NCBI GenBank assembly: GCA_020851235.1
Contig: JADZDD010000004.1
Location: 1-64,000, forward strand
Direction of reading: 5' to 3'
From: Burkholderiales bacterium
Lineage (GTDB): Bacteria; Pseudomonadota; Gammaproteobacteria; Burkholderiales; Casimicrobiaceae
DNA length: 64,000 nucleotides
The notes below the pieces were generated by a model, which worked only from the letters and a program-made list of their open reading frames with translations, searched no databases and was not told the origin of the DNA. The translations under genes and the position numbers were made by a program. Of the stretch, positions 1 to 64,000 are shown in pieces (the first letter of the stretch is position 1; the number at the start of each line of letters is the position of its first letter).

Positions 1-1057
1 AGGCGCGAACTCCTTCGACGGTCCTGGGCGCGATGTACTCGGATGCCTCGACGTAGACGAATCGCCCCGCCGGATCGACGGCGATTCTCCCTTCCCCGAC
101 GACCGGTGTCCCGATTGGCGCAAGCGCACCCGTCGCCGCGTCGACGGCGTACGCCTTCAGAGCGATGTTGGCAGTGAGATAGACGTACCGCCCAACGGGA
201 TCCACGGCGAGTGCCGAGGCGTGATCGGGTGCCGCATACGGCGATCCGGGCAACGGCGCCAGCGCACCCGTGTCCGCGTCGATCGCGTAGGCCGAGATAG
301 TGCTGGCGAACGTCTTGTAGGCCTGCGTCGCAACGTAGACGAAGCGTCCCGTCGGGTCGACGACCACCGCCAGGGGATTGGGTGCGGTCGCGAACGGCGA
401 GCCGGCGATCCGGGTCAGGGCACCCGTGGCGGCGTCGATCGCGAACGCGGTCACACCGCTGTCGTCCGTGGCGACGGAATACAGGAAGGTGCCGGACGGG
501 TCGACGGCGATCGCACTTGCCGGAGCGCCTCCGGTGGCGAACGGCGAGCCGGGCGCCGGTGTGAGCGTCCGCGTGCCGAAGTCGATACGGTACGCGCAGA
601 CGAAGCCCTGTGTTCCTTGCGCAGTCGCAAAGAAGGTCAGGCGCTGGTTCGGATGGACCGCCACCGCACTCTGCGGAGCGCAACCACCGGGCATCGTGAA
701 CGGCACCCGGACCAGCGTGCCTTCGTCATCCGAATCCTCCGCGTTCGCGCGCGGGGCGGGCTGCGGGAGGGCAGGGTTCGAATCCGGCGGGTCGTCTCTC
801 CACCCCCACAACACCACCTTCGACGCCGCGAGCATCTCGAGAAATTCCTCTTCCTCCTTGATCTTCTCGTTCTCCGCAACAATCATCGCAGTCTCGCGAT
901 CCATTCCCTGCGCGACGTAAAGGCTTGCGCGTGGGGAGTCGTTCGCTTGGAGGTCGAAGCTGTGCGCGGCGGGCAACCATAGCCCTGCCGCAAGCGCGAG
1001 CGATGCCGCCACACGATGTGCCACGCGCGACGGCTTCAGGCGAACGGGACGATTCAT
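1..1057 (-). CDS. Secreted beta-propeller repeat protein, partial (C-terminus outside window)
   Basis: Reading the minus strand from the ATG at 1057 gives 352 uninterrupted codons that run off the left edge, so the C-terminus is missing. The first 34 or so residues look like a Sec signal peptide: a basic start, then a hydrophobic stretch ending near PAAHSF. From about residue 130 a unit of about 45 residues repeats, with the pattern DPSGTFLY, AIDAATGALT and GSPFATG. This is the blade signature of YncE/6-phosphogluconolactonase-like propellers. The family includes lactonases and many surface or periplasmic proteins of unknown role. The sequence does not distinguish an enzyme from a structural propeller. 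The segment at residues 35-100 is acidic and lacks repeats. Confidence 0.75.
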   Translation of the reverse strand, partial: MNRPVRLKPSRVAHRVAASLALAAGLWLPAAHSFDLQANDSPRASLYVAQGMDRETAMIVAENEKIKEEEEFLEMLAASKVVLWGWRDDPPDSNPALPQPAPRANAEDSDDEGTLVRVPFTMPGGCAPQSAVAVHPNQRLTFFATAQGTQGFVCAYRIDFGTRTLTPAPGSPFATGGAPASAIAVDPSGTFLYSVATDDSGVTAFAIDAATGALTRIAGSPFATAPNPLAVVVDPTGRFVYVATQAYKTFASTISAYAIDADTGALAPLPGSPYAAPDHASALAVDPVGRYVYLTANIALKAYAVDAATGALAPIGTPVVGEGRIAVDPAGRFVYVEASEYIAPRTVEGVRA

Positions 1058-1089
1058 GTCACCCCCCTGCCCTGAGGATGACCTGGATG

Positions 1090-1617
1090 CTACTCCCCGG
1101 CTGCCCGCTCAGGAAACAGCACCTCGGTGAAGCCGAACTTGCGCAGGTCGCGGATGCGCTGCGGGTACAGGATCCCGTCCAGGTGGTCGCACTCGTGCTG
1201 CACCACCCGGGCGTGGAAGCCGTCGACCTCGCGCACGATGCGCCGGCCGGCCGGATCGCTGCCCTCGTAGCGCAGGCGCGTGCAGCGCGGCACGAGGCCG
1301 CGCAGGCCGGGCACCGAGAGGCATCCCTCCCAGCCCTCCTCCTCCTCGTCGGTGAGCGGGGTCAGCACCGGGTTGATGAGTTCGGTGTATGGGACGGGCT
1401 CGACGTCGGGATAGCGCGGGTTGGCCTCGACACCAAAGATCACCACGCGTAACGGCACGCCGATCTGCGGCGCGGCGAGTCCCGCGCCGTCGGCGGCGCG
1501 CATGGTGTCGCGCATGTCGTCAAGGAGCGCTTCGAGCTCGCGAGTGGCGAAGCGCTCGACCTCGCGCGCACGCGCGAGGAGTCGGGCGTCGCCCATGCGC
1601 AGGATGTCACGAATCAT
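1090..1617 (-). CDS. def: Peptide deformylase
   Basis: Removes the N-formyl group from nascent proteins in the cytoplasm, using an Fe2+ or Zn2+ centre. The 175-residue length is normal. All three family motifs are present: [10 protein letters not shown] at residues 44-53, EGCLSVPG at 97-104 (metal-binding Cys99) and HECDH at 141-145 (two metal His and the catalytic Glu). It lies 24 bp downstream of the methylthioinosine phosphorylase gene on the same strand and is probably cotranscribed with it. It is not next to fmt, the partner of def in many genomes, so it may be a second deformylase. Identification is firm. Confidence 0.95.
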
Positions 1618-1641
1618 CGATCGCCTCGCTGCGCATGACCC

Positions 1642-2379
1642 TCACCAGGCCGGCGCGATGTGATCGAGCAGCGTGCGCACGTGGCTCATGCCGGCTTCGA
1701 GGACCTGGGCGATGCCGGCAAGCGAAATCGCCTGCGCGCTGTCGCCGCGGCCCGCAGCGTGATTCACCACCACGCAGATGACGGCGTATGGCAGGTCGAG
1801 TTCACGGGCAAGGACCGCCTCGGGCATCCCCGTCATGCCGACCAGCGTCGCGCCGTCGCCTTCCATGCGTGCGACCTCGGCGGCGGTTTCGAGTCGCGGA
1901 CCGTTGACGGCGCCGTACACCCCACCGTCGCGCAGGGGGAGCCTCGCGGCCGCCGCTGCGGCGAGGCACTTGGCCCGCAGCCCCGGATCGTACGGTTGCG
2001 TGAAGTCGACATGGACGACCTTGCCTTCGCCGCCGTCGAAGTACGTCGCCTCGCGGCCGGCCGTGTAGTCGATCAGCTGGTCCGGCAGCACGAGGTCGCC
2101 GGGCGAGCAGTCGCGGATGCCGCCCACCGAAGCGACCGCGAGAATGCCGGTGGCGCCCCGTTGCTTGAGCGCCCAGACGTTGGCCCGGTAATTCACGCGG
2201 TGGGGCGGAATGGTGTGACCGTGTCCGTGGCGCGCCAGGAAGACGACTTCCACACCGGCGACCTCACCGAAGAGGAGCGTGGACGACGGGTCACCGTACG
2301 GGGTGCGAACCACCTCGCGGTGCGCGACCGCAAGCGTCGATAACCGGGTCAGCCCGCTGCCGCCGATGATGGCAAGCAT
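1642..2379 (-). CDS. S-methyl-5'-thioinosine phosphorylase (MTAP/PNP family)
   Basis: Phosphorolysis of a methylthio-nucleoside, part of recycling 5'-methylthioadenosine made in polyamine and acyl-homoserine-lactone synthesis. The protein has 245 residues. It starts with MLAIIGGSGL and carries RHGHGHTIPPHRVNYRAN and VGMTGMPEA, typical of the trimeric MTAP/PNP-II fold. Length and sequence closely follow the Pseudomonas methylthioinosine phosphorylase as I remember it, and GMTGMPEA with an NHAAG segment favours the hypoxanthine-type substrate over methylthioadenosine. That preference is inference. An AAGGAAGC ribosome site precedes the ATG. It is transcribed ahead of def and divergently from pilU. 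Confidence 0.85.
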   Translation of the reverse strand: MLAIIGGSGLTRLSTLAVAHREVVRTPYGDPSSTLLFGEVAGVEVVFLARHGHGHTIPPHRVNYRANVWALKQRGATGILAVASVGGIRDCSPGDLVLPDQLIDYTAGREATYFDGGEGKVVHVDFTQPYDPGLRAKCLAAAAAARLPLRDGGVYGAVNGPRLETAAEVARMEGDGATLVGMTGMPEAVLARELDLPYAVICVVVNHAAGRGDSAQAISLAGIAQVLEAGMSHVRTLLDHIAPAW

Positions 2380-2525
2380 GACAATTGCTTCCTTTCGCTG
2401 GATGGCGCCGCGGCCCGCACACCAGCCGCCTCGGCTTCAAGTGGATCTTCACCACGTTTCATGACAATATCATGGCAGAAGCCAGGGCTCGCGGCCCGGT
2501 TGCGCGTGAGGAAGCACCCGTACTC

Positions 2526-2539
2526 GTGACCCGGGTCAC
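2526..2539. promoter_or_regulatory. Perfect 14-bp palindrome in a divergent intergenic region
   Basis: GTGACCCGGGTCAC is a perfect palindrome between the divergent phosphorylase and pilU genes, about 63 bp before the pilU ATG. Further GTGAC words follow at about 2551 and 2564. It is a plausible operator for a dimeric regulator, but chance occurrence in GC-rich DNA cannot be excluded. Confidence 0.35.
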
Positions 2540-2602
2540 CCGCGGCGCCGCGTGACGCGTCGCCGTGACACGAAGCCGGCGCGCCGGCGCACAAGGAATC
2601 GC

Positions 2603-3772
2603 ATGTACCTCGATCGCCTGTTCAAGCTGATGGCAGAGAAAGAGGCCTCCGACCTCTTCATCTCCTGCGGTGCACCGATCAACCTCAAGATCAACGGCGT
2701 GGTCCAGCCGGTGTCGACGCACCCGATGGACATGGAGACGGTGCGGCGCATCGCCTACGAGCTCATGAGCAAGGAGCAGGCGCGCGAGTTCGAGAACTCG
2801 CTGGAGATGAACCTCTCCCACCTCGATCGCTCGGTGGGCAACTTCCGCGTCAACATCTTCCGCCAGCGCGGCACGATCTCGCTCGTCATCCGCTACGTGC
2901 GCAGCAGCGTGCCGCCGTTCGAGCAACTCAAGCTGCCCGCGGTGCTGCTCGACCTCGTGATGGCCAAGCGCGGGCTGGTGCTCCTCGCCGGCGCGACGGG
3001 GTCGGGGAAGTCGACCACGCTCGCCGCAATGATCGACCATCGTAACTCGACGCGATCGGGGCACATCCTCACGATCGAGGATCCGATCGAGTACCTCTTC
3101 GAGCACAAGCTGAGCATCGTCAACCAGCGCGAGATCGGCGTCGACACCACGACGTACGCGTCGGCGCTGCAAAACGCGCTGCGCGAAGCGCCCGATCTCA
3201 TCATGGTTGGCGAGGTGCGCGACAAGGAGACGATGCAATCGGCGCTGCTGCACACGCTGACCGGGCACCTCTGCCTCACCACGATCCACGCCAACAACAG
3301 CTACCACGCGCTGTCGCGCATCATCAACCTCTTCCCGCACGACGCCCGCTCCGCGGTGCTGTCGGACCTCTCGATCGGGCTGCGCGCGATCGTTTGCCAG
3401 CGGCTGATCCGCAACCGTGACGGCGAGCAACAGCCCGCCGTGGAGATCCTGCTCAACACGTCGCTCATCGCCGAGCTCATCAAGAACGGCGAGTTCACCC
3501 AGATCAAGGAAGCGATGGAGCAGTCGCTGTATCCCGGATCGCAGACCTTCGAGCAGTCGCTGTGCCGGCTCTACCTCGACGGGGTCATCACCTACGACGA
3601 GGCGATGGCGGGCTCCGATTCGCCGACCAACCTCGCCTGGCTCATCAACCAGAGCAGTCCGACGTCGCGCATCGACGCCATGGCCGCTTCGACCCCCCGC
3701 GAAGGCGGGCAGCCCGGCGCCGACTTCGCATCGATGACGATCGATCCGGCACTGCTCGACCGCACGCACTGA
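2603..3772 (+). CDS. pilU: Type IV pilus retraction ATPase, PilT/PilU family
   Basis: Hexameric ATPase acting at the cytoplasmic base of type IV pili; PilU supports PilT-driven retraction and twitching. The frame is open further upstream, but the ATG at 2603 ([10 protein letters not shown]) is preceded by AAGGA at a good distance and matches the family N-terminus, giving 389 residues. Walker A is GATGSGKST near residues 133-141. The Asp/Glu box (TIEDPIEY), Walker B region ([10 protein letters not shown]) and His box ([13 protein letters not shown]) follow in order. The start resembles PilU more than PilT. No pilT lies next to it, although the two are usually adjacent, so this copy stands alone. 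Confidence 0.85.
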
Positions 3773-3839
3773 CGTCCGCGCGGAAGCACCCGCGGTATCC
3801 CGGCGGGATGGCAGCGCTCGCGTGCGGTACCATCGGCCG

Positions 3840-4988
3840 ATGACCGCCGCTTGCGATCCGACGCTCGCCCTCACCCGCGACCTCGTCGCATTGCGCTCGC
3901 TCACGCCCGACGACGCCGGTTGCCAGTCGCTCCTCGCCGCGCGTCTGGCACCGCTCGGATTCTCCTGCGAGACGATACGTTCCAACGGCGTCACGAATCT
4001 TTGGGCGCGGCGCGGCAAGCGTGCCCCGCTCGTGTGCTTTGCCGGCCATACCGACGTGGTGCCGACCGGGCCGCTCGACGCCTGGCGATCGGATCCCTTC
4101 GTCGCCACCGAGCGCGACGGCAACCTGTACGGCCGCGGCACCGCGGACATGAAATCCTCGCTCGCGGCCTTCGTCGTCGCGATCGAGGCCTTCGTCGCCT
4201 GCCACCCGGACGCGCCCGGTTCGATCGCGCTCCTCGTAACCTCGGACGAAGAGGGGCCAGCCACCGACGGCACGGTCAAGGTCGTCGAGCGCCTGGCCAC
4301 GCGCGGCGAGCGCATCGACTACTGCGTGATCGGCGAGCCCTCGTCGGTCGCGCACCTCGGTGACATGATCAAGAACGGCCGGCGCGGCACGCTGTCGGGC
4401 CGACTCGTCGTGCGCGGCGTGCAGGGTCACGTCGCGTATCCGCATCTCGCGCGCAATCCGATCCACGAGCTCGCTCCGGCACTCGCCGAACTCGCGACCA
4501 CCGCCTGGGATGCGGGCGATGCGTACTTCCCCCCGACGTCGTTCCAGTGCTCGAACATCCACGCCGGCACCGGCGCCACCAACGTCATTCCGGGGACGGC
4601 GGAAGTGCTGTTCAACTTCCGCCACTCGCCGCAAAGCCCACGCGAGACGCTGGTCGAGCGCATGGAGGCGATCTTGCAGCGCCACGGCCTCGACTGCGAG
4701 CTCACCTGGACGGGCTGGGGCAAGCCGTTTCTCACCCCGCGGGGACGGCTCGTCGACGTCGCTGCCGCGGCGATCGGCGAGGTCACCGGCCGCAGTCCCG
4801 AGCTGTCGTGCACCGGCGGCACGTCGGACGGTCGTTTCCTCTGCGACGTGTGCGACGAACTGGTCGAGCTCGGCCCGGTGAACGCGTCGATCCACCAGAT
4901 CGACGAGCACGTGCGCATCGCCGACCTCGCGCCGCTCGCGCGCATCCACACGCGCATCCTCGAACGCCTGCTCCTGGAGGCGCCATGA
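3840..4988 (+). CDS. dapE: Succinyl-diaminopimelate desuccinylase
   Basis: Hydrolyses N-succinyl-LL-2,6-diaminopimelate to LL-diaminopimelate in lysine and peptidoglycan synthesis. It is a di-zinc M20-family enzyme of 382 residues with the ATG at 3840; an in-frame GTG at 3822 is a less likely alternative. Metal and catalytic motifs are visible: [33 protein letters not shown] (catalytic Glu pair) and, near the C-terminus, [11 protein letters not shown], which supplies a His ligand. A TACCAT hexamer just upstream could be a -10 element. The stop overlaps the prmB start (ATGA), so the two genes are translationally coupled. Confidence 0.92.
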
Positions 4989-5881
4989 TTCCGGCGGACG
5001 AGCTCATCACGCTGCGCGACTGGCTGCGCTACGCCGTCTCGCGCTTCGGCGAGAGCAAGCTCGCCTTCGGCCACGGCAGCGGCGAGGCCTACGACGAGGC
5101 CGCCTACCTCCTGCTGCACGCGCTGCACCTGCCGCTCGACGCCCTCGAGCCTTTCCTCGATGCGCGGCTCACGGCCGGCGAGCGCGAGCGCGTCGGCGAG
5201 GTCTTTGCGCGGCGTATCGACGAGCGCATCCCGGCGGCCTACCTCACGCGCGAGGCATGGCTCGGCGACTTTCGCTTCTACGTCGACGAGCGCGTGATCA
5301 TCCCGCGCTCGTACATCGCCGAACTCATCCCCGGCGCGCTCGAGCCTTTCGTCGGGCCGGCGGACGAGGTCGTGACCGCGCTCGACATGTGCACCGGATC
5401 GGGCTGCCTTGCCATCCTCCTCGCGCATGCCTACGAGCGCGCCGACATCGACGCCGTCGACATCGCCTCCGACGCGCTCGCGGTCGCGCAGCGCAACGTC
5501 AGCGATTACGGCCTCGCGGCGCGGATCAACCTCATCCGCTCGAACCTCTTCGAGAACGTCCCGGAGAAGAGCTACGACCTCATCATCTGCAATCCGCCGT
5601 ACGTGGACGCACGTGCGATGGAGACGCTGCCGGCCGAGTACCGGCATGAGCCCACGCTCGCGCTGGCCGGCGGCGACGATGGGCTCGATGCCGTACGCGT
5701 CCTGCTGCGCGAGGCGCCGCGCTTCCTCGACCACGGCGGCGCGCTCGTCGTCGAGATCGGGCACCATCGCGCGGCGGTCGAAGCGGCGTTTCCGCGGCTC
5801 GCACTGACCTGGCTCGCAACGGCAACGAAGGAGGACGGCGTGTTCGTCGTCACCCGCGAAGAGCTCGTGGCCGGGCGTTAG
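4985..5881 (+). CDS. prmB: 50S ribosomal protein uL3 N5-glutamine methyltransferase
   Basis: SAM-dependent methylation of a glutamine side chain on ribosomal protein L3 (PrmB) or, in the sister family PrmC, on release factors. The protein has 298 residues. An N-terminal helical substrate-binding region is followed by a Rossmann methyltransferase domain with [15 protein letters not shown] (SAM motif I) and NPPYVD, the NPPY signature of glutamine/adenine N-methyltransferases. [19 protein letters not shown] and [12 protein letters not shown] favour PrmB over PrmC. The start overlaps the dapE stop by four bases and has GGAGG upstream. Confidence 0.87.
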
Positions 5882-5887
5882 CCGTCG

Positions 5888-7576
5888 ATGCGCGCACTGC
5901 GTACCGGTGGCGAGATCCTCGTCGCCAACCTCGTCGCGCAAGGTGCCGACCTCGCCTTCGGTGTCCCCGGGGAGAGCTATCTCGCCGTGCTCGATGCGCT
6001 CGCCGACGTTGCCGACCGTCTGCGCTTCATCGTCTGTCGGCAGGAAGGCGGTGCCGCCTACATGGCCGAGGCGTACGGCAAGCTCACGCGTCGCCCCGGC
6101 ATCGCGTTCGTGACACGCGGACCCGGCGCCACCAACGCGGCGATCGGCATCCATACGGCGCTCCAGGATTCGACCCCGCTCGTCCTGTTCGTGGGACAGG
6201 TTGGTGGCGCGATGGTCGACCGCGAGGCGTTCCAGGAGGTCGACTACCGGCGGATGTATGGCAGCCTCGCCAAGTGGGTCGCGCAGATCGACCGTGCCGA
6301 GCGCATCCCCGAGTACGTCGCGCACGCGTTCCGGGTCGCCATGTCGGGGCGGCCAGGGCCGGTCGTCCTGGCACTGCCCGAGGACATGTTGACCTCGCGC
6401 GCCGCGGTCGTCGATGCGCCGCGCGTCGAACCGATCGAGGCGGCGGCATCGGCCGAGGCCGTCGCCGAGGCGCACGCGATGCTCGCCGCCGCGACGCGCC
6501 CGCTCGTCATCGTCGGCGGCAGCCGCTGGACCCCCGAGGCGCACGCGGCGTTGGCGCGCTTTGCCACGCTCCATCGATTGCCCGTCGCCTGCGCGTTTCG
6601 CCGGCAGGAACTGTTCGATCACCGCGATCCACACTACGCGGGTGACGTCGGGATCGCCATCGATCCCGCACTCGCCGCGCGGGTGCGCAACGCCGACGTG
6701 CTCCTCGTGCTGGGAGAGCGGCTGGGCGAGATCACGACGGGCGGCTACACGCTGCTCGCCGTGCCGAATCCGACACAGCGGTTGATCCACGTGCACCCGT
6801 CGCCGGACGAACTCGGCCGCGTGTACCAGCCCGCCCTGCCCATCGCCGCCACGCCGCACGCCTTCCTCGCCGCGGCACTGGCGTTGCCTGCGCCCACGAC
6901 GCCGGCGTGGGCGGCCGACCTTGCGAAGATTGCCGCCGAGCGCGAAGCCTGGCGCAGGCCGCGTGCCGTGCCCGGCGCCGTCGACCTGTGGCAGATCGTC
7001 CTGTGGCTCGACGAACGTCTTCCCGCCGATGCCATCATCACCAATGGTGCGGGCAACTACACGACGTGGCTGCACCGGTTGTATCGCTACCGAAGCCTCG
7101 GTTCGCAGCTCGCGCCGTATTCGGGCGCGATGGGTTACGGCGTGCCGGCCGCGGTGGCGGCCAAGCTCGTGCATCCTGCGCGTCCGGTGCTCGCGTGGAG
7201 CGGCGATGGCTGCTTTCTCATGAACGGACAGGAACTCGCCACCGCCGTTCAGTATGGCCTCGGCATCGTGTTCGTCGTGATCGACAACGGCATGTACGGG
7301 ACGATCCGCATGCACCAGGAGCGCCGGCACCCCGGACGCGTGTCTGGCACGTCGCTACGCAACCCCGACTTCGCGGCGCTCGCCCGAGCCTTTGGTGCGA
7401 CGGGTGAAACGGTGGCGCACACGGCGCAGTTCGCGCCGGCCTTCGAGCGCGCCCTCGCCTCGACCCGCGCCGGCGTGCCGGCACTGCTGCACGTCAAGGT
7501 CGATCCCGAGGCGCTCACGATGGGCGCGACGCTGGCTGCGCTGCGGGCGCAGGGCGAGGCGGCGCGCGAGACGTGA
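5888..7576 (+). CDS. Thiamine-diphosphate-dependent enzyme, acetolactate synthase-like
   Basis: A 562-residue member of the ThDP decarboxylase/synthase superfamily, with the usual order of pyrimidine-binding, central and pyrophosphate-binding domains. Glu53 in CRQEGGAAYMAEAYG is the expected cofactor-activating glutamate. GDGCFLMNGQELATA followed by IDNGMYG forms the Mg-pyrophosphate site. The gene starts 6 bp after prmB and is probably in the same transcript. No ilvN-type regulatory subunit is adjacent and the protein is not specific enough to be called IlvB. Candidates are a catabolic acetolactate synthase, a benzoylformate-decarboxylase-like enzyme or another ketoacid lyase. The substrate cannot be named from sequence. 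Confidence 0.8.
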   Translation: MRALRTGGEILVANLVAQGADLAFGVPGESYLAVLDALADVADRLRFIVCRQEGGAAYMAEAYGKLTRRPGIAFVTRGPGATNAAIGIHTALQDSTPLVLFVGQVGGAMVDREAFQEVDYRRMYGSLAKWVAQIDRAERIPEYVAHAFRVAMSGRPGPVVLALPEDMLTSRAAVVDAPRVEPIEAAASAEAVAEAHAMLAAATRPLVIVGGSRWTPEAHAALARFATLHRLPVACAFRRQELFDHRDPHYAGDVGIAIDPALAARVRNADVLLVLGERLGEITTGGYTLLAVPNPTQRLIHVHPSPDELGRVYQPALPIAATPHAFLAAALALPAPTTPAWAADLAKIAAEREAWRRPRAVPGAVDLWQIVLWLDERLPADAIITNGAGNYTTWLHRLYRYRSLGSQLAPYSGAMGYGVPAAVAAKLVHPARPVLAWSGDGCFLMNGQELATAVQYGLGIVFVVIDNGMYGTIRMHQERRHPGRVSGTSLRNPDFAALARAFGATGETVAHTAQFAPAFERALASTRAGVPALLHVKVDPEALTMGATLAALRAQGEAARET

Positions 7577-7579
7577 GGC

Positions 7580-8116
7580 TCAGGCGCGCAGCGCGCGTCC
7601 GAGCACGATGCGCCAGAAGCCGCCGTAGACGAGCGTGATGCCGACGAGGAGCCCGACGAAGGTGAACGAGCTGTCGGGCCAGCCATTGGCGATGAGCAAG
7701 GCGATCACCACCGACAGGACACCGTCGAACATGACCCAGCCCCACCCGCGTCGCGGCTTGATGCGCCAGGCGAGCAGCAGCGCCGAGACGCCGTGCATGA
7801 AGATGAACGCACCGATGGCCAGCGCAATCGACGCCACGCCGACGACCGGGCGCACCAGCAGGAAGATGCCAAGCAACAGCGTGAGCACCCCGAGGAGGAC
7901 CTTGAGGCGCAACCCCTCCCTGGCGCGATCCTGGATTGCGTAGATCACTTCCACGATCCCGGCAAAGACGAGCAGCCACGCGAACATGAGGTTGAAGGCG
8001 ATCGCGGCAATCACCGGCTGCACGATGGCGAGGACGCCGGCCAGAATCAGCAGCACACCCCAGACGATCGCGCCCCGACCGACGCGATCGGCGATGGGCG
8101 CAGCGGAATCGGCCAT
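7580..8116 (-). CDS. HdeD-like (DUF308) inner-membrane protein
   Basis: A 178-residue protein made almost entirely of hydrophobic helices, about six, separated by short charged loops (QDRAREGLR, WRIKPRRGW). This is the DUF308/HdeD layout with its internally repeated three-helix unit. E. coli HdeD is linked to acid resistance, but most family members have no known function. AAGGG lies 8 bp before the ATG. The gene converges with the ThDP enzyme, their ends 3 bp apart. The ion-channel gene lies upstream on the same strand with 39 bp between, so the two may be cotranscribed. Confidence 0.78.
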   Translation of the reverse strand: MADSAAPIADRVGRGAIVWGVLLILAGVLAIVQPVIAAIAFNLMFAWLLVFAGIVEVIYAIQDRAREGLRLKVLLGVLTLLLGIFLLVRPVVGVASIALAIGAFIFMHGVSALLLAWRIKPRRGWGWVMFDGVLSVVIALLIANGWPDSSFTFVGLLVGITLVYGGFWRIVLGRALRA

Positions 8117-8155
8117 GGCAAGTGCCCTTTCGATGGTGACGGGAAAGCGCGGATG

Positions 8156-8785
8156 CTATTCAACTTCGCCGGAATCGGCAACACGCGGCGTCGCAGTGTC
8201 GTGCCCGAGCGCGAGATCCTTGACGCGCTGACAACGCGCGACGATGGTGACGAGCACGCTGCCCGACCAGCCGAAGGTGAACAGGCCCGACATGGCGATG
8301 ATCGGTGCGAGCATCTCCCACCCCTGCGGCAGCACGAACGCGCCGTAGCCCACGGTGGTGTAGGTATTGCCGGCGAAGAAGCCCGCCGTGCGCCAGTCGG
8401 TGACGAGCCCGCCGTAGACGAGCGAGCTCGCCCACGCCATCGTCTCCGCAAGGTGGAGGACAAGGAGCAGCAAGACCGAGAGCGCCATCACGACGTCGGC
8501 GTGCCACACGCGCGGGCGCGCCGTGATCGCGCGCATGCGCCGCGAGACGATGTCCGTAACCACGCGCACTCCGGCGGAATGGATGAGGATGATGGCGACG
8601 AGCATCGCGCCGCCGAAAGCGATATCCGCAGCCGGAAGCGCCTGCGCGAGGTGCTGTACGAACGACAAGCCGGCAACGTCGGTGGGGACGGCGCCAAGTG
8701 CGGTGGCCGCGCCGTCGAGACCCGTGGCGGGTGCTGAGGCGGTCGACGCCGGGCCTGCGGCAAGGTTTTGAGTCGAGACACTCAT
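8156..8785 (-). CDS. Two-helix potassium-channel-type membrane protein
   Basis: A 209-residue protein with a low-complexity Ala/Thr-rich N-terminus, then hydrophobic segments near residues 55-75, 98-118 and 155-183. Between the last two lies a pore loop with TTVGYG at residues 143-148, the canonical K+ selectivity filter. This places it with simple ion-channel (Ion_trans_2-type) proteins. There is no RCK/TrkA-N or cyclic-nucleotide regulatory domain, so gating is unknown. It precedes the HdeD-like gene on the same strand. The selectivity call rests on the filter motif alone. Confidence 0.78.
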   Translation of the reverse strand: MSVSTQNLAAGPASTASAPATGLDGAATALGAVPTDVAGLSFVQHLAQALPAADIAFGGAMLVAIILIHSAGVRVVTDIVSRRMRAITARPRVWHADVVMALSVLLLLVLHLAETMAWASSLVYGGLVTDWRTAGFFAGNTYTTVGYGAFVLPQGWEMLAPIIAMSGLFTFGWSGSVLVTIVARCQRVKDLALGHDTATPRVADSGEVE

Positions 8786-8857
8786 GAGGATCGTTCCCGG
8801 GTCGAGGTCTTGCGAAGGGATGGTGACGCAGGCCCGCTCGCGCGCGACGCGAGGGTG

Positions 8858-10510
8858 TCACGCCGCGGGAAAGGCACGCCGGATGATCTCCGACGCGGCA
8901 CCCCCCGGCGCCGTTCCGAAGATCGCGCCGCCGAAGGCTTGCGAGGCGAGGCGCGATGCGCAAAAGGCGCCGGCCACCGCCGCCGGTGCATGGCGCACGA
9001 GCAATGCCGCCTGGAGCGCTACCGCGATGCGCTGCGTCACGCCACGACCGGCAGCCTCGTCGCCCGCTCCGTGGACGAGGTCGCGCAGCAGGGCCGCAGC
9101 GAACGCGTCGAGCGTGGTATCGCCGCCGCGCGCGGCGGCAAGCTCGGCGGCGAGTGCATCCACGCACGCGGGTTCGCGACCGATGGCACGCAGGACGTCG
9201 AGACAGACCACGTTGCCGGAACCCTCCCAGATCGAGTTGACCGGCATCTGCCGGTACATTCTCGCGAGCGGCGCCTCCTCGACGTAGCCGTTCCCGCCCA
9301 GCACCTCCATCGCCTCCGCCGCGACGAGCGGCCCCCGCTTGCAGATCCAGAACTTGGCCGCGGGCGTGACGAGGCGGCGCAGGCTGCGCGAGGCATCGTC
9401 GTCGGCATCGAAGGCATGGGCAAGACGCAGCGCGAGCACGGTCGCGGCCTCCGACTCGAGAGCGAGGTCGGCGAGCACCGCTTGCATGAGCGGTTGCGCC
9501 GCAAGCGCGCGACCGAAGGCCTGGCGTTGCCGCGCATGGTGCAACGCCTGCACCACGACGCTGCGCATGAGGCCGGTCGTGCCCAGCACGCAATCGAGGC
9601 GACACAGGTGCCCCATGGCAAGGATCGTCGCGATGCCGCGACCTTCGTCGCCCACGAGTTCGGCGTGCGCGCGTTCGAACTCGACCTCGGCACTGGCGTT
9701 CGACCGATCGCCGAGCTTGTCCTTCAGGCGGAGCAGGCGCAGGGCGTTGACGCTTCCATCCGGACGAAAGCGCGGCAGCAGGAAGCACGAAAGCCCGCCG
9801 GGCGCCTGCGCCAGGACGAGAAATGCATCCGACATCGGCGCCGAGAGGAACCACTTGTGACCCGTCACGACGTAATTGCGTCCCCCGGCAGGCTCGGCGC
9901 GCGTCGTGTTCGTGCGCACGTCCGACCCGCCCTGCCGCTCGGTCATGCCCATCCCCAGCGTGACACCCGCCTTGTCGTGCGCCGGCACGAAGCGAGGGTC
10001 GTAGCGCGCCGCGAAGACGCGGGGCAGCCACGTCGCGGCGAGGTCGGCGTCCAGGCGCAGCGCGGGCACCGCGGCGAAGGTCATCGTCGTCGGGCACAGC
10101 GCACCGCCCTCGACCTGCGCGAGCATCGTGAAGAGGGCGGCGCGCGCGACGTGCGCGCCCGGCCCAGGCCGGGCCCACGGCGCAGACGACACGCCGTGGC
10201 GCGCGAGATAGTCCATGAGCTCGTGATACGCCGGGTGGAACTCGACGTGATCGAGACGATGCCCGTTGCCGTCGAACGGAACGAACCGCGGTGGATAGCG
10301 ATTGGCGAGTTCCGCCCGCAGCCGCATCTCGCCCGCGCCGATCTCCGCACCGCGCTCGTGCAGGAAATCGCACGCGTGCGCGGCACCCTCCCGGACGACC
10401 GCCTCCCGCAGCGCGATGTCGGTGGCGAACGGATTGTCGTCCGCGAGCGGGGGCACCTGATTGAAGGGATCGCGCACGACGGCAACGGCAGGCTCGAGCG
10501 ACGCAGGCAT
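8858..10510 (-). CDS. AidB-like acyl-CoA dehydrogenase family flavoprotein
   Basis: FAD-dependent acyl-CoA dehydrogenase fold, 550 residues, long for the family but right for the AidB branch. The ATG at 10510 was chosen because GGAGGA lies just upstream; the frame is open further 5'. MTERQGGSDVRTNTT and TGHKWFLSAP are the FAD/substrate-binding signatures, and SIWEGSGNVVCLDVLRA near the C-terminus is characteristic of AidB relatives. E. coli AidB is induced by alkylating agents and binds DNA, while other members may oxidise acyl-CoAs. Here the gene is monocistronic, with no beta-oxidation genes nearby, so its role is undecided. Confidence 0.82.
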   Translation of the reverse strand: MPASLEPAVAVVRDPFNQVPPLADDNPFATDIALREAVVREGAAHACDFLHERGAEIGAGEMRLRAELANRYPPRFVPFDGNGHRLDHVEFHPAYHELMDYLARHGVSSAPWARPGPGAHVARAALFTMLAQVEGGALCPTTMTFAAVPALRLDADLAATWLPRVFAARYDPRFVPAHDKAGVTLGMGMTERQGGSDVRTNTTRAEPAGGRNYVVTGHKWFLSAPMSDAFLVLAQAPGGLSCFLLPRFRPDGSVNALRLLRLKDKLGDRSNASAEVEFERAHAELVGDEGRGIATILAMGHLCRLDCVLGTTGLMRSVVVQALHHARQRQAFGRALAAQPLMQAVLADLALESEAATVLALRLAHAFDADDDASRSLRRLVTPAAKFWICKRGPLVAAEAMEVLGGNGYVEEAPLARMYRQMPVNSIWEGSGNVVCLDVLRAIGREPACVDALAAELAAARGGDTTLDAFAAALLRDLVHGAGDEAAGRGVTQRIAVALQAALLVRHAPAAVAGAFCASRLASQAFGGAIFGTAPGGAASEIIRRAFPAA

Positions 10511-10737
10511 GGATCCTCCGTGAACCCAGCGAGCGGCACGGATATCGCCGCCCCCGACAAGTCTAGCCCCTCGCGGCATCCCCCTCGTCCCCACAGGCAG
10601 TCGCACCGGCGCCCACCGCGCGAAGCGGCGGCTCGATCCGCGGTGGACACGCCCGGCGGAAGGCCTCGCGACCCGGCTCGTTCTGGCATACTGCGCGGTC
10701 ATCGCGCGAGGTCGCCTCCCCTCGCGCGGAGCGCGCC

Positions 10738-12394
<1,657 letters not shown>

Positions 12395-12405
<11 letters not shown>

Positions 12406-13498
12406 CGCGCGCCGGTGGCGTGCGCGACACATCCGGTGCGACGACGGCAGCAAGCGTTCGTGCGAGTGTCGGCGCTGGCACCCGGCGACCGCACTCGCGC
12501 TGCTCGCACTCGTCGCCGGTTGCGCAACCCCTCCCCCGGCGCCATTGCCGTCGGCGCCGGCCGCGCCCCCGATGGCTGCACCTGCGCACGGCCCGCTCAT
12601 CGCCCAGGGTGACGACTATCTCGTCGTCGTCGCCGAGGCCGGCGACAGCTTCGACTCGCTCGCGCGGCGTTACCTGGGCGACGCGGCCAAGGCGTGGTGG
12701 ATCGCGCAGTTCAACGACGCGGCCGCGGTGCGCGCCGGGGACATCCTCGTCATTCCCCGCCACGCGCACCATCCGCTGGGCGTGGTCGCCACTGGCTACC
12801 AGACCGTCCCCATCCTGTGCTATCACCGCTTCGGCAGCCGCGCGGCGAAGCTGAGCGTCACGGCGCAGGCCTTCGCGCAGCAGATGGACTTTCTCGCGCG
12901 TCACGGCTACACCGTGATCACGCTCGATCGGCTACACGCCTTTCTCGCCGGCAAGGAAGCGCTGCCCGCGAAGTCGGTGGTGATCACCATCGACGATGGT
13001 TACCGATCGGCGTTCGACATCGCGTATCCGATCCTCAAGCGCCATCGGTTTCCGGCCACCGTGTTTCTCTACACCGATTTCGTCGGCGCGTCCGATGCGC
13101 TGACCTGGGCGCAGATGAAGGAGATGATCGACTCCGGACTCGTGACGATCCAGCCGCACTCGAAGTCGCACGCCAACCTCGCGCAGCGCCTCCCCGGCGA
13201 GACAGACGCGCGCTACCGCGAGCGCGTGCGTCGCGAGGTCACGGTGCCGGTCGACATCCTCCGGGATCGCCTCGGCGAGCGCACGGTCACGTTCGCGTAT
13301 CCGTACGGGGACGTGAACGAGTCGGTCATCGACGCCCTGATCGCCGACGACGTCGCGCAGGGCGTGACCGTGACTGCCGGCGGTAACGCCTTCTACGCGT
13401 ATCCCTACCTGCTTCGGCGCAGCATGATCTTCGGCACCGAGGACCTGGATGCGTTCCAGGCGAAGCTCGTCACCTTCGTGCGCATGCCGGACCGGTGA
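12395..13498 (+). CDS. LysM-type polysaccharide deacetylase lipoprotein
   Basis: Carbohydrate esterase family 4 fold, which removes acetyl groups from chitin-like or peptidoglycan sugars. The ATG at 12395 overlaps the kinase stop by 11 bp; a GTG at 12377 is the alternative. A lipobox, LVAGC, follows a hydrophobic stretch after an unusually long Arg-rich leader of about 30 residues, so it is probably an outer-membrane or periplasmic lipoprotein. A LysM-like segment (AEAGDSFDSLARRYLGD) binds peptidoglycan. The catalytic domain has VITIDDGYRS (catalytic base and metal Asp), QPHSKSHANL (metal His pair) and FAYPYGD. It belongs to the kinase operon. Confidence 0.85.
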
Positions 13499-14496
13499 TG
13501 CCGCGGTTTCGCCGCACGTTGGGCGCTGCCCTCGCCTGTGCGCTTGCCGCCTGCGCACCGGTGCCGGTCGTCGAGACGGCGCAGCCCCCTCCCCCGTCGG
13601 AGGCACCCCTTGCCGCATCGCCACCGCACGACGCCGTGGCCACGGCGATGGCGCAGCAACGCCGGCAGGTCACCGCCGCCCGCGCGCGCGGCGACCTCGC
13701 AGCGGCAGCGACGCATCTTGCGGTCCTTGCCACCCTGGCGCCCGACGACGTCGCGATCGCCCGCGAACTCGCCGTCGCGCGCACGGAGATCGGCAACGCC
13801 GTGCGCGAGCAGTACCGGATCGGCCACGCGGCGCTTGCCGCAGGAGATCTCGAGCGGGCCCATGCCGCGATGTTGCGCGTGCTCGCCCTCGATCCACACG
13901 CGACCGACGCCGCCGCCGTGTTGCGCGACATCGATCGGCGGCGCTTCACGCGGATCCAGGCCGCGCGCGTCGCGAGACTCCCGCCCGTCGACGACACCGT
14001 CGCGAAGAGCGCACCACGACCGGCCGCGACGCCGCCGAACCCCGCCTTGACCAACGGCAACGACGGCTTCGCGATCGACCAGGCGATCGAACTGCTGCGT
14101 GCAGGCGATACGCATTCCGGGCTGCGCGATCTCAAGGCGTACGTCGCCGCCCACCCCGGTGATCGCACCGGCCGCCAGCGCATCGGCGCCGCGGTGGCCG
14201 AGCGCGCGCAGGACCTCGAGCGGCAGGGCAAGCGCGAGGAGGCGTTACGCACCTACGAGCAGGCGAGCGCCCTGCGCGGTGACGCGGGCGGGGCGTGGGT
14301 CGCGCGCGTGGAGCCGCTGCGCAAGAGGCTCTCGCAGGATTATTTCGCCAAGGGGACGCGGGCATTCCGCACGAACCTCACGCAGGCGATTGCCGACCTG
14401 GAGGCGAGCCTTCGCTTCGATCCCGGCAACACGCAGGCCGCGATCAAGCTCGCCGAAGCCAAGGCGGCGCGCGCGAAACTCGAAGCGATCAAGTGA
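13498..14496 (+). CDS. TPR-containing lipoprotein of unknown function
   Basis: A 332-residue protein whose first residues (MPRFRRTLGAALACALAACAP) form a lipoprotein signal with lipobox LAAC. The rest is helical and Ala-rich with tetratricopeptide-like units, clearest at AALAAGDLERAHAAMLRVL and near the C-terminus around LTQAIADLEASLRFDPGN. Such proteins act as scaffolds at the envelope. The ATG shares its A with the stop of the deacetylase gene, so the kinase, deacetylase and lipoprotein genes are coupled. A convergent LysM-TPR gene follows. No specific function can be assigned. Confidence 0.78.
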   Translation: MPRFRRTLGAALACALAACAPVPVVETAQPPPPSEAPLAASPPHDAVATAMAQQRRQVTAARARGDLAAAATHLAVLATLAPDDVAIARELAVARTEIGNAVREQYRIGHAALAAGDLERAHAAMLRVLALDPHATDAAAVLRDIDRRRFTRIQAARVARLPPVDDTVAKSAPRPAATPPNPALTNGNDGFAIDQAIELLRAGDTHSGLRDLKAYVAAHPGDRTGRQRIGAAVAERAQDLERQGKREEALRTYEQASALRGDAGGAWVARVEPLRKRLSQDYFAKGTRAFRTNLTQAIADLEASLRFDPGNTQAAIKLAEAKAARAKLEAIK

Positions 14497-14552
14497 GGTG
14501 ACGCCTGCCGCGCCGAGACGTCGGGACGCACCGGCGCGGGGCGCAACGCCCG

Positions 14553-15554
14553 TCACTTGCCGCCGAATTTCTCGGCGAGCTTCTTGCGCAGGTCGAGCGC
14601 GCGCTCGCGCTCGAGCTTCGCCTTCTGATTGCCCGGCTCGAGTGCGAGTACGCGATCCCAGCTCGCGATTGCGCTGTCCAGATTCTGCCGCTGGAACGCC
14701 AGTGCGGCATCGCGCTCGTAACGGCGGGCCAGCGCGTTGCGTGCCGCATCGCGCTGCGCGATCGCGTCGCGATTGGCCGGATCGCGGGCCGCCGCGTCGC
14801 GATACGCCTCGTACGCCGCCTCGAGGTTGCCGGCCTTCTGGTACGCCGCCGCCTGCTGCATGAGTGCCGTCGCTGCACTTTGCGGGGTGCTGGACTCGGT
14901 TGTTGCCGCCTTCGCGGCCTCGTCGGCGGCATCCGACGTGGCCGCTGCCGCCGGACGAGGCGTCGTGGCCGGTTGCCGTCCCGGGATCTTGATCACCTGA
15001 CCCGCAGCGAGCTTGCTCGGGTTGGCGATGTCGTTGTATTTCGCCAGGATGTGAAAGCGATACCGGTCGCCCAGGTATTGCTGCGCGAGCTTGGATAGCG
15101 AATCGTCGCGCTGCACCGTGTAGCGAAAGTAAACCGTTCCAAGTTCCTTTTGCGGATCAGCCTTGATCTGGTCCATGAGCTTGCGCGCGAGCTCGTTGGC
15201 GGGGTCGAGCTTCATCGCCTCCTCGAGCGTCACCTGCGCCGCGGTCTCGTCACCGTCCTGGAGTTGCGTGATCGCGTCGATCGTGAGCTTGTGCGCCTGC
15301 GCCTTCGCCTGCGCCGGGGTCAGTTCGGGTGCCGGCGGCGGGACCGGCTTGGGTGCCTCGACGACGGGAGGCGGTGGTGGCGCCACGGGTGCGGGCGCCG
15401 GCGCCGGTGCAGGCTCGGGTGGGGGTGTGGCGCAGCCGGCCACGGTCAGGGCAACGAGGGTCGCGAGCACGAGCGCGCGCGGGCGGGGGAGGCAGCGCGC
15501 ACCGCCCGTCGTGCCTCTTCGGTCATGCTCGATCGACAACACGCACCATCCCAT
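14553..15554 (-). CDS. LysM and TPR domain lipoprotein
   Basis: About 333 residues from the ATG at 15554. The start is uncertain: there is no clear ribosome site, the frame is open upstream, and a GTG 12 bp downstream is possible. A lipobox (TVAGC) is followed by a Pro/Ala spacer of repeated PAPAP, a TPR-like helical segment, a LysM domain (FRYTVQRDDSLSKLAQQYLG with KYNDIANPSKLAAGQVIKIP) and more TPR repeats to the C-terminus. It is probably tethered to the outer membrane and binds peptidoglycan. It shares the LysM-plus-TPR theme with the two lipoproteins of the kinase operon, which converge on it. Confidence 0.78.
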   Translation of the reverse strand: MGWCVLSIEHDRRGTTGGARCLPRPRALVLATLVALTVAGCATPPPEPAPAPAPAPVAPPPPPVVEAPKPVPPPAPELTPAQAKAQAHKLTIDAITQLQDGDETAAQVTLEEAMKLDPANELARKLMDQIKADPQKELGTVYFRYTVQRDDSLSKLAQQYLGDRYRFHILAKYNDIANPSKLAAGQVIKIPGRQPATTPRPAAAATSDAADEAAKAATTESSTPQSAATALMQQAAAYQKAGNLEAAYEAYRDAAARDPANRDAIAQRDAARNALARRYERDAALAFQRQNLDSAIASWDRVLALEPGNQKAKLERERALDLRKKLAEKFGGK

Positions 15555-15632
15555 GCGACCCGCGCCGCGGCGGCGGAAAGGCGCATATTGCACGCGGTCG
15601 GGGTCGAAAGACAACTGCCCGGGTGCGCTCGC

Positions 15633-16376
15633 TCACGCCGGCGCGCGACAGAAAATTGCGAGCGCCGAGTAATTGTCCTGCTCGCGCCCACCGCGACGCA
15701 CGACGTCGGCCGTCATGGCCTCGAGCCAAGCCGCCGGACTCGCCGCCCGCGCGAGGCTTTCGATCATGACCGCCTCGTCGACGTATTCCCAGAACCCATC
15801 GGTGCAAAGGAGGAAGGCATCACCTGCCACGAGTGAAAACGGCGTCTCTTGCAGCGTCACGGGCAGATCGACCTCGTGGCCGAGTGCCGCAAAGAGCTTG
15901 CTGCGCACGAGCGACTCACGCGTCGCGCTCGGTGCGAGGTAGCCCGCATCGACGAGCTTTTGCACGACGCTGTGATCCTTCGTCCGGGCGACGATCGCGC
16001 CGGCGCGAAAGCAGTACAGGCGCGTGTCGCCCACGTGCGCCCACACTGCGCTGTCGCGGGCGGTATCGATGGCCAGCACCGTCGCGGTCGCCCGCATGGC
16101 GGCGAGTTCGTCTTGCGCCTGCTGCTGCGCGATGAGCGCCCGGTGCGCTGCCCGCAATGCGGCGTCGAGAGCGCGCGCGCTGCAGTCCGGAGCTTCCTGC
16201 AACGTCTCGAGGACGACGCGTACGGCCAGGCGCGAGGCGACATCCCCTCCGGCATGTCCCCCGGCGCCGTCGCTGACGACCGCGAGGCAGCATGCGTTGC
16301 CGGTCCAGAATCCGTACGCGTCCTCGTTGCGCCCCCGCCCACCGGGATCGCAAACCACCGACATCTCGAGTTCCAT
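15633..16376 (-). CDS. PP2C-family Ser/Thr protein phosphatase
   Basis: Metal-dependent phosphatase predicted to reverse phosphorylation by the nearby kinases. The ATG at 16376 (MELEMSVVCD) gives 247 residues, the usual Stp1/PppA size, and avoids the 68-bp overlap with the FHA gene that the upstream start would create. The conserved series is complete: GRGRNEDAYG, VVSDGAGGHAGGD, AHVGDTRLYCFR, LLCTDGFWEYVD and EQDNYSAL, containing the Asp residues that hold two Mn2+/Mg2+ ions. It lies 16 bp downstream of the FHA protein gene on the same strand, matching the FHA-phosphatase pairing of type VI post-translational regulation. Confidence 0.9.
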   Translation of the reverse strand: MELEMSVVCDPGGRGRNEDAYGFWTGNACCLAVVSDGAGGHAGGDVASRLAVRVVLETLQEAPDCSARALDAALRAAHRALIAQQQAQDELAAMRATATVLAIDTARDSAVWAHVGDTRLYCFRAGAIVARTKDHSVVQKLVDAGYLAPSATRESLVRSKLFAALGHEVDLPVTLQETPFSLVAGDAFLLCTDGFWEYVDEAVMIESLARAASPAAWLEAMTADVVRRGGREQDNYSALAIFCRAPA

Positions 16377-16392
16377 CGCGCGCTGGCTCGCC

Positions 16393-17550
16393 TCAAGGTG
16401 CGCCGGGATCGGGGGCCGCAGGCCGTGCTCGTGCCTGATAAGCGGCGAGGAAGGCGTCACCGAAGAGGAAGTGGAAATCGGTCTGCGCCTCGCGCGAGAT
16501 CTCCGCGTACAGCGCCTCGTACTGGCTCCACAGGCGCGCCTTCTGCTGGACCGCGAGGAACGACGCCGGAGCCGACGCGTTCAAGCGAAGCTCGAGCGCA
16601 GCGGGGTCGAAGCGCGCGAGCACCGCCTCGAGTGCCGCGCGCATGCCCGCGATGAACCCCTCGTGGTGCAGGCAAAGGCTCGCCCGGGCGTCGGCGAGGC
16701 TACGCTGCGGGTCCATGAATCCCGGCGCCGGCGGCGTGAACAGGTGCGCAACCGCGGTCGCGACGTCGGGGGCGAACTTCAGCGGATTGTTGTCCTGCGC
16801 GACGATCACCGTGGCGTCAGCGCGAACCTCGCGCTTCGCGCTCGCGCGTGCCGACAGGAGGTCGAGAAGGCCGCGCATCGTCTCGCGCATGATCGCACCC
16901 AGATCCTCCATGAAACGGGGGTTCAACCCACTCGCAACGTCGAGGTCGGGCACGCCCGCGCCACGCAGCAGCGCCGCGAGCAATGCTGCATCGCCGCGCG
17001 TCGCGGCGGCATCGTCACTGCGCGATGACGGGACCGGTGCCGGCGCCGGAGGCGATGCCTCCGGGATCGGCGCCGGTGCGCGGGGCTCGACCCGCGTCGG
17101 CACCGGACCCGGCGAAGGCACGATCACCGACGCGATCCGGCTCGCCGGCTGCGCCGCGCCGCCCTCGGCCCACGAGACGAGCGTTCCTTCGCGCAGGATC
17201 GTCGTCGTATCGTCGTCGGCCGCTTCCCCGTCCATCCGATCGCCGTCGACGCGCAGGACGTAGCCTCCGATGCGCAACTCGTCGCCCGCACCCAGCACGC
17301 GTTCGCGGCCCTTGCCCACGGGCGTCCCATTGACGAGCACCGCGACCGTGCTTCCCTCGTCGCGCAACGTGTAGCGTCCGCCGACCTGCGCGACGAGCGC
17401 GTGCGTTCGTGAAATGACACGATCCGGATCCGGCAGGACCAACGTGCAGTCCGGTGAACGACCGATGCTGCCGCCGGCGGCGCCGAAGCGCGCATCGATC
17501 GTCGGCTCGACCCGTGTGTCCTTGTAGGTGATGACCGTGATCGTCAGCAT
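16393..17550 (-). CDS. FHA-domain protein with type VI secretion FHA C-terminal domain (TagH-like)
   Basis: A 385-residue phosphothreonine-reader protein. The FHA domain spans about residues 5-100, with GGSIGRSPD, VISRTHA and LVNGTPVG supplying the Gly/Arg, Ser-x-x-His and Asn-Gly positions that define the fold. DDDTTTILREG follows at 112-122, then a Pro/Ala linker (140-185). Residues about 190-372 form the helical domain that in the databases is tied to type VI FHA proteins (TagH/Fha1), including NNPLKFAPDVATAVAHLF and QQKARLWSQYEALY. In type VI systems this protein is phosphorylated by PpkA and dephosphorylated by PppA. No other type VI gene is visible in the window. Confidence 0.87.
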   Translation of the reverse strand: MLTITVITYKDTRVEPTIDARFGAAGGSIGRSPDCTLVLPDPDRVISRTHALVAQVGGRYTLRDEGSTVAVLVNGTPVGKGRERVLGAGDELRIGGYVLRVDGDRMDGEAADDDTTTILREGTLVSWAEGGAAQPASRIASVIVPSPGPVPTRVEPRAPAPIPEASPPAPAPVPSSRSDDAAATRGDAALLAALLRGAGVPDLDVASGLNPRFMEDLGAIMRETMRGLLDLLSARASAKREVRADATVIVAQDNNPLKFAPDVATAVAHLFTPPAPGFMDPQRSLADARASLCLHHEGFIAGMRAALEAVLARFDPAALELRLNASAPASFLAVQQKARLWSQYEALYAEISREAQTDFHFLFGDAFLAAYQARARPAAPDPGAP

Positions 17551-17664
17551 CGCTTTCCCCGTCGCGAGACGGCGCAGGATGGCGCGCGCGACACACGCTC
17601 GTCAAGGCCCGCTCTGGCAAAATGCGCGTCGTCTTCGGCCCGCCCCTTCGCCATTCACACCGCC

Positions 17665-19914
17665 ATGGAGCACCCGCACGCGGCGAGCGCGCCGCAGCAT
17701 ACGTTCGGCGACTTCGCCCGCGAGGTGGGCCAGGGCGTCTCGTCGGCGTTCGTCCTCGTGGCGATGATGCTGCCGCTGGGACTCATCGCCTTCGCGCCCC
17801 TGGGTGCCTACGCGGTGGAGGCCGGGCTGCGCGCGGCGTTTGCCGCGGCGATCTTCGGGACGCTGACCGCGTTCGTCCTGAGCGGCGCGCTGCTGCCCAA
17901 CGAAGTCCCGCGTGCCTCGTCGGTGTTTCTCTTCGCGGCGTTCGTGCTGCGTCTTGCCGCCGACGGCACGCTGCGCGCGACGCCGTCGCACGGCGCCGCC
18001 GAAATCCTCTTTCTCGCCGCCCTGTGCCTCGCGCTGACCGGAGTGATCCAGATCCTCTTCGGCTTCCTGCGCCTGGGCAACATCGCGCGCTTCGTCCCGT
18101 ATCCCGTGGTCGCGGGGCTCATGACGGGCCTTGCGATCTCGCTCGTGCTCTACGAACTGCCCGAGGTTCTGGGCACGCACGGCGCCGAGGGCGGCGCCGG
18201 CGGCGAGGGCGAGAGCCACGGGTACGTCAACGGCTGGGCGGTCCTCGTCGCCCTCGTGACCATCGTGACCTTCGTCATCGTCGCCCGCCGCTGGCCGCGC
18301 TCACCTTCGAAGCTCATCGGGCTGGCCGCCGGAACCGCGGTCGCGACCGTCGTGACGGTCCTCCTCCACGCCGACGTGGGCCCACGCGTGCCGACGCTGG
18401 GCAAGCTGCCGCTGCCGGATGCCCTGTGGCCGCTCGTCTCCGGTGACGGCATCGCTCTGGCTTTCGCCTACGGCGCCGACCTGCTCGTCACCGCGCTCAC
18501 CATCGCCGTGGTCGGGTCGCTCGACAGCCTCCTTGCCGCCGTCGGCGAAGCCGACGGGCCTCTGGACACCGCGCACCACCCCAATCGACTCCTGGTCGCG
18601 CTTGGCTGCGGCAATCTCGTCTCGTCGCTCTTTGGCGGGGTCCCCGTGGCCTATTCGTCGCACCACGCGATCACCACGCACCACGCCGGCGGCTTCAAGC
18701 TCGTCTCGAGCCTCGCCACCACGGTGACGCTCGTGTTGCTCCTGCGCTACGGCGGCGCGCTGTTGCACCTCATCCCGATCGCCGCGCTCTCGGCGATGAT
18801 GCTCGTCATCGCCGTCGGTCTCATCGACCGCTGGGCGGGCGCCACGATCGACCGCCTGCGCCGCGGCCAGTACGACAGCGAACTCATCGTCAACCTCTCG
18901 CTCGTCCTGCTGGTGGCGATCGTGACCATCGCCTTCGGATTGGTTGCCGCGGTCGTGACCGGCCTCATCCTGTCGATGGGCCTCTTCCTCGCCGTCATGA
19001 ACCGCTCGCTTATCCGCTCGGTGCAAACCGGCGCCACGCGCGGGTCACGTCGCGTGTATCCGCCGGAGCAGGCGAGCCTGCTGCGCGTCGAGGGACAGCG
19101 CATCAAGGTGCTCGAACTCGACGGCGCCCTCTTCTTCGGCACTGCGGACCGGCTGGCGGCGGAGGCGCTGCGTGCCGCGCAGGGCGCCCAGTACCTCATC
19201 GTCGACCTGCGTCGCGTGACGATGATCGATGCCTCGGGTGCGCTCATGCTGAACAAGCTGCAACGCCTGCTGCGCGAGCAGCACGTGACGATGCTGCTCG
19301 CGCACGTGTCAGCGACGAGCCGCCTCGGGCGCGCGCTCTTCGGCGCCGGGGTGTTCGTGCAACGCCATCACCCCGAGTGGTTCGAGGACACCGATCGCGC
19401 CCTCGAGTACGCCGAGCGCAAGATCCTCGCTGCCGCCAACGTCGCCGTCGACGAGAAGGAACTCGCCATCGAGGACTTCGCACTGCTGAAGGGACTCTCG
19501 CCGGACGAACTGCGCTTCATGAAGCCCTTCCTCGATCGGCAGCTCTTCGCCGCCCACGCCGCGCTCTACCACGACGGGCAGCAGGGTGAGCGCCTCTACC
19601 TGCTTGCCCGCGGCGCGGTGAGCATCGTCGTCGAAGATCCCGCGGCACATGGCAAGCCGCGCCGCGTCGTCACGCTCGCGCCAGGGGTGATCTTCGGCGA
19701 GTCGGCGATGATCGAAGGCGGCGTCCGGTCGGCGAGTGCCATTGCCGACACCGAGGTCGTGACGTACAGCCTGTCCCGCGCGAATCTCGAAGTCATCCAC
19801 CAGCGTAACCCCGAGCTCGCGCGTCGCTTGCTCCTCAACATGCTGGGGCACCTGTCCGGGCTGCTGCGGATGACCTCCGCGCTCGTGCGCGACGCGAGCG
19901 AGGCGGTCGACTAG
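17665..19914 (+). CDS. SulP anion permease fused to STAS and cyclic-nucleotide-binding domains
   Basis: A 749-residue inner-membrane protein with three parts. Residues 25-450 are SulP/SLC26 membrane helices (LVAMMLPLGLIAF, NIARFVPYPVVAGLMTGLAI). Residues about 475-585 are a STAS domain (IVDLRRVTMIDASGALML). Residues about 605-725 are a cNMP-binding domain whose phosphate cassette reads GESAMIEGGVRSASAIA and keeps the Arg. Family members carry sulfate, bicarbonate or dicarboxylates with H+ or Na+. The C-terminal cNMP module suggests gating or targeting by a nucleotide. CAAAAT at 17618-17623 could be the -10. The anion is not predictable from sequence. Confidence 0.88.
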   Translation: MEHPHAASAPQHTFGDFAREVGQGVSSAFVLVAMMLPLGLIAFAPLGAYAVEAGLRAAFAAAIFGTLTAFVLSGALLPNEVPRASSVFLFAAFVLRLAADGTLRATPSHGAAEILFLAALCLALTGVIQILFGFLRLGNIARFVPYPVVAGLMTGLAISLVLYELPEVLGTHGAEGGAGGEGESHGYVNGWAVLVALVTIVTFVIVARRWPRSPSKLIGLAAGTAVATVVTVLLHADVGPRVPTLGKLPLPDALWPLVSGDGIALAFAYGADLLVTALTIAVVGSLDSLLAAVGEADGPLDTAHHPNRLLVALGCGNLVSSLFGGVPVAYSSHHAITTHHAGGFKLVSSLATTVTLVLLLRYGGALLHLIPIAALSAMMLVIAVGLIDRWAGATIDRLRRGQYDSELIVNLSLVLLVAIVTIAFGLVAAVVTGLILSMGLFLAVMNRSLIRSVQTGATRGSRRVYPPEQASLLRVEGQRIKVLELDGALFFGTADRLAAEALRAAQGAQYLIVDLRRVTMIDASGALMLNKLQRLLREQHVTMLLAHVSATSRLGRALFGAGVFVQRHHPEWFEDTDRALEYAERKILAAANVAVDEKELAIEDFALLKGLSPDELRFMKPFLDRQLFAAHAALYHDGQQGERLYLLARGAVSIVVEDPAAHGKPRRVVTLAPGVIFGESAMIEGGVRSASAIADTEVVTYSLSRANLEVIHQRNPELARRLLLNMLGHLSGLLRMTSALVRDASEAVD

Positions 19915-19947
19915 GGATTCACCCGATGCCGGCGCCGCCGCGCGGCG

Positions 19948-20613
19948 TCAGGATGTCCCCTCGCCCGCGCCGGGCCGCTCCGCCGTCGCGTAGGCGCGGC
20001 GAAACTCGCGCTCGAAAGCGGCCCAGAAGTCGCCCTGCGCGTCGCGCGCGGCGTCCTCGTACGTTTCGACCAGGAGGTCCCACTGGCGCGCCTTGCGATT
20101 GGCAGCGAGGAAGCGGTCGAACGCGCCGCTGCCCAGTCGCTCGTCGAACGCGTCCGGGGAGAAGTGGGCGAGCAGTTGCTCCAGCGCGGCATGGATGCCG
20201 GCGGCCAGGCCGCGGTCGTGCGCGCGCAGGTCGTCGTAGGCATCGGTCACGGCGCGCACCGGCGCCATGAGGTCGGCCCGCTCGGGAGCAAGGAGGTGAC
20301 GCAGGGCGACGTCGACGTCCCACGCGGCCTTGAGCGGATTGACGGCGCGCGGGCCGATGATCGTCATGTCGGCGTGGATGTGGCTCTTTGCCTGCGAGCG
20401 CAGGCGCAGGAGCTCGACGGTGCTTGCCGTCATCTCGCGCAACAGCCGCCCGATCGCCTCCATCGTATCGGCGTCGAGCGGGGGAGCCGGCGTCGTCGCG
20501 GGCAGCCCGAGGCCGCGCCGGAAGGCCTCTTCCAGCTCGCGTCGTCGCGCCGCCTCGCGCTCCGGCGGGCGCGCGGTCGAGGCAGCAACGGGAGGCGTGG
20601 AATCGGGCGTCAT
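19948..20613 (-). CDS. Stand-alone type VI FHA C-terminal domain protein (no FHA domain)
   Basis: A 221-residue protein, ATG at 20613, within a longer open frame whose upstream part is antisense shadow. From about residue 50 to the end it aligns by eye with the C-terminal half of the FHA protein at 16393-17550: METIGRLL-type start, NPLKAAWDVDVALRHLLAPE against NPLKFAPDVATAVAHLFTPP, and NRKARQWDLLVETYEDAARD against QQKARLWSQYEALYAEISRE. There is no FHA module. It looks like a paralogue that lost or never had the phosphopeptide reader. It converges on the SulP gene 33 bp away. A TACACT hexamer about 15 bp upstream may be a -10. Confidence 0.78.
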   Translation of the reverse strand: MTPDSTPPVAASTARPPEREAARRRELEEAFRRGLGLPATTPAPPLDADTMEAIGRLLREMTASTVELLRLRSQAKSHIHADMTIIGPRAVNPLKAAWDVDVALRHLLAPERADLMAPVRAVTDAYDDLRAHDRGLAAGIHAALEQLLAHFSPDAFDERLGSGAFDRFLAANRKARQWDLLVETYEDAARDAQGDFWAAFEREFRRAYATAERPGAGEGTS

Positions 20614-20946
20614 CGTGGTTTCGCGCGCGCAGTGTACTCCGATTGCAACGACCCGCGGGCGGCGTGTCCGCGTCGGCCAGGAGGCGACAACGACACCAGG
20701 CGGGCGCGCCGAGCGGCACGCGCGCCTTGCGTGCCGCCCCGGGCGACGAGTTATCATCCATCTCGCGGAAACGGCACGACGATGCCGCGGCGCGGCGCGT
20801 TGGCCGCACGACAAACCGCAGGCTGCGCACGATGCACATCGCGGCGGAGGGTTCCACGGAGTGCCGAGCGTCGCTCGGCCCGCACGCCGCCGGATGATGC
20901 CCGCTGCGCGTCGCAACGCTCTGTTCAATCTTCCCTCGCCGCTCCC
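20614..20946. other. 333-bp intergenic region upstream of terC
   Basis: Divergent promoter region between the stand-alone FHA C-terminal-domain gene and terC. TTATCAT at about 20751-20757 could be a terC -10 element. I looked for the conserved loops of the manganese (yybP-ykoY) riboswitch often found before terC-like genes and did not recognise them. No convincing ORF lies here. Confidence 0.4.
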
Positions 20947-21678
20947 ATGACCCTCTCCGATACCGCGTTCTGGATTGCGCTGCTGCAGATCATCGGCGTC
21001 AACCTCGTCTTGTCCGGCGACAATGCCGTCGTGATCGCGCTGGCCGCGCGCTCGCTGCCGCCGAAACAGCAAAAGCAAGCGGTCTTGTGGGGCAGCGGCG
21101 CCGCGGTGGTCATGCGGATCGTCCTCACCGTCGTCGCGGTCGAGTTGCTGCGCCTGCCGTATCTCAAGCTCGTGGGCGCGGCGCTGCTCCTGTGGATCGG
21201 CATCCAGCTCCTGCTCCCCGAGGACGACGATCACGAGGGCAAGGCGATGGCCAACACGGGCCTCGTCGCGGCGATTCGCACGATCCTCATCGCCGACCTC
21301 GTGATGAGCCTCGACAACGTGATCGCCGTCGCCGCCGCCGCCAAGGACGATCTGACGCTGCTCATCATCGGGCTCCTCATCAGCATTCCGATCGTCATCT
21401 TCGGCAGCACGATCCTCATGAAATTCATGGAACGCTGGCCGATCATCATCACCATCGGTGGCGCGCTCCTGGGTTGGGTGGCAGGCGAGATGGCGGTGAG
21501 CGACCCTGCGATCAAGGCGTGGGTCGACACCAACGCCGGCTGGCTCCACTACGCCGCGCCGGCACTGGGCGCGATCGTCGTCGTCCTCGTCGGCAAGTGG
21601 CTCGCGCGGCGTGCCGAAGCCGCGGCACGATTGAAGGTCAAGGATCTCGCACAGAACCCGGGCCCGCCGCCGGGTTGA
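20947..21678 (+). CDS. TerC family integral membrane protein (YjbE-like)
   Basis: A 243-residue membrane protein with about seven helices and the paired TerC motifs GVNLVLSGDNAVVIALA and ADLVMSLDNVIAVAA, whose Asp residues lie in the membrane. TerC-family proteins have been linked to Mn2+ or Ca2+ export and, in some bacteria, to metal loading of exported proteins; tellurite resistance gave the name. An acidic loop, LLPEDDDHEG, lies between helices 3 and 4. The ATG at 20947 fits the family N-terminus; the same frame is open far upstream but that part has no family similarity. The alcohol dehydrogenase gene follows after 58 bp. Confidence 0.87.
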   Translation: MTLSDTAFWIALLQIIGVNLVLSGDNAVVIALAARSLPPKQQKQAVLWGSGAAVVMRIVLTVVAVELLRLPYLKLVGAALLLWIGIQLLLPEDDDHEGKAMANTGLVAAIRTILIADLVMSLDNVIAVAAAAKDDLTLLIIGLLISIPIVIFGSTILMKFMERWPIIITIGGALLGWVAGEMAVSDPAIKAWVDTNAGWLHYAAPALGAIVVVLVGKWLARRAEAAARLKVKDLAQNPGPPPG

Positions 21679-21736
21679 CGCGAGCGTCCGCGCCGCTGCA
21701 CGCCGAGCGACCTGCCGCCGCGAGGAGAGCCGACCC

Positions 21737-22864
21737 ATGCGAATCCAGGCCGCGGTCCTCGAAGCCATGGGTCGTCCGCGACCCTACGCGCAATCGCGGC
21801 CGCTCGTCGTGCAGCCTTTGGAGCTTGCGCCGCCCGGCCCGGGCGAGGTCCTGGTCCGGATCCGCGCAGCGGGCCTTTGTCACTCCGACCTGTCCGTGAT
21901 CAACGGCGAGCGGCCCCGTCCGACGCCGATGGCACTCGGACACGAGGCGGCCGGCGAAGTCGAGGCGGTCGGCGATGGTGTGGACGATCTCGTCCCCGGT
22001 GACCACGTCGTGCTCGTCTTCGTGCCCAGTTGCGGACACTGCGTGCCTTGCGCGCAGGGCCGCCCGGCGCTGTGCGAGCCGGCAGCCCGAGCCAATGCGG
22101 CGGGGACGCTCCTGTCCGGCGCACGACGCCTCGCGCGCGGCGATGACGCCTTGCACCACCACCTCGGTTGCTCGGCCTTCGCCGAGTACGCGACCGTGTC
22201 GCGCCGCTCGCTCGTCCGTATCGACGACGACCTGCCTTTCGTGCACGCGGCGTTGTTCGGTTGCGCGGTGCTGACCGGCGTCGGCGCCGTCGTCAATACC
22301 GCGAAGGTCCGCGTCGGCGCATCGACGGCGATCGTCGGTCTGGGCGGCGTCGGGCTTGCCGCATTGCTGGGAGCGCATGCCGCCGGTGCGCGCCAGATCG
22401 TGGCCGTCGACCTCTCGCCGCAAAAGCTCGAGATGGCCCGCGCGCTCGGCGCGACGCACACGTTCGACGCGAGCAAGGACGATTGCGTCGATGCGATCCG
22501 CGCCGTCACCGACGGTGGCGTCGACCATGCGTTCGAGTTCGCCGGGTCGGTGCGTGCCTTCGATACGGCATACCGGATCACGCGCCGTGGCGGTACCACG
22601 GTGACCGCGGGTCTCCCGCCTCCTGCCGCGTCGTACGCCCTGCCGATCGTGAATCTCGTGGCGGAGGAGCGCACCGTCAAGGGGAGCTACGTCGGCACCT
22701 GCGTGCCGACGCGCGATCTCCCGCGCTACGTCGACCTGTTTCGCCAGGGTCGCCTGCCGGTCGATCGGCTCCTCACCGGGACGCTGCGCCTTCACGACAT
22801 CAACGCGGCGTTCGACCGTTTGCACGACGGCACGGCCGTCCGCCAGGTGATCGTCTTCGACTGA
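21737..22864 (+). CDS. Zinc-dependent alcohol dehydrogenase (MDR family)
   Basis: A 375-residue medium-chain NAD(P)-dependent dehydrogenase. Catalytic zinc ligands lie in GLCHSDLSV and GHEAAGEVE. The structural zinc loop is CGHCVPCAQGRPALC, so this is a two-zinc enzyme of the class I/III type. The nucleotide-binding fold shows VGLGGVGLAALLGAHAAGA, with an acidic residue (AVDLS) at the end of beta-2 that favours NAD+. TLLSGARRLARGDDALHHH resembles enzymes acting on long-chain or aryl alcohols, but the substrate is unknown. It converges with the Ser/Thr kinase gene. RBS GAGGAGAG precedes the ATG. Confidence 0.88.
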   Translation: MRIQAAVLEAMGRPRPYAQSRPLVVQPLELAPPGPGEVLVRIRAAGLCHSDLSVINGERPRPTPMALGHEAAGEVEAVGDGVDDLVPGDHVVLVFVPSCGHCVPCAQGRPALCEPAARANAAGTLLSGARRLARGDDALHHHLGCSAFAEYATVSRRSLVRIDDDLPFVHAALFGCAVLTGVGAVVNTAKVRVGASTAIVGLGGVGLAALLGAHAAGARQIVAVDLSPQKLEMARALGATHTFDASKDDCVDAIRAVTDGGVDHAFEFAGSVRAFDTAYRITRRGGTTVTAGLPPPAASYALPIVNLVAEERTVKGSYVGTCVPTRDLPRYVDLFRQGRLPVDRLLTGTLRLHDINAAFDRLHDGTAVRQVIVFD

Positions 22865-22883
22865 CCGCGCCCGAAAGGGTCAG
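22861..22883. terminator. Possible bidirectional hairpin between convergent genes
   Basis: CTGACC and GGTCAG, separated by 11 bases, can pair across the stop codons of the alcohol dehydrogenase (+) and kinase (-) genes. No T-run follows on either strand, so factor-independent termination is uncertain. Confidence 0.25.
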
Positions 22884-25291
22884 ATCATCAGCTTCTTCAG
22901 CGTCTCGGGATTCTTGACGATCGCCTTCTGGCGCTGCGCCGGAGCCTCGTAGAGCGCCGCGGGAGGATTGGTCTCGAGGCGCGACAGGATCGCCGGGTCG
23001 TCGCATCTGGCATCGAAGGTCACGCCGACCTCGTCCCCCGCGACCGGACCGACGGCGAAGCAGGGCTGGCCGAGCTTGGCATCGAGCGGCTTCAAGATCC
23101 CGGCCGCGACGAGGTCACCCGCGGGCCCGGCCCCCGCGATCTCGAGATCGAAGCGGTGCGCGGCACTGACCTTCGCGGTCAGCACCGACGGCATGCCGAC
23201 GATCTCACGGCGCAACGCCTCGTCGGCGACCGCCGGAGGCAGACCCATCACCTTCAGCACGACGCGCCGTCCCTTCGGTTGCACGTGCGACAGGAAGAAG
23301 TCGCGCGAGAACTCGTTGGCGATGCGCGTGCCGATCGCCTGCAGCGCGAGTTCCTCGCTCGCCCAGCTCCCCTGCCCCGTGGGCAGCTTCGTGTTGTAGT
23401 AGATCTCCTCGCCCGTGGCGCGATCGATCGCCTTGATCGTCCAGCCGTTGAGGGCGTACTTGGTCACGGTGAGTCCGGAGGCGTCGAGCTTCATCGACAG
23501 GCGCTTCAGCGTCGCCTCCCCCTCGACGAGGAAGTCGGGGCCGGCGGCCGGATCGCCGCCGCGTCCGCCGTCGATCGACCAGGTGCGAAAGCCGAACGAC
23601 TTGATGCGCTCCTTCAGGATGTTCTCGGCCGCCGGCGACGGTCGTGGCGGCGCGTCGGGGCGGTCGGCGTCGCGCGTGGTCACCTGCACCGCGACGCGCG
23701 GATCGCCGCTCGCGCGGATGAAGTCGATGCGCTCGTTGCGCGACATCTCGTTCAACGACTTCTGCACCGCCTTCACGTTCACGATCGCCTCGGTGGTGAG
23801 CGATGCGAGGCCGTCCTTGCGCGCCTCCGGTGCACTCTCGCGCACGACCGTGGTGACGTAATCGGCGCTCCGGGCAAGCACCCGGTCGCGCAGCAGATCG
23901 TAGTTCTTTGCCACCGACCCCTGGTCGACGAGCAGATTCACCGCCTTCGCCACGAGCTGGCTGCGCGCATCGGCGCGAAGGTCGGCCTGCAGGAGCGAGC
24001 GATCGGCCTGATACCGTGCGTCGGCAGGATCGGCGAAGCCGACCGCGGAGATGACGAGCGTCCCCGGATCGAGCTTGGCCGCCGGGGCAGGTGTAGCGGC
24101 CGGAGCCGGGGCGTCCGCCGCAACGGGGGGGAGCACCGCGGGCGGCACGGCCGCGGTCGTCGCAGCGGTCGTCGCAGCGGTCGTAGGCGCGGTCGTCGCA
24201 GCAGGCGAGGCCGCACCGGCGAGCGCTCGCGCCGTCGTCGAGGCAGCCTCACCCTGCGTCGTGCGGTAGGCCATCCAGCCCAGGGCCGCGACGGCAGCGA
24301 CGACGATGCCACCGACGATCGCTACGGCAGGCGCCTGCGATCGCGTGGTCGGGGCGGCTGCCGCCTTCGCCGCGGGTGCGGCGCCCGACGTCACCGCCGC
24401 ACGTGCGGCCACGGCCCCTGCGGGGGCCGCAGCTGCGGGAAGGCGCGTCGTATCGCCGCTGCCGACGTCCGCCTGCGCGGCTGCCGCCTGCAGCGCGGCA
24501 GCGAAGGCTTCGGCGGTGGCAAAGCGCTCCTCGGGCTTCTTCGCGAGTGCGGTTCGGACCACCGCGTCGAGCGCTCCAGGAATCTGCGTGTTGAAGCGGG
24601 ACGGTGGCAGTGGATCCTCTTCGAGGACCTTGCGCATCGTGATCGTCGCGTTACCGGTGAACGGCCGCTCCCCGGTGAGGAACTGGTAGAGCATCACGCC
24701 GACCGAGAAGAGATCGGATCGCCCATCGACCGGGGTCCCCAGGATCTGCTCCGGCGACATGTACGCCGGCGTCCCCAGCACCGTCCCCACCTGCGTGAGC
24801 TCGGAGGATTCGACATGCGCGATGCCGAAGTCGGCGACCTTGGCCGTGCCGTCCGGCTGGATGAAGACGTTGGCCGGCTTGATGTCACGGTGGACCACAC
24901 CCAACCGGTGCGAGTATCCGAGCGCGGCCAGGATCTCGCTCACGATGCGCACGACGTCGGGCAGGGCGAAACGCCCGTTCTCCTCGAAGTAGCTCTTGAG
25001 CTCGCGGCCCTTCACGAGCTCCATCGCGATGTACGAGACGCCGGCGTCCTCGCCGAAGTCGTAGATGGCGACGATATTGGGATGGGTGAGCTTCCCTGCT
25101 GCCTGCGCCTCACGCCGGAAACGAGCGAGGATCTCGCCGGCGTGCGCGCCCTGGAGCGCTTCGCGGCGGATCGTCTTCAGCGCCACGGCGCGCTCGATCA
25201 GCGGGTCGTACGCCTCGTAGACGATGCCCATCGCGCCGCGGCCGAGCTCGCCGCGGATCTCGTACTTGCCAAGTCGGGTCAGTTCGGCCAT
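22880..25291 (-). CDS. Transmembrane Ser/Thr protein kinase with large extracytoplasmic domain
   Basis: An 803-residue receptor kinase. The kinase domain is at about 10-270: GRGAMGIVYEAYDP loop, Lys39, HRDIKPANV at 134-142, DFG at 154-156 and TPAYMSPEQ. An Ala-rich linker, one helix (about 322-342) and a Thr/Ala/Pro spacer encoded by a 12-bp repeat follow. The large periplasmic part (about 405-803) includes a segment near 430-500 (LLRDRVLARSADYVT) that recalls the N-terminal domain of FlgT and LPP20-type lipoproteins; the remainder I do not recognise. The ATG at 25291 matches the start of the kinase fold. The CsgG-like gene lies directly upstream on the same strand. Confidence 0.87.
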   Translation of the reverse strand: MAELTRLGKYEIRGELGRGAMGIVYEAYDPLIERAVALKTIRREALQGAHAGEILARFRREAQAAGKLTHPNIVAIYDFGEDAGVSYIAMELVKGRELKSYFEENGRFALPDVVRIVSEILAALGYSHRLGVVHRDIKPANVFIQPDGTAKVADFGIAHVESSELTQVGTVLGTPAYMSPEQILGTPVDGRSDLFSVGVMLYQFLTGERPFTGNATITMRKVLEEDPLPPSRFNTQIPGALDAVVRTALAKKPEERFATAEAFAAALQAAAAQADVGSGDTTRLPAAAAPAGAVAARAAVTSGAAPAAKAAAAPTTRSQAPAVAIVGGIVVAAVAALGWMAYRTTQGEAASTTARALAGAASPAATTAPTTAATTAATTAAVPPAVLPPVAADAPAPAATPAPAAKLDPGTLVISAVGFADPADARYQADRSLLQADLRADARSQLVAKAVNLLVDQGSVAKNYDLLRDRVLARSADYVTTVVRESAPEARKDGLASLTTEAIVNVKAVQKSLNEMSRNERIDFIRASGDPRVAVQVTTRDADRPDAPPRPSPAAENILKERIKSFGFRTWSIDGGRGGDPAAGPDFLVEGEATLKRLSMKLDASGLTVTKYALNGWTIKAIDRATGEEIYYNTKLPTGQGSWASEELALQAIGTRIANEFSRDFFLSHVQPKGRRVVLKVMGLPPAVADEALRREIVGMPSVLTAKVSAAHRFDLEIAGAGPAGDLVAAGILKPLDAKLGQPCFAVGPVAGDEVGVTFDARCDDPAILSRLETNPPAALYEAPAQRQKAIVKNPETLKKLMI
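24153..24200 (-). repeat. Four 12-bp tandem units in the kinase spacer
   Basis: GCGGTCGTCGCA occurs at 24153, 24165 and 24189, with a variant (GCGGTCGTAGGC) at 24177. On the coding strand this encodes a Thr/Ala repeat just outside the membrane helix of the kinase. It may vary in copy number by slippage. Confidence 0.8.
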
Positions 25292-25370
25292 GGGGTGTTG
25301 CGATCCGTCGTGGTGGCCGCGGCCGGCAACGCACGCGGTGCGCGCCACGGGCCTCCGGTCAGGAGCCGCG

Positions 25371-26204
25371 TCACTTGTACTTGTTGTCGATCTCCCACAC
25401 CGACTTCTGCACGAGGCGCTGCACCATCGTGTCGAGCCCGGCGCCACCTTGCTGCGACTCGCGCGCGCCGAGCGCACCGCTCGACGTCGCGCCGACTTCC
25501 ATCTTCTCCTCGGTGTAGCCCTGCGCGAGCTGCTCGGTGGTCTCGGCGTCGATGATCTTGTAGCGCATTCCGATCACCCACACGCTCGTCGCCTCGCCGC
25601 TGTGGACCGAGCCCAGCGCCGTGCCGCCCACGGCGCCCGCAAGCGCCCCGCCCGTCGACCCGGAAAAAGCACCGAGGATGCCTGCCATCTGGCCCAGCGT
25701 GCCGCCATCGAAGCTCTTCTGTGCCGACGCCACCTGCTCGGTCTTCAGGATGTCGAACTTCACGACGTACTTCGTCGTCTTGACCTTGCCCATGCCGAGG
25801 TACTTGCGCGCCGCCTGCGGGTCGCCCAGGTTGTAGGCGAGTTCGAATTCGCGCAGGACCGGACCCAGGTTGCTGCGCTCGAGCACCTTGAAGTTCGCAT
25901 TGGCAAGCTCGAGCTCGCCGTAGTCGGCGATGTTGTTGGCGGTGAACTTCTGCAGGAACGTCGCGTTGTTGCTCTTGATCTCGCCGGGAATCACGATGAC
26001 CTGGACTCCGGGCTTGTTGCGGTTGGTGTAGTTGACCGCCTGGTACAGCGTCTTGTCCGCGGACTGGTTCGCCTGTTGCGAGGTCGTGCCGCCGGCGGTC
26101 GGCGACGCACTCTGGAAGGTCGGCTGGGCGAGCGCGAGCGACGTCGCGACGGCAAGGCCCAGCGCGCCGGTGCAGCGAATGAGACGGAATGGAACGCGAT
26201 GCAT
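25371..26204 (-). CDS. Secreted CsgG-like protein
   Basis: A 277-residue protein with a signal peptide (hydrophobic core, cleavage near ALAQ at residue 26). The ATG at 26204 has AGGAGAAG upstream. The body resembles CsgG/HfaB-like proteins: VQVIVIPGEIKSNNATF, a NIADYGELELANANFKVLER segment of the kind in which CsgG relatives name a partner or mark an unstable residue, then a Gly-rich region (GSTGGALAGAVGGTALG) and SVWVIGMRYKIIDAETTEQL. CsgG forms an outer-membrane pore for curli, but no lipobox is seen here and no curli gene is adjacent. It sits between a small secreted protein and the receptor kinase on one strand. Confidence 0.65.
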   Translation of the reverse strand: MHRVPFRLIRCTGALGLAVATSLALAQPTFQSASPTAGGTTSQQANQSADKTLYQAVNYTNRNKPGVQVIVIPGEIKSNNATFLQKFTANNIADYGELELANANFKVLERSNLGPVLREFELAYNLGDPQAARKYLGMGKVKTTKYVVKFDILKTEQVASAQKSFDGGTLGQMAGILGAFSGSTGGALAGAVGGTALGSVHSGEATSVWVIGMRYKIIDAETTEQLAQGYTEEKMEVGATSSGALGARESQQGGAGLDTMVQRLVQKSVWEIDNKYK

Positions 26205-26260
26205 GCTCTTCTCCTGCGGAGGGTGGGTCCGAAATGGTTGGGCGCGGCGTGCTCCGCGGT

Positions 26261-26950
26261 TCATTTCCGCTTCGGCGTCGGCGGCAGGCCGGCGTTGCGG
26301 CAATAGTCCCCGTACAGACGGGCGACGATCTCGTCGGCCTGCTCGTTGACGAGCGTGAGCGCCATCTTCGCCACGTCGCTGCCGGCGTAGGAAGCCGCGT
26401 CGGCGCCGACGTCGGAGACGATCTTGCCATCGCTTTGCGCGAGCGTGAAGCCCATCGACACCGACACCTGGTTGACCGCGATGATGTTGTTCATGCGCGC
26501 GTCGGCGGTGATGAGACCGCGCAGGACGAAGCTCGCCCCCATGCGTCGCGCGGCGGACAGCGCGGCGTCGGGGTCGTTGCGGAAATAGGCATCGATCTCG
26601 GCCTGCTTGATCTGGGCGCGAATCTCCTCCGGCGTGTACGTGCGCAGCCCGAGGTCACGCAGTCGCGCGTTGATCACCTGGAAATGCGGCCCGTAGTTCC
26701 TCTGCTCGGCCATGACGTAGCCGTCGGATTGCCGCTCGCCGATGATCACCATGATCTTCTTGCCCTTGAGCTCGGCGCGGCACGGCGTCGACAGCTCGTA
26801 GGCGATGCGATCCTCGCGTGCGGCCTGCGCCGCCCGCTCGGCCGCCTGCGACGGGTCGGGCTGCGAGAACTTGAATCCCTGCGCGCCGACCAGCGGCGCA
26901 ACCAAGCCCAGCAACGCGCAAGACGATGCGACGACAGCGACGAGACGCAC
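26261..26950 (-). CDS. Secreted protein of unknown function (FlgT/CsgG-associated type)
   Basis: A 229-residue protein. I chose the GTG at 26950 because GGAGA lies 7 bp upstream and the product then starts directly with a signal peptide (VRLVAVVASSCALLGLV, cleavage near VGAQ). The mature part has KKIMVIIGERQSDGYVM, ARRMGASFVLRGLITADARM and DVGADAASYAGSDVAKMAL, which resemble the middle domain of FlgT-like or CsgG-associated envelope proteins. I cannot name the family with certainty. A CATAAT hexamer on this strand at about 26997-27002 is a likely -10. It heads a three-gene run with the CsgG-like protein and the kinase. Confidence 0.6.
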   Translation of the reverse strand: MRLVAVVASSCALLGLVAPLVGAQGFKFSQPDPSQAAERAAQAAREDRIAYELSTPCRAELKGKKIMVIIGERQSDGYVMAEQRNYGPHFQVINARLRDLGLRTYTPEEIRAQIKQAEIDAYFRNDPDAALSAARRMGASFVLRGLITADARMNNIIAVNQVSVSMGFTLAQSDGKIVSDVGADAASYAGSDVAKMALTLVNEQADEIVARLYGDYCRNAGLPPTPKRK

Positions 26951-27175
26951 GACCAGTTCTCCCTGCGGCAACGGCGCCACGGATCGAGGGCGAAGATTAT
27001 GCCAAGGCGTGCGGAAAATCCACCGCCGCGCGGATGGGCGGCGCAAGGGCGAGCGCGAGCGCCGACATGCCCCGGCGACGCGGGCGGGTGGTGCGTCGAA
27101 TGCGGCGCACCTCCGGTCCGCGACGCCGCGCCGCAATCCTCGCGTCGCGTGCTGCTGTGCTAACCTCACTCACGC

Positions 27176-28453
27176 ATGAACGAGGCCACCGTCGCCGCCG
27201 CCAGCCCACGCGGCGCGCCCGCCCGCGGCGGCGCGCTCGCCCGCTACCTCGGATCGCTTGCCACCCGCTCCGCGATCCCGTTTCGCGTCGTCTTCGTCGA
27301 CGGCACGGAGTTCCGCAGCAGCGACGCCGAACCTGCCTTCACGCTGCGCTTTCGCACCCGGCGCGCACAGCGCGCGCCGATGCTCTTCGGCCATCTCGCG
27401 CTCCTCGAAGCGTATTTCGACGGCGAGCTCGACGTCGACGGTGACTTCGCTCAGGTGTTTCGGGCCGGAATGGATGCGTCGTCCAACGCCAGCGACCTGC
27501 CGCTCGTCCGGCTGCGCAACGGCTGGCACGAGATGCGCCACTCCAACGCCTCGATCGCGCAGGCCAAGGCCAATGCCGAGTACCACTACGACCTGCCGTA
27601 CGATTTCTATCGCTGCTGGCTCGACCGCGAGGTGATGATGTACACCTGCGGCTACTGGCGCGAGGGGACGACCACGGTCGAGGAAGCGCAGCTCGCCAAG
27701 ATCGACCACGTGTGCCGCAAGGTCGACTTGCGGCCCGGGGAAACGTTCGTCGACGTCGGCTGCGGCTTCGGCGGCCTGTTGTTTCGCGCCCTCGATCGCT
27801 TCGGCGCACTCGGCACCGGCATCAACACCGCGTCACGACAGGTTGCCGACCTGCGCCGCGAGGTGACGCGGCGCGGCCTGGACGATCGCATCAAGGTCGT
27901 CGAGTGCGACTTCCGCGAGATCCCGGGCCAGTACGACAAGCTCCTGTCGATCGGCAGTGTCGAGCATGCGGGGCGCGATCAGCTCGGCGCCGTGATCAAG
28001 GGCCACGCCGACGCGATGAAGCCCGGCGCCCTCGGTCTCATCCACTTCATCGGGCATGTCGGACGCGTCGACACCGAGTTCTACATCCGCAAGTACATCT
28101 TTCCCGGCGGCTGGATCCCGAGCCTCGCCGAAGCGATCGAGGCGATGGAAGCGCACGGCCTCGAGGTGATCGACGTCGAAAACCTGCGCCGCCACTATGC
28201 CCTGACCCTCGATGCCTGGGCGACGCGCTTCGACGCGCAGTGGGAAGCGATCCACGCGCAGGATCCCGTGCGCTTCGACGAGCACTTCCGCCGCAAGTGG
28301 CGCACGTACCTCTGGTCGTGCGCCGAGATGTTCCGCTCACCCAACGGCAAGACTCACCTCTTCCAGGTCCTCGTCGCCAAGGGCAACATCGGCCCTCGCT
28401 ACCCCATGAGCCGCGCCTTCCTGTACCGCCAGGACGCGCCGGCGCCGTCGTGA
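27176..28453 (+). CDS. CFA-synthase-type SAM-dependent fatty-acyl methyltransferase
   Basis: A 425-residue enzyme of the cyclopropane-fatty-acid-synthase family, which transfers a methyl or methylene group from SAM to a double bond of phospholipid acyl chains. HYDLPYDFY (137-145), MMYTCGYW (154-161) and the SAM loop VDVGCGFGG (192-200) are all present. The N-terminal region (1-120) is the usual lipid-binding part. The next gene, overlapping by four bases, encodes a DHCR24-like FAD protein. In actinobacteria this pairing (TmsB/TmsA, also called BfaB/BfaA) makes 10-methyl-branched acids. A furan-acid-type or plain CFA role is also possible. Confidence 0.87.
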   Translation: MNEATVAAASPRGAPARGGALARYLGSLATRSAIPFRVVFVDGTEFRSSDAEPAFTLRFRTRRAQRAPMLFGHLALLEAYFDGELDVDGDFAQVFRAGMDASSNASDLPLVRLRNGWHEMRHSNASIAQAKANAEYHYDLPYDFYRCWLDREVMMYTCGYWREGTTTVEEAQLAKIDHVCRKVDLRPGETFVDVGCGFGGLLFRALDRFGALGTGINTASRQVADLRREVTRRGLDDRIKVVECDFREIPGQYDKLLSIGSVEHAGRDQLGAVIKGHADAMKPGALGLIHFIGHVGRVDTEFYIRKYIFPGGWIPSLAEAIEAMEAHGLEVIDVENLRRHYALTLDAWATRFDAQWEAIHAQDPVRFDEHFRRKWRTYLWSCAEMFRSPNGKTHLFQVLVAKGNIGPRYPMSRAFLYRQDAPAPS

Positions 28454-29784
28454 CGAGCTACGCGGAAAAGCGCGCCGCTCTCGTCGCCGCGCTCGCGGAA
28501 GGCGCGACGGGCGTCGGCCTCGCCAAGTCGACGTCCAACCTCTTTCGCGATCGCGAGGCGCGCCGAACGCCGCGCATCGATCTCGCGCACTTCCACGACG
28601 TGGTCGCCGTCGACGCCGGGGCCGGCAGCGTCGACGCGGAAGGCATGACGACCTTCGTCGACCTCGCCGACGCCACGCTTGCCGAAGGGGTGATGCCTGC
28701 GGTGGTTCCGCAATTGAAGTCGATCACGCTGGGGGGCGCGGTGGCGGGGGTGGGCATCGAGGCGACGTCCTTTCGCCATGGCCTCGTCCACGAGAACGTC
28801 ACGCGCATGGAGGTGCTCACCGGCGACGGTCGCATCGTCACCTGCACGCCGGACAACGAGCATCGCGACCTCTTCCGCGGCTTCCCCAATTCGTACGGGA
28901 CGCTGGGCTACGCGCTTCGCCTCACGCTGCGCACGATCCCCGTCGCGCACCACGTCCGCGTGGAGCATCGCCGGTTCGCCCACGCCGATGCCTTCTTCGC
29001 CGCTGTCGCCGATGCCTGCGCCGACCCCACGCTCGACTTCGTCGACGGCGTGATCTTCGACCGGACGACGCATGTCCTGTCCTGCGGCCGCTTCGTCGCG
29101 ACGGCGCCGTACACGAGCGACTATACGTTCGAGCACATCTACTACCGGTCGCTGCTTGCGCGCGACGAGGACTTCCTCACCACGCGCGCGTACCTTTGGC
29201 GCTGGGACACCGATTGGTTCTGGTGTTCGCGCAATCTTGGCGCGCAACAGCCATGGATTCGCCGGCTCCTGGGCCGGCGTCGCCTCAATTCGATCTTCTA
29301 CCAGAAGGTGATGCGGTGGAACACGCGCTGGCGGCTCGGGGCGGCGCTCGAACGCATCCGCGGGCAGCACGCCGAATCGGTGATCCAGGACGTCGACATC
29401 CCGCTGCCTCGGGCGGGCGAGTATCTCGCCTTCATGCACGACGAGATCGGGGTGCTGCCGATCTGGATCTGTCCGATTGCGCCGGCGCGCCCGGGAGCGC
29501 GCCATCCCCTCTACCCGCTGCGCACCGATACCGCGTACGTCAACTTCGGCTTCTGGGATCGCGTGCGCTCGTGCACGCCGCGTCCGCCCGGCGAGCTCAA
29601 CCGGCGCATCGAGCGCAAGGTCGCCGCCTTGGGCGGCATCAAGTCGCTGTATTCCGACTCGTACTTCACCGAGGACGAGTTCTGGCAGGTCTACGATCGC
29701 CCGGCGTACCAGCGCCTGAAGGCGACCTACGACCCCGCCGGCAACCTCCCCGACCTGTACGCCAAGTGCGTGCTGCGGCATTGA
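28450..29784 (+). CDS. FAD-binding oxidoreductase, DHCR24/TmsA-like
   Basis: A 444-residue protein starting at GTG 28450 in a GTGA overlap with the methyltransferase stop. The N-terminal FAD_binding_4-type domain has MPAVVPQLKSITLGGAVAG and GIEATSFRHGLVHENV, typical of the vanillyl-alcohol-oxidase superfamily and close to sterol delta-24 reductase. The C-terminal half contains ESVIQDVDIPLPRAGEYLAF and ends in a Tyr-rich stretch. The likely job is to reduce or isomerise the product of the adjacent methyltransferase, for instance a methylene to a methyl branch, with NAD(P)H. That is inference from the gene pairing. Confidence 0.8.
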   Translation: MTSYAEKRAALVAALAEGATGVGLAKSTSNLFRDREARRTPRIDLAHFHDVVAVDAGAGSVDAEGMTTFVDLADATLAEGVMPAVVPQLKSITLGGAVAGVGIEATSFRHGLVHENVTRMEVLTGDGRIVTCTPDNEHRDLFRGFPNSYGTLGYALRLTLRTIPVAHHVRVEHRRFAHADAFFAAVADACADPTLDFVDGVIFDRTTHVLSCGRFVATAPYTSDYTFEHIYYRSLLARDEDFLTTRAYLWRWDTDWFWCSRNLGAQQPWIRRLLGRRRLNSIFYQKVMRWNTRWRLGAALERIRGQHAESVIQDVDIPLPRAGEYLAFMHDEIGVLPIWICPIAPARPGARHPLYPLRTDTAYVNFGFWDRVRSCTPRPPGELNRRIERKVAALGGIKSLYSDSYFTEDEFWQVYDRPAYQRLKATYDPAGNLPDLYAKCVLRH

Positions 29785-30389
29785 CGACCCCACGCTACCG
29801 TCGCCTCGCCCGTCGTGAATTGCCGAGCGACACCCCGACGCTCGCGCGTTGGCTCATCGGCAAGACGCTGGTGCGCGAAACGCCACAGGGGCGCACCGCG
29901 GGCACGATCGTCGAGACCGAGGCCTATGTGCCCGGCGACGCGGCCGCGCACGCATTCATTGGACGTACCGCGCGCAACAACTCGCTCTTCCTCCCGCGTG
30001 GGCACGCGTACGTCTATTTCATCTACGGCATGCACTTCTCGCTCAACGTCGCCGGTGAACGCGCCGGAGTCGGCGGCGGCGCGCTCATCCGCGCGCTCGA
30101 ACCGGTCGAAGGCGTCTCCCTCATGCAACAGCGTCGCGGCACGCAGCGCCTCACCGACCTCACCCGCGGGCCCGGGCGCGTCGCGCAGGCGATGGACATC
30201 GACCGCTCGCTCGACGGCGTCGATCTTTGCGTGCGGGCGAGCGGCCTGTGGCTCGCCGATGCCGTACGCGCGGTGGGCGACGTCGGCACGTCGGCGCGCA
30301 TCGGGATCAGCAAGGAGGCCGAGCGGCTCCTGCGCTTCTACGAACGCGGCAATCCGCACGTGAGCGGAACGCTCAAGCTGCGCTCGTGA
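29781..30389 (+). CDS. DNA-3-methyladenine glycosylase, AAG/MPG family
   Basis: Base-excision repair enzyme that removes alkylated purines. The only sensible start is TTG at 29781, which overlaps the TGA of the preceding gene (TTGA). It gives 202 residues, the usual length. Family motifs are VETEAYVPGDAAAHAF (catalytic Glu), TARNNSLFLPRGHAYVYFIYG and the C-terminal RIGISKEAERLLRFY. Why it is coupled to lipid-modifying genes is unclear; it may simply share a transcript. It converges with the adenine deaminase gene 19 bp away. Confidence 0.9.
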   Translation: MTTPRYRRLARRELPSDTPTLARWLIGKTLVRETPQGRTAGTIVETEAYVPGDAAAHAFIGRTARNNSLFLPRGHAYVYFIYGMHFSLNVAGERAGVGGGALIRALEPVEGVSLMQQRRGTQRLTDLTRGPGRVAQAMDIDRSLDGVDLCVRASGLWLADAVRAVGDVGTSARIGISKEAERLLRFYERGNPHVSGTLKLRS

Positions 30390-30407
30390 TGTCCTGGAGC
30401 GACGGCG

Positions 30408-31460
30408 CTACGCCGCGGCAAAGGCGGCATCGAGCGCATCGGTCCAGCGCGCCTTGGCGCTGTCTTCGACAAAGCTCGCGGCGAAGCTGTTGCGGGCCAG
30501 CGTGTAGGCGTCGCGCGCGTCGAGGGGGAGCGCCCGGAAGGTGTCGACATAGTTGGCGTTGACGTAGCCGCCGAAATACGCCGGATCGTCCGAATTGATC
30601 GTCGCCCGGATGCCTGCCGCGACGAGCGCCGCCAAGGGGTGCTGTGCGAGCGTCGGGACGACACGCAGCTTCACGTTCGACAGCGGACACACCGTCAGCG
30701 GGATCTGCGCGCCCGCCAGGCGGGCGACGAGTGTCGGGTCGTCGACACAGCGCACGCCGTGGTCGATACGCTCGACGTGCAAGACGTCGAGGGCCGCCTC
30801 GATGTATGCGGCAGGCCCCTCCTCGCCGGCGTGCGCGACACGGTGCAAGCCGAGCTCGCCGCACCGTGCGAAGACGCGGGCGAACTTCTCGGGTGGATTG
30901 CCGCGCTCGCTGCTGTCGAGACCCACACCCACGAACAGGTCACGCAGCGGCAACGCCGCCTCGAGCGTGGCGAAGGCATCGGCCTCGGACAGGTGGCGCA
31001 GGAAGCACAGGATGAGCGAGGCGTCGATGCCGTACGTGTGGCGTGCCTCGCGGCAGGCGCGCGCCAGGCCATGGAGGATCGTCGCCATCGCCACGCCGCG
31101 CGCGGTATGCGTCTGCGGATCGAAGAAGACCTCGGCGTGGACGACATGGTCGGCAGCGGCACGCGCGAAGTACGCCATCGCCATGGCGTGGAAGTCTTCC
31201 TCGGTGCGCAGCACTCCCGCGCCCGCGTAGTAGACGTCGAGGAAGCTCTGCAAGTCGGCAAAGGCGTAGGCGGTACGCAGCGCCTCGACATCCGCGTACG
31301 GCAACGCGACACCGTTGCGGCGGGCGAGGTCGAAGATGAGTTCGGGCTCGAGCGTGCCTTCGATGTGCACGTGGAGCTCGGCTTTCGGCATCGTGCGCAG
31401 GAGCGCCTGCAAGCGATCGCCGGTGATGGCGTCGAGGTTCGCCGGCGGCGCGAAACGCAC
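30408..31460 (-). CDS. Adenine deaminase (adenosine deaminase-like family)
   Basis: Zinc amidohydrolase that converts adenine to hypoxanthine for purine salvage. The motifs follow the Pseudomonas Pa0148-type adenine deaminases rather than true adenosine deaminases: MPKAELHVHIEGTLEPEL (HxH metal site), FFDPQTHT, GLDSSERGNPPEKF, VAHAGEEGPAAYI, ERIDHGVR, PLTVCPLSN and NSDDPAYFGGYV (metal Asp). I take GTG 31460, 5 bp after the htpG stop, giving 350 residues; an ATG at 31391 is too close to the HxH motif to be preferred. The substrate assignment rests on motif resemblance. It is probably transcribed with htpG. Confidence 0.85.
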   Translation of the reverse strand: MRFAPPANLDAITGDRLQALLRTMPKAELHVHIEGTLEPELIFDLARRNGVALPYADVEALRTAYAFADLQSFLDVYYAGAGVLRTEEDFHAMAMAYFARAAADHVVHAEVFFDPQTHTARGVAMATILHGLARACREARHTYGIDASLILCFLRHLSEADAFATLEAALPLRDLFVGVGLDSSERGNPPEKFARVFARCGELGLHRVAHAGEEGPAAYIEAALDVLHVERIDHGVRCVDDPTLVARLAGAQIPLTVCPLSNVKLRVVPTLAQHPLAALVAAGIRATINSDDPAYFGGYVNANYVDTFRALPLDARDAYTLARNSFAASFVEDSAKARWTDALDAAFAAA

Positions 31461-31464
31461 GAGG

Positions 31465-33453
31465 TCAGCCTGCCGCGTCGGTCGACGTCGGACCGACGCC
31501 TGTCGTTCCGGTGGGCGTCCCGGACGACGCGTCGGCACCGAAGACGAGCGCGTTCAGCCGCCGCACGAACGCGGCGGGGTCGGGCAGTTGTGCGCCTTCG
31601 GCCAGGAGCGCCTCGTCGAAGAGCACGCTCGCCCAGTCGTCGACCCGCGCCTCCGGTTCGGTCTCGATGCGCTTCACGAGGGGGTGGCGCGGGTTGATCT
31701 CCAGGATCGGCACCACCGTCGGCGCCTTCTGGCCAGCTGCCTTGAGGAGTCGCTCGAGATTGCCGGAAACCTCGCCCTCGCCGACGACGAGGCACGCCGG
31801 CGAATCGGTGAGCCGGTGCGTGACCCGCACCTCCTTCACCCGCTCGCCCAGCGCCCGCGCGAGCCGCTCGGTCAGGGGCTTCAGCGCCGTGGCTTCCTGC
31901 TCCTGCGCCGCCTTCTCGTCGCTGTCGGCGAGCGCGGCGAGGTCGAGCGCGCCCTTCGCGACCGAGCGCAGCGGCTTGCCGTCGAACTCGGTGAGCGTTC
32001 CCGCCACCCATTCGTCGATGCGATCGGACAGGATGAGGACCTCGATGCCCTTCTTGCGGAAGAACTCGAGGTGGGGGCTGCCCGCGGCCGCGGCGTAGGT
32101 CTCCCCGGTCACGTAGTAGATGGCCTCCTGCTTGTCCTTCATGCGTGCGACGTAATCGGCGAGCCCGACGTCCTGCACGTCGCTTGCGCCGTGCGTCGAC
32201 GCGAAGCGAACGAGCTTCGCGAGCTTGTCGTGGTTGCCGTGATCGTCGACGAAGCCTTCCTTAAGGACCTGGCCGAACGTGCTCCAGAAGGTCGCGTACT
32301 TCTCCTTCTCGTCGCTGGCAAGCGATTCGAGGAGATCGAGGACGCGGCGCGTGAGGCCACTGCGGATCGTCTCGACGTCGCGCGATTCCTGCAGGATCTC
32401 GCGGGACACGTTGAGCGGCAGGTCGTTGCTGTCGACGATGCCGCGCACGAAGCGCAGGTACGGTGGTACGAGTTCGCCAGCGTCGTCCATGATGAACACG
32501 CGCCGGACGTAGAGCTTGATGCCGTGCCGGTGCTCGCGATCCCACAGGTCGAACGGGGCGACCGCAGGAATGTAGAGCAGCAGCGTGTACTCGGAGCGCC
32601 CTTCGATGCGGGCATGCAGGTGCGCGAGCGGCGCGGTGCCCTCGTGCGCGACGTGTCGGTAGAATTCGTCGTACTGCTCGTCGGTGATGTCCTGCTTGGG
32701 CCGTGCCCACAGCGCGCTCGCCTGGTTGATCGTCTCGTCCTCGGCGGTCGTCTTGTAGCCCTTGCTCTCCTCGTCCCAGACCTCCTTGTGCATCACGATC
32801 GGGACCGCGATGTGGTCGGAATACTTGCGCACGAGCGCAGCGAGACGGTGCCGCGAGAGGAGATCGTCGTGTCCCTCGCGCAGGTGCAGCGTGATCGCGG
32901 TGCCCCGCTCGGCCCGCTCGCAGCGCTCGATGCTGTACTCGCCCTCGCCGGCCGACTCCCAACGCACGCCCTCCGCCGGCGCAAGCCCGGCCCGGCGGGT
33001 GACGAGCACGACGCGGTCGGCCACGATGAACGACGAATAGAAGCCGACGCCGAACTGGCCGATGAGCCGGGCGTCCTTGGCCTCGTCGCCCGACAGTTGC
33101 GCGAAAAACTCGCGCGTGCCCGACTTGGCGATCGTGCCGATGTTGGCCACGACCTCGTCGAAGGACATGCCGATGCCATTGTCGCGCACGGTGATCGTGC
33201 GCGCCTCACGGTCGTAGCTGACGACGACGCGCAGGTCGGGCTCGCGCTCGTAATACTCCGGATGCTTGAGCGCCTCGAACTTCAGCTTGTCGACCGCGTC
33301 GGCGGCATTGCTCACGAGTTCGCGCAGGAAGATCTCGGGGTGGCTGTACAGCGAGTGGATCATGAGGTGAAGCAGCTGCTTCACCTCGGCCTGGAAGCCG
33401 CGGGTCTCGGCAGCAGGCGCGGCCGCCGTCGAGTCGGAGGTGGTATCGGTCAT
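31465..33453 (-). CDS. htpG: Hsp90-family chaperone HtpG
   Basis: ATP-dependent cytosolic chaperone, 662 residues. The GHKL ATPase domain shows [27 protein letters not shown] and [16 protein letters not shown]; the middle domain has [15 protein letters not shown] and [19 protein letters not shown] 19-residue Ala/Thr-rich N-terminal tail and a low-complexity C-terminus ([10 protein letters not shown]) extend the usual length of about 630. A sigma-32-like promoter lies about 80-100 bp upstream. The adenine deaminase gene follows immediately downstream. Confidence 0.95.
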
Positions 33454-33527
33454 GGCAGGGTCGGCAGGGTCGTCGAGCGTGAAAGACCGCGCGCCATGTG
33501 TGGCGCGAGGTTACGGATTATGCCGGG

Positions 33528-33554
33528 AATTGGGGCCGAAGACGGGAACATCAA
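33528..33554 (-). promoter_or_regulatory. Sigma-32-like heat-shock promoter for htpG
   Basis: On the minus strand GTTGATG is followed after 13 bases by CCCCAATT. This resembles the sigma-32 consensus CTTGAA, 13-15 bases, CCCCAT. The -10 is about 75 bp before the htpG ATG. A sigma-70-like CATAAT (33517-33522) lies just downstream, so the gene may have two promoters. Confidence 0.5.
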
Positions 33555-33602
33555 CCCCTCTTGCCCGGCGGCTCGTGGCGTCCGCGCGCTCTGGCGACGG
33601 GG

Positions 33603-34766
33603 TCAGTGCGGCTTGCCGGGGTCGGCGACGCGCTCGAAGCGATCGAACTCGATGTTCCATAGTTCACCGCCCCGGCGCTCGACGCGGCGCACGTGGATGT
33701 CCTGCACGATGTCGCGCGTGGCCGGATCGATCGCGATCGGTCCGCGCGGACTCATCGTCCTGAACGTGCGCAGGATCGCCATGGCCGCATCGGCATCGGG
33801 GGTTCCGGGGACCCGGCGGATGACCTCGTAGATCGCCGCCATCCCGTCGTATGCGCCGACCGCCATGAAGTTCGGACGACCCGAGCCTGGCGCGACTTCG
33901 GCCGCCGCCTGCAGGAACGCCCGATTCTCCGGCGAGTCGTGCGCCGCGGAGTAATGCGACGTCGTGATCATGCCGATGGCAGCGTCACCCAAGGCATCGA
34001 GGATGTGATCGTCGGTCACGTCTCCGGTGCCGATCGCCTTGATCCCGGCCGCGGCGAGATCCCGCTCGCGATATGCCTTCATCACCGCGATGCTCTGCTC
34101 GCCCGACGGAACGAAGATGAAGACGGCGTCGGGTTTCGCGTCCTTGACGCGCTGGATGTAGGGGCCGAAGTCGGGGTTTTGCAACGGCGTGCGCAACGCC
34201 TCGATGATGCGTCCGCCGCCGGCGGTGAACGTCTTCTTGAAGGCGGCTTCCGCGTCGCTCCCCGGGCCGTAATCGGCAACGAGCGTGACGACGCGTGCGA
34301 TGCCGTGGCGCGCGGCCCAGGTGCCCAGCGGTGCGCTGACCTGCGGCAGTGTCATCGACGTGCGCACGATGTACGGTGACCGGGTCGGAATGATCGACGC
34401 TGCCGCATTGAAGACGACCATCGGCTTTCTTGCCTGCGTCGCGACGTCGGCCACGGCAAGCGCTTCCGGGGTCAGGCCGAAACCCGCCAGGAAGTCGACC
34501 TTGCCGCGCACGACGAGCTCCTGCGCGAGGCGCTTCGCCACCTCCGGCATGGGCCCACCGGTATCGCGCCGGATGATTTCCACCTTGCGCCCGGCCACGG
34601 TGTCGCCGTGGATCTTCTGGAACGCCTTGATGCCGACGTCGAACTGCTTGCCATAGTCGGCGAATGAGCCCGAGAACGGTGCGATGACACCGATCCGGAC
34701 GGGCTCACCGAGCGCGAACGCGGGCGCCAACGCCGCCAGGAGTATCGGTATCCACCGTCGATGCAT
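33603..34766 (-). CDS. Branched-chain amino acid-type ABC transporter periplasmic binding protein
   Basis: A 387-residue periplasmic binding protein of the LivK/Leu-Ile-Val family (type I fold). A signal peptide (MHRRWIPILLAALAPAFALG) is followed by VRIGVIAPFSGSFADYGKQF, VVFNAAASIIPTRSPYIVRT and AGIKAIGTGDVTDDHILDALG. The ATG at 34766 has GAGAGG upstream; the open frame above it is shadow. No permease or ATPase genes accompany it, so it is an orphan receptor. Ligands of this family include amides, aromatic acids and urea as well as amino acids. The gene ends about 150 bp from htpG and follows a DUF1330 gene on the same strand. Confidence 0.83.
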   Translation of the reverse strand: MHRRWIPILLAALAPAFALGEPVRIGVIAPFSGSFADYGKQFDVGIKAFQKIHGDTVAGRKVEIIRRDTGGPMPEVAKRLAQELVVRGKVDFLAGFGLTPEALAVADVATQARKPMVVFNAAASIIPTRSPYIVRTSMTLPQVSAPLGTWAARHGIARVVTLVADYGPGSDAEAAFKKTFTAGGGRIIEALRTPLQNPDFGPYIQRVKDAKPDAVFIFVPSGEQSIAVMKAYRERDLAAAGIKAIGTGDVTDDHILDALGDAAIGMITTSHYSAAHDSPENRAFLQAAAEVAPGSGRPNFMAVGAYDGMAAIYEVIRRVPGTPDADAAMAILRTFRTMSPRGPIAIDPATRDIVQDIHVRRVERRGGELWNIEFDRFERVADPGKPH

Positions 34767-34813
34767 TGACACTGCCTCTCGATTTGAACGTGATCGGGTC
34801 GACGATATCGCCG

Positions 34814-35107
34814 CTAGCCGCCGACACCGTCCACCGCATAGAGGAAGCCACAGGCCGCCTCCTGGCGCAAGGTGATGAGTGGCGCGTACTCCGCCGAGCG
34901 ATACCAGTCCTCGAGCGCCGCCATCGACGGAAACTCGACGACCACCGGGCGATGCACGACGCCGTCGCCTTCGAGGATCCGGACCGGCCCGCCGGCGACG
35001 AGAAACTTCCCGCCATGGCGCGCGATCGTGGCTCCGACTTCGGCCCGATACGCGTCGTAACGGGCCGGATCGCGCACGTCGATGTCGGCGATGAGATACG
35101 CAGCCAT
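34814..35107 (-). CDS. DUF1330 family protein
   Basis: A 97-residue protein with the ferredoxin-like dimeric alpha/beta-barrel pattern of DUF1330: [19 protein letters not shown] at the start, [16 protein letters not shown] in the middle and [19 protein letters not shown] near the end. No enzymatic role is known for the family. It lies between a gamma-carbonic anhydrase gene and the orphan binding-protein gene, all on the minus strand with gaps of 24 and 47 bp, and is probably cotranscribed with them. Confidence 0.85.
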
Positions 35108-35131
35108 GGTCGTGACCCTCGTCGTGACCGC

Positions 35132-35656
35132 TCAATCGAGGCGGGTGAGCTCCGCGAGATACAGCCCTCGCCGGCGGTTGTACGCCTGCGCCGACTCGCG
35201 CAACGCCGCCACCGTCGCCGCGTCGAGCTCGCGCACCACCTTCGCCGGCGCACCCATGATGAGCGAACGTGGCGGAAACGTCTTCCCTTCGGTGACGATC
35301 GCGCCGGCGGCGACGAGCGACTGCTCGCCGATGACCGCGCGGTTGAGCACCACCGCCTGGATCCCGATGAGCGAGCCGTCACCGATCGTGCAGCCGTGCA
35401 GCATCACCTGGTGCCCGACGGTCACCTCGCGGCCGACGTGCAACGGGATGCCGGGATCCACATGCAGCACCGCGTTGTCCTGGACGTTGCTGCCGTCGCC
35501 GATGACGATCGGCTCGGAGTCGGCGCGGATCACCGCGCCCGGCCACACGCTCGTCTCCTCTCCCAGCACGACGCGCCCGATGATCGTCGCCGTGTCGGCG
35601 ATGTACGCCGTCGGCGGGATTCGGGGGGCGATACCGCGCAGCGCATACCGGGGCAT
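35132..35656 (-). CDS. Gamma-class carbonic anhydrase-like protein
   Basis: A 174-residue left-handed beta-helix protein of the YrdA/PaaY family. Hexapeptide repeats run from [13 protein letters not shown] to [14 protein letters not shown]. Three candidate zinc His residues lie in NAVLHVDPG and [11 protein letters not shown]-terminal helix ([19 protein letters not shown]) closes the trimer. Members include true carbonic anhydrases and thioesterase-like PaaY, and the sequence does not decide between them. The ATG at 35656 gives the family's MPRY-type start. It is divergent from folE. Confidence 0.85.
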
Positions 35657-35792
35657 GAAGACCTTTCGCGTTCGGGGAGCCTCGCATTCTCGCACGGGCA
35701 GGCAGGTCGCAACGAATGCCCACACGCAAGCGAGCAAGCCGGCGGCCGCACGGCAAGCCCGCCGCGCGCGCCGCGCATGGCACAATGCCGGG

Positions 35793-36431
35793 ATGAATGC
35801 ACAGCGCTTCAGCACCGCCCCGCACGTTTCCGCGGCACGCAAGCCCACGCGCGAGGAAGCGCTGGAGGCCGTCCGCACGCTCATTCGCTGGGCCGGCGAC
35901 GACCCGGATCGTGAAGGACTGGCTGCGACGCCAGACCGCGTCGTGCGCTCGTACGACGAGTTCTTCGCGGGCTATGCGAAGGATCCGCGCGAGATCCTTG
36001 CGACGACGTTCTCCGAGGTCGAGGGCTACGACGACATGATCGTGATGAACGACATCCGCTTCGAGAGCCACTGCGAGCACCACCTGGCGCCGATCATCGG
36101 CAAGGCGCACGTCGGCTACCTGCCCGACCGGCGTGTGGTTGGCATCAGCAAGCTCGCCCGGCTCGTCGACATGTACGCACGGCGCCTGCAGATCCAGGAA
36201 AAGATGACCGTCCAGATCGCCGACACCCTGCAGGAAGTGCTGCAGCCGAGGGGAGTCGCCGTCGTCGTCGAAGCGGCGCACCAATGCATGACCACGCGCG
36301 GGGTGCACAAGCCGGGCACGGCACTCGTCACGAGCCGCATGCTCGGCGTGTTCCGCGACGATCCCACCACGCGCCGCGAGTTTCTCGCCATCGTCGGCCG
36401 CAGCGGCCACACGCCGCTGCCGAACACGTAG
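35793..36431 (+). CDS. folE: GTP cyclohydrolase I
   Basis: Converts GTP to 7,8-dihydroneopterin triphosphate, the first step of folate and tetrahydrobiopterin synthesis. The protein has 212 residues. The zinc and substrate site is intact: [20 protein letters not shown] and later [17 protein letters not shown], with the conserved Cys-His-Cys set of the type IA enzyme. The ATG at 35793 is only 7 bp after a CACAAT -10-like hexamer, so the transcript may be nearly leaderless. It is divergent from the gamma-carbonic anhydrase gene and converges with an aldo/keto reductase gene. Confidence 0.95.
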
Positions 36432-36468
36432 TCGCGCCGCGCGGCACCGTCGTCGACGCGGCGTCTGG

Positions 36469-37416
36469 CTACGCGCTCGCGGTGACGAGCGCCTGCACGG
36501 CCTCCGGCGGCAATTCGAGCGTGAGCGCGTGCATGAGGTCGGTGAGTTGCGCGACCGACGTGGCGCTCGCGATCGGCGCCACCACCGCCGGGCGCGTCAT
36601 GAGCCAGGCGAGTGCCACTTGTGCCGGCGTCGCGTGTAGCCGCGCCGACCACGTGTCGAGCGCGGCAAGGATCGCCTGGCCACGGGCATTGAGGAGTTTC
36701 TTCATCCCGCCGCCCCGCGCGCTCTTGCCGAGATCGGCCTCGGAGCGATACTTGCCGGTGAGAAACCCCGCCGCGAGCGCGAAATAGGGAATGACACCGA
36801 TGCCCTCGCGCACGCAAAGATCCTGCAGGGGCCCTTCGAAGATGGCGCGCTCGACCAGGTTGTAATGCGGCTGCAGCGTGGCGTAGCGCGGCAATCCCGC
36901 GGCATCGCTTGCCGCAAGCGCGGCACCGAGGCGTGGCGCCGTGAGATTCGACGCGCCGATCGCCTTCACCTTTCCCTGGCGGATGAGTTCGGCGTACGCG
37001 CCGAGCGTTTCCTCGAACGGCGTCGACTCGTCGTCCCAGTGCGACTGGTACAGGTCGATGGCCTCGACGTGGAGGCGGCGCAGCGAATCCTCGACGTGGC
37101 GCACGATGTATTCCTTGCGCAGGATCTTGTGCCCCTCACCCATGTCGGAGCCGACCTTGGTTGCGATGACCACGTCGCGGTGATGTCCGCGTCGCGCGAT
37201 CCAGCGACCGATGATCGTCTCCGACTCGCCTCCCACGTGGCCGCTCACCCAGCGCGAATACGAATCTGCCGTGTCGATGAGGTTGCCCCCGCCGGCGACG
37301 AAGGCGTCGAGTACCGCGAACGAAGTGGCCTCGTCGGCCGTCCAACCGAAGACATTGCCGCCGAGAGCAAGGGGTGTCACCTCGAAGGGCGTGGTGCCGA
37401 GTTTGCGTCGTTGCAT
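36469..37416 (-). CDS. Aldo/keto reductase
   Basis: A 315-residue NADPH-dependent TIM-barrel reductase. The motifs are LGTTPFEVTPLALGGNVFG at the start, NLIDTADSYSRW (catalytic Asp and Tyr), VIATKVGSDMG (catalytic Lys) and DLYQSHWDDESTPFEETL (catalytic His), then IGASNLTA and ALAWLMTRPAVVAPI. It resembles the AKR11/YghZ-like general stress reductases that act on aldehydes or sugars. The physiological substrate is unknown. The ATG at 37416 fits the family start. It is divergent from the sensor kinase gene, sharing a 143-bp promoter region. Confidence 0.9.
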   Translation of the reverse strand: MQRRKLGTTPFEVTPLALGGNVFGWTADEATSFAVLDAFVAGGGNLIDTADSYSRWVSGHVGGESETIIGRWIARRGHHRDVVIATKVGSDMGEGHKILRKEYIVRHVEDSLRRLHVEAIDLYQSHWDDESTPFEETLGAYAELIRQGKVKAIGASNLTAPRLGAALAASDAAGLPRYATLQPHYNLVERAIFEGPLQDLCVREGIGVIPYFALAAGFLTGKYRSEADLGKSARGGGMKKLLNARGQAILAALDTWSARLHATPAQVALAWLMTRPAVVAPIASATSVAQLTDLMHALTLELPPEAVQALVTASA

Positions 37417-37559
37417 GAGCGTGGCCTCGCGGATCGGTGCGTGTGGCACCGCAGCCGTGATTGTGCCACCGAGCGCGCAGCGCTCGGCGTCCGCCGACAC
37501 GCCGCCGCGCTATCATGAGGCTTGCGCCGTCCTTCCCGGTGCGTCGCCCCCTGCCGACG

Positions 37560-38714
37560 ATGCCCGTCCCCGCCTCAGCCCCGCTTTCGCACGCGCTCGC
37601 CACCGCCATCGCGGCCAGCGCGATCGACTCCGCGATGGACGCGATCATCACGATCGACGACGAACAACGCGTCGTGCTCTTCAATGCGGCGGCGGAGGCG
37701 ATGTTCGGCTGGTCGCGCACCGAAGTCGTCGGTGCGCCGCTTTCGGTCCTGATTCCGCAACGCTTCCACGGCTCGCACGCCGTGGCCGTCGGCCATTTCG
37801 GCGCTGCCGGGCCGACGCGGCGGCGCATGGCGCAGGATCGCATCGTGACGGGACAGCGTCGCTGCGGCGAAGAGTTTCCGATCGATGCCTCGATCTCGCA
37901 TCTCACGCACGAGGGTCGTCGCTACTTCACCGTCATCCTGCGCGACGTGACGCTGCGCCTGCGCGCGATCGAGGATCTCACGCGCTCGCGGGCGGAAACG
38001 AAGGCGCTTGCCGCGGCCGCGCAGGATGCACTCGAGCACGAGAAGCGGCGCATCGCGCGCGAACTCCACGACGAGCTCGGGCAATCGCTCACGATGCTCA
38101 CGATGGACGTCGCCTGGTGCAAGGCACATCTTCCCGCCGGCTACGCCGCGGTCAGCGCGCACTTCGCGCGCATGGAGGACCTGCTCAAGACCACCGTGGC
38201 GGCGACGCGTCGCATCGCGTCGGACCTGCGCCCGCTCATGCTCGACGACCTGGGGCTCGCGCCCGCCCTCGAGTGGCTCGTGGAGACGATGGCGCAGCGC
38301 TCCGGTATCGAGTGCACGCTGCACATGGACGAGGCCGCGCTCGACCTGCCGCAGATGCATTCCACGGCGCTCTTTCGCATCGTGCAGGAGGCGCTCACCA
38401 ATATCGCGAAGCACGCGCGCGCGACCGAGGCCACGGTCGAGATCGCGCGCGATGCCGATCGCCTGCGCATCGTCGTCCGCGACAACGGTGTCGGCTTCGA
38501 CGCCGCGGGTCCCCGCAAGCCCGCGTCGTTCGGATTGCTTGGCCTGCGCGAGCGCGTGTCGCTGCTGCGAGGCGAGGTCTGCATCGACAGCACCGACCGG
38601 GGCACGCGCGTGGCTATCGACCTTCCCCTCCCGCGCGACGACGACGCGGCGCCGGAGCACGCCGGCGCCGGCGCGGCCACGCCGGTCAAGCCAATCCCGC
38701 GGGAGGCGCCTTGA
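37560..38714 (+). CDS. PAS-domain sensor histidine kinase, NarX/DegS subfamily (HisKA_3)
   Basis: A 384-residue kinase with no transmembrane helix. A PAS domain (about 15-135: AIITIDDEQRVVLFNAAAE, GEEFPIDASISHL) is followed by a coiled segment, the HisKA_3 dimerisation box (RRIARELHDELGQSLTML, phospho-His in RELHDE) and a HATPase domain (ALTNIAKHARA, DNGVGFD, GLLGLRERV). It is probably a soluble redox or ligand sensor. I prefer ATG 37560 because TATCAT at 37511-37516 looks like its -10, which would exclude ATG 37515. Its stop overlaps the TTG start of the cognate response regulator. Confidence 0.88.
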   Translation: MPVPASAPLSHALATAIAASAIDSAMDAIITIDDEQRVVLFNAAAEAMFGWSRTEVVGAPLSVLIPQRFHGSHAVAVGHFGAAGPTRRRMAQDRIVTGQRRCGEEFPIDASISHLTHEGRRYFTVILRDVTLRLRAIEDLTRSRAETKALAAAAQDALEHEKRRIARELHDELGQSLTMLTMDVAWCKAHLPAGYAAVSAHFARMEDLLKTTVAATRRIASDLRPLMLDDLGLAPALEWLVETMAQRSGIECTLHMDEAALDLPQMHSTALFRIVQEALTNIAKHARATEATVEIARDADRLRIVVRDNGVGFDAAGPRKPASFGLLGLRERVSLLRGEVCIDSTDRGTRVAIDLPLPRDDDAAPEHAGAGAATPVKPIPREAP

Positions 38715-39352
38715 TTCGCGTGGCGATCGCCGACGACCACACGATCCTGCGCGAGGGACTGCGGCAGTTGCTCGCCAGTGCCGCCGACGTCGCCGTGGTG
38801 GCCGAAGCTGCCGACGGCGACGCGGCACTGGCACTGGCCCGCGCTGGCGGCTTCGACGTGCTCGTGCTCGACCTGTCCATGCCGGGCCGGAGCGGGATCG
38901 AACTCATCCGGCAGATCAAGGCGGAGTGCCCGCGTCTGCACATTCTCATCTTGACCATGCACGAGGAGTCGCAGTATGCGGTGCGCGCGATCAAGGCCGG
39001 CGCCGCGGGCTACGTGACCAAGGATCGCGCCGCCACCGAACTGGTCGATGCGCTGCACGCGGTCGCCGGCGGCGGCGCGCACGTGAGCGCCAACGTCGCG
39101 CAGGCGCTCGCCCTCGCGGCGATGCCGGGGGCGCATCGCCCCGCACACGAACGCCTGTCCGACCGTGAGTTCCAGGTCTTCGACCTCCTCGTGCGGGGGG
39201 TCAGCGTGACCGACATCGCGCTGCGGCTCAACCTGTCGAGCAAGACGGTGAGCACGCACAAGGCGAGGCTCATGGAGAAACTCGACGTCGACAATCCGGC
39301 CGAGCTCGTGCGCTACGCGCTGCGCCACGGCTTGGGCGAGGCGGCGGGGTAG
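38711..39352 (+). CDS. NarL/FixJ-family response regulator
   Basis: A 213-residue regulator: receiver domain (1-120, with IADDHTILREG, phospho-Asp in LVLDLSMPGRSG and the Lys of GYVTKDRA) plus a LuxR-type HTH (RLSDREFQVFDLLVRGVSV, LSSKTVSTHKARLMEKL). The start is TTG 38711 in a TTGA overlap with the kinase stop and has GGGAGG upstream. No ATG or GTG gives a full receiver. Partner of the adjacent sensor kinase by position. Confidence 0.9.
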   Translation: MIRVAIADDHTILREGLRQLLASAADVAVVAEAADGDAALALARAGGFDVLVLDLSMPGRSGIELIRQIKAECPRLHILILTMHEESQYAVRAIKAGAAGYVTKDRAATELVDALHAVAGGGAHVSANVAQALALAAMPGAHRPAHERLSDREFQVFDLLVRGVSVTDIALRLNLSSKTVSTHKARLMEKLDVDNPAELVRYALRHGLGEAAG

Positions 39353-39498
39353 GAACCCGCGCGCTGTCGGGGCGCGGGCGACCCACGCGCCGAACTCCGA
39401 GGGGTCAGGCGATCCCTACCCCACAATCAGGCAACCCCGACCGTCGGCCTCGGGCTCGCCCGATGGCGGCGGCACGCCGCGCCGCCGACAATGACGCC

Positions 39499-39876
39499 AT
39501 GGCCTCCACCGCCGTGTACATCGTCGACGACCTGCCGAGCATGCGCGACCGCCTGCGCGAGATCGTCACCGGCGTCGCCGGTGCCCACGTCGTCGGTGAT
39601 GCCGGCACGCCGGCCACGGCCATCGAAGACATCCTGAGCTTGCGTCCGACGTGCGTGCTGCTCGACTACCGTCTCGAGGACGGCACCGGGCTCGACGTGC
39701 TGCGTGCCGTTGCCGCGCGCACACCGGAGACGACGTTCGTCGTGCTCACCAATCACCCCGACCCGCAGTACCGTCGTGCCTGCCTCGCCGCCGGGGCGCA
39801 TCACTTCCTCGACAAGACCTGCGAATTCCATTGCATCGGCGAGTTGATCCGCGGCTTGCAGGTCACCGCGCACTGA
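39499..39876 (+). CDS. Stand-alone receiver domain protein
   Basis: A 125-residue CheY-like receiver starting at ATG 39499. It has YIVDDLPSMRDRLREIV (acidic pair), CVLLDYRLEDGTGLD (phospho-Asp), FVVLTNHPDPQYRRAC (Thr) and HFLDKTCEF (Lys). No output domain follows. It lies between the NarL-type regulator and fnr on the same strand, with 38 bp to fnr. It could act as a phosphate sink or shuttle for the neighbouring kinase, or interact with another partner. This is inference. Confidence 0.88.
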   Translation: MASTAVYIVDDLPSMRDRLREIVTGVAGAHVVGDAGTPATAIEDILSLRPTCVLLDYRLEDGTGLDVLRAVAARTPETTFVVLTNHPDPQYRRACLAAGAHHFLDKTCEFHCIGELIRGLQVTAH

Positions 39877-39914
39877 TCCGCTGCAACGACCGCCCACCGA
39901 CCCGAGACCTCCCC

Positions 39915-40679
39915 ATGCCCAGCGCACTTCGCCAATCCGCCGCCCCCGTGCTTCGTGTCGTCGCGACGCCGACCCGGGAGTCCGACCGGGTCGCGCGCTG
40001 CACGCAATGCGCGATGCACGCCTTTTGCGTCACGCATACGACCGGACTGCCCGGCGACGGGATGCTCGCGGTGTCGCGCGTGCGGCTGCGCAAGGGCGAC
40101 ACGCTGATCCGTGCCGGTGAAGCGTTCACGGCGCTCTACGCGGTGCGCAGCGGCACGTGCAAGTCGGTGCTCGTCACTCCCGACGGCCAGGAACAGATCG
40201 TCGATTGCCACATCGCAGGCGACATCGTCGGCACCGACGGGATCGCCGACGGCGTCCACGACTGCGGCGTCTCCGCGCTCGAGGACAGTGAACTGTGCGT
40301 GCTGCCCTTCGAGCACCTCGAAGCGCTCGCCCGCACCAGCAAGGACTTCCAGCGCAACCTGCACGCGCTGCTCTCGCGCGAGATCTGCCGCGAACGCAAG
40401 ACGATGCTGATCCTGGGCACGATGCGCGCCGAGCAGCGACTCGCTGCGTTCCTCCTCGACCTCGCCGATCGGTACTCGGCGCGCGGATACTCGGCGAGCG
40501 AGGTCGTACTGCGCATGACGCGCGAGGACATCGGCCGTCATCTCGGGATGAAGCTCGAAACGGTGAGCCGGCTCTTCTCGCGCTTCGACCAGGAAGGTCT
40601 CATCGAGGTGCACGGTCGCGAGGTGAAGCTCGTCGATCGTCGCGCGCTGCAGCAACTCGTCCAGTCGGCGCCGCAATAG
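39915..40679 (+). CDS. fnr: FNR-type oxygen-sensing transcription regulator
   Basis: Crp/Fnr-family activator, 254 residues. CTQCAMHAFC gives Cys29, Cys32 and Cys38 with exactly the E. coli FNR spacing, and Cys128 in ALEDSELCVLPFE matches the fourth ligand, so it should bind an O2-labile [4Fe-4S] cluster. The cNMP-like beta-roll (GTCKSVLVTPDGQEQIVD) and HTH (EDIGRHLGMKLETVSRLFSRF, with the E-x-x-S-R contact residues of FNR) follow. It is expected to bind TTGAT-N4-ATCAA sites under low oxygen. It sits in a block with a NarX/NarL-like pair and a lone receiver. Confidence 0.92.
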   Translation: MPSALRQSAAPVLRVVATPTRESDRVARCTQCAMHAFCVTHTTGLPGDGMLAVSRVRLRKGDTLIRAGEAFTALYAVRSGTCKSVLVTPDGQEQIVDCHIAGDIVGTDGIADGVHDCGVSALEDSELCVLPFEHLEALARTSKDFQRNLHALLSREICRERKTMLILGTMRAEQRLAAFLLDLADRYSARGYSASEVVLRMTREDIGRHLGMKLETVSRLFSRFDQEGLIEVHGREVKLVDRRALQQLVQSAPQ

Positions 40680-40756
40680 CGGACGCCGGCGCGTCCGCCG
40701 CGCAACGCGGCGGGGCTCGCCGTCTCGGGTACCATGGGACGCCTCGCGAGCGCACC

Positions 40757-41830
40757 ATGGTCTTCCGTCAGCTCTTCGACCCCGTTTCCTCGACGTACAC
40801 CTACCTCGTTGCCGACGCCGGGACGGGGGAGGCACTGCTCATCGATACGGTGTTCGAGCAAGCGGGCCGCGATCACGCGCTCGTGCGCGAGTTGGGGCTC
40901 AAGCTCGTCGCCACGCTCGAAACGCACGTGCACGCCGATCACGTCACCGCGGCGTGGCTGCACCGGGCACGCCACGGCAGCACGATCATGCTCGCTGCGG
41001 CAAGCGGCGCCACGGGTGCGGACCGCTACCTCATGCCCGGTGAGCGCGTCGCCTTCGGACGCCGCTGGCTCGAGGTGCGCGCCACGCCGGGGCACACGCA
41101 TGGCTGCGTGACGTACGTCCTCGACGACGCGAGCGTTGCCTTCACCGGCGATTGCCTCCTCGTCCGCGGCACCGGACGCACCGACTTCCAGCAGGGCGAC
41201 GCCCGGGCGATGTTCCGTTCGGTGCGCGACGCGATCTTCTCGCTGCCCGATGCCTGCCTTCTCTACCCCGCCCACGACTACCGCGGCCTCACCGTGACGA
41301 GTGTGGCCGAAGAGCGCCGGTTCAATCCCCGGCTCGGTGCTGGCGTCACCGAGGAAGACTTCGTCGGCTACATGCGCCACCTCGGGCTGCCGCATCCGCG
41401 GCTCATCGACGTCGCCGTGCCTGCCAATCTCGCCTGCGGGCGACCGGCCGCCGGCGCCGAGCCCCCGCAGACCCCGACCTGGGCGCCGCTCACCCTGACC
41501 TTTGCCGGCATCTGGGAGATTGCGCCCACCGCCCTCGAGGAGCACCTCGACGCCGCGCAGATCGTCGACGTGCGCGAACCGGTCGAGCTCGCGGGTCCCT
41601 TGGGGCGGATCGCCACGGCCACGCCCGTGCCGCTCGGCGAGCTCGCGGCGCGAATGGGCGAGCTCGCTCGCGACCGGCCGATCGTTACCGTGTGTCGATC
41701 CGGCGCGCGCTCGGCGCAGGCGGCGGTGTTGCTCGGCAAGGCCGGCTTCACCAACGTCGCGAACCTCGCCGGTGGCATGCTGCGCTGGTGCGCGGAAGGA
41801 CACCCGGCGATCGGCGCCACCCGCGAGTGA
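40757..41830 (+). CDS. Persulfide dioxygenase-rhodanese fusion (ETHE1-like)
   Basis: A 357-residue fusion. The N-terminal metallo-beta-lactamase domain (1-230) has THVHADHVTAA, ATPGHTHGCVTY, FTGDCLLVRGTGRTDF and YPAHDYRG, the mononuclear-iron ETHE1 pattern, predicted to oxidise glutathione persulfide to sulfite. The C-terminal rhodanese domain (about 255-355) has IVDVREPVE and the active loop VCRSGARSAQAA with its catalytic Cys, so it can transfer sulfane sulfur. Similar fusions are known in Proteobacteria. The ATG at 40757 follows a TACCAT -10-like element. Role: sulfide or persulfide detoxification. Confidence 0.9.
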   Translation: MVFRQLFDPVSSTYTYLVADAGTGEALLIDTVFEQAGRDHALVRELGLKLVATLETHVHADHVTAAWLHRARHGSTIMLAAASGATGADRYLMPGERVAFGRRWLEVRATPGHTHGCVTYVLDDASVAFTGDCLLVRGTGRTDFQQGDARAMFRSVRDAIFSLPDACLLYPAHDYRGLTVTSVAEERRFNPRLGAGVTEEDFVGYMRHLGLPHPRLIDVAVPANLACGRPAAGAEPPQTPTWAPLTLTFAGIWEIAPTALEEHLDAAQIVDVREPVELAGPLGRIATATPVPLGELAARMGELARDRPIVTVCRSGARSAQAAVLLGKAGFTNVANLAGGMLRWCAEGHPAIGATRE

Positions 41831-41862
41831 CCCGACGCGCGATCACCGCGCACGGACCTGCG

Positions 41863-42435
41863 TCACGGATCGAACGCCTTGACCTTGGCCAGGACGTCGC
41901 GAAAGCGCGGGTGATCGTTCGAGCGCAGCCACTCGAAGAACACCATTTCCGGAGCGACGCGCGTCGCCCCGGCCGCGGCCATGCGCGCCAAGGCGAGGGA
42001 ACGATCGGCCGGTCGCCGCGAGCCGCAGCCCGCCTCCACCACGAACACGCGCCGGCCCTGGCGCACGAGGCCCAGCACCGTCTGCATTAGACACACGTGC
42101 GCCTCGCACCCTGCGATCACCACCTGCTCGCACACGCCCGAAGCGTCGAGGAGGTCGCCGAGCCCGTCGGTGCAGGCGTCGAAGTGCCGCTTCGTGAGCA
42201 TCGTGTCGCAGCGCTGCGCCACCGCATCGACGTTGGGCCCAAGCCCTGCCGGGTTCTGGACCGTTCCGATGACCGGCACGCCGACGAGATGCGCCACGTC
42301 CGCGAGCGCGCAGGCCACCCGCACCGCAGCGGCGCCGTCGTGAATGGCGGGCAGCAACCGCTCCTGGTAGTCGACCAGAACCAGCGCGCATCGTGGCGCC
42401 GCGATCGCGGCGGTCGCTGCGTCGGTCGTGCTCAT
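41863..42435 (-). CDS. Isochorismatase-family cysteine hydrolase
   Basis: A 190-residue alpha/beta hydrolase of the isochorismatase-like superfamily. CALVLVDYQERLLPAI carries the catalytic Asp, and VVIAGCEAHVCLMQTVLGL carries the catalytic Cys, with the cis-peptide region just before. Residue identity at these sites suggests a nicotinamidase/YcaC-like hydrolase of unknown substrate. The ATG overlaps the stop of the upstream EthD-like gene (ATGA). It ends 32 bp from the persulfide dioxygenase gene, convergent. Confidence 0.85.
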   Translation of the reverse strand: MSTTDAATAAIAAPRCALVLVDYQERLLPAIHDGAAAVRVACALADVAHLVGVPVIGTVQNPAGLGPNVDAVAQRCDTMLTKRHFDACTDGLGDLLDASGVCEQVVIAGCEAHVCLMQTVLGLVRQGRRVFVVEAGCGSRRPADRSLALARMAAAGATRVAPEMVFFEWLRSNDHPRFRDVLAKVKAFDP

Positions 42436-43085
42436 GCGACCTCGGGCCGAGGGGACCGACACACGAGCCGCAACCGATCGCGAATCTGCGGGCGAATCGT
42501 CCTGGCCCACGGCGTGTCGACCGCCTGCTTCCACTCGGCCGAGAGCTGCACCTCGGGTGTGGTGAGGCGATACGTCGCGATGTACTTGCGATTGCCCCGC
42601 ACCGACCGGTAGCGCCGTGCCTCGAGCACGTCCGGAAGCGCAAAGAGGAGAGGCACGTGCTCCTCCACGTACCAGCGGTTGAACTCGTCCTCGAGCACCG
42701 GACTCACGTTCACGGCGATGAAGAGAAAACCTTGCGCCGCCTGCCGTCCTGGCTTGCGCCACTGGCCGGTGATGACGGCCTCGTAGACATCCTGCGCGGC
42801 GGCGTCGGGGATGCGCCGCGTCCGCGGCGGTCTTCCGTCGCCCTCGGGCGCAGGGCCGGCCGGTCTCGCGATGGCGTCCTCGGACGAGGCGTCGAAGATC
42901 GTGAGCGTACGCGGCTCACCGTCGGCGACGATCCACCGCTCCGCTCCCACGAAGCCCGGTACGGTGAGGGGTTTCGGGGCGCCCTCGGCAGCGTGCCAGG
43001 CGTCGAGTTCTTCCCGGTCGACGGCCTTGGGCGTCATCACGACGAAGACCGAGGCGCGCACCGGGTCATCCGAGCGCGCCGTCAC
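42432..43085 (-). CDS. EthD-like/dimeric alpha-beta barrel protein of unknown function
   Basis: A 217-residue protein starting at GTG 43085, coupled to the stop of the upstream DoxX-like gene (GTGA). Two halves each look like a ferredoxin-type dimeric barrel: VFVVMTPKAVDREELDAWH and FIAVNVSPVLEDEFNRWYVE, the second followed by PLLFALPDVLEARRYRS. That pattern occurs in EthD-type and muconolactone-isomerase-like proteins. The longer open frame upstream overlaps the membrane gene and is not used. Function unknown. Confidence 0.65.
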   Translation of the reverse strand: MTARSDDPVRASVFVVMTPKAVDREELDAWHAAEGAPKPLTVPGFVGAERWIVADGEPRTLTIFDASSEDAIARPAGPAPEGDGRPPRTRRIPDAAAQDVYEAVITGQWRKPGRQAAQGFLFIAVNVSPVLEDEFNRWYVEEHVPLLFALPDVLEARRYRSVRGNRKYIATYRLTTPEVQLSAEWKQAVDTPWARTIRPQIRDRLRLVCRSPRPEVA

Positions 43086-43477
43086 AGCGGCCACCCCGCG
43101 CCGTCGAGCCACGTCTTCAGCATCGCCGGATCGAGTCGGATGTATGCAACGATCGACAAGAGGGCTATAGGCACTGCCGGCTCGCGCAGGCGACGGAACT
43201 CGCCGTGTACCAGCAAAGTTGCGAACGCTACCAACATGAATGGCAGCAGCGCCAGTGCCGCCAGTCCGGAAAAGCTTGGAATCAGCAGGTAAAGCGCGCC
43301 ATGAATCCAGATCACGATGAGAAAGAATGCGATTTTCTCTGGAACTGGATACCCCCAACGCCTGAACTCATCCGTGACTCGCTGAAACCTCGTGGTCTTC
43401 CTATACGCCGAGACAAAGAAGATCTTAGCAGCGTAGATCTGGCACGACCAAACGACCACTGCCAAGATACTCGTCAT
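43082..43477 (-). CDS. Small four-helix membrane protein, DoxX-like
   Basis: A 131-residue protein with hydrophobic stretches at about 3-22, 48-67, 70-92 and 103-118, and FQRVTDEFRRWGYPVPEK in the first loop, a pattern seen in DoxX-like proteins. ATG 43477 was chosen over an upstream in-frame start because the protein then begins at the first helix. It heads a three-gene overlapping run with the EthD-like and isochorismatase-like genes. GC is visibly lower than in the genes to the left, so it marks the start of the composition change. Confidence 0.6.
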   Translation of the reverse strand: MTSILAVVVWSCQIYAAKIFFVSAYRKTTRFQRVTDEFRRWGYPVPEKIAFFLIVIWIHGALYLLIPSFSGLAALALLPFMLVAFATLLVHGEFRRLREPAVPIALLSIVAYIRLDPAMLKTWLDGAGWPL

Positions 43478-43596
43478 ACCATCACTTCCAACCGTCGGTC
43501 CCGCCCTGCCAACGGACAGGTCGTCGTTGCAGAAAACCCGCGAAGTACGCGATGGTGTGATCAATGAGATGCAGCAATTCGCCTCAACAAGATACC

Positions 43597-45045
43597 CTAA
43601 ATCCCACCCATCAGGATGTACTTGATCTCGACGTACTCGTCGATGCCGTGCATCGAGCCCTCACGACCGATGCCCGACTCCTTGATGCCGCCAAACGGTG
43701 CGAGCGCGGTGGAAATGAGACCGGTATTGACACCGACGATGCCGTACTCCAGGGCCTCGGCAACACGCCACACCCGGCCGATGTCGCGGCTGTAGAAGTA
43801 CGCGGCAAGGCCAAACTGCGTCGCATTGGCGAGTTCGATGACCTCACTGTCGTCGCGAAAGCGATAGATGGGCGCCACAGGTCCGAAGGTCTCCTCCTCG
43901 GTGATGAGCATGGCCGTCGTCACGTTCTTGAGGACGGTCGGCTCGAAGAACGTGGTGCCGAGCGTCGAGCGGCGGCCACCGAGCACGACTTCCGCACCCT
44001 TGCGCACGGCGTCGGCGATGTGCTCCTCGACCTTCTCCACCGCCGCCATGTTGATGAGCGGCCCCTGCGTGACGCCGCGCTCCACGCCATCACCGAGTTT
44101 CAGTTGCTTCACGGCCGCGACGAGCCGCTGGCAGTAGTCGTCGTAGACCGAGTCATGCACGTAGATGCGGTTCGAGCACACACACGTCTGGCCCATGTTG
44201 CGGTACTTCGACGCGATCGTGCCTTCCACGGCCGCGTCCAGATCCGCGTCGTCGAAAACGATGAGCGGCGCGTTGCCGCCGAGTTCCAGCGCAACCTTCT
44301 TGACCGTCGAGGCACACTGCCGCATCAGGATCTTGCCGATCTCGGTCGATCCCGTGAAGGTGACGCCGCGGACGTCCGGATGCGTGGTCCACTCCTCGCC
44401 GATCTCGGCCGACTTGCCGGTGATCACGTTGAGCACACCAGGCGGAATCCCCGCCTGGTGCGCCAATTCGGCGAGGGCCAGCGCGGTGAGTGGCGTCTCG
44501 GTCGCCGGTTTGGACACGACGGTGCAGCCGGCCGCAAGCGCGGGCCCGACCTTCCGGGTAATCATCGCAGCCGGGAAGTTCCACGGCGTGATTGCTGCAA
44601 TGACGCCCAAGGGTTGTCGGATGGTGACGATGCGGGCGTCCTTGCGATGGCTCGGCATCGTCTCGCCGTAGATTCGTTTCGCCTCCTCGGCGTAGTACTC
44701 GACGTACGACGCTGCGTAGTCGATCTCACCCAGCGCTTCGGCCAGCGGCTTTCCCTGTTCCGAGGTCAGGATGAGCGCCATGTCTTCGCGGTTCGCCACG
44801 ATGAGGTCGAACCAGCGGCGCAACGCCGATGAACGTTCCAGTGCAGTCTTCGCTGACCATGTAGCAAGTGCAGCCTTGGCCGCCGCCACAGCTTCCCTCG
44901 CCTCCGCTTTCCCGAACCTGGGAACCTTGGCCAGTGTCGCCCCGGTGGCCGGATTCGTGACCGGAACCGCGGGTTCGCCGATCCAGCGACCATTGACGTA
45001 GCACGCCTCGCGCAGCAGTGCCGGGTTAGCCAGTTTCGATTTCAC
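43597..45045 (-). CDS. gabD: Succinate-semialdehyde dehydrogenase (NAD(P)+)
   Basis: Oxidises succinate semialdehyde, or a related omega-oxo acid, to the diacid. GTG 45045 was chosen because GGAGG precedes it and the product is then 482 residues, the E. coli GabD length, with the family start KSKLANPALLREACYVNGRW. PWNFPAAMITRK, FTGSTEIGK, LELGGNAP (general base Glu) and GQTCVCSNR (catalytic Cys) are present; the CVC pattern is typical of GabD. It is the last gene of the seven-gene catabolic run, 90 bp after the beta-hydroxyacid dehydrogenase, so the real substrate may be a pathway semialdehyde rather than the GABA product. Confidence 0.9.
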   Translation of the reverse strand: MKSKLANPALLREACYVNGRWIGEPAVPVTNPATGATLAKVPRFGKAEAREAVAAAKAALATWSAKTALERSSALRRWFDLIVANREDMALILTSEQGKPLAEALGEIDYAASYVEYYAEEAKRIYGETMPSHRKDARIVTIRQPLGVIAAITPWNFPAAMITRKVGPALAAGCTVVSKPATETPLTALALAELAHQAGIPPGVLNVITGKSAEIGEEWTTHPDVRGVTFTGSTEIGKILMRQCASTVKKVALELGGNAPLIVFDDADLDAAVEGTIASKYRNMGQTCVCSNRIYVHDSVYDDYCQRLVAAVKQLKLGDGVERGVTQGPLINMAAVEKVEEHIADAVRKGAEVVLGGRRSTLGTTFFEPTVLKNVTTAMLITEEETFGPVAPIYRFRDDSEVIELANATQFGLAAYFYSRDIGRVWRVAEALEYGIVGVNTGLISTALAPFGGIKESGIGREGSMHGIDEYVEIKYILMGGI

Positions 45046-45135
45046 AATACCTCCAGTCGTTGCCAATCCATTCGTCAAGGGACCGCGGTCTCTTCACGCA
45101 ATCTGCCGATTCAGGTGGGGTGCGAGTGCTGCGAC

Positions 45136-46047
45136 CTAGACGTGGCGGGACGACTGTCTCACCTTGGCGGAGGCGCGCAGTGCGTCGATGAGTTCGCTAT
45201 CGTTCAGATCCCCCATCCCGTGCTCAAGCATCTGTCCGAAGACCCCTATCGTCGCATGTCCGAGAACCGACTGTGCACCCTCTCGTTCGATGAGATTCAC
45301 ACCGTAGTCCACATCCTTGATACGCATCCTTCCGGAGAACTGAATCGGATCCTCATGCTGATTCTCCGCCATGTATCGCGAATGACGAACGACATGGGGA
45401 CTGCCTGTCGCACCGGTTGAGAATCCCTCGGCAGCAACCCTAAGATCGATCCCCGCCATCTCACAGGCAAACATCCCCTCCGCTGTCGCGGCGACCTGAA
45501 TCGCGCCCATAACGTTGTAGATGAGCTTGAATGTGATCCCAGTCCCGACAGGACCCATGTGGATGATTCCCGCGCCGTTGCTGATGGCGTTAAGCATGGG
45601 TCGCAGTGCGTCGACATCTTGACGCGCACCACCGGCGAAGACCTTTAGCCGTCCTGCCTCAGCGACGTCCGGACGGCCAGCAACTGGGCAATCCAAGAAG
45701 CGCAATCCCTTATCCATCGCCAAGCGCGCGAGCTCGCGGATCCAGTCGATCGATACGGTCGACGCCTCGATCGCATACGCACCGGGCTTGAACTCCCCTT
45801 GGAGCGCACCATTGCTCCCACTCCAGCATTGCCTTGATGCCTCGTCATTCGTCAGGCTGGAAATGATGACATCAGCACCTCCGGCGGCCTCCCTTGGTGT
45901 GGCTGCCAACGTCGCACCCAGCGCCATCAATGGCCGGGCCTTGTCCTGAGTCCGGTTGTAGACCGTCACCGCGTGCCCACTCTTGAGATAGTTCTTGATC
46001 ATTGCGGCGCCCATCATGCCGGCGCCAAGGAATGCGATTCTTGCCAT
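45136..46047 (-). CDS. NAD(P)-dependent beta-hydroxyacid dehydrogenase (HIBADH family)
   Basis: A 303-residue member of the 3-hydroxyisobutyrate/tartronate-semialdehyde/6-phosphogluconate dehydrogenase family. MARIAFLGAGMMGAAM is the dinucleotide fold. LDCPVAGRPDVAEAGRLKVF is close to the usual substrate signature, with Arg-Pro-Asp in place of the common SGG. GPVGTGITFKLIYNVM holds the catalytic Lys. ATG 46047 gives the expected N-terminus. It lies 62 bp after the beta-diketone hydrolase gene. It could reduce or oxidise a beta-hydroxy acid intermediate of the pathway; the substrate is open. Confidence 0.85.
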   Translation of the reverse strand: MARIAFLGAGMMGAAMIKNYLKSGHAVTVYNRTQDKARPLMALGATLAATPREAAGGADVIISSLTNDEASRQCWSGSNGALQGEFKPGAYAIEASTVSIDWIRELARLAMDKGLRFLDCPVAGRPDVAEAGRLKVFAGGARQDVDALRPMLNAISNGAGIIHMGPVGTGITFKLIYNVMGAIQVAATAEGMFACEMAGIDLRVAAEGFSTGATGSPHVVRHSRYMAENQHEDPIQFSGRMRIKDVDYGVNLIEREGAQSVLGHATIGVFGQMLEHGMGDLNDSELIDALRASAKVRQSSRHV

Positions 46048-46109
46048 ATGGATTTCCGTCGAGGATGTTTGCGCGCGAAACTGAAAGTTGAGATCACCGT
46101 GGGAGATGG

Positions 46110-46895
46110 TTACGCTGGACGCGTTATGCAAAGTCCTTCCAGAGCAAGCCCGTAGGGAAGCAAGTCACTCATGCGCCTACGTAATTCTTCAACGAGCAGG
46201 ATGCGGGAGTACCGGCGATTCAGTTCTGGCTGCTCGAGAATCTTCCGGGCCAAATCCCTTGCTCTCGGGAGCAGGCTCGAACGCGGAACCACCTCGTTCA
46301 CAAGACCGACTGCCATCGCATCGCGGGCACTCAACACCTGTCCGGTCAGCAGGAAGTAGCGAGCTCGATTGAGACCCATTGCCATTGGAAAGACGACGTG
46401 TACGCCATCGCCGGGGACGAGCCCACCAACGAAGTGAGCAGAATCCTGAAATGTGGCCTCTTCTGCTGCCAGCACGATGTCGCACATTATCGGCAACTCT
46501 GCATGCCGGGAAGCCGGCCCATTGACTGCACTGATCATGGGAACGTCGATCGCGAGCATATTGGTCAGGAGTCGATTCGACTCCCATCCAAGTTCACCCC
46601 ACTCGTCTGGTGTCTGATGATGGTATTTCCGATTCGCAGCCGGCTCCGCGACTGGACCCGAGAACTCGGCGCCGGTACCCGTGAGAATGATTACCTGATT
46701 CTCCCGATCGCGCCCGATGTTGAGGAACACCTCCTCGAGTTCAGCGTGGGGGATGCGACCCCAGCGCAACGGCCCGTCATTGGTACAGAGCTGAACCTCA
46801 AGAATGCCGCCGTTCCTCGACAATCTCACGTTCTCGTACTTGTCGCGGTAGTCCTCGAACGAAGTTCTCAACCGCTTCACGTCGACTACTGTCAT
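46110..46895 (-). CDS. 6-oxocamphor hydrolase-like beta-diketone hydrolase (crotonase superfamily)
   Basis: A 261-residue crotonase-fold protein, ATG 46895 with AGGAGGAA upstream. It resembles Rhodococcus 6-oxocamphor hydrolase along its whole length as I recall it (DKYENVRLSRNGGIL, DRENQVIILTGTG, DIVLAAEEATFQD, RYFLLTGQVLSARDA). The three catalytic residues of that enzyme, His122, His145 and Asp154, correspond to His131 (SRHAELP), His154 (SAHFVGG) and Asp163 (PGDGVHVV), each with the same offset of nine. That enzyme opens a cyclic 1,3-diketone by a retro-Claisen reaction without CoA. A similar ring opening is likely here, with an unknown substrate. Confidence 0.82.
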   Translation of the reverse strand: MTVVDVKRLRTSFEDYRDKYENVRLSRNGGILEVQLCTNDGPLRWGRIPHAELEEVFLNIGRDRENQVIILTGTGAEFSGPVAEPAANRKYHHQTPDEWGELGWESNRLLTNMLAIDVPMISAVNGPASRHAELPIMCDIVLAAEEATFQDSAHFVGGLVPGDGVHVVFPMAMGLNRARYFLLTGQVLSARDAMAVGLVNEVVPRSSLLPRARDLARKILEQPELNRRYSRILLVEELRRRMSDLLPYGLALEGLCITRPA

Positions 46896-46941
46896 TGCAT
46901 TCCTCCTCGCGACCTTGTGTGTGGCGTGGACAACGACCACG

Positions 46942-48663
46942 CTACTTACCATCTCCCGGCTGTCTCCCCTCGCGGATCCCGTCTAGCCCATCAAAGAATG
47001 TGATCGGGGGATAGGCTTCGGCATCGGTGATCACGTCAATGACTGTGGTTTCCCGTGATGCGATGGCCTCACGGAGGGCTGGCAAATAGTCTTCGGCCTT
47101 CTCGACAACGACCCCCCTGCATCCAGCGGCTCGGGCCACTGCGGCATGATCGACCGGTGCGAAGTAGCACTTGACACTATGACGGCCGAACTTCACATCC
47201 TCCGCATCTTTTTGATAGCCGAGACAGCCGTTGTTGAGCACGGTCAGGACGATCGGTGTGCCCTCCCGGTGCGCCGTCTCCAGCTCGGACCACACGTGTG
47301 CAAACCCACCATCGCCCACCATGCATAGGACCGGACTCGACGGTCTCGCGCACTTGGCACCGATCGCCATCGGCAAGCCCCATCCAAGCCCCGCGATCCC
47401 GCGCGGTGTGATGAACCGCATGCCTGCGTTTAGCGAGGTCAGGTAACAGGCGACCCACAGCGTTGCGTAACTCGCGTCCGCGACCATGATCGTGTCGGAT
47501 GTGGCAACCTGACGAATATCCGCGGCCAGCCGCTCGGGACGAATCGGCGCCGAATCCGAAGACTCGAGCGCGGCGATATCCCTCGCATGCGCGGCCTTCG
47601 CTCCTGCAATCTGAGACTCCACGCTCGGATCGGACCGCCGCCGGCCCTTAAGCCTGCGATGCAAATCCTGTAGCGTGAGCTTGGCGTCGCCGCACAAGCG
47701 CAACGCCTCGTAGTTGCGCCCGATTTCAAGTCCATCTACGTCGATATGAATATAGCGAGCGGCGTGTGGATACAATTTCCACGAATCCGTGCCATTCTGG
47801 TTAGTTCTCGTGCCCACCAGAAGGACGACGTCCGCTTGGTCGATCACCGGCCTCATGTATCGCCCCGGGGAGAGTTTGCCAAGAGCATAGCCCGCCACGC
47901 CCATAGAGAGAGGGGAACGTTCATCCACGGCTCCCTTGCCCATAACCGTCGTCATGACTGGAATGAAGCAATCCTGTTGCACCGCCTCAACTTCCTTACA
48001 GGCTCCTGAAAGATGTACCCCACCGCCGGCGACAATCACCGGATGTCGCGCCTCTGCCAGCCATGCTGCCGCTTGCTCGATACGAGCCGGATCCGCCAGC
48101 GTACGATCGAGCGGAAACCGCCCAAGACTTGCCGACCGCGGTGACTCGCCATCGACGTTCGCAATCAACAGATCAGCGGGGAGGATCAGGGCGACCGGCC
48201 CCGGACGTCCACTCGCCGCAGTAGCAAACGCCATGTCCACGTAGTCAATCACGCGACTCGGTTCCGTAACGCGCCGAACCCATTTCGTGCAGCTCTGGAA
48301 CAGCGTCACGTGGTCGTACTCCTGGAACGCGTTGCGATCTGTCTCCAGTCGATTCACGTCTTGCACCAATGCGACAATCGGCACAGACGCCTTCAACGCT
48401 TCCGCAAGACCTGGCACCAGCAACGCGGCTGCGGGGCCATTCTGTGCGGTGACGACGGCGACTTTCCCCGTCGTTCGCGCATATCCGTCGGCCATCGCTG
48501 TACCTGCATTCTCTGTCCGGTACATGAAGTGCCGAATCTGAATATCTTCGGCGGCCTGCACTAACGCGGACGGAAGGCACTGAGAGAACATCACCTCCAC
48601 ACCGTGGCGGCGCAGGCAATCCGCAATAATCTGAGCGACGCTATGCCCCTTTACGCTTGACAT
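46942..48663 (-). CDS. Thiamine-diphosphate enzyme, acetolactate synthase/diketone hydrolase-like
   Basis: A 573-residue ThDP enzyme, ATG 48663 with AAGGGA upstream. Glu51 (RTENAGTAMADGYAR) is the cofactor-activating residue, and GDGGFAHVWSELETA (450-464) with LNNGCLGY forms the Mg-pyrophosphate site. FSQCLPS replaces the usual FGVPG-type start, and NGPAAALLVPGLAEA is kept. Superfamily relatives include acetolactate synthase, IolD (cyclohexanedione ring opening) and cyclohexane-1,2-dione hydrolase. With a beta-diketone hydrolase, Mo enzyme and semialdehyde dehydrogenase in the same run, a C-C-cleaving catabolic role is more likely than branched-chain amino acid synthesis. Gaps to neighbours are 46 and 113 bp. 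Confidence 0.82.
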   Translation of the reverse strand: MSSVKGHSVAQIIADCLRRHGVEVMFSQCLPSALVQAAEDIQIRHFMYRTENAGTAMADGYARTTGKVAVVTAQNGPAAALLVPGLAEALKASVPIVALVQDVNRLETDRNAFQEYDHVTLFQSCTKWVRRVTEPSRVIDYVDMAFATAASGRPGPVALILPADLLIANVDGESPRSASLGRFPLDRTLADPARIEQAAAWLAEARHPVIVAGGGVHLSGACKEVEAVQQDCFIPVMTTVMGKGAVDERSPLSMGVAGYALGKLSPGRYMRPVIDQADVVLLVGTRTNQNGTDSWKLYPHAARYIHIDVDGLEIGRNYEALRLCGDAKLTLQDLHRRLKGRRRSDPSVESQIAGAKAAHARDIAALESSDSAPIRPERLAADIRQVATSDTIMVADASYATLWVACYLTSLNAGMRFITPRGIAGLGWGLPMAIGAKCARPSSPVLCMVGDGGFAHVWSELETAHREGTPIVLTVLNNGCLGYQKDAEDVKFGRHSVKCYFAPVDHAAVARAAGCRGVVVEKAEDYLPALREAIASRETTVIDVITDAEAYPPITFFDGLDGIREGRQPGDGK

Positions 48664-48776
48664 GGTAAGTCCCTTTCTGTTCGCGTGATGACGTGTACAC
48701 AAGGAAACGACAAATTCTGTGCAAGTTGCGCGGCCCATGATCAGTCCGCCATGACAGGTCCACGCTGCCCCACGGC

Positions 48777-49628
48777 TCAGGTTGCTCGTTGGAGAGCGAT
48801 CTCCGCTAGCGCAATGCTGTGGCTGTCAAACATGAACTCCAGATCTCTAGGAACGAAGGAAGCATGTGACACATGCAGACGTAGCGCCCTTGGCCGAGGC
48901 TCTAGTCGATCAATCTTGAATTCCCCAAATGCATCGGTGACAGCGGAACCGATGCATGCAGTTCCATCGAACAATTCCACCGTTGCGTCCGAAACACAGT
49001 CAGCGACATCATTTGAGATCGCGACCACCGTTCCCGCGACGAACTCCTTGTTGTAACGGTGCAAGTTCTTGTAGAGGACGCGCGGCCGTGTCTTGAACTC
49101 GGGAGCCAATTCCTCTAGCCCCTCGTCCTGGGTGATCCTCCGCATTTCATCGTCCGATACCTTGAACGATCTCATCGCGCCCGTGGGGCACGCCTTCACA
49201 CAACGGGGGGCGTCGGCACCACGGTCTAGCAGATGCGCATCGAACGTCCACGCTTGCGGGAGATCAAGTTCTGCGTTCCACCAAATCGCGCCATACGGGC
49301 AAGCGTCGACGAGATCCGACCGTCCCCTTGCCTTCACCGGGTCGATAATGACTATGCCATCTTCACGCTTGGTCACTGCCCCCCGACCTGCCTTGACGCA
49401 TGGGGCGTCGTCGCAGTGATTGCACATCGTGGGAACGTACGCAACGTCGACGAACGGAAAGCTGCCTCGCTCCCTGCTCTTGATGTCGATCCACTTATGC
49501 CCGTGGAGCGGCTGTGGGGCAGAGTACCCGGGGAACTCGTTCCCAACGTACTCATCTTTCGCACTTATGAAGCAGTTGTTGCAGTTATGGCATTCCGCAA
49601 CATCGATCACCAGATTCCATTTCTTCAC
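48777..49628 (-). CDS. Fe-S subunit of transhydroxylase/resorcinol hydroxylase-like molybdoenzyme
   Basis: A 283-residue DmsB-type ferredoxin subunit starting at GTG 49628, overlapping the stop of the large subunit (GTGA). It follows Pelobacter transhydroxylase small subunit (AthS) closely as I recall it: VIDVAECHNCNNCF, NEFPGYSAPQP, KREDGIVIIDP, RPRVLYKNLHRY, then a C-terminal transthyretin/Ig-like domain (about 199-283). Cysteines are at 13, 16, 19, 69, 72, 77, 110, 143 and 147. Three expected ligands are replaced: Ala23, Trp127 and Asp130 (QAWTFDAH where relatives have QKCxxCAH). By ferredoxin pairing these belong to one cluster, so two [4Fe-4S] clusters probably remain. Confidence 0.88.
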   Translation of the reverse strand: MKKWNLVIDVAECHNCNNCFISAKDEYVGNEFPGYSAPQPLHGHKWIDIKSRERGSFPFVDVAYVPTMCNHCDDAPCVKAGRGAVTKREDGIVIIDPVKARGRSDLVDACPYGAIWWNAELDLPQAWTFDAHLLDRGADAPRCVKACPTGAMRSFKVSDDEMRRITQDEGLEELAPEFKTRPRVLYKNLHRYNKEFVAGTVVAISNDVADCVSDATVELFDGTACIGSAVTDAFGEFKIDRLEPRPRALRLHVSHASFVPRDLEFMFDSHSIALAEIALQRAT

Positions 49629-52624
49629 TTGACCCACTCCTTCCGATCCCATTTCTCGATCTCGATCAAGCATGAATTCGGCGAGGATGATGACGTCTTC
49701 GCGCTGATGTGGCGCTTCGGCGTCAGGATGTTCACGCACCCTCCGATATCAGGAGACGTGCCCGGATCTCCGATGGGTCGATACTCTGCGGAGGACTCAT
49801 AGCTATGGACAACCCCCGGCATGACACGCCCCGTCAGCGCTGCGGCACAGATCACCGAACCGCGATCGTTGTACAACTTGATCAGATCCCGGTCTTGGAT
49901 TTCACGGGATGCCGCGTCGATAGGATTCAAGCGGGCGACCCAGTAGTAATACCCATCGACCTCAATGCGGTGATCGACAATGTCATTAAGTACGGAATCC
50001 TTGCCATCACCCATTGTGTGGAAGCTGAATCGCGGATGAGGTGTGATGAGTTGCAGCGGGTACTTGGCGAACAGTTCCTTCGTCTGCCGCCCCTCCCACG
50101 ATGGTACGTACCGGTTAATCGGCGGTCGCTCGGGGTCGTCGAATCGCTTGAGACTGGACGGCTCGAACTCAAACTTGCCTGACTGCGTCTGCAATCCCTC
50201 GAGATACTTCTCCCCATACTCGCCGGGAAGGGGGGATGGTTCCGGTACGTCCTTCTTCCGCCCTTCTGCAAACCATCGCATGCTCGCTGGGGCCCGATTC
50301 TCCTGTTTGTGTTCGGCTGGGACCACGTAGTAGCCCTTCCTGAGAAACTCCTTCCACGAGATCACCTTCGACAGATCCGAGCTCAGGAATTGCTCCCTGC
50401 ACCACTGCAACTCCGTCTTCGCTTCACCGAAGTACGCACTGAGACCCAGCCGTTGAGCAAGTTCGAGGAAGATTCGAAAATCGGACTTCGACTCGCCCAA
50501 TGGCTCAATGCACTTGTGTTGCAGTGTGATTACCCTGTGATTGAGCTGGTTGTAATTGTGATGGCCATAGCCACCGGACGAAGCCCACTCCGAGATATCC
50601 GTTCGCTCGAAATTCGTGCATGCTGGAAGGATCACATCCGCGAACTGCGTCTCTCCCTCGTTCCAGATTGACTGGTTCACGACGAACTCTAAGCCCTCCG
50701 ATCGGTACGCCTTCGCCAGCCGGTTCGATTCCATGGTTGTACCGAAATGTGATCCGCCGTACTTGTAGAGCATTCGGATCGGAGAATGCCCAGCTGCCGG
50801 GTACGCGAAACGCTGGAACTGCCCCTCAAGTGATTTTGAATCTGTCGGATAGCCCTCTGCCTCTCCATCAAGGATCGCTTCAGGTATTCGTAGTCGTGAG
50901 ATGCGCTGGCTCGCGGTGTTCATGCTGATGAGATGTGGCATGCGCTGATAGTTCTGAACCGCGTCTGCCGTTCCCTCGATGTCTCCAGAAATGCCACCGT
51001 CGGCGTAACCCGGAAAATAGAATTGCATGTCCAATGGCGCGCCGGCCGTGAGATTGCCGAAATTCACCCCTGGTTTTCCAAGCCCTTGCATTGCCATCAG
51101 ACAGACCATGCTTCTCGCCCACTGGATCCCGGTCGCTCCGCGATTGGCGCCGCCGAATCCGAGGCCCTTGCCGCCGCAGGACAGATAGGTCCTCTTCGTA
51201 CCCCATTGCCGCGCAAGCGCGCGGACCACCTGCGGCTGAACTCCGGTCTCGGCCGCCTGCCATTCCGGTGATTTTTCGATACCATCCTCCTCGCCGAGTA
51301 CGTAGGCCACATATTTCTCGAAGCCAGTCGTGCGAGTTAGGACATACTCCTTGTCGTATAGGCCTTCCTTGATCCATACGTACGCGATCGCATGTGCGAG
51401 TGCCGGCCCCGTCCCCGGAACAATCGGGATCCACTTCCCGCCGATCCACGATGCCGTCGTGTTCTTGTACGGATCGATGTGAATCATCTGAATACCGAGC
51501 TCGCGCGCCCACTGGCGCCTTACTGTTGCTTCGAATGCGGCGTAAGACCCGCATGTTGTCTCGGGGTCGGAGGCCCAGTAGACGATTAGCTCAGCCTCCT
51601 TGAGGCAGTCCTCGACTTGACCATACGGCTCCGCAGTTCCCATCCGCATCGTGTAGCCGTAGTGATGCGATGCTCCCCAGAACCAGCCTTCCCAACTATC
51701 CGGATTCAAGACCATCTTCGTGTAGCCGATGGCGTTCATGAATCGGATATTCGAACTCAGGTAATAGCCGATGTTTCCCCATGTGTGGTGCGAACTGTGA
51801 CTATTGAGGATGGCCCCGTGTCCGTGCGCGCGCCTGACCCGCTTGATCTCGTTAGCCGTGATGTCGAGTGCTTCGTCCCAAGAAATCCTGACGTATCCGG
51901 ACTTGCCCCGATTCTGTGGATTGCGCTCGCCATTCGGATCGAAATCGATCCGCCGCATCGGGTATAGGAGTCGCTTGCTCGAATACACCAGCGACTTGGA
52001 TGCAAGCCCATGTGGGCTCAGCGTGGCGCGGTGTGGAGGTGTGAACACCCTACCTCGTGCTTCGATCGACCAAGGGCCGGAGTCCTCAGCGCCAAATTCG
52101 ACGGGCGTGACCCGGACGATCCTCCCATCCTTAACATAAACGAAGACAGGGCCTCCGTTTGTCTGATTCACATACCTCGTCTCGCCGCCGGCGACTTGCA
52201 GTCCCTGTTTCCAGTAGTGAGTAAGCAGCGTGTTAAGGATGTCTGTAAAATGCAAGGTGAATTCGTCGTCGCCCTTGACCTCAAATGCAAAGTTCTTGGC
52301 CGCGCTGACCACCTCCATGGGTTCGAGAAACGGCTTGAGTAAGGGATACGCGAAGTGGAACATTCCTGAGCCGAGGTGAATGAGTACCCGGCTCCCCAAG
52401 CTGGCGCTCTTGAACTGGATAACGACGTCCGGTGCCGCAGCGATCCCGGCTGCAGATGTCATCTTTCCAGCGGCGAAGCGATACCACCGTCCCACCGAAC
52501 CGTCCTTTACCCGGATCTGCGCCACGAAGTCCTTCTTCGCCATGAGCTCGCGAAGCACAGGCGACCGCGCCGCATGCACGTTCAATGCGATCGACAGAAT
52601 CCGTAGCAGTACGGAGAACACCAT
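49625..52624 (-). CDS. Molybdopterin (bis-MGD) oxidoreductase large subunit, AthL/RhL-like, with SCP2-like N-terminal region
   Basis: A 999-residue DMSO-reductase-family catalytic subunit. It resembles pyrogallol-phloroglucinol transhydroxylase (AthL, about 875 residues) and resorcinol hydroxylase. The remembered AthL site residues His144, Asp174, Ser175 (Mo ligand) and Trp176 map with a constant offset of 135 to His279 (SSHHTWGN) and Asp309-Ser310-Trp311 (NPDSWEGW); Tyr404 probably maps to Tyr540. Like AthL it lacks an N-terminal Fe-S motif. Residues about 20-130 are extra and resemble an SCP2 lipid-binding domain (GSVGRWYRFAAGK, PDVVIQFKSA, FAFEVKGDDEF). There is no twin-Arg signal, so it is probably cytoplasmic, perhaps membrane-associated through residues 2-16. 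Confidence 0.88.
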   Translation of the reverse strand: MVFSVLLRILSIALNVHAARSPVLRELMAKKDFVAQIRVKDGSVGRWYRFAAGKMTSAAGIAAAPDVVIQFKSASLGSRVLIHLGSGMFHFAYPLLKPFLEPMEVVSAAKNFAFEVKGDDEFTLHFTDILNTLLTHYWKQGLQVAGGETRYVNQTNGGPVFVYVKDGRIVRVTPVEFGAEDSGPWSIEARGRVFTPPHRATLSPHGLASKSLVYSSKRLLYPMRRIDFDPNGERNPQNRGKSGYVRISWDEALDITANEIKRVRRAHGHGAILNSHSSHHTWGNIGYYLSSNIRFMNAIGYTKMVLNPDSWEGWFWGASHHYGYTMRMGTAEPYGQVEDCLKEAELIVYWASDPETTCGSYAAFEATVRRQWARELGIQMIHIDPYKNTTASWIGGKWIPIVPGTGPALAHAIAYVWIKEGLYDKEYVLTRTTGFEKYVAYVLGEEDGIEKSPEWQAAETGVQPQVVRALARQWGTKRTYLSCGGKGLGFGGANRGATGIQWARSMVCLMAMQGLGKPGVNFGNLTAGAPLDMQFYFPGYADGGISGDIEGTADAVQNYQRMPHLISMNTASQRISRLRIPEAILDGEAEGYPTDSKSLEGQFQRFAYPAAGHSPIRMLYKYGGSHFGTTMESNRLAKAYRSEGLEFVVNQSIWNEGETQFADVILPACTNFERTDISEWASSGGYGHHNYNQLNHRVITLQHKCIEPLGESKSDFRIFLELAQRLGLSAYFGEAKTELQWCREQFLSSDLSKVISWKEFLRKGYYVVPAEHKQENRAPASMRWFAEGRKKDVPEPSPLPGEYGEKYLEGLQTQSGKFEFEPSSLKRFDDPERPPINRYVPSWEGRQTKELFAKYPLQLITPHPRFSFHTMGDGKDSVLNDIVDHRIEVDGYYYWVARLNPIDAASREIQDRDLIKLYNDRGSVICAAALTGRVMPGVVHSYESSAEYRPIGDPGTSPDIGGCVNILTPKRHISAKTSSSSPNSCLIEIEKWDRKEWVK

Positions 52625-52661
52625 GTCCTAGTACTCCCGATTAGCAAAAAGATGCTCAGGC

Positions 52662-53636
52662 TCAATTGAGACTGATGCCCGCCGCTTTGATGACCGTTTC
52701 CCAGCGCCTGCGCTCGATCATCGCGTAGTCAGCGAACTCCTTGCCGGTCATTGGTGTCGGTAGAATTCCAAGATCCTCCAACTTGCCACGAACCGGCGGC
52801 GCAACCAGTGCCTTTCGAAGGGCGGCGTCCAGCCTGTCCACGACGGCGGGGGGCGTTCCTGCCGGCGCAACGATGCCTTGCCACGCGTAAGCCACGAAGT
52901 CAGGTACGCCGACCTCGCCCAGCGTCGGAACGTTCGGCAGCAGCGCAACGCGCTCGGGCATTGCGACGCCGAGCATCACAACCCTTCCCGCCTTCATGTA
53001 GCTGATGCCACCAGGCATGTCCAGCATCATGAGATCGACCTGACCGCCAAGGATGTCCTGCAGCGCTGGGGCGCCACCCTTGTAGGGAACGTGAACAAAC
53101 TTCGTTCCGGTACGCTGCTGGAACAACTCCATGGCTAGGTGGTGCGGCGTGCCGAGACCCGCCGACGCATAGGTCAGCTTGCCGGGCCGGGACTTTGCCA
53201 ACGCGATCAAATCACTTACCGAATCGACACCCAGCCCGGTTCGTGTAACCAGGACGAACGGATTCCGGCTAATGCTACCTACGTAGGAGAAGCTCGTTTC
53301 GATCTTGTACGGCAGGCTTGCATACAAGCTAGGGTTGAACGCCAATGTGCCGGAGTCTGCCGTCATCACGGTCAGTCCATCGGCCGGCGATGCAATGAGT
53401 GCTTGCGCCCCGATGATCGTACCCGCACCTGGCTTGTTGTCGACGATTACCGCATCACCAAGGTCCGCCTTCATGGCCTCAGCTAGAACCCGAGCGACCA
53501 TGTCCGATCCGCCACCAGCCGGATAGGGAACGATCCAACGTATCGTCCGTCCGCCACTTTGCGCCCAAACGACTCCGCACGATGCCGCCAACGCTAGCAT
53601 CGCGACCGCGACGGCGAATGTCCTAAGTTGTGTCAT
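52662..53636 (-). CDS. Bug/TctC-family periplasmic solute receptor
   Basis: A 324-residue periplasmic binding protein of the tripartite tricarboxylate transporter type. Signal peptide (MTQLRTFAVAVAMLALAAS, cleavage near VWAQ), then IRWIVPYPAGGGSDMVARVL, VDNKPGAGTIIGAQAL and HVPYKGGAPALQDILGGQVD. ATG 53636 has GAGAGG upstream. No TctA/TctB membrane subunits are in the window. It lies 37 bp before the Mo subunit gene on the same strand and is probably the first gene of the catabolic run, so its ligand may be the pathway substrate or a product. Confidence 0.9.
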   Translation of the reverse strand: MTQLRTFAVAVAMLALAASCGVVWAQSGGRTIRWIVPYPAGGGSDMVARVLAEAMKADLGDAVIVDNKPGAGTIIGAQALIASPADGLTVMTADSGTLAFNPSLYASLPYKIETSFSYVGSISRNPFVLVTRTGLGVDSVSDLIALAKSRPGKLTYASAGLGTPHHLAMELFQQRTGTKFVHVPYKGGAPALQDILGGQVDLMMLDMPGGISYMKAGRVVMLGVAMPERVALLPNVPTLGEVGVPDFVAYAWQGIVAPAGTPPAVVDRLDAALRKALVAPPVRGKLEDLGILPTPMTGKEFADYAMIERRRWETVIKAAGISLN

Positions 53637-53901
53637 CACTGGTCCTCTCTCTCCATTGACGAAGTTGGTCCAAACTTGCATTGATGCCGCGGTAAAACCG
53701 CTCATCGGACTGCGGCGACACGATGATCACACTCATGCCTCGGCTCCCGCAGCGACTGACCAACCAACCGCGCCCCATCGAGTGACTCGCGCTCACCCAG
53801 GAAACCGTGCCTTGACGTCACGAGGGCGCGCTGCGAACGCTTACTTAGGAGAGCCTAGATTCACCGTTCGCCTACGCTCCATCCCGTGTGAGGCGGCGTA
53901 C

Positions 53902-54510
53902 TTAGAGGTGTACTGAACGACCCCATTGAGTTTCGAAGAAGCGTTCAATCAACGGTTTGCGCTCGCGCGAGGCGAGTTCCTTCTTTCTGATTTCCTCGTC
54001 AAGTATTTCGGGGTCTGCCTGATATCCGACCGCAATCATCGCCATTGGCGTGCAATCCTCAGGGATGTCGAACCTGGCGCGGATACTGTCGACGTCGTAC
54101 CCTGCCATCTGGTGAGCAATCAAACCCAAAGAGACCGCCTGCAGTACCAAGCACATGCTTGCCATCCCCGTGTCGTGCTGCGTGTAGCGATTCGGCCGCC
54201 CACCGCTCAAAGGATCTGGGCTCGCAACCGAGAGGATTAGCACGGGAGCATTCTTCACCCAGCGCTTGTTCGCATCGGTCAGACACTCGAACGCGCGCCA
54301 AAACCCCGCATCATCGTAGCTGCGATCGAAGATGAGAAAGCGCCACGGCTCCACGCCATTGCACGAAGGCGCCCAGCGCGCCGCTTCCAATAGGGCCGCG
54401 AGCTGCGCCCGCGTGACCTGGCGAGTGACATCGAAAGCTCGCGGACTCCATCGCCGGCTCATGAGATCGTGGATTGGTACGGAAGTGACTGCACTCTTAT
54501 CAAGGCTCAT
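53902..54510 (-). CDS. Nitroreductase-family FMN flavoprotein
   Basis: A 202-residue flavin reductase fold: LMSRRWSPRAFD (FMN phosphate contact), LLEAARWAPSCNGVEPWRF, DTGMASMCLVLQAVSLGL and PMAMIAVGY. It could reduce nitroaromatics, quinones, enones or flavins with NAD(P)H. The ATG at 54510 begins MSLDKSAVTS. It is divergent from the VOC gene across an AT-rich 131-bp region with an inverted repeat, and lies upstream of the Mo-enzyme run on the same strand with a 265-bp gap. A link to that pathway is possible but unproven. Confidence 0.85.
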   Translation of the reverse strand: MSLDKSAVTSVPIHDLMSRRWSPRAFDVTRQVTRAQLAALLEAARWAPSCNGVEPWRFLIFDRSYDDAGFWRAFECLTDANKRWVKNAPVLILSVASPDPLSGGRPNRYTQHDTGMASMCLVLQAVSLGLIAHQMAGYDVDSIRARFDIPEDCTPMAMIAVGYQADPEILDEEIRKKELASRERKPLIERFFETQWGRSVHL

Positions 54511-54555
54511 CTCAGAGTTCCTTGTCCGGCGCGTAGGGCATGGTGTATCGATTCC

Positions 54556-54574
54556 ATTATCACGTAGCGATAAT
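54556..54574. promoter_or_regulatory. Inverted repeat ATTATC-N7-GATAAT in a divergent promoter region
   Basis: A perfect 6-bp inverted repeat separated by seven bases lies between the nitroreductase and VOC genes, in the most AT-rich stretch of the window. Two more TTATC words follow at about 54612 and 54620. It could be an operator for the IclR regulator encoded 900 bp downstream, or -10 elements of the two promoters. Confidence 0.4.
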
Positions 54575-54641
54575 TGTGTTACATTTAATGGGCACTGTCA
54601 AGGCCTACCTATTATCTTGTTATCATTTGATGAGGATTCAG

Positions 54642-55208
54642 ATGACTTACGCCAATACCTCTGATCCGACGACTCAACGACTCTCCTTCAGTCACATCGG
54701 ATTCTTCGTTCATGACCTCGACCGGATGGCCGGCTTCTATCGAGACGTAATCGGCATGACCGAGACAGACCGTGGCGCACTCGAAGGCGCTCAACTCGTG
54801 TTTCTCAGCACCGATCCCGCCGAGCATCATCAAATTGCCCTCGTAACAGGTCGGCCCACCAATATGGGGTTCAATTGCATCAATCAGATTTCCTTCCGCG
54901 TACCTGACCTCGCGGCATTGCGCGAGGTGCGCCGCCGGGTGGCTGTAGACCCAGACGTATCCAATCTCGAATGCGCAACGCACGGGAATGCCCTCTCGAT
55001 CTACTTCCAAGATCCCGAGGGAAATCGGGTGGAGATCTTTTTCGACACGCCGTGGTATTGCGAGCAACCAATCCGCGAACCGATCGATCTCGAATGTGAC
55101 GATGGCGACATCATGGCTCGCGTCGAAGAGTTGGCCAGGAGTCGACCAGGGTTTCAGAGCAGGGCCATGTGGCAAAGACAGATGGCCAAACGCATGGGGC
55201 TGGCGTGA
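54642..55208 (+). CDS. VOC superfamily protein (glyoxalase/extradiol dioxygenase fold)
   Basis: A 188-residue protein with two beta-alpha-beta-beta-beta modules. FSHIGFFVHDLDRMAGFYRD carries a first metal His, INQISFRVPDLAALREV opens the second module with no His at the usual ligand spot, and PEGNRVEIFFDTPWY carries the metal Glu. This matches type I extradiol dioxygenase-like and fosfomycin-resistance-like VOC proteins. The C-terminal tail (about 35 residues) is polar. ATG 54642 has GAGG six bases upstream. It could be a ring-cleavage dioxygenase or an isomerase; the substrate is unknown. Confidence 0.8.
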   Translation: MTYANTSDPTTQRLSFSHIGFFVHDLDRMAGFYRDVIGMTETDRGALEGAQLVFLSTDPAEHHQIALVTGRPTNMGFNCINQISFRVPDLAALREVRRRVAVDPDVSNLECATHGNALSIYFQDPEGNRVEIFFDTPWYCEQPIREPIDLECDDGDIMARVEELARSRPGFQSRAMWQRQMAKRMGLA

Positions 55209-55454
55209 TGGCTGAGGTCTATAGATTCACGTCAGCGGTCGTCCCGCCATCTGGGTTGGCCAAGCATGGGTTGCAGTCGTCGGTTTGCACCGCATCTTCC
55301 GCGCGATGTTGCTCGGTGAACGGCTGCTACGGCATACTTCCCTGCCTCAGTCGCGGAAGCGATTCTTGATGTTATGCAGCCCAGCGGGACACACGCGAGG
55401 CTTGGGCGAGCTCAAGGACAATCTGTCACAGCCCTTGCAATCTCTCCTCGTCCG

Positions 55455-56207
55455 ATGGAAAAATCCACCGTCTCCACGTTTGCGCGGATGTTGCGCGTAC
55501 TCGACTTGTTCTCGGAAGACCACCTCGCACGGAGCGTCGATGAGATTGCCGATGAACTCGAGGTGTCGATCCCCACAGCGTATCGGTATATAAAACTGCT
55601 CACGCAATCCGGACTGCTTCAACGTGTGGCCGAATCGAGGTACACGCTTGGCCCACGAGTGATTGTTCTTGATCATCTCATTCGCATCGCTGATCCAATC
55701 CTCAAGCACGCAGTCCCCATCATGCGCGAGCTAGTCGCCGCAACGGGCTTCGATTGCGTGATCTCCGCACTCTTCGATCACAGATTACTTGATACGCATC
55801 GAGAGTTCGCATCGGAGCCAGTCACCCTCACCTATGGTCGCGGACGTCTCCGACCGTTGTTTCGTGGTGCTGGCGCAAAGGTCATCCTCGCAGGGATCCC
55901 GTCATCACATCTCCACAGATTGTTCGATGCGCGGCGCGACGAGGTGCGTGCCTCAGGCCTTCCTGTCGAGTGGAGCGAGTTTCGGCGTTACTATGCAGCA
56001 ATCCGCCGCGCAGGTCACTATTTCTCCGATGGCGAACTAGAGCCCAACGTTTCAGCTGTAGCTACGACACTCCATCGCTCCGATGGCTCAATCGCAGGTT
56101 CGATTTCACTGGTGTCGACGCGCCCTCGCATGGCAGTGGTCGACCGCCCCCGACTCGTCCAGGTGATACGCACGGCGGCTACGAGTATCAATTCTCGCCT
56201 GGAGTAA
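55455..56207 (+). CDS. IclR-family transcriptional regulator
   Basis: A 250-residue regulator: winged HTH at about 8-70 (RMLRVLDLFSEDHLARSVDE, LEVSIPTAYRYIKLLTQSGL), then the IclR effector-binding domain (PIMRELVAATGFDCVISAL, GAGAKVILAGIP, SVSLVSTRP-type end). IclR proteins commonly control aromatic and alicyclic catabolic operons in response to pathway intermediates. ATG 55455 fits the family N-terminus, although no strong ribosome site is seen; ATG 55374 is the alternative. It lies among the catabolic genes, followed by the FAH-family gene 27 bp downstream, and may control both divergent sides. Confidence 0.88.
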   Translation: MEKSTVSTFARMLRVLDLFSEDHLARSVDEIADELEVSIPTAYRYIKLLTQSGLLQRVAESRYTLGPRVIVLDHLIRIADPILKHAVPIMRELVAATGFDCVISALFDHRLLDTHREFASEPVTLTYGRGRLRPLFRGAGAKVILAGIPSSHLHRLFDARRDEVRASGLPVEWSEFRRYYAAIRRAGHYFSDGELEPNVSAVATTLHRSDGSIAGSISLVSTRPRMAVVDRPRLVQVIRTAATSINSRLE

Positions 56208-56234
56208 CGAGCGTGTGTCTTTCATGGAGGTTAT

Positions 56235-57101
56235 GTGCGACTAATTAGTTATGTCTCAAATGGGAGTTCCAGCTACGGCGCGGTTGTCGGCGACTCGGTT
56301 CTTGATCTCGGGCAACTCATCGGAGACAGGGCGCCGGACCTCAAGGCAGCATTGGCAGGGGATCTCTTACCGGAGTTGCGCCGCTTCGTGGCCGAGCGGC
56401 CCGCCACACTAAAGTTGGCTGGATTGACACTGCTCCCAGTAATCCCCAATCCAGGTCAGGTGTTTTGCGTCGGATTGAACTACGGAGATCACGTCCGCGA
56501 AACTGGACGTCAGGTTACAGAGAGCCCCGCGATCTTCATCCGAGTTCCATCCTCGCAGGTAGCGCATGGCGAGGCCATACTTCGACCCCTTGAATCAGAG
56601 CGGCTCGACTTCGAGGGAGAGATAGCAGTTGTGATCGGAACGGGTGGACGCCGGATTCCGGAACAGCTTGCGTGGAATCACATCGCGGGCTACAGCTGCT
56701 ACAACGATGGCAGTATCCGCGACTGGCAACTTGCCACATCTCAGTGGACACCTGGAAAGAACTTTTTCCGGACTGGTGCCTTCGGGCCATGGCTCGTCAC
56801 GTCTGACGAAATCCCACCTAATCATCTCATGACGCTGACGACCCGCCTCAACGGTCGGGAAATGCAACGAACCACAACCGACAGAATGATTCATAGCATT
56901 CCACGGCAGATCGCATTCATATCTGCCTTCACACCACTGGCGCCGGGCGATGTGATCGTCACCGGTACACCCGGTGGCGTTGGCAACAAGCGCACGCCGC
57001 CAATATTCATGAAGCCTGGAGATACCGTCGAGGTCGAGGTGGATGCGATTGGTGTGCTTCGAAACAGCATCGCTGACGACGATTCGCGGAGCGACCGCTA
57101 A
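56235..57101 (+). CDS. Fumarylacetoacetate hydrolase-family protein
   Basis: A 288-residue protein starting at GTG 56235 with GGAGG upstream. The FAH-type fold has VFCVGLNYGDHVRETG, LDFEGEIAVVIGTGGR (metal Glu pair), GYSCYNDGSIRDWQ (metal Asp), TPGKNFFRTGAFGPWLV and VIVTGTPGGVGNKRTPP. Members hydrolyse C-C bonds of 1,3-diketo or acylpyruvate acids, or hydrate 2-oxopentenoates and decarboxylate oxaloacetate. Together with the beta-diketone hydrolase this gives the region two separate C-C hydrolase candidates. It is cotranscribed with the IclR gene by spacing. Confidence 0.88.
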   Translation: MRLISYVSNGSSSYGAVVGDSVLDLGQLIGDRAPDLKAALAGDLLPELRRFVAERPATLKLAGLTLLPVIPNPGQVFCVGLNYGDHVRETGRQVTESPAIFIRVPSSQVAHGEAILRPLESERLDFEGEIAVVIGTGGRRIPEQLAWNHIAGYSCYNDGSIRDWQLATSQWTPGKNFFRTGAFGPWLVTSDEIPPNHLMTLTTRLNGREMQRTTTDRMIHSIPRQIAFISAFTPLAPGDVIVTGTPGGVGNKRTPPIFMKPGDTVEVEVDAIGVLRNSIADDDSRSDR

Positions 57102-57416
57102 CGAACTGGCTCTCGCTCGCAGATAGCGGCGATCGACGTCACCAAGATCGTATCGATGCGTCGCTGGTGTCTCGGAGTGCCCCACAAATCAAGCGGATAC
57201 GCCGAGATTACAATCTAACGTCAGAGGCGCACGCTGCGCGCCCACTTCGATCGGGGCTCGACAATGCAAACATGCGGTGAGTCTGCCACGATGACCGCGT
57301 GCGCCGCCGCTCTCCTAGAGAGCCAATCCCTAAACTCGACCTCGCGTCCAGATGCAATCCGCAGCGTATCGCGAATCGCCAGTATCCGAAATAGTATTGA
57401 GTCTGATCGGAACCGA
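57102..57416. other. 315-bp intergenic region between convergent genes
   Basis: Lies between the FAH-family gene and the convergent GST gene. I see no ORF with family similarity, no RNA gene and no clear hairpin with a T-run. GC is lower than in the flanking genes. Confidence 0.5.
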
Positions 57417-58022
57417 TTAACTTCCGAATCGAGTGGCTTGCATTGACGGTCGCCGCTCAAATTCACCGAACCACGCCGCGAGTTGCGGATGCGCATTGCG
57501 CCAGCCAATATCTGCGAACCGTAGATCCAGATAGGCGAGCGCACTGCCCAAAGCGATTGTACCCAGATCCACACACCCTACCATCGATCTCGTTATCGCC
57601 TCAAAGTGTGAAATCGCACGACGGACTTTGTCCATCTGGCCCTCCCGCCAGGGGTTCCAGCGAAACTCAGCAGGCCGGAGGACGTCCTCGTAGCGACTGG
57701 ACAGTGCTGCGTCAAGTATCCCATCGGCAAGGGCTTGTCTTACCAAGACATCCCACCGTAACGCACCCGTCGGAAGTAGGCTACCTCTACCTACCTCATT
57801 CAGGTATTCGCAAATCACCCGACTGTCGTACAGAGTCACCCCGTCATCGACGACCAACGTGGGCAGCTTGCACAGCGGATTGTATTGAAGCAGCTCTGGA
57901 CTGGGTGTTGTAGGCCCAGTCGACACCGCCACGACCTCAATGCGATTGGCAACATTGAGTTCATGTGCTGCGACCAGGCACTTGCGTGTGTAAGGGGAGA
58001 ATGGCGAGTAGTACAGCTTCAT
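57417..58022 (-). CDS. Glutathione S-transferase family protein
   Basis: A 201-residue GST. The thioredoxin-like N-terminal domain (MKLYYSPFSPYTRKCLVAA) has a Ser/Cys-type active site near residues 7-13; NPLCKLPTLVVDDGVTLYDSRVICEYL binds glutathione. A helical C-terminal domain follows (RRAISHFEAITRSM, TIALGSALAYLDLRF). It resembles the YibF-type bacterial GSTs. In catabolic clusters GSTs can isomerise or cleave ring-opening products, for instance maleyl compounds, but the sequence does not show this. It lies 69 bp after the substrate-binding protein gene, beyond a strong hairpin. Confidence 0.87.
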   Translation of the reverse strand: MKLYYSPFSPYTRKCLVAAHELNVANRIEVVAVSTGPTTPSPELLQYNPLCKLPTLVVDDGVTLYDSRVICEYLNEVGRGSLLPTGALRWDVLVRQALADGILDAALSSRYEDVLRPAEFRWNPWREGQMDKVRRAISHFEAITRSMVGCVDLGTIALGSALAYLDLRFADIGWRNAHPQLAAWFGEFERRPSMQATRFGS

Positions 58023-58050
58023 GAAAAGTGCCCCCTCTGTGTAAGTAATC

Positions 58051-58079
58051 CCTTTGGTGGGCAACCCGCCCACCAAAGG
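58051..58079 (-). terminator. Strong hairpin between the binding-protein and GST genes
   Basis: CCTTTGGTGGGC and GCCCACCAAAGG form a perfect 12-bp inverted repeat with a 5-base loop, 12 bp after the stop of the substrate-binding protein gene. No T-run follows. It may be a terminator, or a stabilising hairpin that raises the level of the binding-protein message over the GST message. Confidence 0.6.
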
Positions 58080-58091
58080 TGGTGTTGCAGG

Positions 58092-59153
58092 TCACTTGTC
58101 AATGACAATAGATTTCGAATCGGCCCATACGATCGAGTAGCAGTCGTCCAGTGACTTGCTATTTGGAATGACGGACTTGAGCGCGTCGGCCTGCGTCGTA
58201 ATCCCCTTGCACAGAATCTTGACGCTGAACGCGCTTCCGTATCGCTTGAGCGCCTCGACCACGACATCCTTGGTCAGGGGTGAGCCGGATGACAGCGTCG
58301 TCATGAGCAGATCGGCCATCTCATCACTGTTCGCTGGATTTGCAACGTAAGCGATCGATTCCGCCACGGCGTCCCGGAATGCACTGAATGTCTTCTTTCT
58401 GGCATCCATGTTTTGCTTTCGACCCCAGTAAACGGTCTGAGACCATTCCGACTCGACCGTATTCAAGTCCGAATATGCCATGATTCGCTTCCCGATGTTT
58501 GTCTTCTCGGCGATTTCGGCAAACGGAGGATTCACAATTGCGGCATCCAAGCTCCCACCCTTTAGTCCAGCCAACGTCGCGCTCGACGTATCGGTCACGA
58601 CAATGCTCACGTCCTTTTGGGTCAGGCCCACCGCGCTCAATCCATTATTCAAGTCAATCTCGGTGGTACCACCCTTTACGAGCAATCCGAATCGCTTGCC
58701 CTTCAAGCACTTGAATGGTGCCGGATACGGCTTCTTGCTGTCGACACAGTCGTTGGCCAAGGCTTCCGTGAAGATGAGACTTCCAACGTCCTTTCGAACA
58801 TCGTTTGCCAGAATCTGCAGGCCGGCTCCCTTCTGAGCGGCGGGTATCCCAGCACCGAGTGAAGTTCCCAAGACATCAATGTCACCGGATATCAGAGCAG
58901 AGGTTCCGACAACCCCGTTCTTCACGGTAGTCAGCTGGAGATCAATGCCATGCTTCTGGAATATTCCCTTCTTCTGTCCAAGATAGATTGGCAGATCCTG
59001 CAGCAAGCCAGGGCCGTACAATGCCATGACAATCGTATTCTCTTTGCGATCAGCCGAAGCCGGCGCCCCATTCGCAATACCGCCAAGGGTCAATCCGATC
59101 GCGAGCGTGAGAGCCGATATGGCCTTGAATATAGTTTCCGACTCCGAGTACAT
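58092..59153 (-). CDS. SsuA/TauA/NMT1-type ABC transporter substrate-binding protein
   Basis: A 353-residue periplasmic binding protein (type II fold). ATG 59153 has GGAGGAAG upstream. Signal peptide with cleavage near GAPASA, then YGPGLLQDLPIYLGQKKGIF and HGIDLQLTTVKNGVVGTSAL, the start pattern of nitrate/sulfonate/taurine and pyrimidine-precursor receptors. Cysteines at about 175 and 188 (ANDCVDSKK, APFKCLKG), with two more near the C-terminus, could form disulfides. Third gene of an ATPase-permease-receptor run. The ligand is unknown; aromatic sulfonates, phthalate-type acids or taurine are all possible. Confidence 0.87.
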   Translation of the reverse strand: MYSESETIFKAISALTLAIGLTLGGIANGAPASADRKENTIVMALYGPGLLQDLPIYLGQKKGIFQKHGIDLQLTTVKNGVVGTSALISGDIDVLGTSLGAGIPAAQKGAGLQILANDVRKDVGSLIFTEALANDCVDSKKPYPAPFKCLKGKRFGLLVKGGTTEIDLNNGLSAVGLTQKDVSIVVTDTSSATLAGLKGGSLDAAIVNPPFAEIAEKTNIGKRIMAYSDLNTVESEWSQTVYWGRKQNMDARKKTFSAFRDAVAESIAYVANPANSDEMADLLMTTLSSGSPLTKDVVVEALKRYGSAFSVKILCKGITTQADALKSVIPNSKSLDDCYSIVWADSKSIVIDK

Positions 59154-59203
59154 AGCTTCCTCCAGTGGATGAACAGCAACGATGAATGATGGCGCTATGG
59201 TGG

Positions 59204-60046
59204 CTAGACTTCTTCCTTCCACGACAGCAGTGCGTCTTCGATCTTCCTTATGATCTGGACGATCAGAAGGGCGAAGAGCGACACAATGACCACGACACCG
59301 ATCGTACCGGCAGCATCGAACACCGACGCATAGTTTGCAATCGCGTAACCCCATCCACCTGGGGCAGCAAACATTTCGCCGATGATCACCGTCAATAGCG
59401 CGTATACAACACTCAGGCGCAAGCCCGCAAAGATCGATGGAATTGCAGATGGAAAAATGACTTTCATGAATGTCTCAGCATGGCTGGCGCCGAGCACTTG
59501 GAACAGTCTCAAATACTGAGTGTCAACGTTTCGGACTCCGGCTATCGTATTGATGACGACAACGAAGAAGATCACACTGATCGCCAATGCCACTTTGCTT
59601 GCCATGCCGGTTCCAAACCAGAGGATGAAGAGCGGCGCGAGTGCTGCGTGCGGCATCGACATCAGCGCATCGAAGAACGGAGACAGAACAGAGTTCAGGA
59701 GCTGAAACCGTCCGAGCAACAGCCCGACGACGATGCCAGTACTGGCGGCAACAAGAAATGCAAGCCCCATCTCCTGAATCGTCACCCATCCGTCCCTGAA
59801 AACTCCGCCCGACAGGAAGTACTCCTTCCAGAATGCGAGCATGTCCATCGGTGGGGGAACCAGAAACGGATCCAATACCCTCACGCGAACCAAAATGTCC
59901 CATAAGAGAACGAACGCCGCGAACAACATCACGCGCATGGCCCAAATTGCGCCTTTGCTGCTGAAGTATGAATACGGATCACGACCCCTGTCGGAGACCA
60001 ACTGATCCGTTGCGTTCGGAATTAAGGGCGAGGCCTTGGTCGTCAT
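59204..60046 (-). CDS. SsuC/TauC-type ABC transporter permease
   Basis: A 280-residue inner-membrane protein with about six helices. The cytoplasmic coupling loop (EAA motif) reads VLGASHAETFMKVIFPSAIPSIFAGLRL, interrupted by no unusual residues. The first 35 residues are polar and cytoplasmic. Its ATG overlaps the stop of the ATPase gene (ATGA). It partners the adjacent ATPase and receptor for uptake of a small organic anion. Confidence 0.92.
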   Translation of the reverse strand: MTTKASPLIPNATDQLVSDRGRDPYSYFSSKGAIWAMRVMLFAAFVLLWDILVRVRVLDPFLVPPPMDMLAFWKEYFLSGGVFRDGWVTIQEMGLAFLVAASTGIVVGLLLGRFQLLNSVLSPFFDALMSMPHAALAPLFILWFGTGMASKVALAISVIFFVVVINTIAGVRNVDTQYLRLFQVLGASHAETFMKVIFPSAIPSIFAGLRLSVVYALLTVIIGEMFAAPGGWGYAIANYASVFDAAGTIGVVVIVSLFALLIVQIIRKIEDALLSWKEEV

Positions 60047-60840
60047 GATTCAACACCGCGAGATTCATCATTCGTGTGCATGTGTTTCGCTATGGTGAAG
60101 GCATAACGAGAGAACTCCGGCGTGTATCGGAGCGTCTTCAAATCGCGGGGCCGCTCGAACTCAATCGAAATATCGGCCACCACTTGACCCGGACGCTCGG
60201 AGAGCACGATGACACGATCCGACAGCAAGATGGCTTCATCGATGTCATGAGTCACCATGAGCACCGATGCACCACGCCGCTCCCAAAGATTGAGGAACTG
60301 CAGTTGAAGCATGACCCGTGTCTGAGGATCGAGTGCCGAAAATGGCTCATCCAACAGGATCAACTTCGGATCCGTTGCAAGCGTGCGCGCAATTGCCGCT
60401 CGCTGTCGCATGCCGGCAGACAATTGCCACTTATATGCGTTCTCGAATCCGGCCAAGCCAACTGACGCGAGCAATTGGCGAGCCTTCGCCAGCCTGTCCG
60501 CCTTGGTCGCACCTTGGAGTTCCAACCCTACCGTAACATTGTGCAAGGTTGTTCGCCACGGCAGCAGTCCATCCTGCACAAACATATAGCCAATCAGACG
60601 TCTGGCTTCCTCCACTTTCTTGTTCCACAGGCGTACCGTTCCTGCAGTAGGCTCCGACAAGCCGGCAACCATGTTCAGTAGGCTCGTCTTGCCGCACCCG
60701 CTCGGCCCCACGAGCGAGACGAACTCACCGTCAGCGATGGCGATGTTCACGTTTGACAGCGCGTGTACGGGAGGTTGACCCTTCAACGCAAAGTGCTGAG
60801 ACACATTGCTGATATGGATCGAGTAGTCCTTGCGTGTCAT
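60043..60840 (-). CDS. SsuB/TauB-type ABC transporter ATPase
   Basis: A 265-residue ATPase. Walker A GPSGCGKTS, Q-loop FVQDGLLPWRTT, signature LSAGMRQRAAIAR (second Gly replaced by Ala), Walker B LILLDEPFSALD and switch His in VTHDIDEA are all present. ATG 60840. It is the first gene of the transporter run; the carboxymuconolactone-decarboxylase-like gene lies 56 bp upstream on the same strand and may be cotranscribed. Confidence 0.93.
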   Translation of the reverse strand: MTRKDYSIHISNVSQHFALKGQPPVHALSNVNIAIADGEFVSLVGPSGCGKTSLLNMVAGLSEPTAGTVRLWNKKVEEARRLIGYMFVQDGLLPWRTTLHNVTVGLELQGATKADRLAKARQLLASVGLAGFENAYKWQLSAGMRQRAAIARTLATDPKLILLDEPFSALDPQTRVMLQLQFLNLWERRGASVLMVTHDIDEAILLSDRVIVLSERPGQVVADISIEFERPRDLKTLRYTPEFSRYAFTIAKHMHTNDESRGVES

Positions 60841-60896
60841 CGCATATTGTCCGGGGTGCTCATGGGTATCGCCCCAACCCTCGCGGTCAGATTGAA

Positions 60897-61445
60897 TCAG
60901 ACCAAAGGCGAGACGCTCGACGATGGCCGCGGAGTCTGAGCGGCATTCATGACAATCGAGAGAAACGTGTAATAGCCAATGATCCCAAGCAAGTCGACGA
61001 CTGCCCGTTCTCCGAACCTCACGGTCGCTGCATCCCAAATCGCGTCGGAGACGGCCTTCGTACGATGCAGTTCCTGGCAGAAATCGTGGATCAACTGGCA
61101 GTCATCGTCATGAAACACCGGGATCCTTCGCGCCGCAAGATCATCCACTACACTCTTGCTGATACCCGCATCGATCGCGATAGGTGCGTGAATGGCCCAT
61201 TCGACCTGCTGTGTCCATTCACGGGCGACGATCAAAATCGCCAACTCGATCAATTTCCGAGGTAACGCCCCGTGGTAACGCAGATACTCGCCCATACGCT
61301 GCGCATGCCCCATTAGCTCAGGGCTGCGCATGAGTGGGATGAACGGCGGCAGCAGGGCGCCGCGTGGGCCGTTGATGATGGGTTCGGCGTGCTCCCGCTG
61401 CACGGCCGTCCAACGATCGGGAGAAATAGGAGGAAGGCGATCCAT
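60897..61445 (-). CDS. Carboxymuconolactone decarboxylase-family protein
   Basis: A 182-residue AhpD-like all-helical protein, ATG 61445 (MDRLPPISPDRW). The core reads LPRKLIELAILIVAREWTQQ followed by VEWAIHAPIAIDAG, the CMD pattern without the CxxC of AhpD peroxiredoxin partners, so it is not a disulfide reductase. Members include gamma-carboxymuconolactone decarboxylase, but many are uncharacterised. It lies between the ABC transporter and the second Bug receptor, on the same strand. Confidence 0.82.
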   Translation of the reverse strand: MDRLPPISPDRWTAVQREHAEPIINGPRGALLPPFIPLMRSPELMGHAQRMGEYLRYHGALPRKLIELAILIVAREWTQQVEWAIHAPIAIDAGISKSVVDDLAARRIPVFHDDDCQLIHDFCQELHRTKAVSDAIWDAATVRFGERAVVDLLGIIGYYTFLSIVMNAAQTPRPSSSVSPLV

Positions 61446-61572
61446 TACTGAACAACGCGCTTGATCATCACTGCCGCGCACGACTCCGACGCTCGGCGCC
61501 TGCACGCGGTTCCTGCGGCCTTGATCGCGGCGAGCCTGCTGATTGCAGTTGACTGCACCAGACGGAGCGATT

Positions 61573-62556
61573 TCATTTCGTCGCACCGGACGCGCGGATC
61601 AGCGATTCCCACTTGTCGAGCTGCCGCTTGACCTCAGTGGCAAACTCGGCTTGAGTCATCTCAATGGGCTCAGCACCCAATGCGAGAAGCTTGTTTCGAA
61701 TGTTCTCGGTACGAAGCGCCTTGTTCACCTCAGCATTCAGGCGTGCAACGATCGCTTGAGGAGTACCTGCTGGTGCCAAGATGCCGAACCACGAACTGAT
61801 CTCGAACCCTGGCACGCCCGCCTCGGCCATCGTCGGCGTATCAGGCAGGAGGATTGACCGCTTGTCGGTCGAGACCGCGAGTGCCCGCAGCTTACCTCCT
61901 TTGATGAGGGGCATCGCCGGAAGGATGTTATCGAACATGAAATCGAGTTCGCCGGCCATGAGATCGGTCTCGGCCTGTGGTAGTCCCTTGTAGGGGACAT
62001 GGGTCAGCTTCAAATGCGCGAGGCTAGCGAGGAGTTCCGACGCCATGTGCTGCGTCGTTCCAGAACCGGGTGACCCGTAGTTCAACGGATTGGACCTTTG
62101 CCGCGCCGTATTGAGCAGATCTTGAACGGACTTGAAGGGTGAGTCCGCACGCACGACGAGCACGCTCGGCGTAACAGCGAGCGACGCGACGGGGATGAAG
62201 CTCTTGATGGGATCATAAGTGATCGTCGGGAAAAGCGCTCGCGCCGACGAATGCGTGCCGGGTGTTCCAAGTGCAAGCGTGTACCCGTCAGGAACAGCAT
62301 TCGCAACCGAACTGGTGCCGATCGTTCCGCCGGCCCCTGGGCGGTTGACCACAACCACCGGCTGTCCAAGCGACTCTCCCAGTTGAGCGCCAACGGTACG
62401 AGCGAGAATATCCGACGCACCGCCTGCGCCATATGACACAACCAACTCGACCGGCCGCGTAGGATACGTTTGCGCGGCGGCAACTGCCGCGCTCAAGCCG
62501 AGTACTGTCGAAACGATCCCCAACCCAATTCGCCTGATACACATCATCGTCTCCAT
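61573..62556 (-). CDS. Second Bug/TctC-family periplasmic solute receptor
   Basis: A 327-residue receptor: signal peptide (cleavage near AAAQ), PVELVVSYGAGGASDILART, VNRPGAGGTIGTSSVAN, GTTQHMASELLA and THVPYKGLPQAETDLMAGELD. Three candidate starts lie close together (62556, 62547, 62544); GGAG precedes the last one by six bases, so the true start may be four codons later than annotated. There are no TctAB genes nearby. It is a paralogue of the receptor at 52662-53636 but clearly divergent from it. Confidence 0.88.
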   Translation of the reverse strand: METMMCIRRIGLGIVSTVLGLSAAVAAAQTYPTRPVELVVSYGAGGASDILARTVGAQLGESLGQPVVVVNRPGAGGTIGTSSVANAVPDGYTLALGTPGTHSSARALFPTITYDPIKSFIPVASLAVTPSVLVVRADSPFKSVQDLLNTARQRSNPLNYGSPGSGTTQHMASELLASLAHLKLTHVPYKGLPQAETDLMAGELDFMFDNILPAMPLIKGGKLRALAVSTDKRSILLPDTPTMAEAGVPGFEISSWFGILAPAGTPQAIVARLNAEVNKALRTENIRNKLLALGAEPIEMTQAEFATEVKRQLDKWESLIRASGATK

Positions 62557-62591
62557 GAACGTTCACTATCCAATTCCCAGACCGTACACAC

Positions 62592-63143
62592 CTAACCCAT
62601 TCTTCCACCTATGATGTGCATCGCGTCGCCCTTCACAAACCGAGATGCTGGCGGCGCATAGAAGATAATTCCACTCACGATGTCGTCGACCGAACCTGGT
62701 CGCTTGATCGACTGTCTTTCCTGAGCACGCTCGTTGAGATCCACGTATCGCGGTTGAGCACGAACTCGCTTCGTGAGCGCCATACCAGGCTCGCTTGCAT
62801 TAATCGTGATGGCGTGCTTGCCGAGTTCGATTGCGTTCGTTCGAATCAGACCCAAGACCCTTGCCCTGGCCGATGCGTCAACCGTCGCCATTCGCGGAGA
62901 TGTGGTTCGTTCTATACGAATCCGGCACCTTGCTCACGACTACGTTCACATCGGCTCTTCTCGCTGTTGGTCCGTACAGTGCAGTGCCGTCGTCACTCGT
63001 GTCTGGGTTTGTCTTGACAACGTGATCTGCGGCACCGTGATGCCCCTCCGCCGCGGCATCTTTGCAGTCTTGCTCAGCGAGCGCTCTCGCCGCCGCTCCA
63101 TCATGACCTTGCCCAACGGCGGTGACTCGTTCGACTTATCCAT
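62592..63143 (-). pseudogene. Decayed short-chain dehydrogenase/reductase gene
   Basis: The last 99 codons (62592-62891) encode the C-terminal half of an SDR: LGLIRTNAIELGKHAITIN, EPGMALTKRVRAQP, then SVDDIVSGIIFY and ending in GGRMG. The YxxxK active-site position reads DASAR, so catalytic Tyr and Lys are both lost. Further upstream, fragments in two frames recall an SDR start (LGKVMM after an ATG at 63143; AAARALAEQDCK in another frame). The whole span is about 200 bp short of a normal gene. Deletions plus frameshifts have inactivated it. Confidence 0.7.
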
Positions 63144-63299
63144 GAGGCCCCCGCAAGCCGCCCAAGCACGCCTTGGGCTCACGTCTTTTCAGTAGACGAT
63201 CCTGAGGGTCATTCGCGAATCCGCGAACGCCACCGTTGCCGCCCACCCCCGTGCCGGCGGCACCCAAGGCAACCCGACCCTCCGACGAGGCAGCGCGCG

Positions 63300-64000
63300 T
63301 CATTGAATCAGTCGACCGCAGTCAATGACCAGATCAGCTCCGTGGATCATCCGCGCGTCGTTGGAGCTCAGGAATGCAACCGCCGCAGCCACATCATGCG
63401 GCTCGACCAACCTGCCGAGCGGATTCATCTTCCGTACAGCATCGAGACCGGCCTGTTCGCTACCGTATTCTCTTGCCAAGCGACCCTTGACCAGCGGCGT
63501 CCAGACATAGCTGGGGTGAACGGAATTAATGCGAATGTCGTAGCCAAGGCGCGCCACGCTGATCGCCGCCTGCTTGGTGATGCTGCGGACCGTCGCCTTG
63601 CTTGCGCCGTATGCGCTTGCTTTGTTTACACCGTAGTACCCGGCAATCGAGCCAATATTGACGATGAATCCCGGTCCCGAGCGCGTCTTCATGATCTTGA
63701 TCGCCTCCCGCGTCCCGATAAAGACGCCCTCCGCGTTAACGGAGAACAGCTCCCTCCACTCGTCCAAGGTGACTTCCTCGAAATCGAGCGGCGCGGGTGA
63801 CGTTATCCCTGCGTTGTTGACGAGGATGTCCAATTGCCCATGCCGGGTGAGGACTTGCTCCAGGGCGGCCGTCCAACTCGCTTCCGAGGTAACGTCCAGC
63901 AGCACCGCTTCGGGCACCGATGGATTACTCTTGACGTCCCCGGCAACCACCCGCGCTCCCTCGTCGGTCAGTCGCTGGCATATCGCTCGCCCCAACGCGC
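63300..64000 (-). CDS. Short-chain dehydrogenase/reductase, partial (N-terminus outside window)
   Basis: 233 codons of an NAD(P)-dependent SDR; the window edge cuts the first 15-20 residues, including the TGxxxGxG motif. VVAGDVKSN and LLDVTSEASW (adenine contacts), LDILVNNAGITSP, IVNIGSIAGYYG (catalytic Ser) and SAYGASKATVRSIT (YxxxK) are intact. The C-terminus, ADLVIDCGRLIQ, is slightly atypical. The acidic Asp after VVAG favours NAD+. It lies upstream of the decayed SDR on the same strand. The substrate is probably a cyclic or aliphatic alcohol, not determined. Confidence 0.88.
   Translation of the reverse strand, partial: ALGRAICQRLTDEGARVVAGDVKSNPSVPEAVLLDVTSEASWTAALEQVLTRHGQLDILVNNAGITSPAPLDFEEVTLDEWRELFSVNAEGVFIGTREAIKIMKTRSGPGFIVNIGSIAGYYGVNKASAYGASKATVRSITKQAAISVARLGYDIRINSVHPSYVWTPLVKGRLAREYGSEQAGLDAVRKMNPLGRLVEPHDVAAAVAFLSSNDARMIHGADLVIDCGRLIQ

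Follow-up and report, generated by a model that had tools for sequence, protein, structure and literature searches.

Few enzyme sets are known for the anaerobic cleavage of phenolic rings. In Azoarcus anaerobius, hydroxyquinone is opened by BqdLMS, a multi-subunit PDH-like ThDP enzyme. The two-subunit Mo enzyme AthLS of Pelobacter acidigallici (4v4c), of the Ser-ligand group, is redox-neutral yet retains all three of the [4Fe-4S] clusters that an AthS-type small subunit carries. Phloroglucinol-type rings derive from flavonoids and tannins, according to PMC10470551, and brown-algal phlorotannins are a further source, according to PMC12138666. PMC10470551 also provides the assignment of protein families to the PGR-DPGC-TfD-TAL pathway of Clostridium scatologenes, in which a cyclic beta-diketone undergoes retro-Claisen opening, followed by oxidation of a beta-hydroxy acid. 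For ThDP-dependent C-C cleavage of a ring dione there is a precedent in cyclohexane-1,2-dione hydrolase (CDH), whose active-site variants are named at His28/Asn484 (PMC12247030).

The window (the whole stretch of 64,000 nucleotides analysed, from a Burkholderiales bacterium) contains, inside a low-GC stretch, a run of seven genes that all lie on the minus strand and span 53705-43597. The assembly yielded no 16S gene. The features considered are the following:

52662..53705, minus strand: Bug (TctC) periplasmic solute receptor, probable uptake (Pfam PF03401, 248 bits)
49625..52624, minus strand: MoL, Mo enzyme large subunit, 999 aa (979 bits to 4v4c_A; Pfam AhtL-like_1st and Molybdopterin)
52184..52624, minus strand: MoL N-terminal domain, predicted SCP2-like fold (AlphaFold model and Foldseek)
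48777..49652, minus strand: FeS, AthS-like iron-sulfur subunit (Pfam Fer4_11; 239.6 bits to 4v4c_B)
46942..48738, minus strand: ThDP-dependent C-C bond enzyme, NF004772/PRK06112 subfamily (three TPP domains; start maybe inside the ORF)
46110..46952, minus strand: OCH, 6-oxocamphor-hydrolase-type beta-diketone hydrolase (Pfam ECH_1; 257 bits to 1o8u; start probably internal)
45136..46131, minus strand: beta-hydroxyacid dehydrogenase, HIBDH family (Pfam NAD_binding_2/NAD_binding_11; start probably 46047)
43597..45078, minus strand: GabD-like succinate-semialdehyde dehydrogenase (Pfam Aldedh; TIGR01780)
43082..43477, minus strand: DoxX-like membrane protein, may extend the run (Pfam DoxX_2; homologue in locus L017)
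54540..55208, plus strand: VOC protein, divergent from the run, possibly of the same system (Pfam Glyoxalase)
55374..56207, plus strand: IclR-type regulator (Pfam IclR_C)
56235..57101, plus strand: FAH-family hydrolase (Pfam FAA_hydrolase, 222 bits)

The first-pass annotation had placed the run at 43597..53636; its order, strand and extent stand, except that the Bug ORF reaches 53705, and its gene annotations are borne out by Pfam and NCBIfam models and by the PDB relatives 4v4c_A, 4v4c_B and 1o8u. We read this locus, with a probability of about one half, as a CoA-independent catabolic operon, probably horizontally acquired, for a polyhydroxylated phloroglucinol-type ring, the core of which is MoL-FeS-ThDP-OCH-dehydrogenase. 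The run could extend into the DoxX-like, uncharacterised and isochorismatase-like genes at 43477-41863, and a DoxX-like gene also lies directly 3' of the dehydrogenase in L017. The genes would form a single transcript, on which a promoter and terminator scan of the run, at chance level, was uninformative. FeS most likely starts at 49652, with a 28-nt overlap with MoL; the called overlap is 28 nt in L015 and 4 nt in L016-L018, genes on the fetched loci having been called by a codon-score caller whose predicted starts are unreliable.

Aligned to AthL (4v4c_A) over its residues 148-995, MoL has 53% identity over aligned columns. AthL H144, D174, S175, W176, Y404 and Y560 are all retained, and we assume active-site roles for H144, D174, S175 and Y404; by contrast, AthL R153 and W354 are Y and F in the window protein. 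MoL proteins below 800 aa and FeS proteins below 200 aa were left out of the alignments, and 10 of 92 MoL rows are without FeS in the same locus. In a midpoint-rooted tree, the 87 MoL rows form a single clade (support 100) adjoining AthL. The window MoL groups with those of L015, L016 and L017 (support 99), and L018 and L022 form the sister of this clade. The Mo subunit, described as AthL-like in the first-pass annotation, is thus kin of phenol hydroxyl-transfer enzymes. The same annotation had raised a grouping with respiratory reductases as the outcome that would count against it, and neither the PDB search nor the tree gave one: AthL scored 979 bits against 235 for the next PDB match and is the tree neighbour under midpoint rooting, so that a respiratory reductase is out. 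A paralogous MoL is present elsewhere in the genome, the other ThDP and OCH copies of which stand with DPGC/TfD instead, which counts against our reading.

MoL differs from AthL by about 145 extra N-terminal residues, a domain that AthL does not have. This domain gave no Pfam match at E<1 and no convincing match to PDB sequences; its AlphaFold model (pLDDT 88.6) found UbiJ-SCP2, AF1534 and alkylsulfatases as top Foldseek matches (E 2.5e-05 to 8.5e-04), and the predicted fold shows it to be SCP2-like. The window sequence and 56 of 78 listed ones were used to align the domain.

The window pair is a two-subunit Ser-ligand Mo enzyme like AthLS, with active-site residues common to both, and differs from it by this N-terminal domain and by the absence of the presumed ligands of one Fe-S cluster. 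FeS can be aligned to most of the length of AthS, and AthS C23, C126 and C129 are A, W and D in the window protein, so that three of four presumed [4Fe-4S] ligands are missing, the assignment of ligands to clusters being one that we assume after NarH-type proteins. The ligand set 68/71/76/109 is intact in all 83 aligned small subunits, whereas the set 23/126/129/145 is intact in 30/30 of the C-C type and in 0/53 of the W-D type, to which the window FeS belongs; L024 is exceptional in having complete ligands inside the proteobacterial clade. With the Fe-S wire interrupted in this way, the Mo step would more probably be a redox-neutral hydroxyl transfer than a hydroxylation with electrons leaving via FeS, as may be predicted for a sizeable transhydroxylase branch, to which 53 of the 83 small subunits aligned belong; since redox-neutral AthLS retains all its clusters, the loss is only suggestive. 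It bears on an unlikely alternative, that MoL/FeS is a resorcinol-hydroxylase-type net hydroxylase, taking oxygen from water and passing electrons to respiration, and that the ThDP enzyme opens hydroxyquinone. RhLS of Azoarcus anaerobius belongs to the same Mo lineage, as RhL and transhydroxylase form one Ser-ligand group according to the description in PMC10100899; the genome has five COX1-family matches over the cut-off and the ThDP gene directly follows MoL/FeS. However, the presumed middle cluster of the wire is without ligands, and the window ThDP enzyme consists of one AHAS-type chain, unlike the multi-subunit PDH-like BqdLMS; no PDH-like subunits are found in the run as annotated.

The ThDP enzyme exceeds the NCBIfam cut-off of NF004772 (861 > 673 bits), and its motifs are conserved, with the RTENAG Glu and GDG in 10/10 aligned sequences and the motif NN in 9/10 (SN in L134). 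The HIBDH-family partner made glyoxylate carboligase worth considering, but this was set aside, as NF004772 alone passed among the 25 of 51 models listed and the cofactor Glu is present. Among PDB entries, plant AHAS (188 bits) scored above CDH (2pgn/4d5g, about 139 bits), so that the Azoarcus CDH is of the same superfamily and is not the best match. OCH has 53% identity over aligned columns to 6-oxocamphor hydrolase (1o8u, 257 bits), and shares with it all five residues that we take to be catalytic: H45, H122, H145 and D154 are found in 12/12 sequences aligned to 1o8u and E244 in 11, L015 being cut by its contig end. The genomic setting of the window OCH is phenol-type and not one of camphor; a beta-diketone retro-Claisen activity is predicted for it from homology. 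GabD exceeds the curated SSADH cut-off (TIGR01780, 721 > 646 bits), and the dehydrogenase has 52-69% identity to its homologues in L016, L017, L134 and L135.

In the proposed route, MoL/FeS would move or install a ring hydroxyl to give meta-related (probably also vicinal) oxygens, and the keto tautomer of the ring would combine a cyclic beta-diketone with a neighbouring alpha-diketone or acyloin. Of the two C-C cuts, that of the 1,3-diketone would be a retro-Claisen hydrolysis by OCH, and that between 1,2-related carbonyls would fall to the ThDP enzyme; the dehydrogenase would interconvert a beta-hydroxy acid and a beta-oxo acid, GabD would oxidise a semialdehyde, and the whole route would proceed without a CoA ester. 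The order of reactions suggested in the first-pass annotation, from hydroxyl shift to semialdehyde oxidation, is not supported as a settled one, and the succession of steps given here is likewise putative.

The tie to phloroglucinol chemistry noted in that annotation is supported, as genes of the PGR-DPGC-TfD-TAL pathway flank MoL relatives: at least two of DPGC, TfD, TAL and cupin genes occur near MoL in 11/80 loci, one of them the sister locus L018. With 23 kb in 4 Mb taken as a rough model, P(>=11 of 80) is about 1.7e-12. In addition, the genome of the window has a second low-GC island, in which a pair of DPGC-like cyclases and TfD share the stretch with two OCHs, a ThDP enzyme and a fumarylacetoacetase. 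Compared with the clostridial pathway, the window operon has OCH and an HIBDH-family enzyme in place of DPGC and TfD, an extra ThDP enzyme, and neither PGR nor TAL. The full PGR-DPGC-TfD-TAL set was not found in this genome, which has only the two DPGC and a TfD-like gene; no PGR orthologue was detected (best 37%), nor any BKACE-family or TAL match at E<=0.001. The L017 genome has DPGC-, TfD- and BKACE-like genes on the contig of the run and a PGR-like gene (48%) on another contig. For MAGs of completeness not given, PGR was absent at E<=1e-30 from the L015 genome and present at only 35% in that of L016, DPGC was absent from the L016 genome and weakly matched (3e-7) in that of L015, and BKACE-family matches in both had 31-35% identity to the L018 protein; a role as feeder of the known phloroglucinol pathway is thus unsupported for L015 and L016. 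In view of these PGR, DPGC and BKACE gaps, an operon of the window type does not look like a mere supplier to the known reductive route, and the loss of aromaticity is left unexplained.

The order MoL-FeS-ThDP-OCH was found in 3/80 GTDB loci, L015-L017 (Hyphomicrobiales and Rhodobacteraceae records), which are exactly the other three members of the window clade. The comparison of neighbours across genomes that the first-pass annotation had called for therefore shows this set to be conserved in the three closest relatives and not unique to one genome, and its recurrence within the clade is more than chance. The dehydrogenase follows OCH in L016 and L017, the L015 contig ending before that point. 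The seven genes do not recur as a unit: in L015-L017 the core has no Bug gene next to it, and in L016 and L017 no GabD homologue was found after it (the L015 contig is too short to tell). TRAP genes occur in L015 and L017, no transporter of the Bug or TRAP families was called in L016, and an IclR-type match (30-31%) lies upstream of MoL in L015 and L017 too. In G044, ThDP and OCH genes are separate from MoL and from the PGR-DPGC-TfD genes, which speaks against our reading.

A ThDP-OCH-dehydrogenase triplet without MoL lies behind a TcuA-like flavoprotein in L134 and L135. Together with the activity of the named OCH relative on 6-oxocamphor, this would agree with an alicyclic or terpenoid-ketone module, which would have been fused, behind MoL, to another module whose substrate is a different one; we consider this quite improbable, as both OCH/ThDP loci of the genome, like L017, have ties to MoL or DPGC/TfD and the MoL-linked arrangement is common to the three closest relatives, in Hyphomicrobiales and Rhodobacteraceae records. 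Equally improbable is an O2-dependent route, in which the Mo enzyme readies the ring for extradiol cleavage by VOC as the dioxygenase, the cleavage product is hydrolysed by FAH and ThDP/OCH take the fragments: VOC and FAH homologues occur in 4/80 and 8/80 MoL loci respectively, and near MoL on Burkholderia and Salipiger plasmids (2 examined of the 8 MoL-matching records), but the window VOC has no match in L015, L016 or L017, and five aligned VOCs have Gln at what we take to be the second His ligand position of extradiol dioxygenases.

The CoA-independent phloroglucinol-type operon thus retained as our reading would provide a concrete gene set for a further O2- and CoA-independent opening of phenol rings, which may operate in aerobes. 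An unusual Mo enzyme and two different C-C-cutting enzymes suggest a way to take phenol rings apart for which there may be no earlier description. We put forward, tentatively and with some doubt, a wider proposal: that a widespread branch of SCP2-fused Mo hydroxyl-transfer enzymes, its Fe-S wire cut, enables proteobacteria that live aerobically to rearrange phenolic rings with no need for O2, and that the window clade opens the ring without reductase or CoA, the 1,3- and 1,2-related carbonyls of the keto tautomer being attacked by an OCH-type retro-Claisen hydrolase and a ThDP lyase. New here are the N-terminal domain of SCP2-like fold, the loss of Fe-S ligands and, in the same genome, the second island that unites OCH/ThDP with DPGC/TfD; by title or abstract start, no paper on the gene combination, the SCP2-fused transhydroxylase, the branch of 53 small subunits or the lost cluster was found among the matches listed from open-licence PMC text.

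The gene set is probably transferable. Plasmid surroundings were examined for 2 of 8 records matching MoL, 2 of 36 matching OCH and 2 of 156 matching ThDP: in favour of our reading, OCH adjoins a cyclase-family gene on both plasmids examined; against it, ThDP kin lie in unrelated-looking operons on the Sinorhizobium and Azospirillum plasmids examined.

The first-pass annotation had described a seven-gene run on one strand, and all seven genes were found on the minus strand of the window:

53705-43597, minus strand: Bug solute receptor, MoL and FeS (large and small subunits of an Mo enzyme resembling AthLS, the pyrogallol-phloroglucinol transhydroxylase of PDB 4v4c), ThDP-dependent C-C bond enzyme, 6-oxocamphor-hydrolase-type hydrolase (OCH), HIBDH-family dehydrogenase and GabD.

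Short gaps or overlaps separate the genes; MoL is 999 aa long and FeS, starting at 49652, overlaps it by 28 nt. As far as 41.8 kb the GC content is 0.69-0.70; it is 0.67 across the DoxX-isochorismatase stretch and 0.64 within GabD, and between GabD and the window end it is 0.54-0.60. Because of this fall from GabD onward the island holding the run was probably acquired horizontally. The assembly of the genome carrying the window (3.93 Mb, 41 contigs, 98.8% complete), in which no 16S gene was found, gave five COX1-family matches above the cut-off, and the organism therefore very likely respires oxygen.

Using GTDB genomes, we scanned for MoL loci and took the best 80 of at least 575 confirmed loci, and the proposed count of Mo subunit pairs with ThDP and hydrolase neighbours gave MoL-FeS-ThDP-OCH in 3 of these 80 (L015, L016 and L017), which are exactly the clade of the window; all such neighbour counts are lower bounds, since flanks exceeding 5 kb on each side of MoL were available for only 36 of the 80 loci. 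In L016 and L017 the dehydrogenase comes after OCH; in L015 the contig stops within OCH. The neighbour set first proposed thus recurs in its central part, but L015-L017 showed no Bug gene beside this core, and a GabD following it was found in neither L016 nor L017. In L134 and L135, two genomes belonging to the same order, the ThDP-OCH-dehydrogenase triplet lies behind a TcuA-like flavoprotein, typed in L135. OCH was detected (E<=1e-40) in 12 of 399 genomes of the order and 5 of 398 of the phylum, two genomes being in both lists; a close ThDP homologue adjoins it in four of the 12 (G000, G044, G167, G206), and G123 (L139) has a distant one (27%) about 5 kb away. Elsewhere, the ThDP subfamily occurs with quite different partner genes. 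The gene set is real and conserved, and probably mobile; no publication on this enzyme combination was found among the matches listed in the literature searched. ThDP relatives (57-60%) lie in two plasmid-borne loci, L152 and L153: on a Sinorhizobium pSymA their neighbours are genes annotated as shikimate dehydrogenase and GMC oxidoreductase, and on an Azospirillum plasmid the neighbour is dihydroxyacetone kinase.

AthL matches residues 148-995 of MoL with 979 bits (next PDB match, 235 bits) and AthS matches FeS with 239 bits. In a 93-row tree (quick method, SH-aLRT support only, midpoint root), 87 MoL rows form one clade adjoining AthL (support 100), and the window groups with L015, L016 and L017 (support 99), with L018 and L022 as sister. 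Among the AthL residues that we take to be active-site positions, H144, D174, S175, W176, Y404 and Y560 are all kept, whereas R153 is replaced by Tyr and W354 by Phe. Serine is given as the Mo ligand class of the transhydroxylase group in PMC10100899. The window enzyme probably works like a transhydroxylase, and is set apart from AthLS proper because it departs from AthLS in two structural features. A second Mo enzyme near MoL, at L017:17750-19972, is nearest in PDB to acetylene hydratase (328 bits), and such enzymes occur in 7 of the best 80 of at least 575 GTDB loci and in L013. A second MoL copy at L017:1085-4044 is divided between neighbouring ORFs of 604 and 382 aa, by either a true split or a sequence error. 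Paired small cupin genes accompany MoL/FeS in L032, L040, L050, L069, L092 and L013 (cupB in 6 and cupC in 5 of the best 80 of at least 575, L013 being additional).

In an alignment of 83 FeS proteins including that of the window (AthS numbering), cysteines 68/71/76/109 are intact in all 83 and 13/16/19/149 in 77, and cysteines 23/126/129/145, presumably ligands of one cluster by analogy to NarH-type subunits, are intact in 30/30 proteins of C-C type and 0/53 of W-D type; the window FeS has A, W, D and C there. By the same analogy the affected cluster would be the middle one, and the electron wire would therefore be cut. As exceptions, L024 has the full ligand set within the proteobacterial clade and L080 is W-D outside it.

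Compared with AthL, the window MoL has about 145 additional N-terminal residues, to which no Pfam model matched at E<1; one domain (L048) out of the five compared with Pfam gave a chance-level match (E 0.19). An alignment of 57 sequences was used for an AlphaFold model (pLDDT 88.6, pTM 0.80), which gave 22 structure matches at E<=0.001, headed by UbiJ-SCP2 (2.5e-05); UbiJ and AF1534 chains reach TM-scores of 0.43-0.52 by query and 0.53-0.63 by target, and the remaining matches are alkylsulfatases and TT1886. The modelled domain thus appears SCP2-like, at fold level only. As UbiJ's SCP2 domain is part of the ubiquinone synthesis complex (PMC9499169), our guess is that this domain might hold hydrophobic phenols. 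In five loci (L018, L042, L052, L084, L090) a short MoL of AthL size accompanies the long one, which suggests different jobs; the short proteins of L052 and L084 have only 35% identity to AthL. At L018:7305-13003 the short MoL, lacking the SCP2-like domain, lies back to back with the long one, beside phloroglucinol genes.

According to PMC10470551, the phloroglucinol pathway enzymes are PGR, DPGC (a retro-Claisen enzyme of the cyclase family), TfD and TAL (BKACE). In 11 of the best 80 of at least 575 loci, two or more of four genes (DPGC, TfD, TAL and the cupin associated with them) are near MoL; the labels come from sequence clusters whose representatives were compared with Pfam or NCBIfam. 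If each locus is given a rough 23 kb in 4 Mb as its chance, P(>=11) is 1.7e-12, an order of magnitude only, kinship of the loci being ignored. The sister locus L018 has all four, its DPGC truncated where the locus ends, and in the L017 genome the contig of the run carries DPGC (75% to the L078 query), TfD-like and BKACE-like genes. In the window's own genome, a second low-GC stretch (0.58 vs 0.70 before it) lies on C13:

C13:201001-220900 (L109): tandem DPGC-like cyclases, TfD, ABC transporter, two OCHs (64% and 70%), LysR, ThDP enzyme (59%) and fumarylacetoacetase.

The fumarylacetoacetase scores 504 bits (cut-off 375). OCH directly follows a cyclase-family gene on Paraburkholderia and Pseudonocardia plasmids (2/2 examined, of 36 records matched). 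The MoL paralogue (66%) of the window's own genome has native GC and lies with FeS and Bug, with no ThDP or OCH match within 20 kb.

The operon might feed the known reductive pathway, but it is more likely an alternative to it, because PGR, TAL or DPGC is missing or weak in several of these genomes: PGR gave no orthologue, its best matches being 37% in the own genome and 35% in the L016 genome, with none at E<=1e-30 in that of L015; TAL had no match in the own genome; and DPGC is absent from the L016 genome and weakly matched in that of L015. The L017 genome has a PGR-like gene (48%) on a contig other than that of the run, and the L015-L017 genomes have only BKACE relatives (31-35% for each best match). 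G044, of the same genus, has MoL/FeS at one place, the PGR-DPGC-TfD genes at a second and the OCH/ThDP genes at a third.

For such an alternative, we give a probability of about 0.5 to a general scheme, read from sequence, that combines the Mo enzyme, OCH, the ThDP enzyme and the dehydrogenase. As all five aligned positions that we take to be catalytic in the 6-oxocamphor hydrolase family are kept, OCH would be expected to hydrolyse a 1,3-diketone; likewise the ThDP enzyme, keeping its cofactor Glu and GDGG-NN motif, would be expected to act on a 1,2-dicarbonyl, an acyloin or a 2-oxo acid. Both bond types would be available in a ring with vicinal and meta oxygens such as 1,2,3,5-tetrahydroxybenzene, and it is doubtful that tetrahydroxybenzene or phloroglucinol is the actual intermediate. 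The dehydrogenase keeps its Lys motif and may have an unusual substrate, since PVAGRP (5/5 aligned) stands where, we assume, PVSGG is usual. GabD, not seen in the core of the relatives, suggests a semialdehyde product.

VOC, IclR and FAH genes lie on the opposite strand. The VOC protein (54540-55208) and four relatives have Gln at what is presumably the place of the second His ligand of extradiol dioxygenases.
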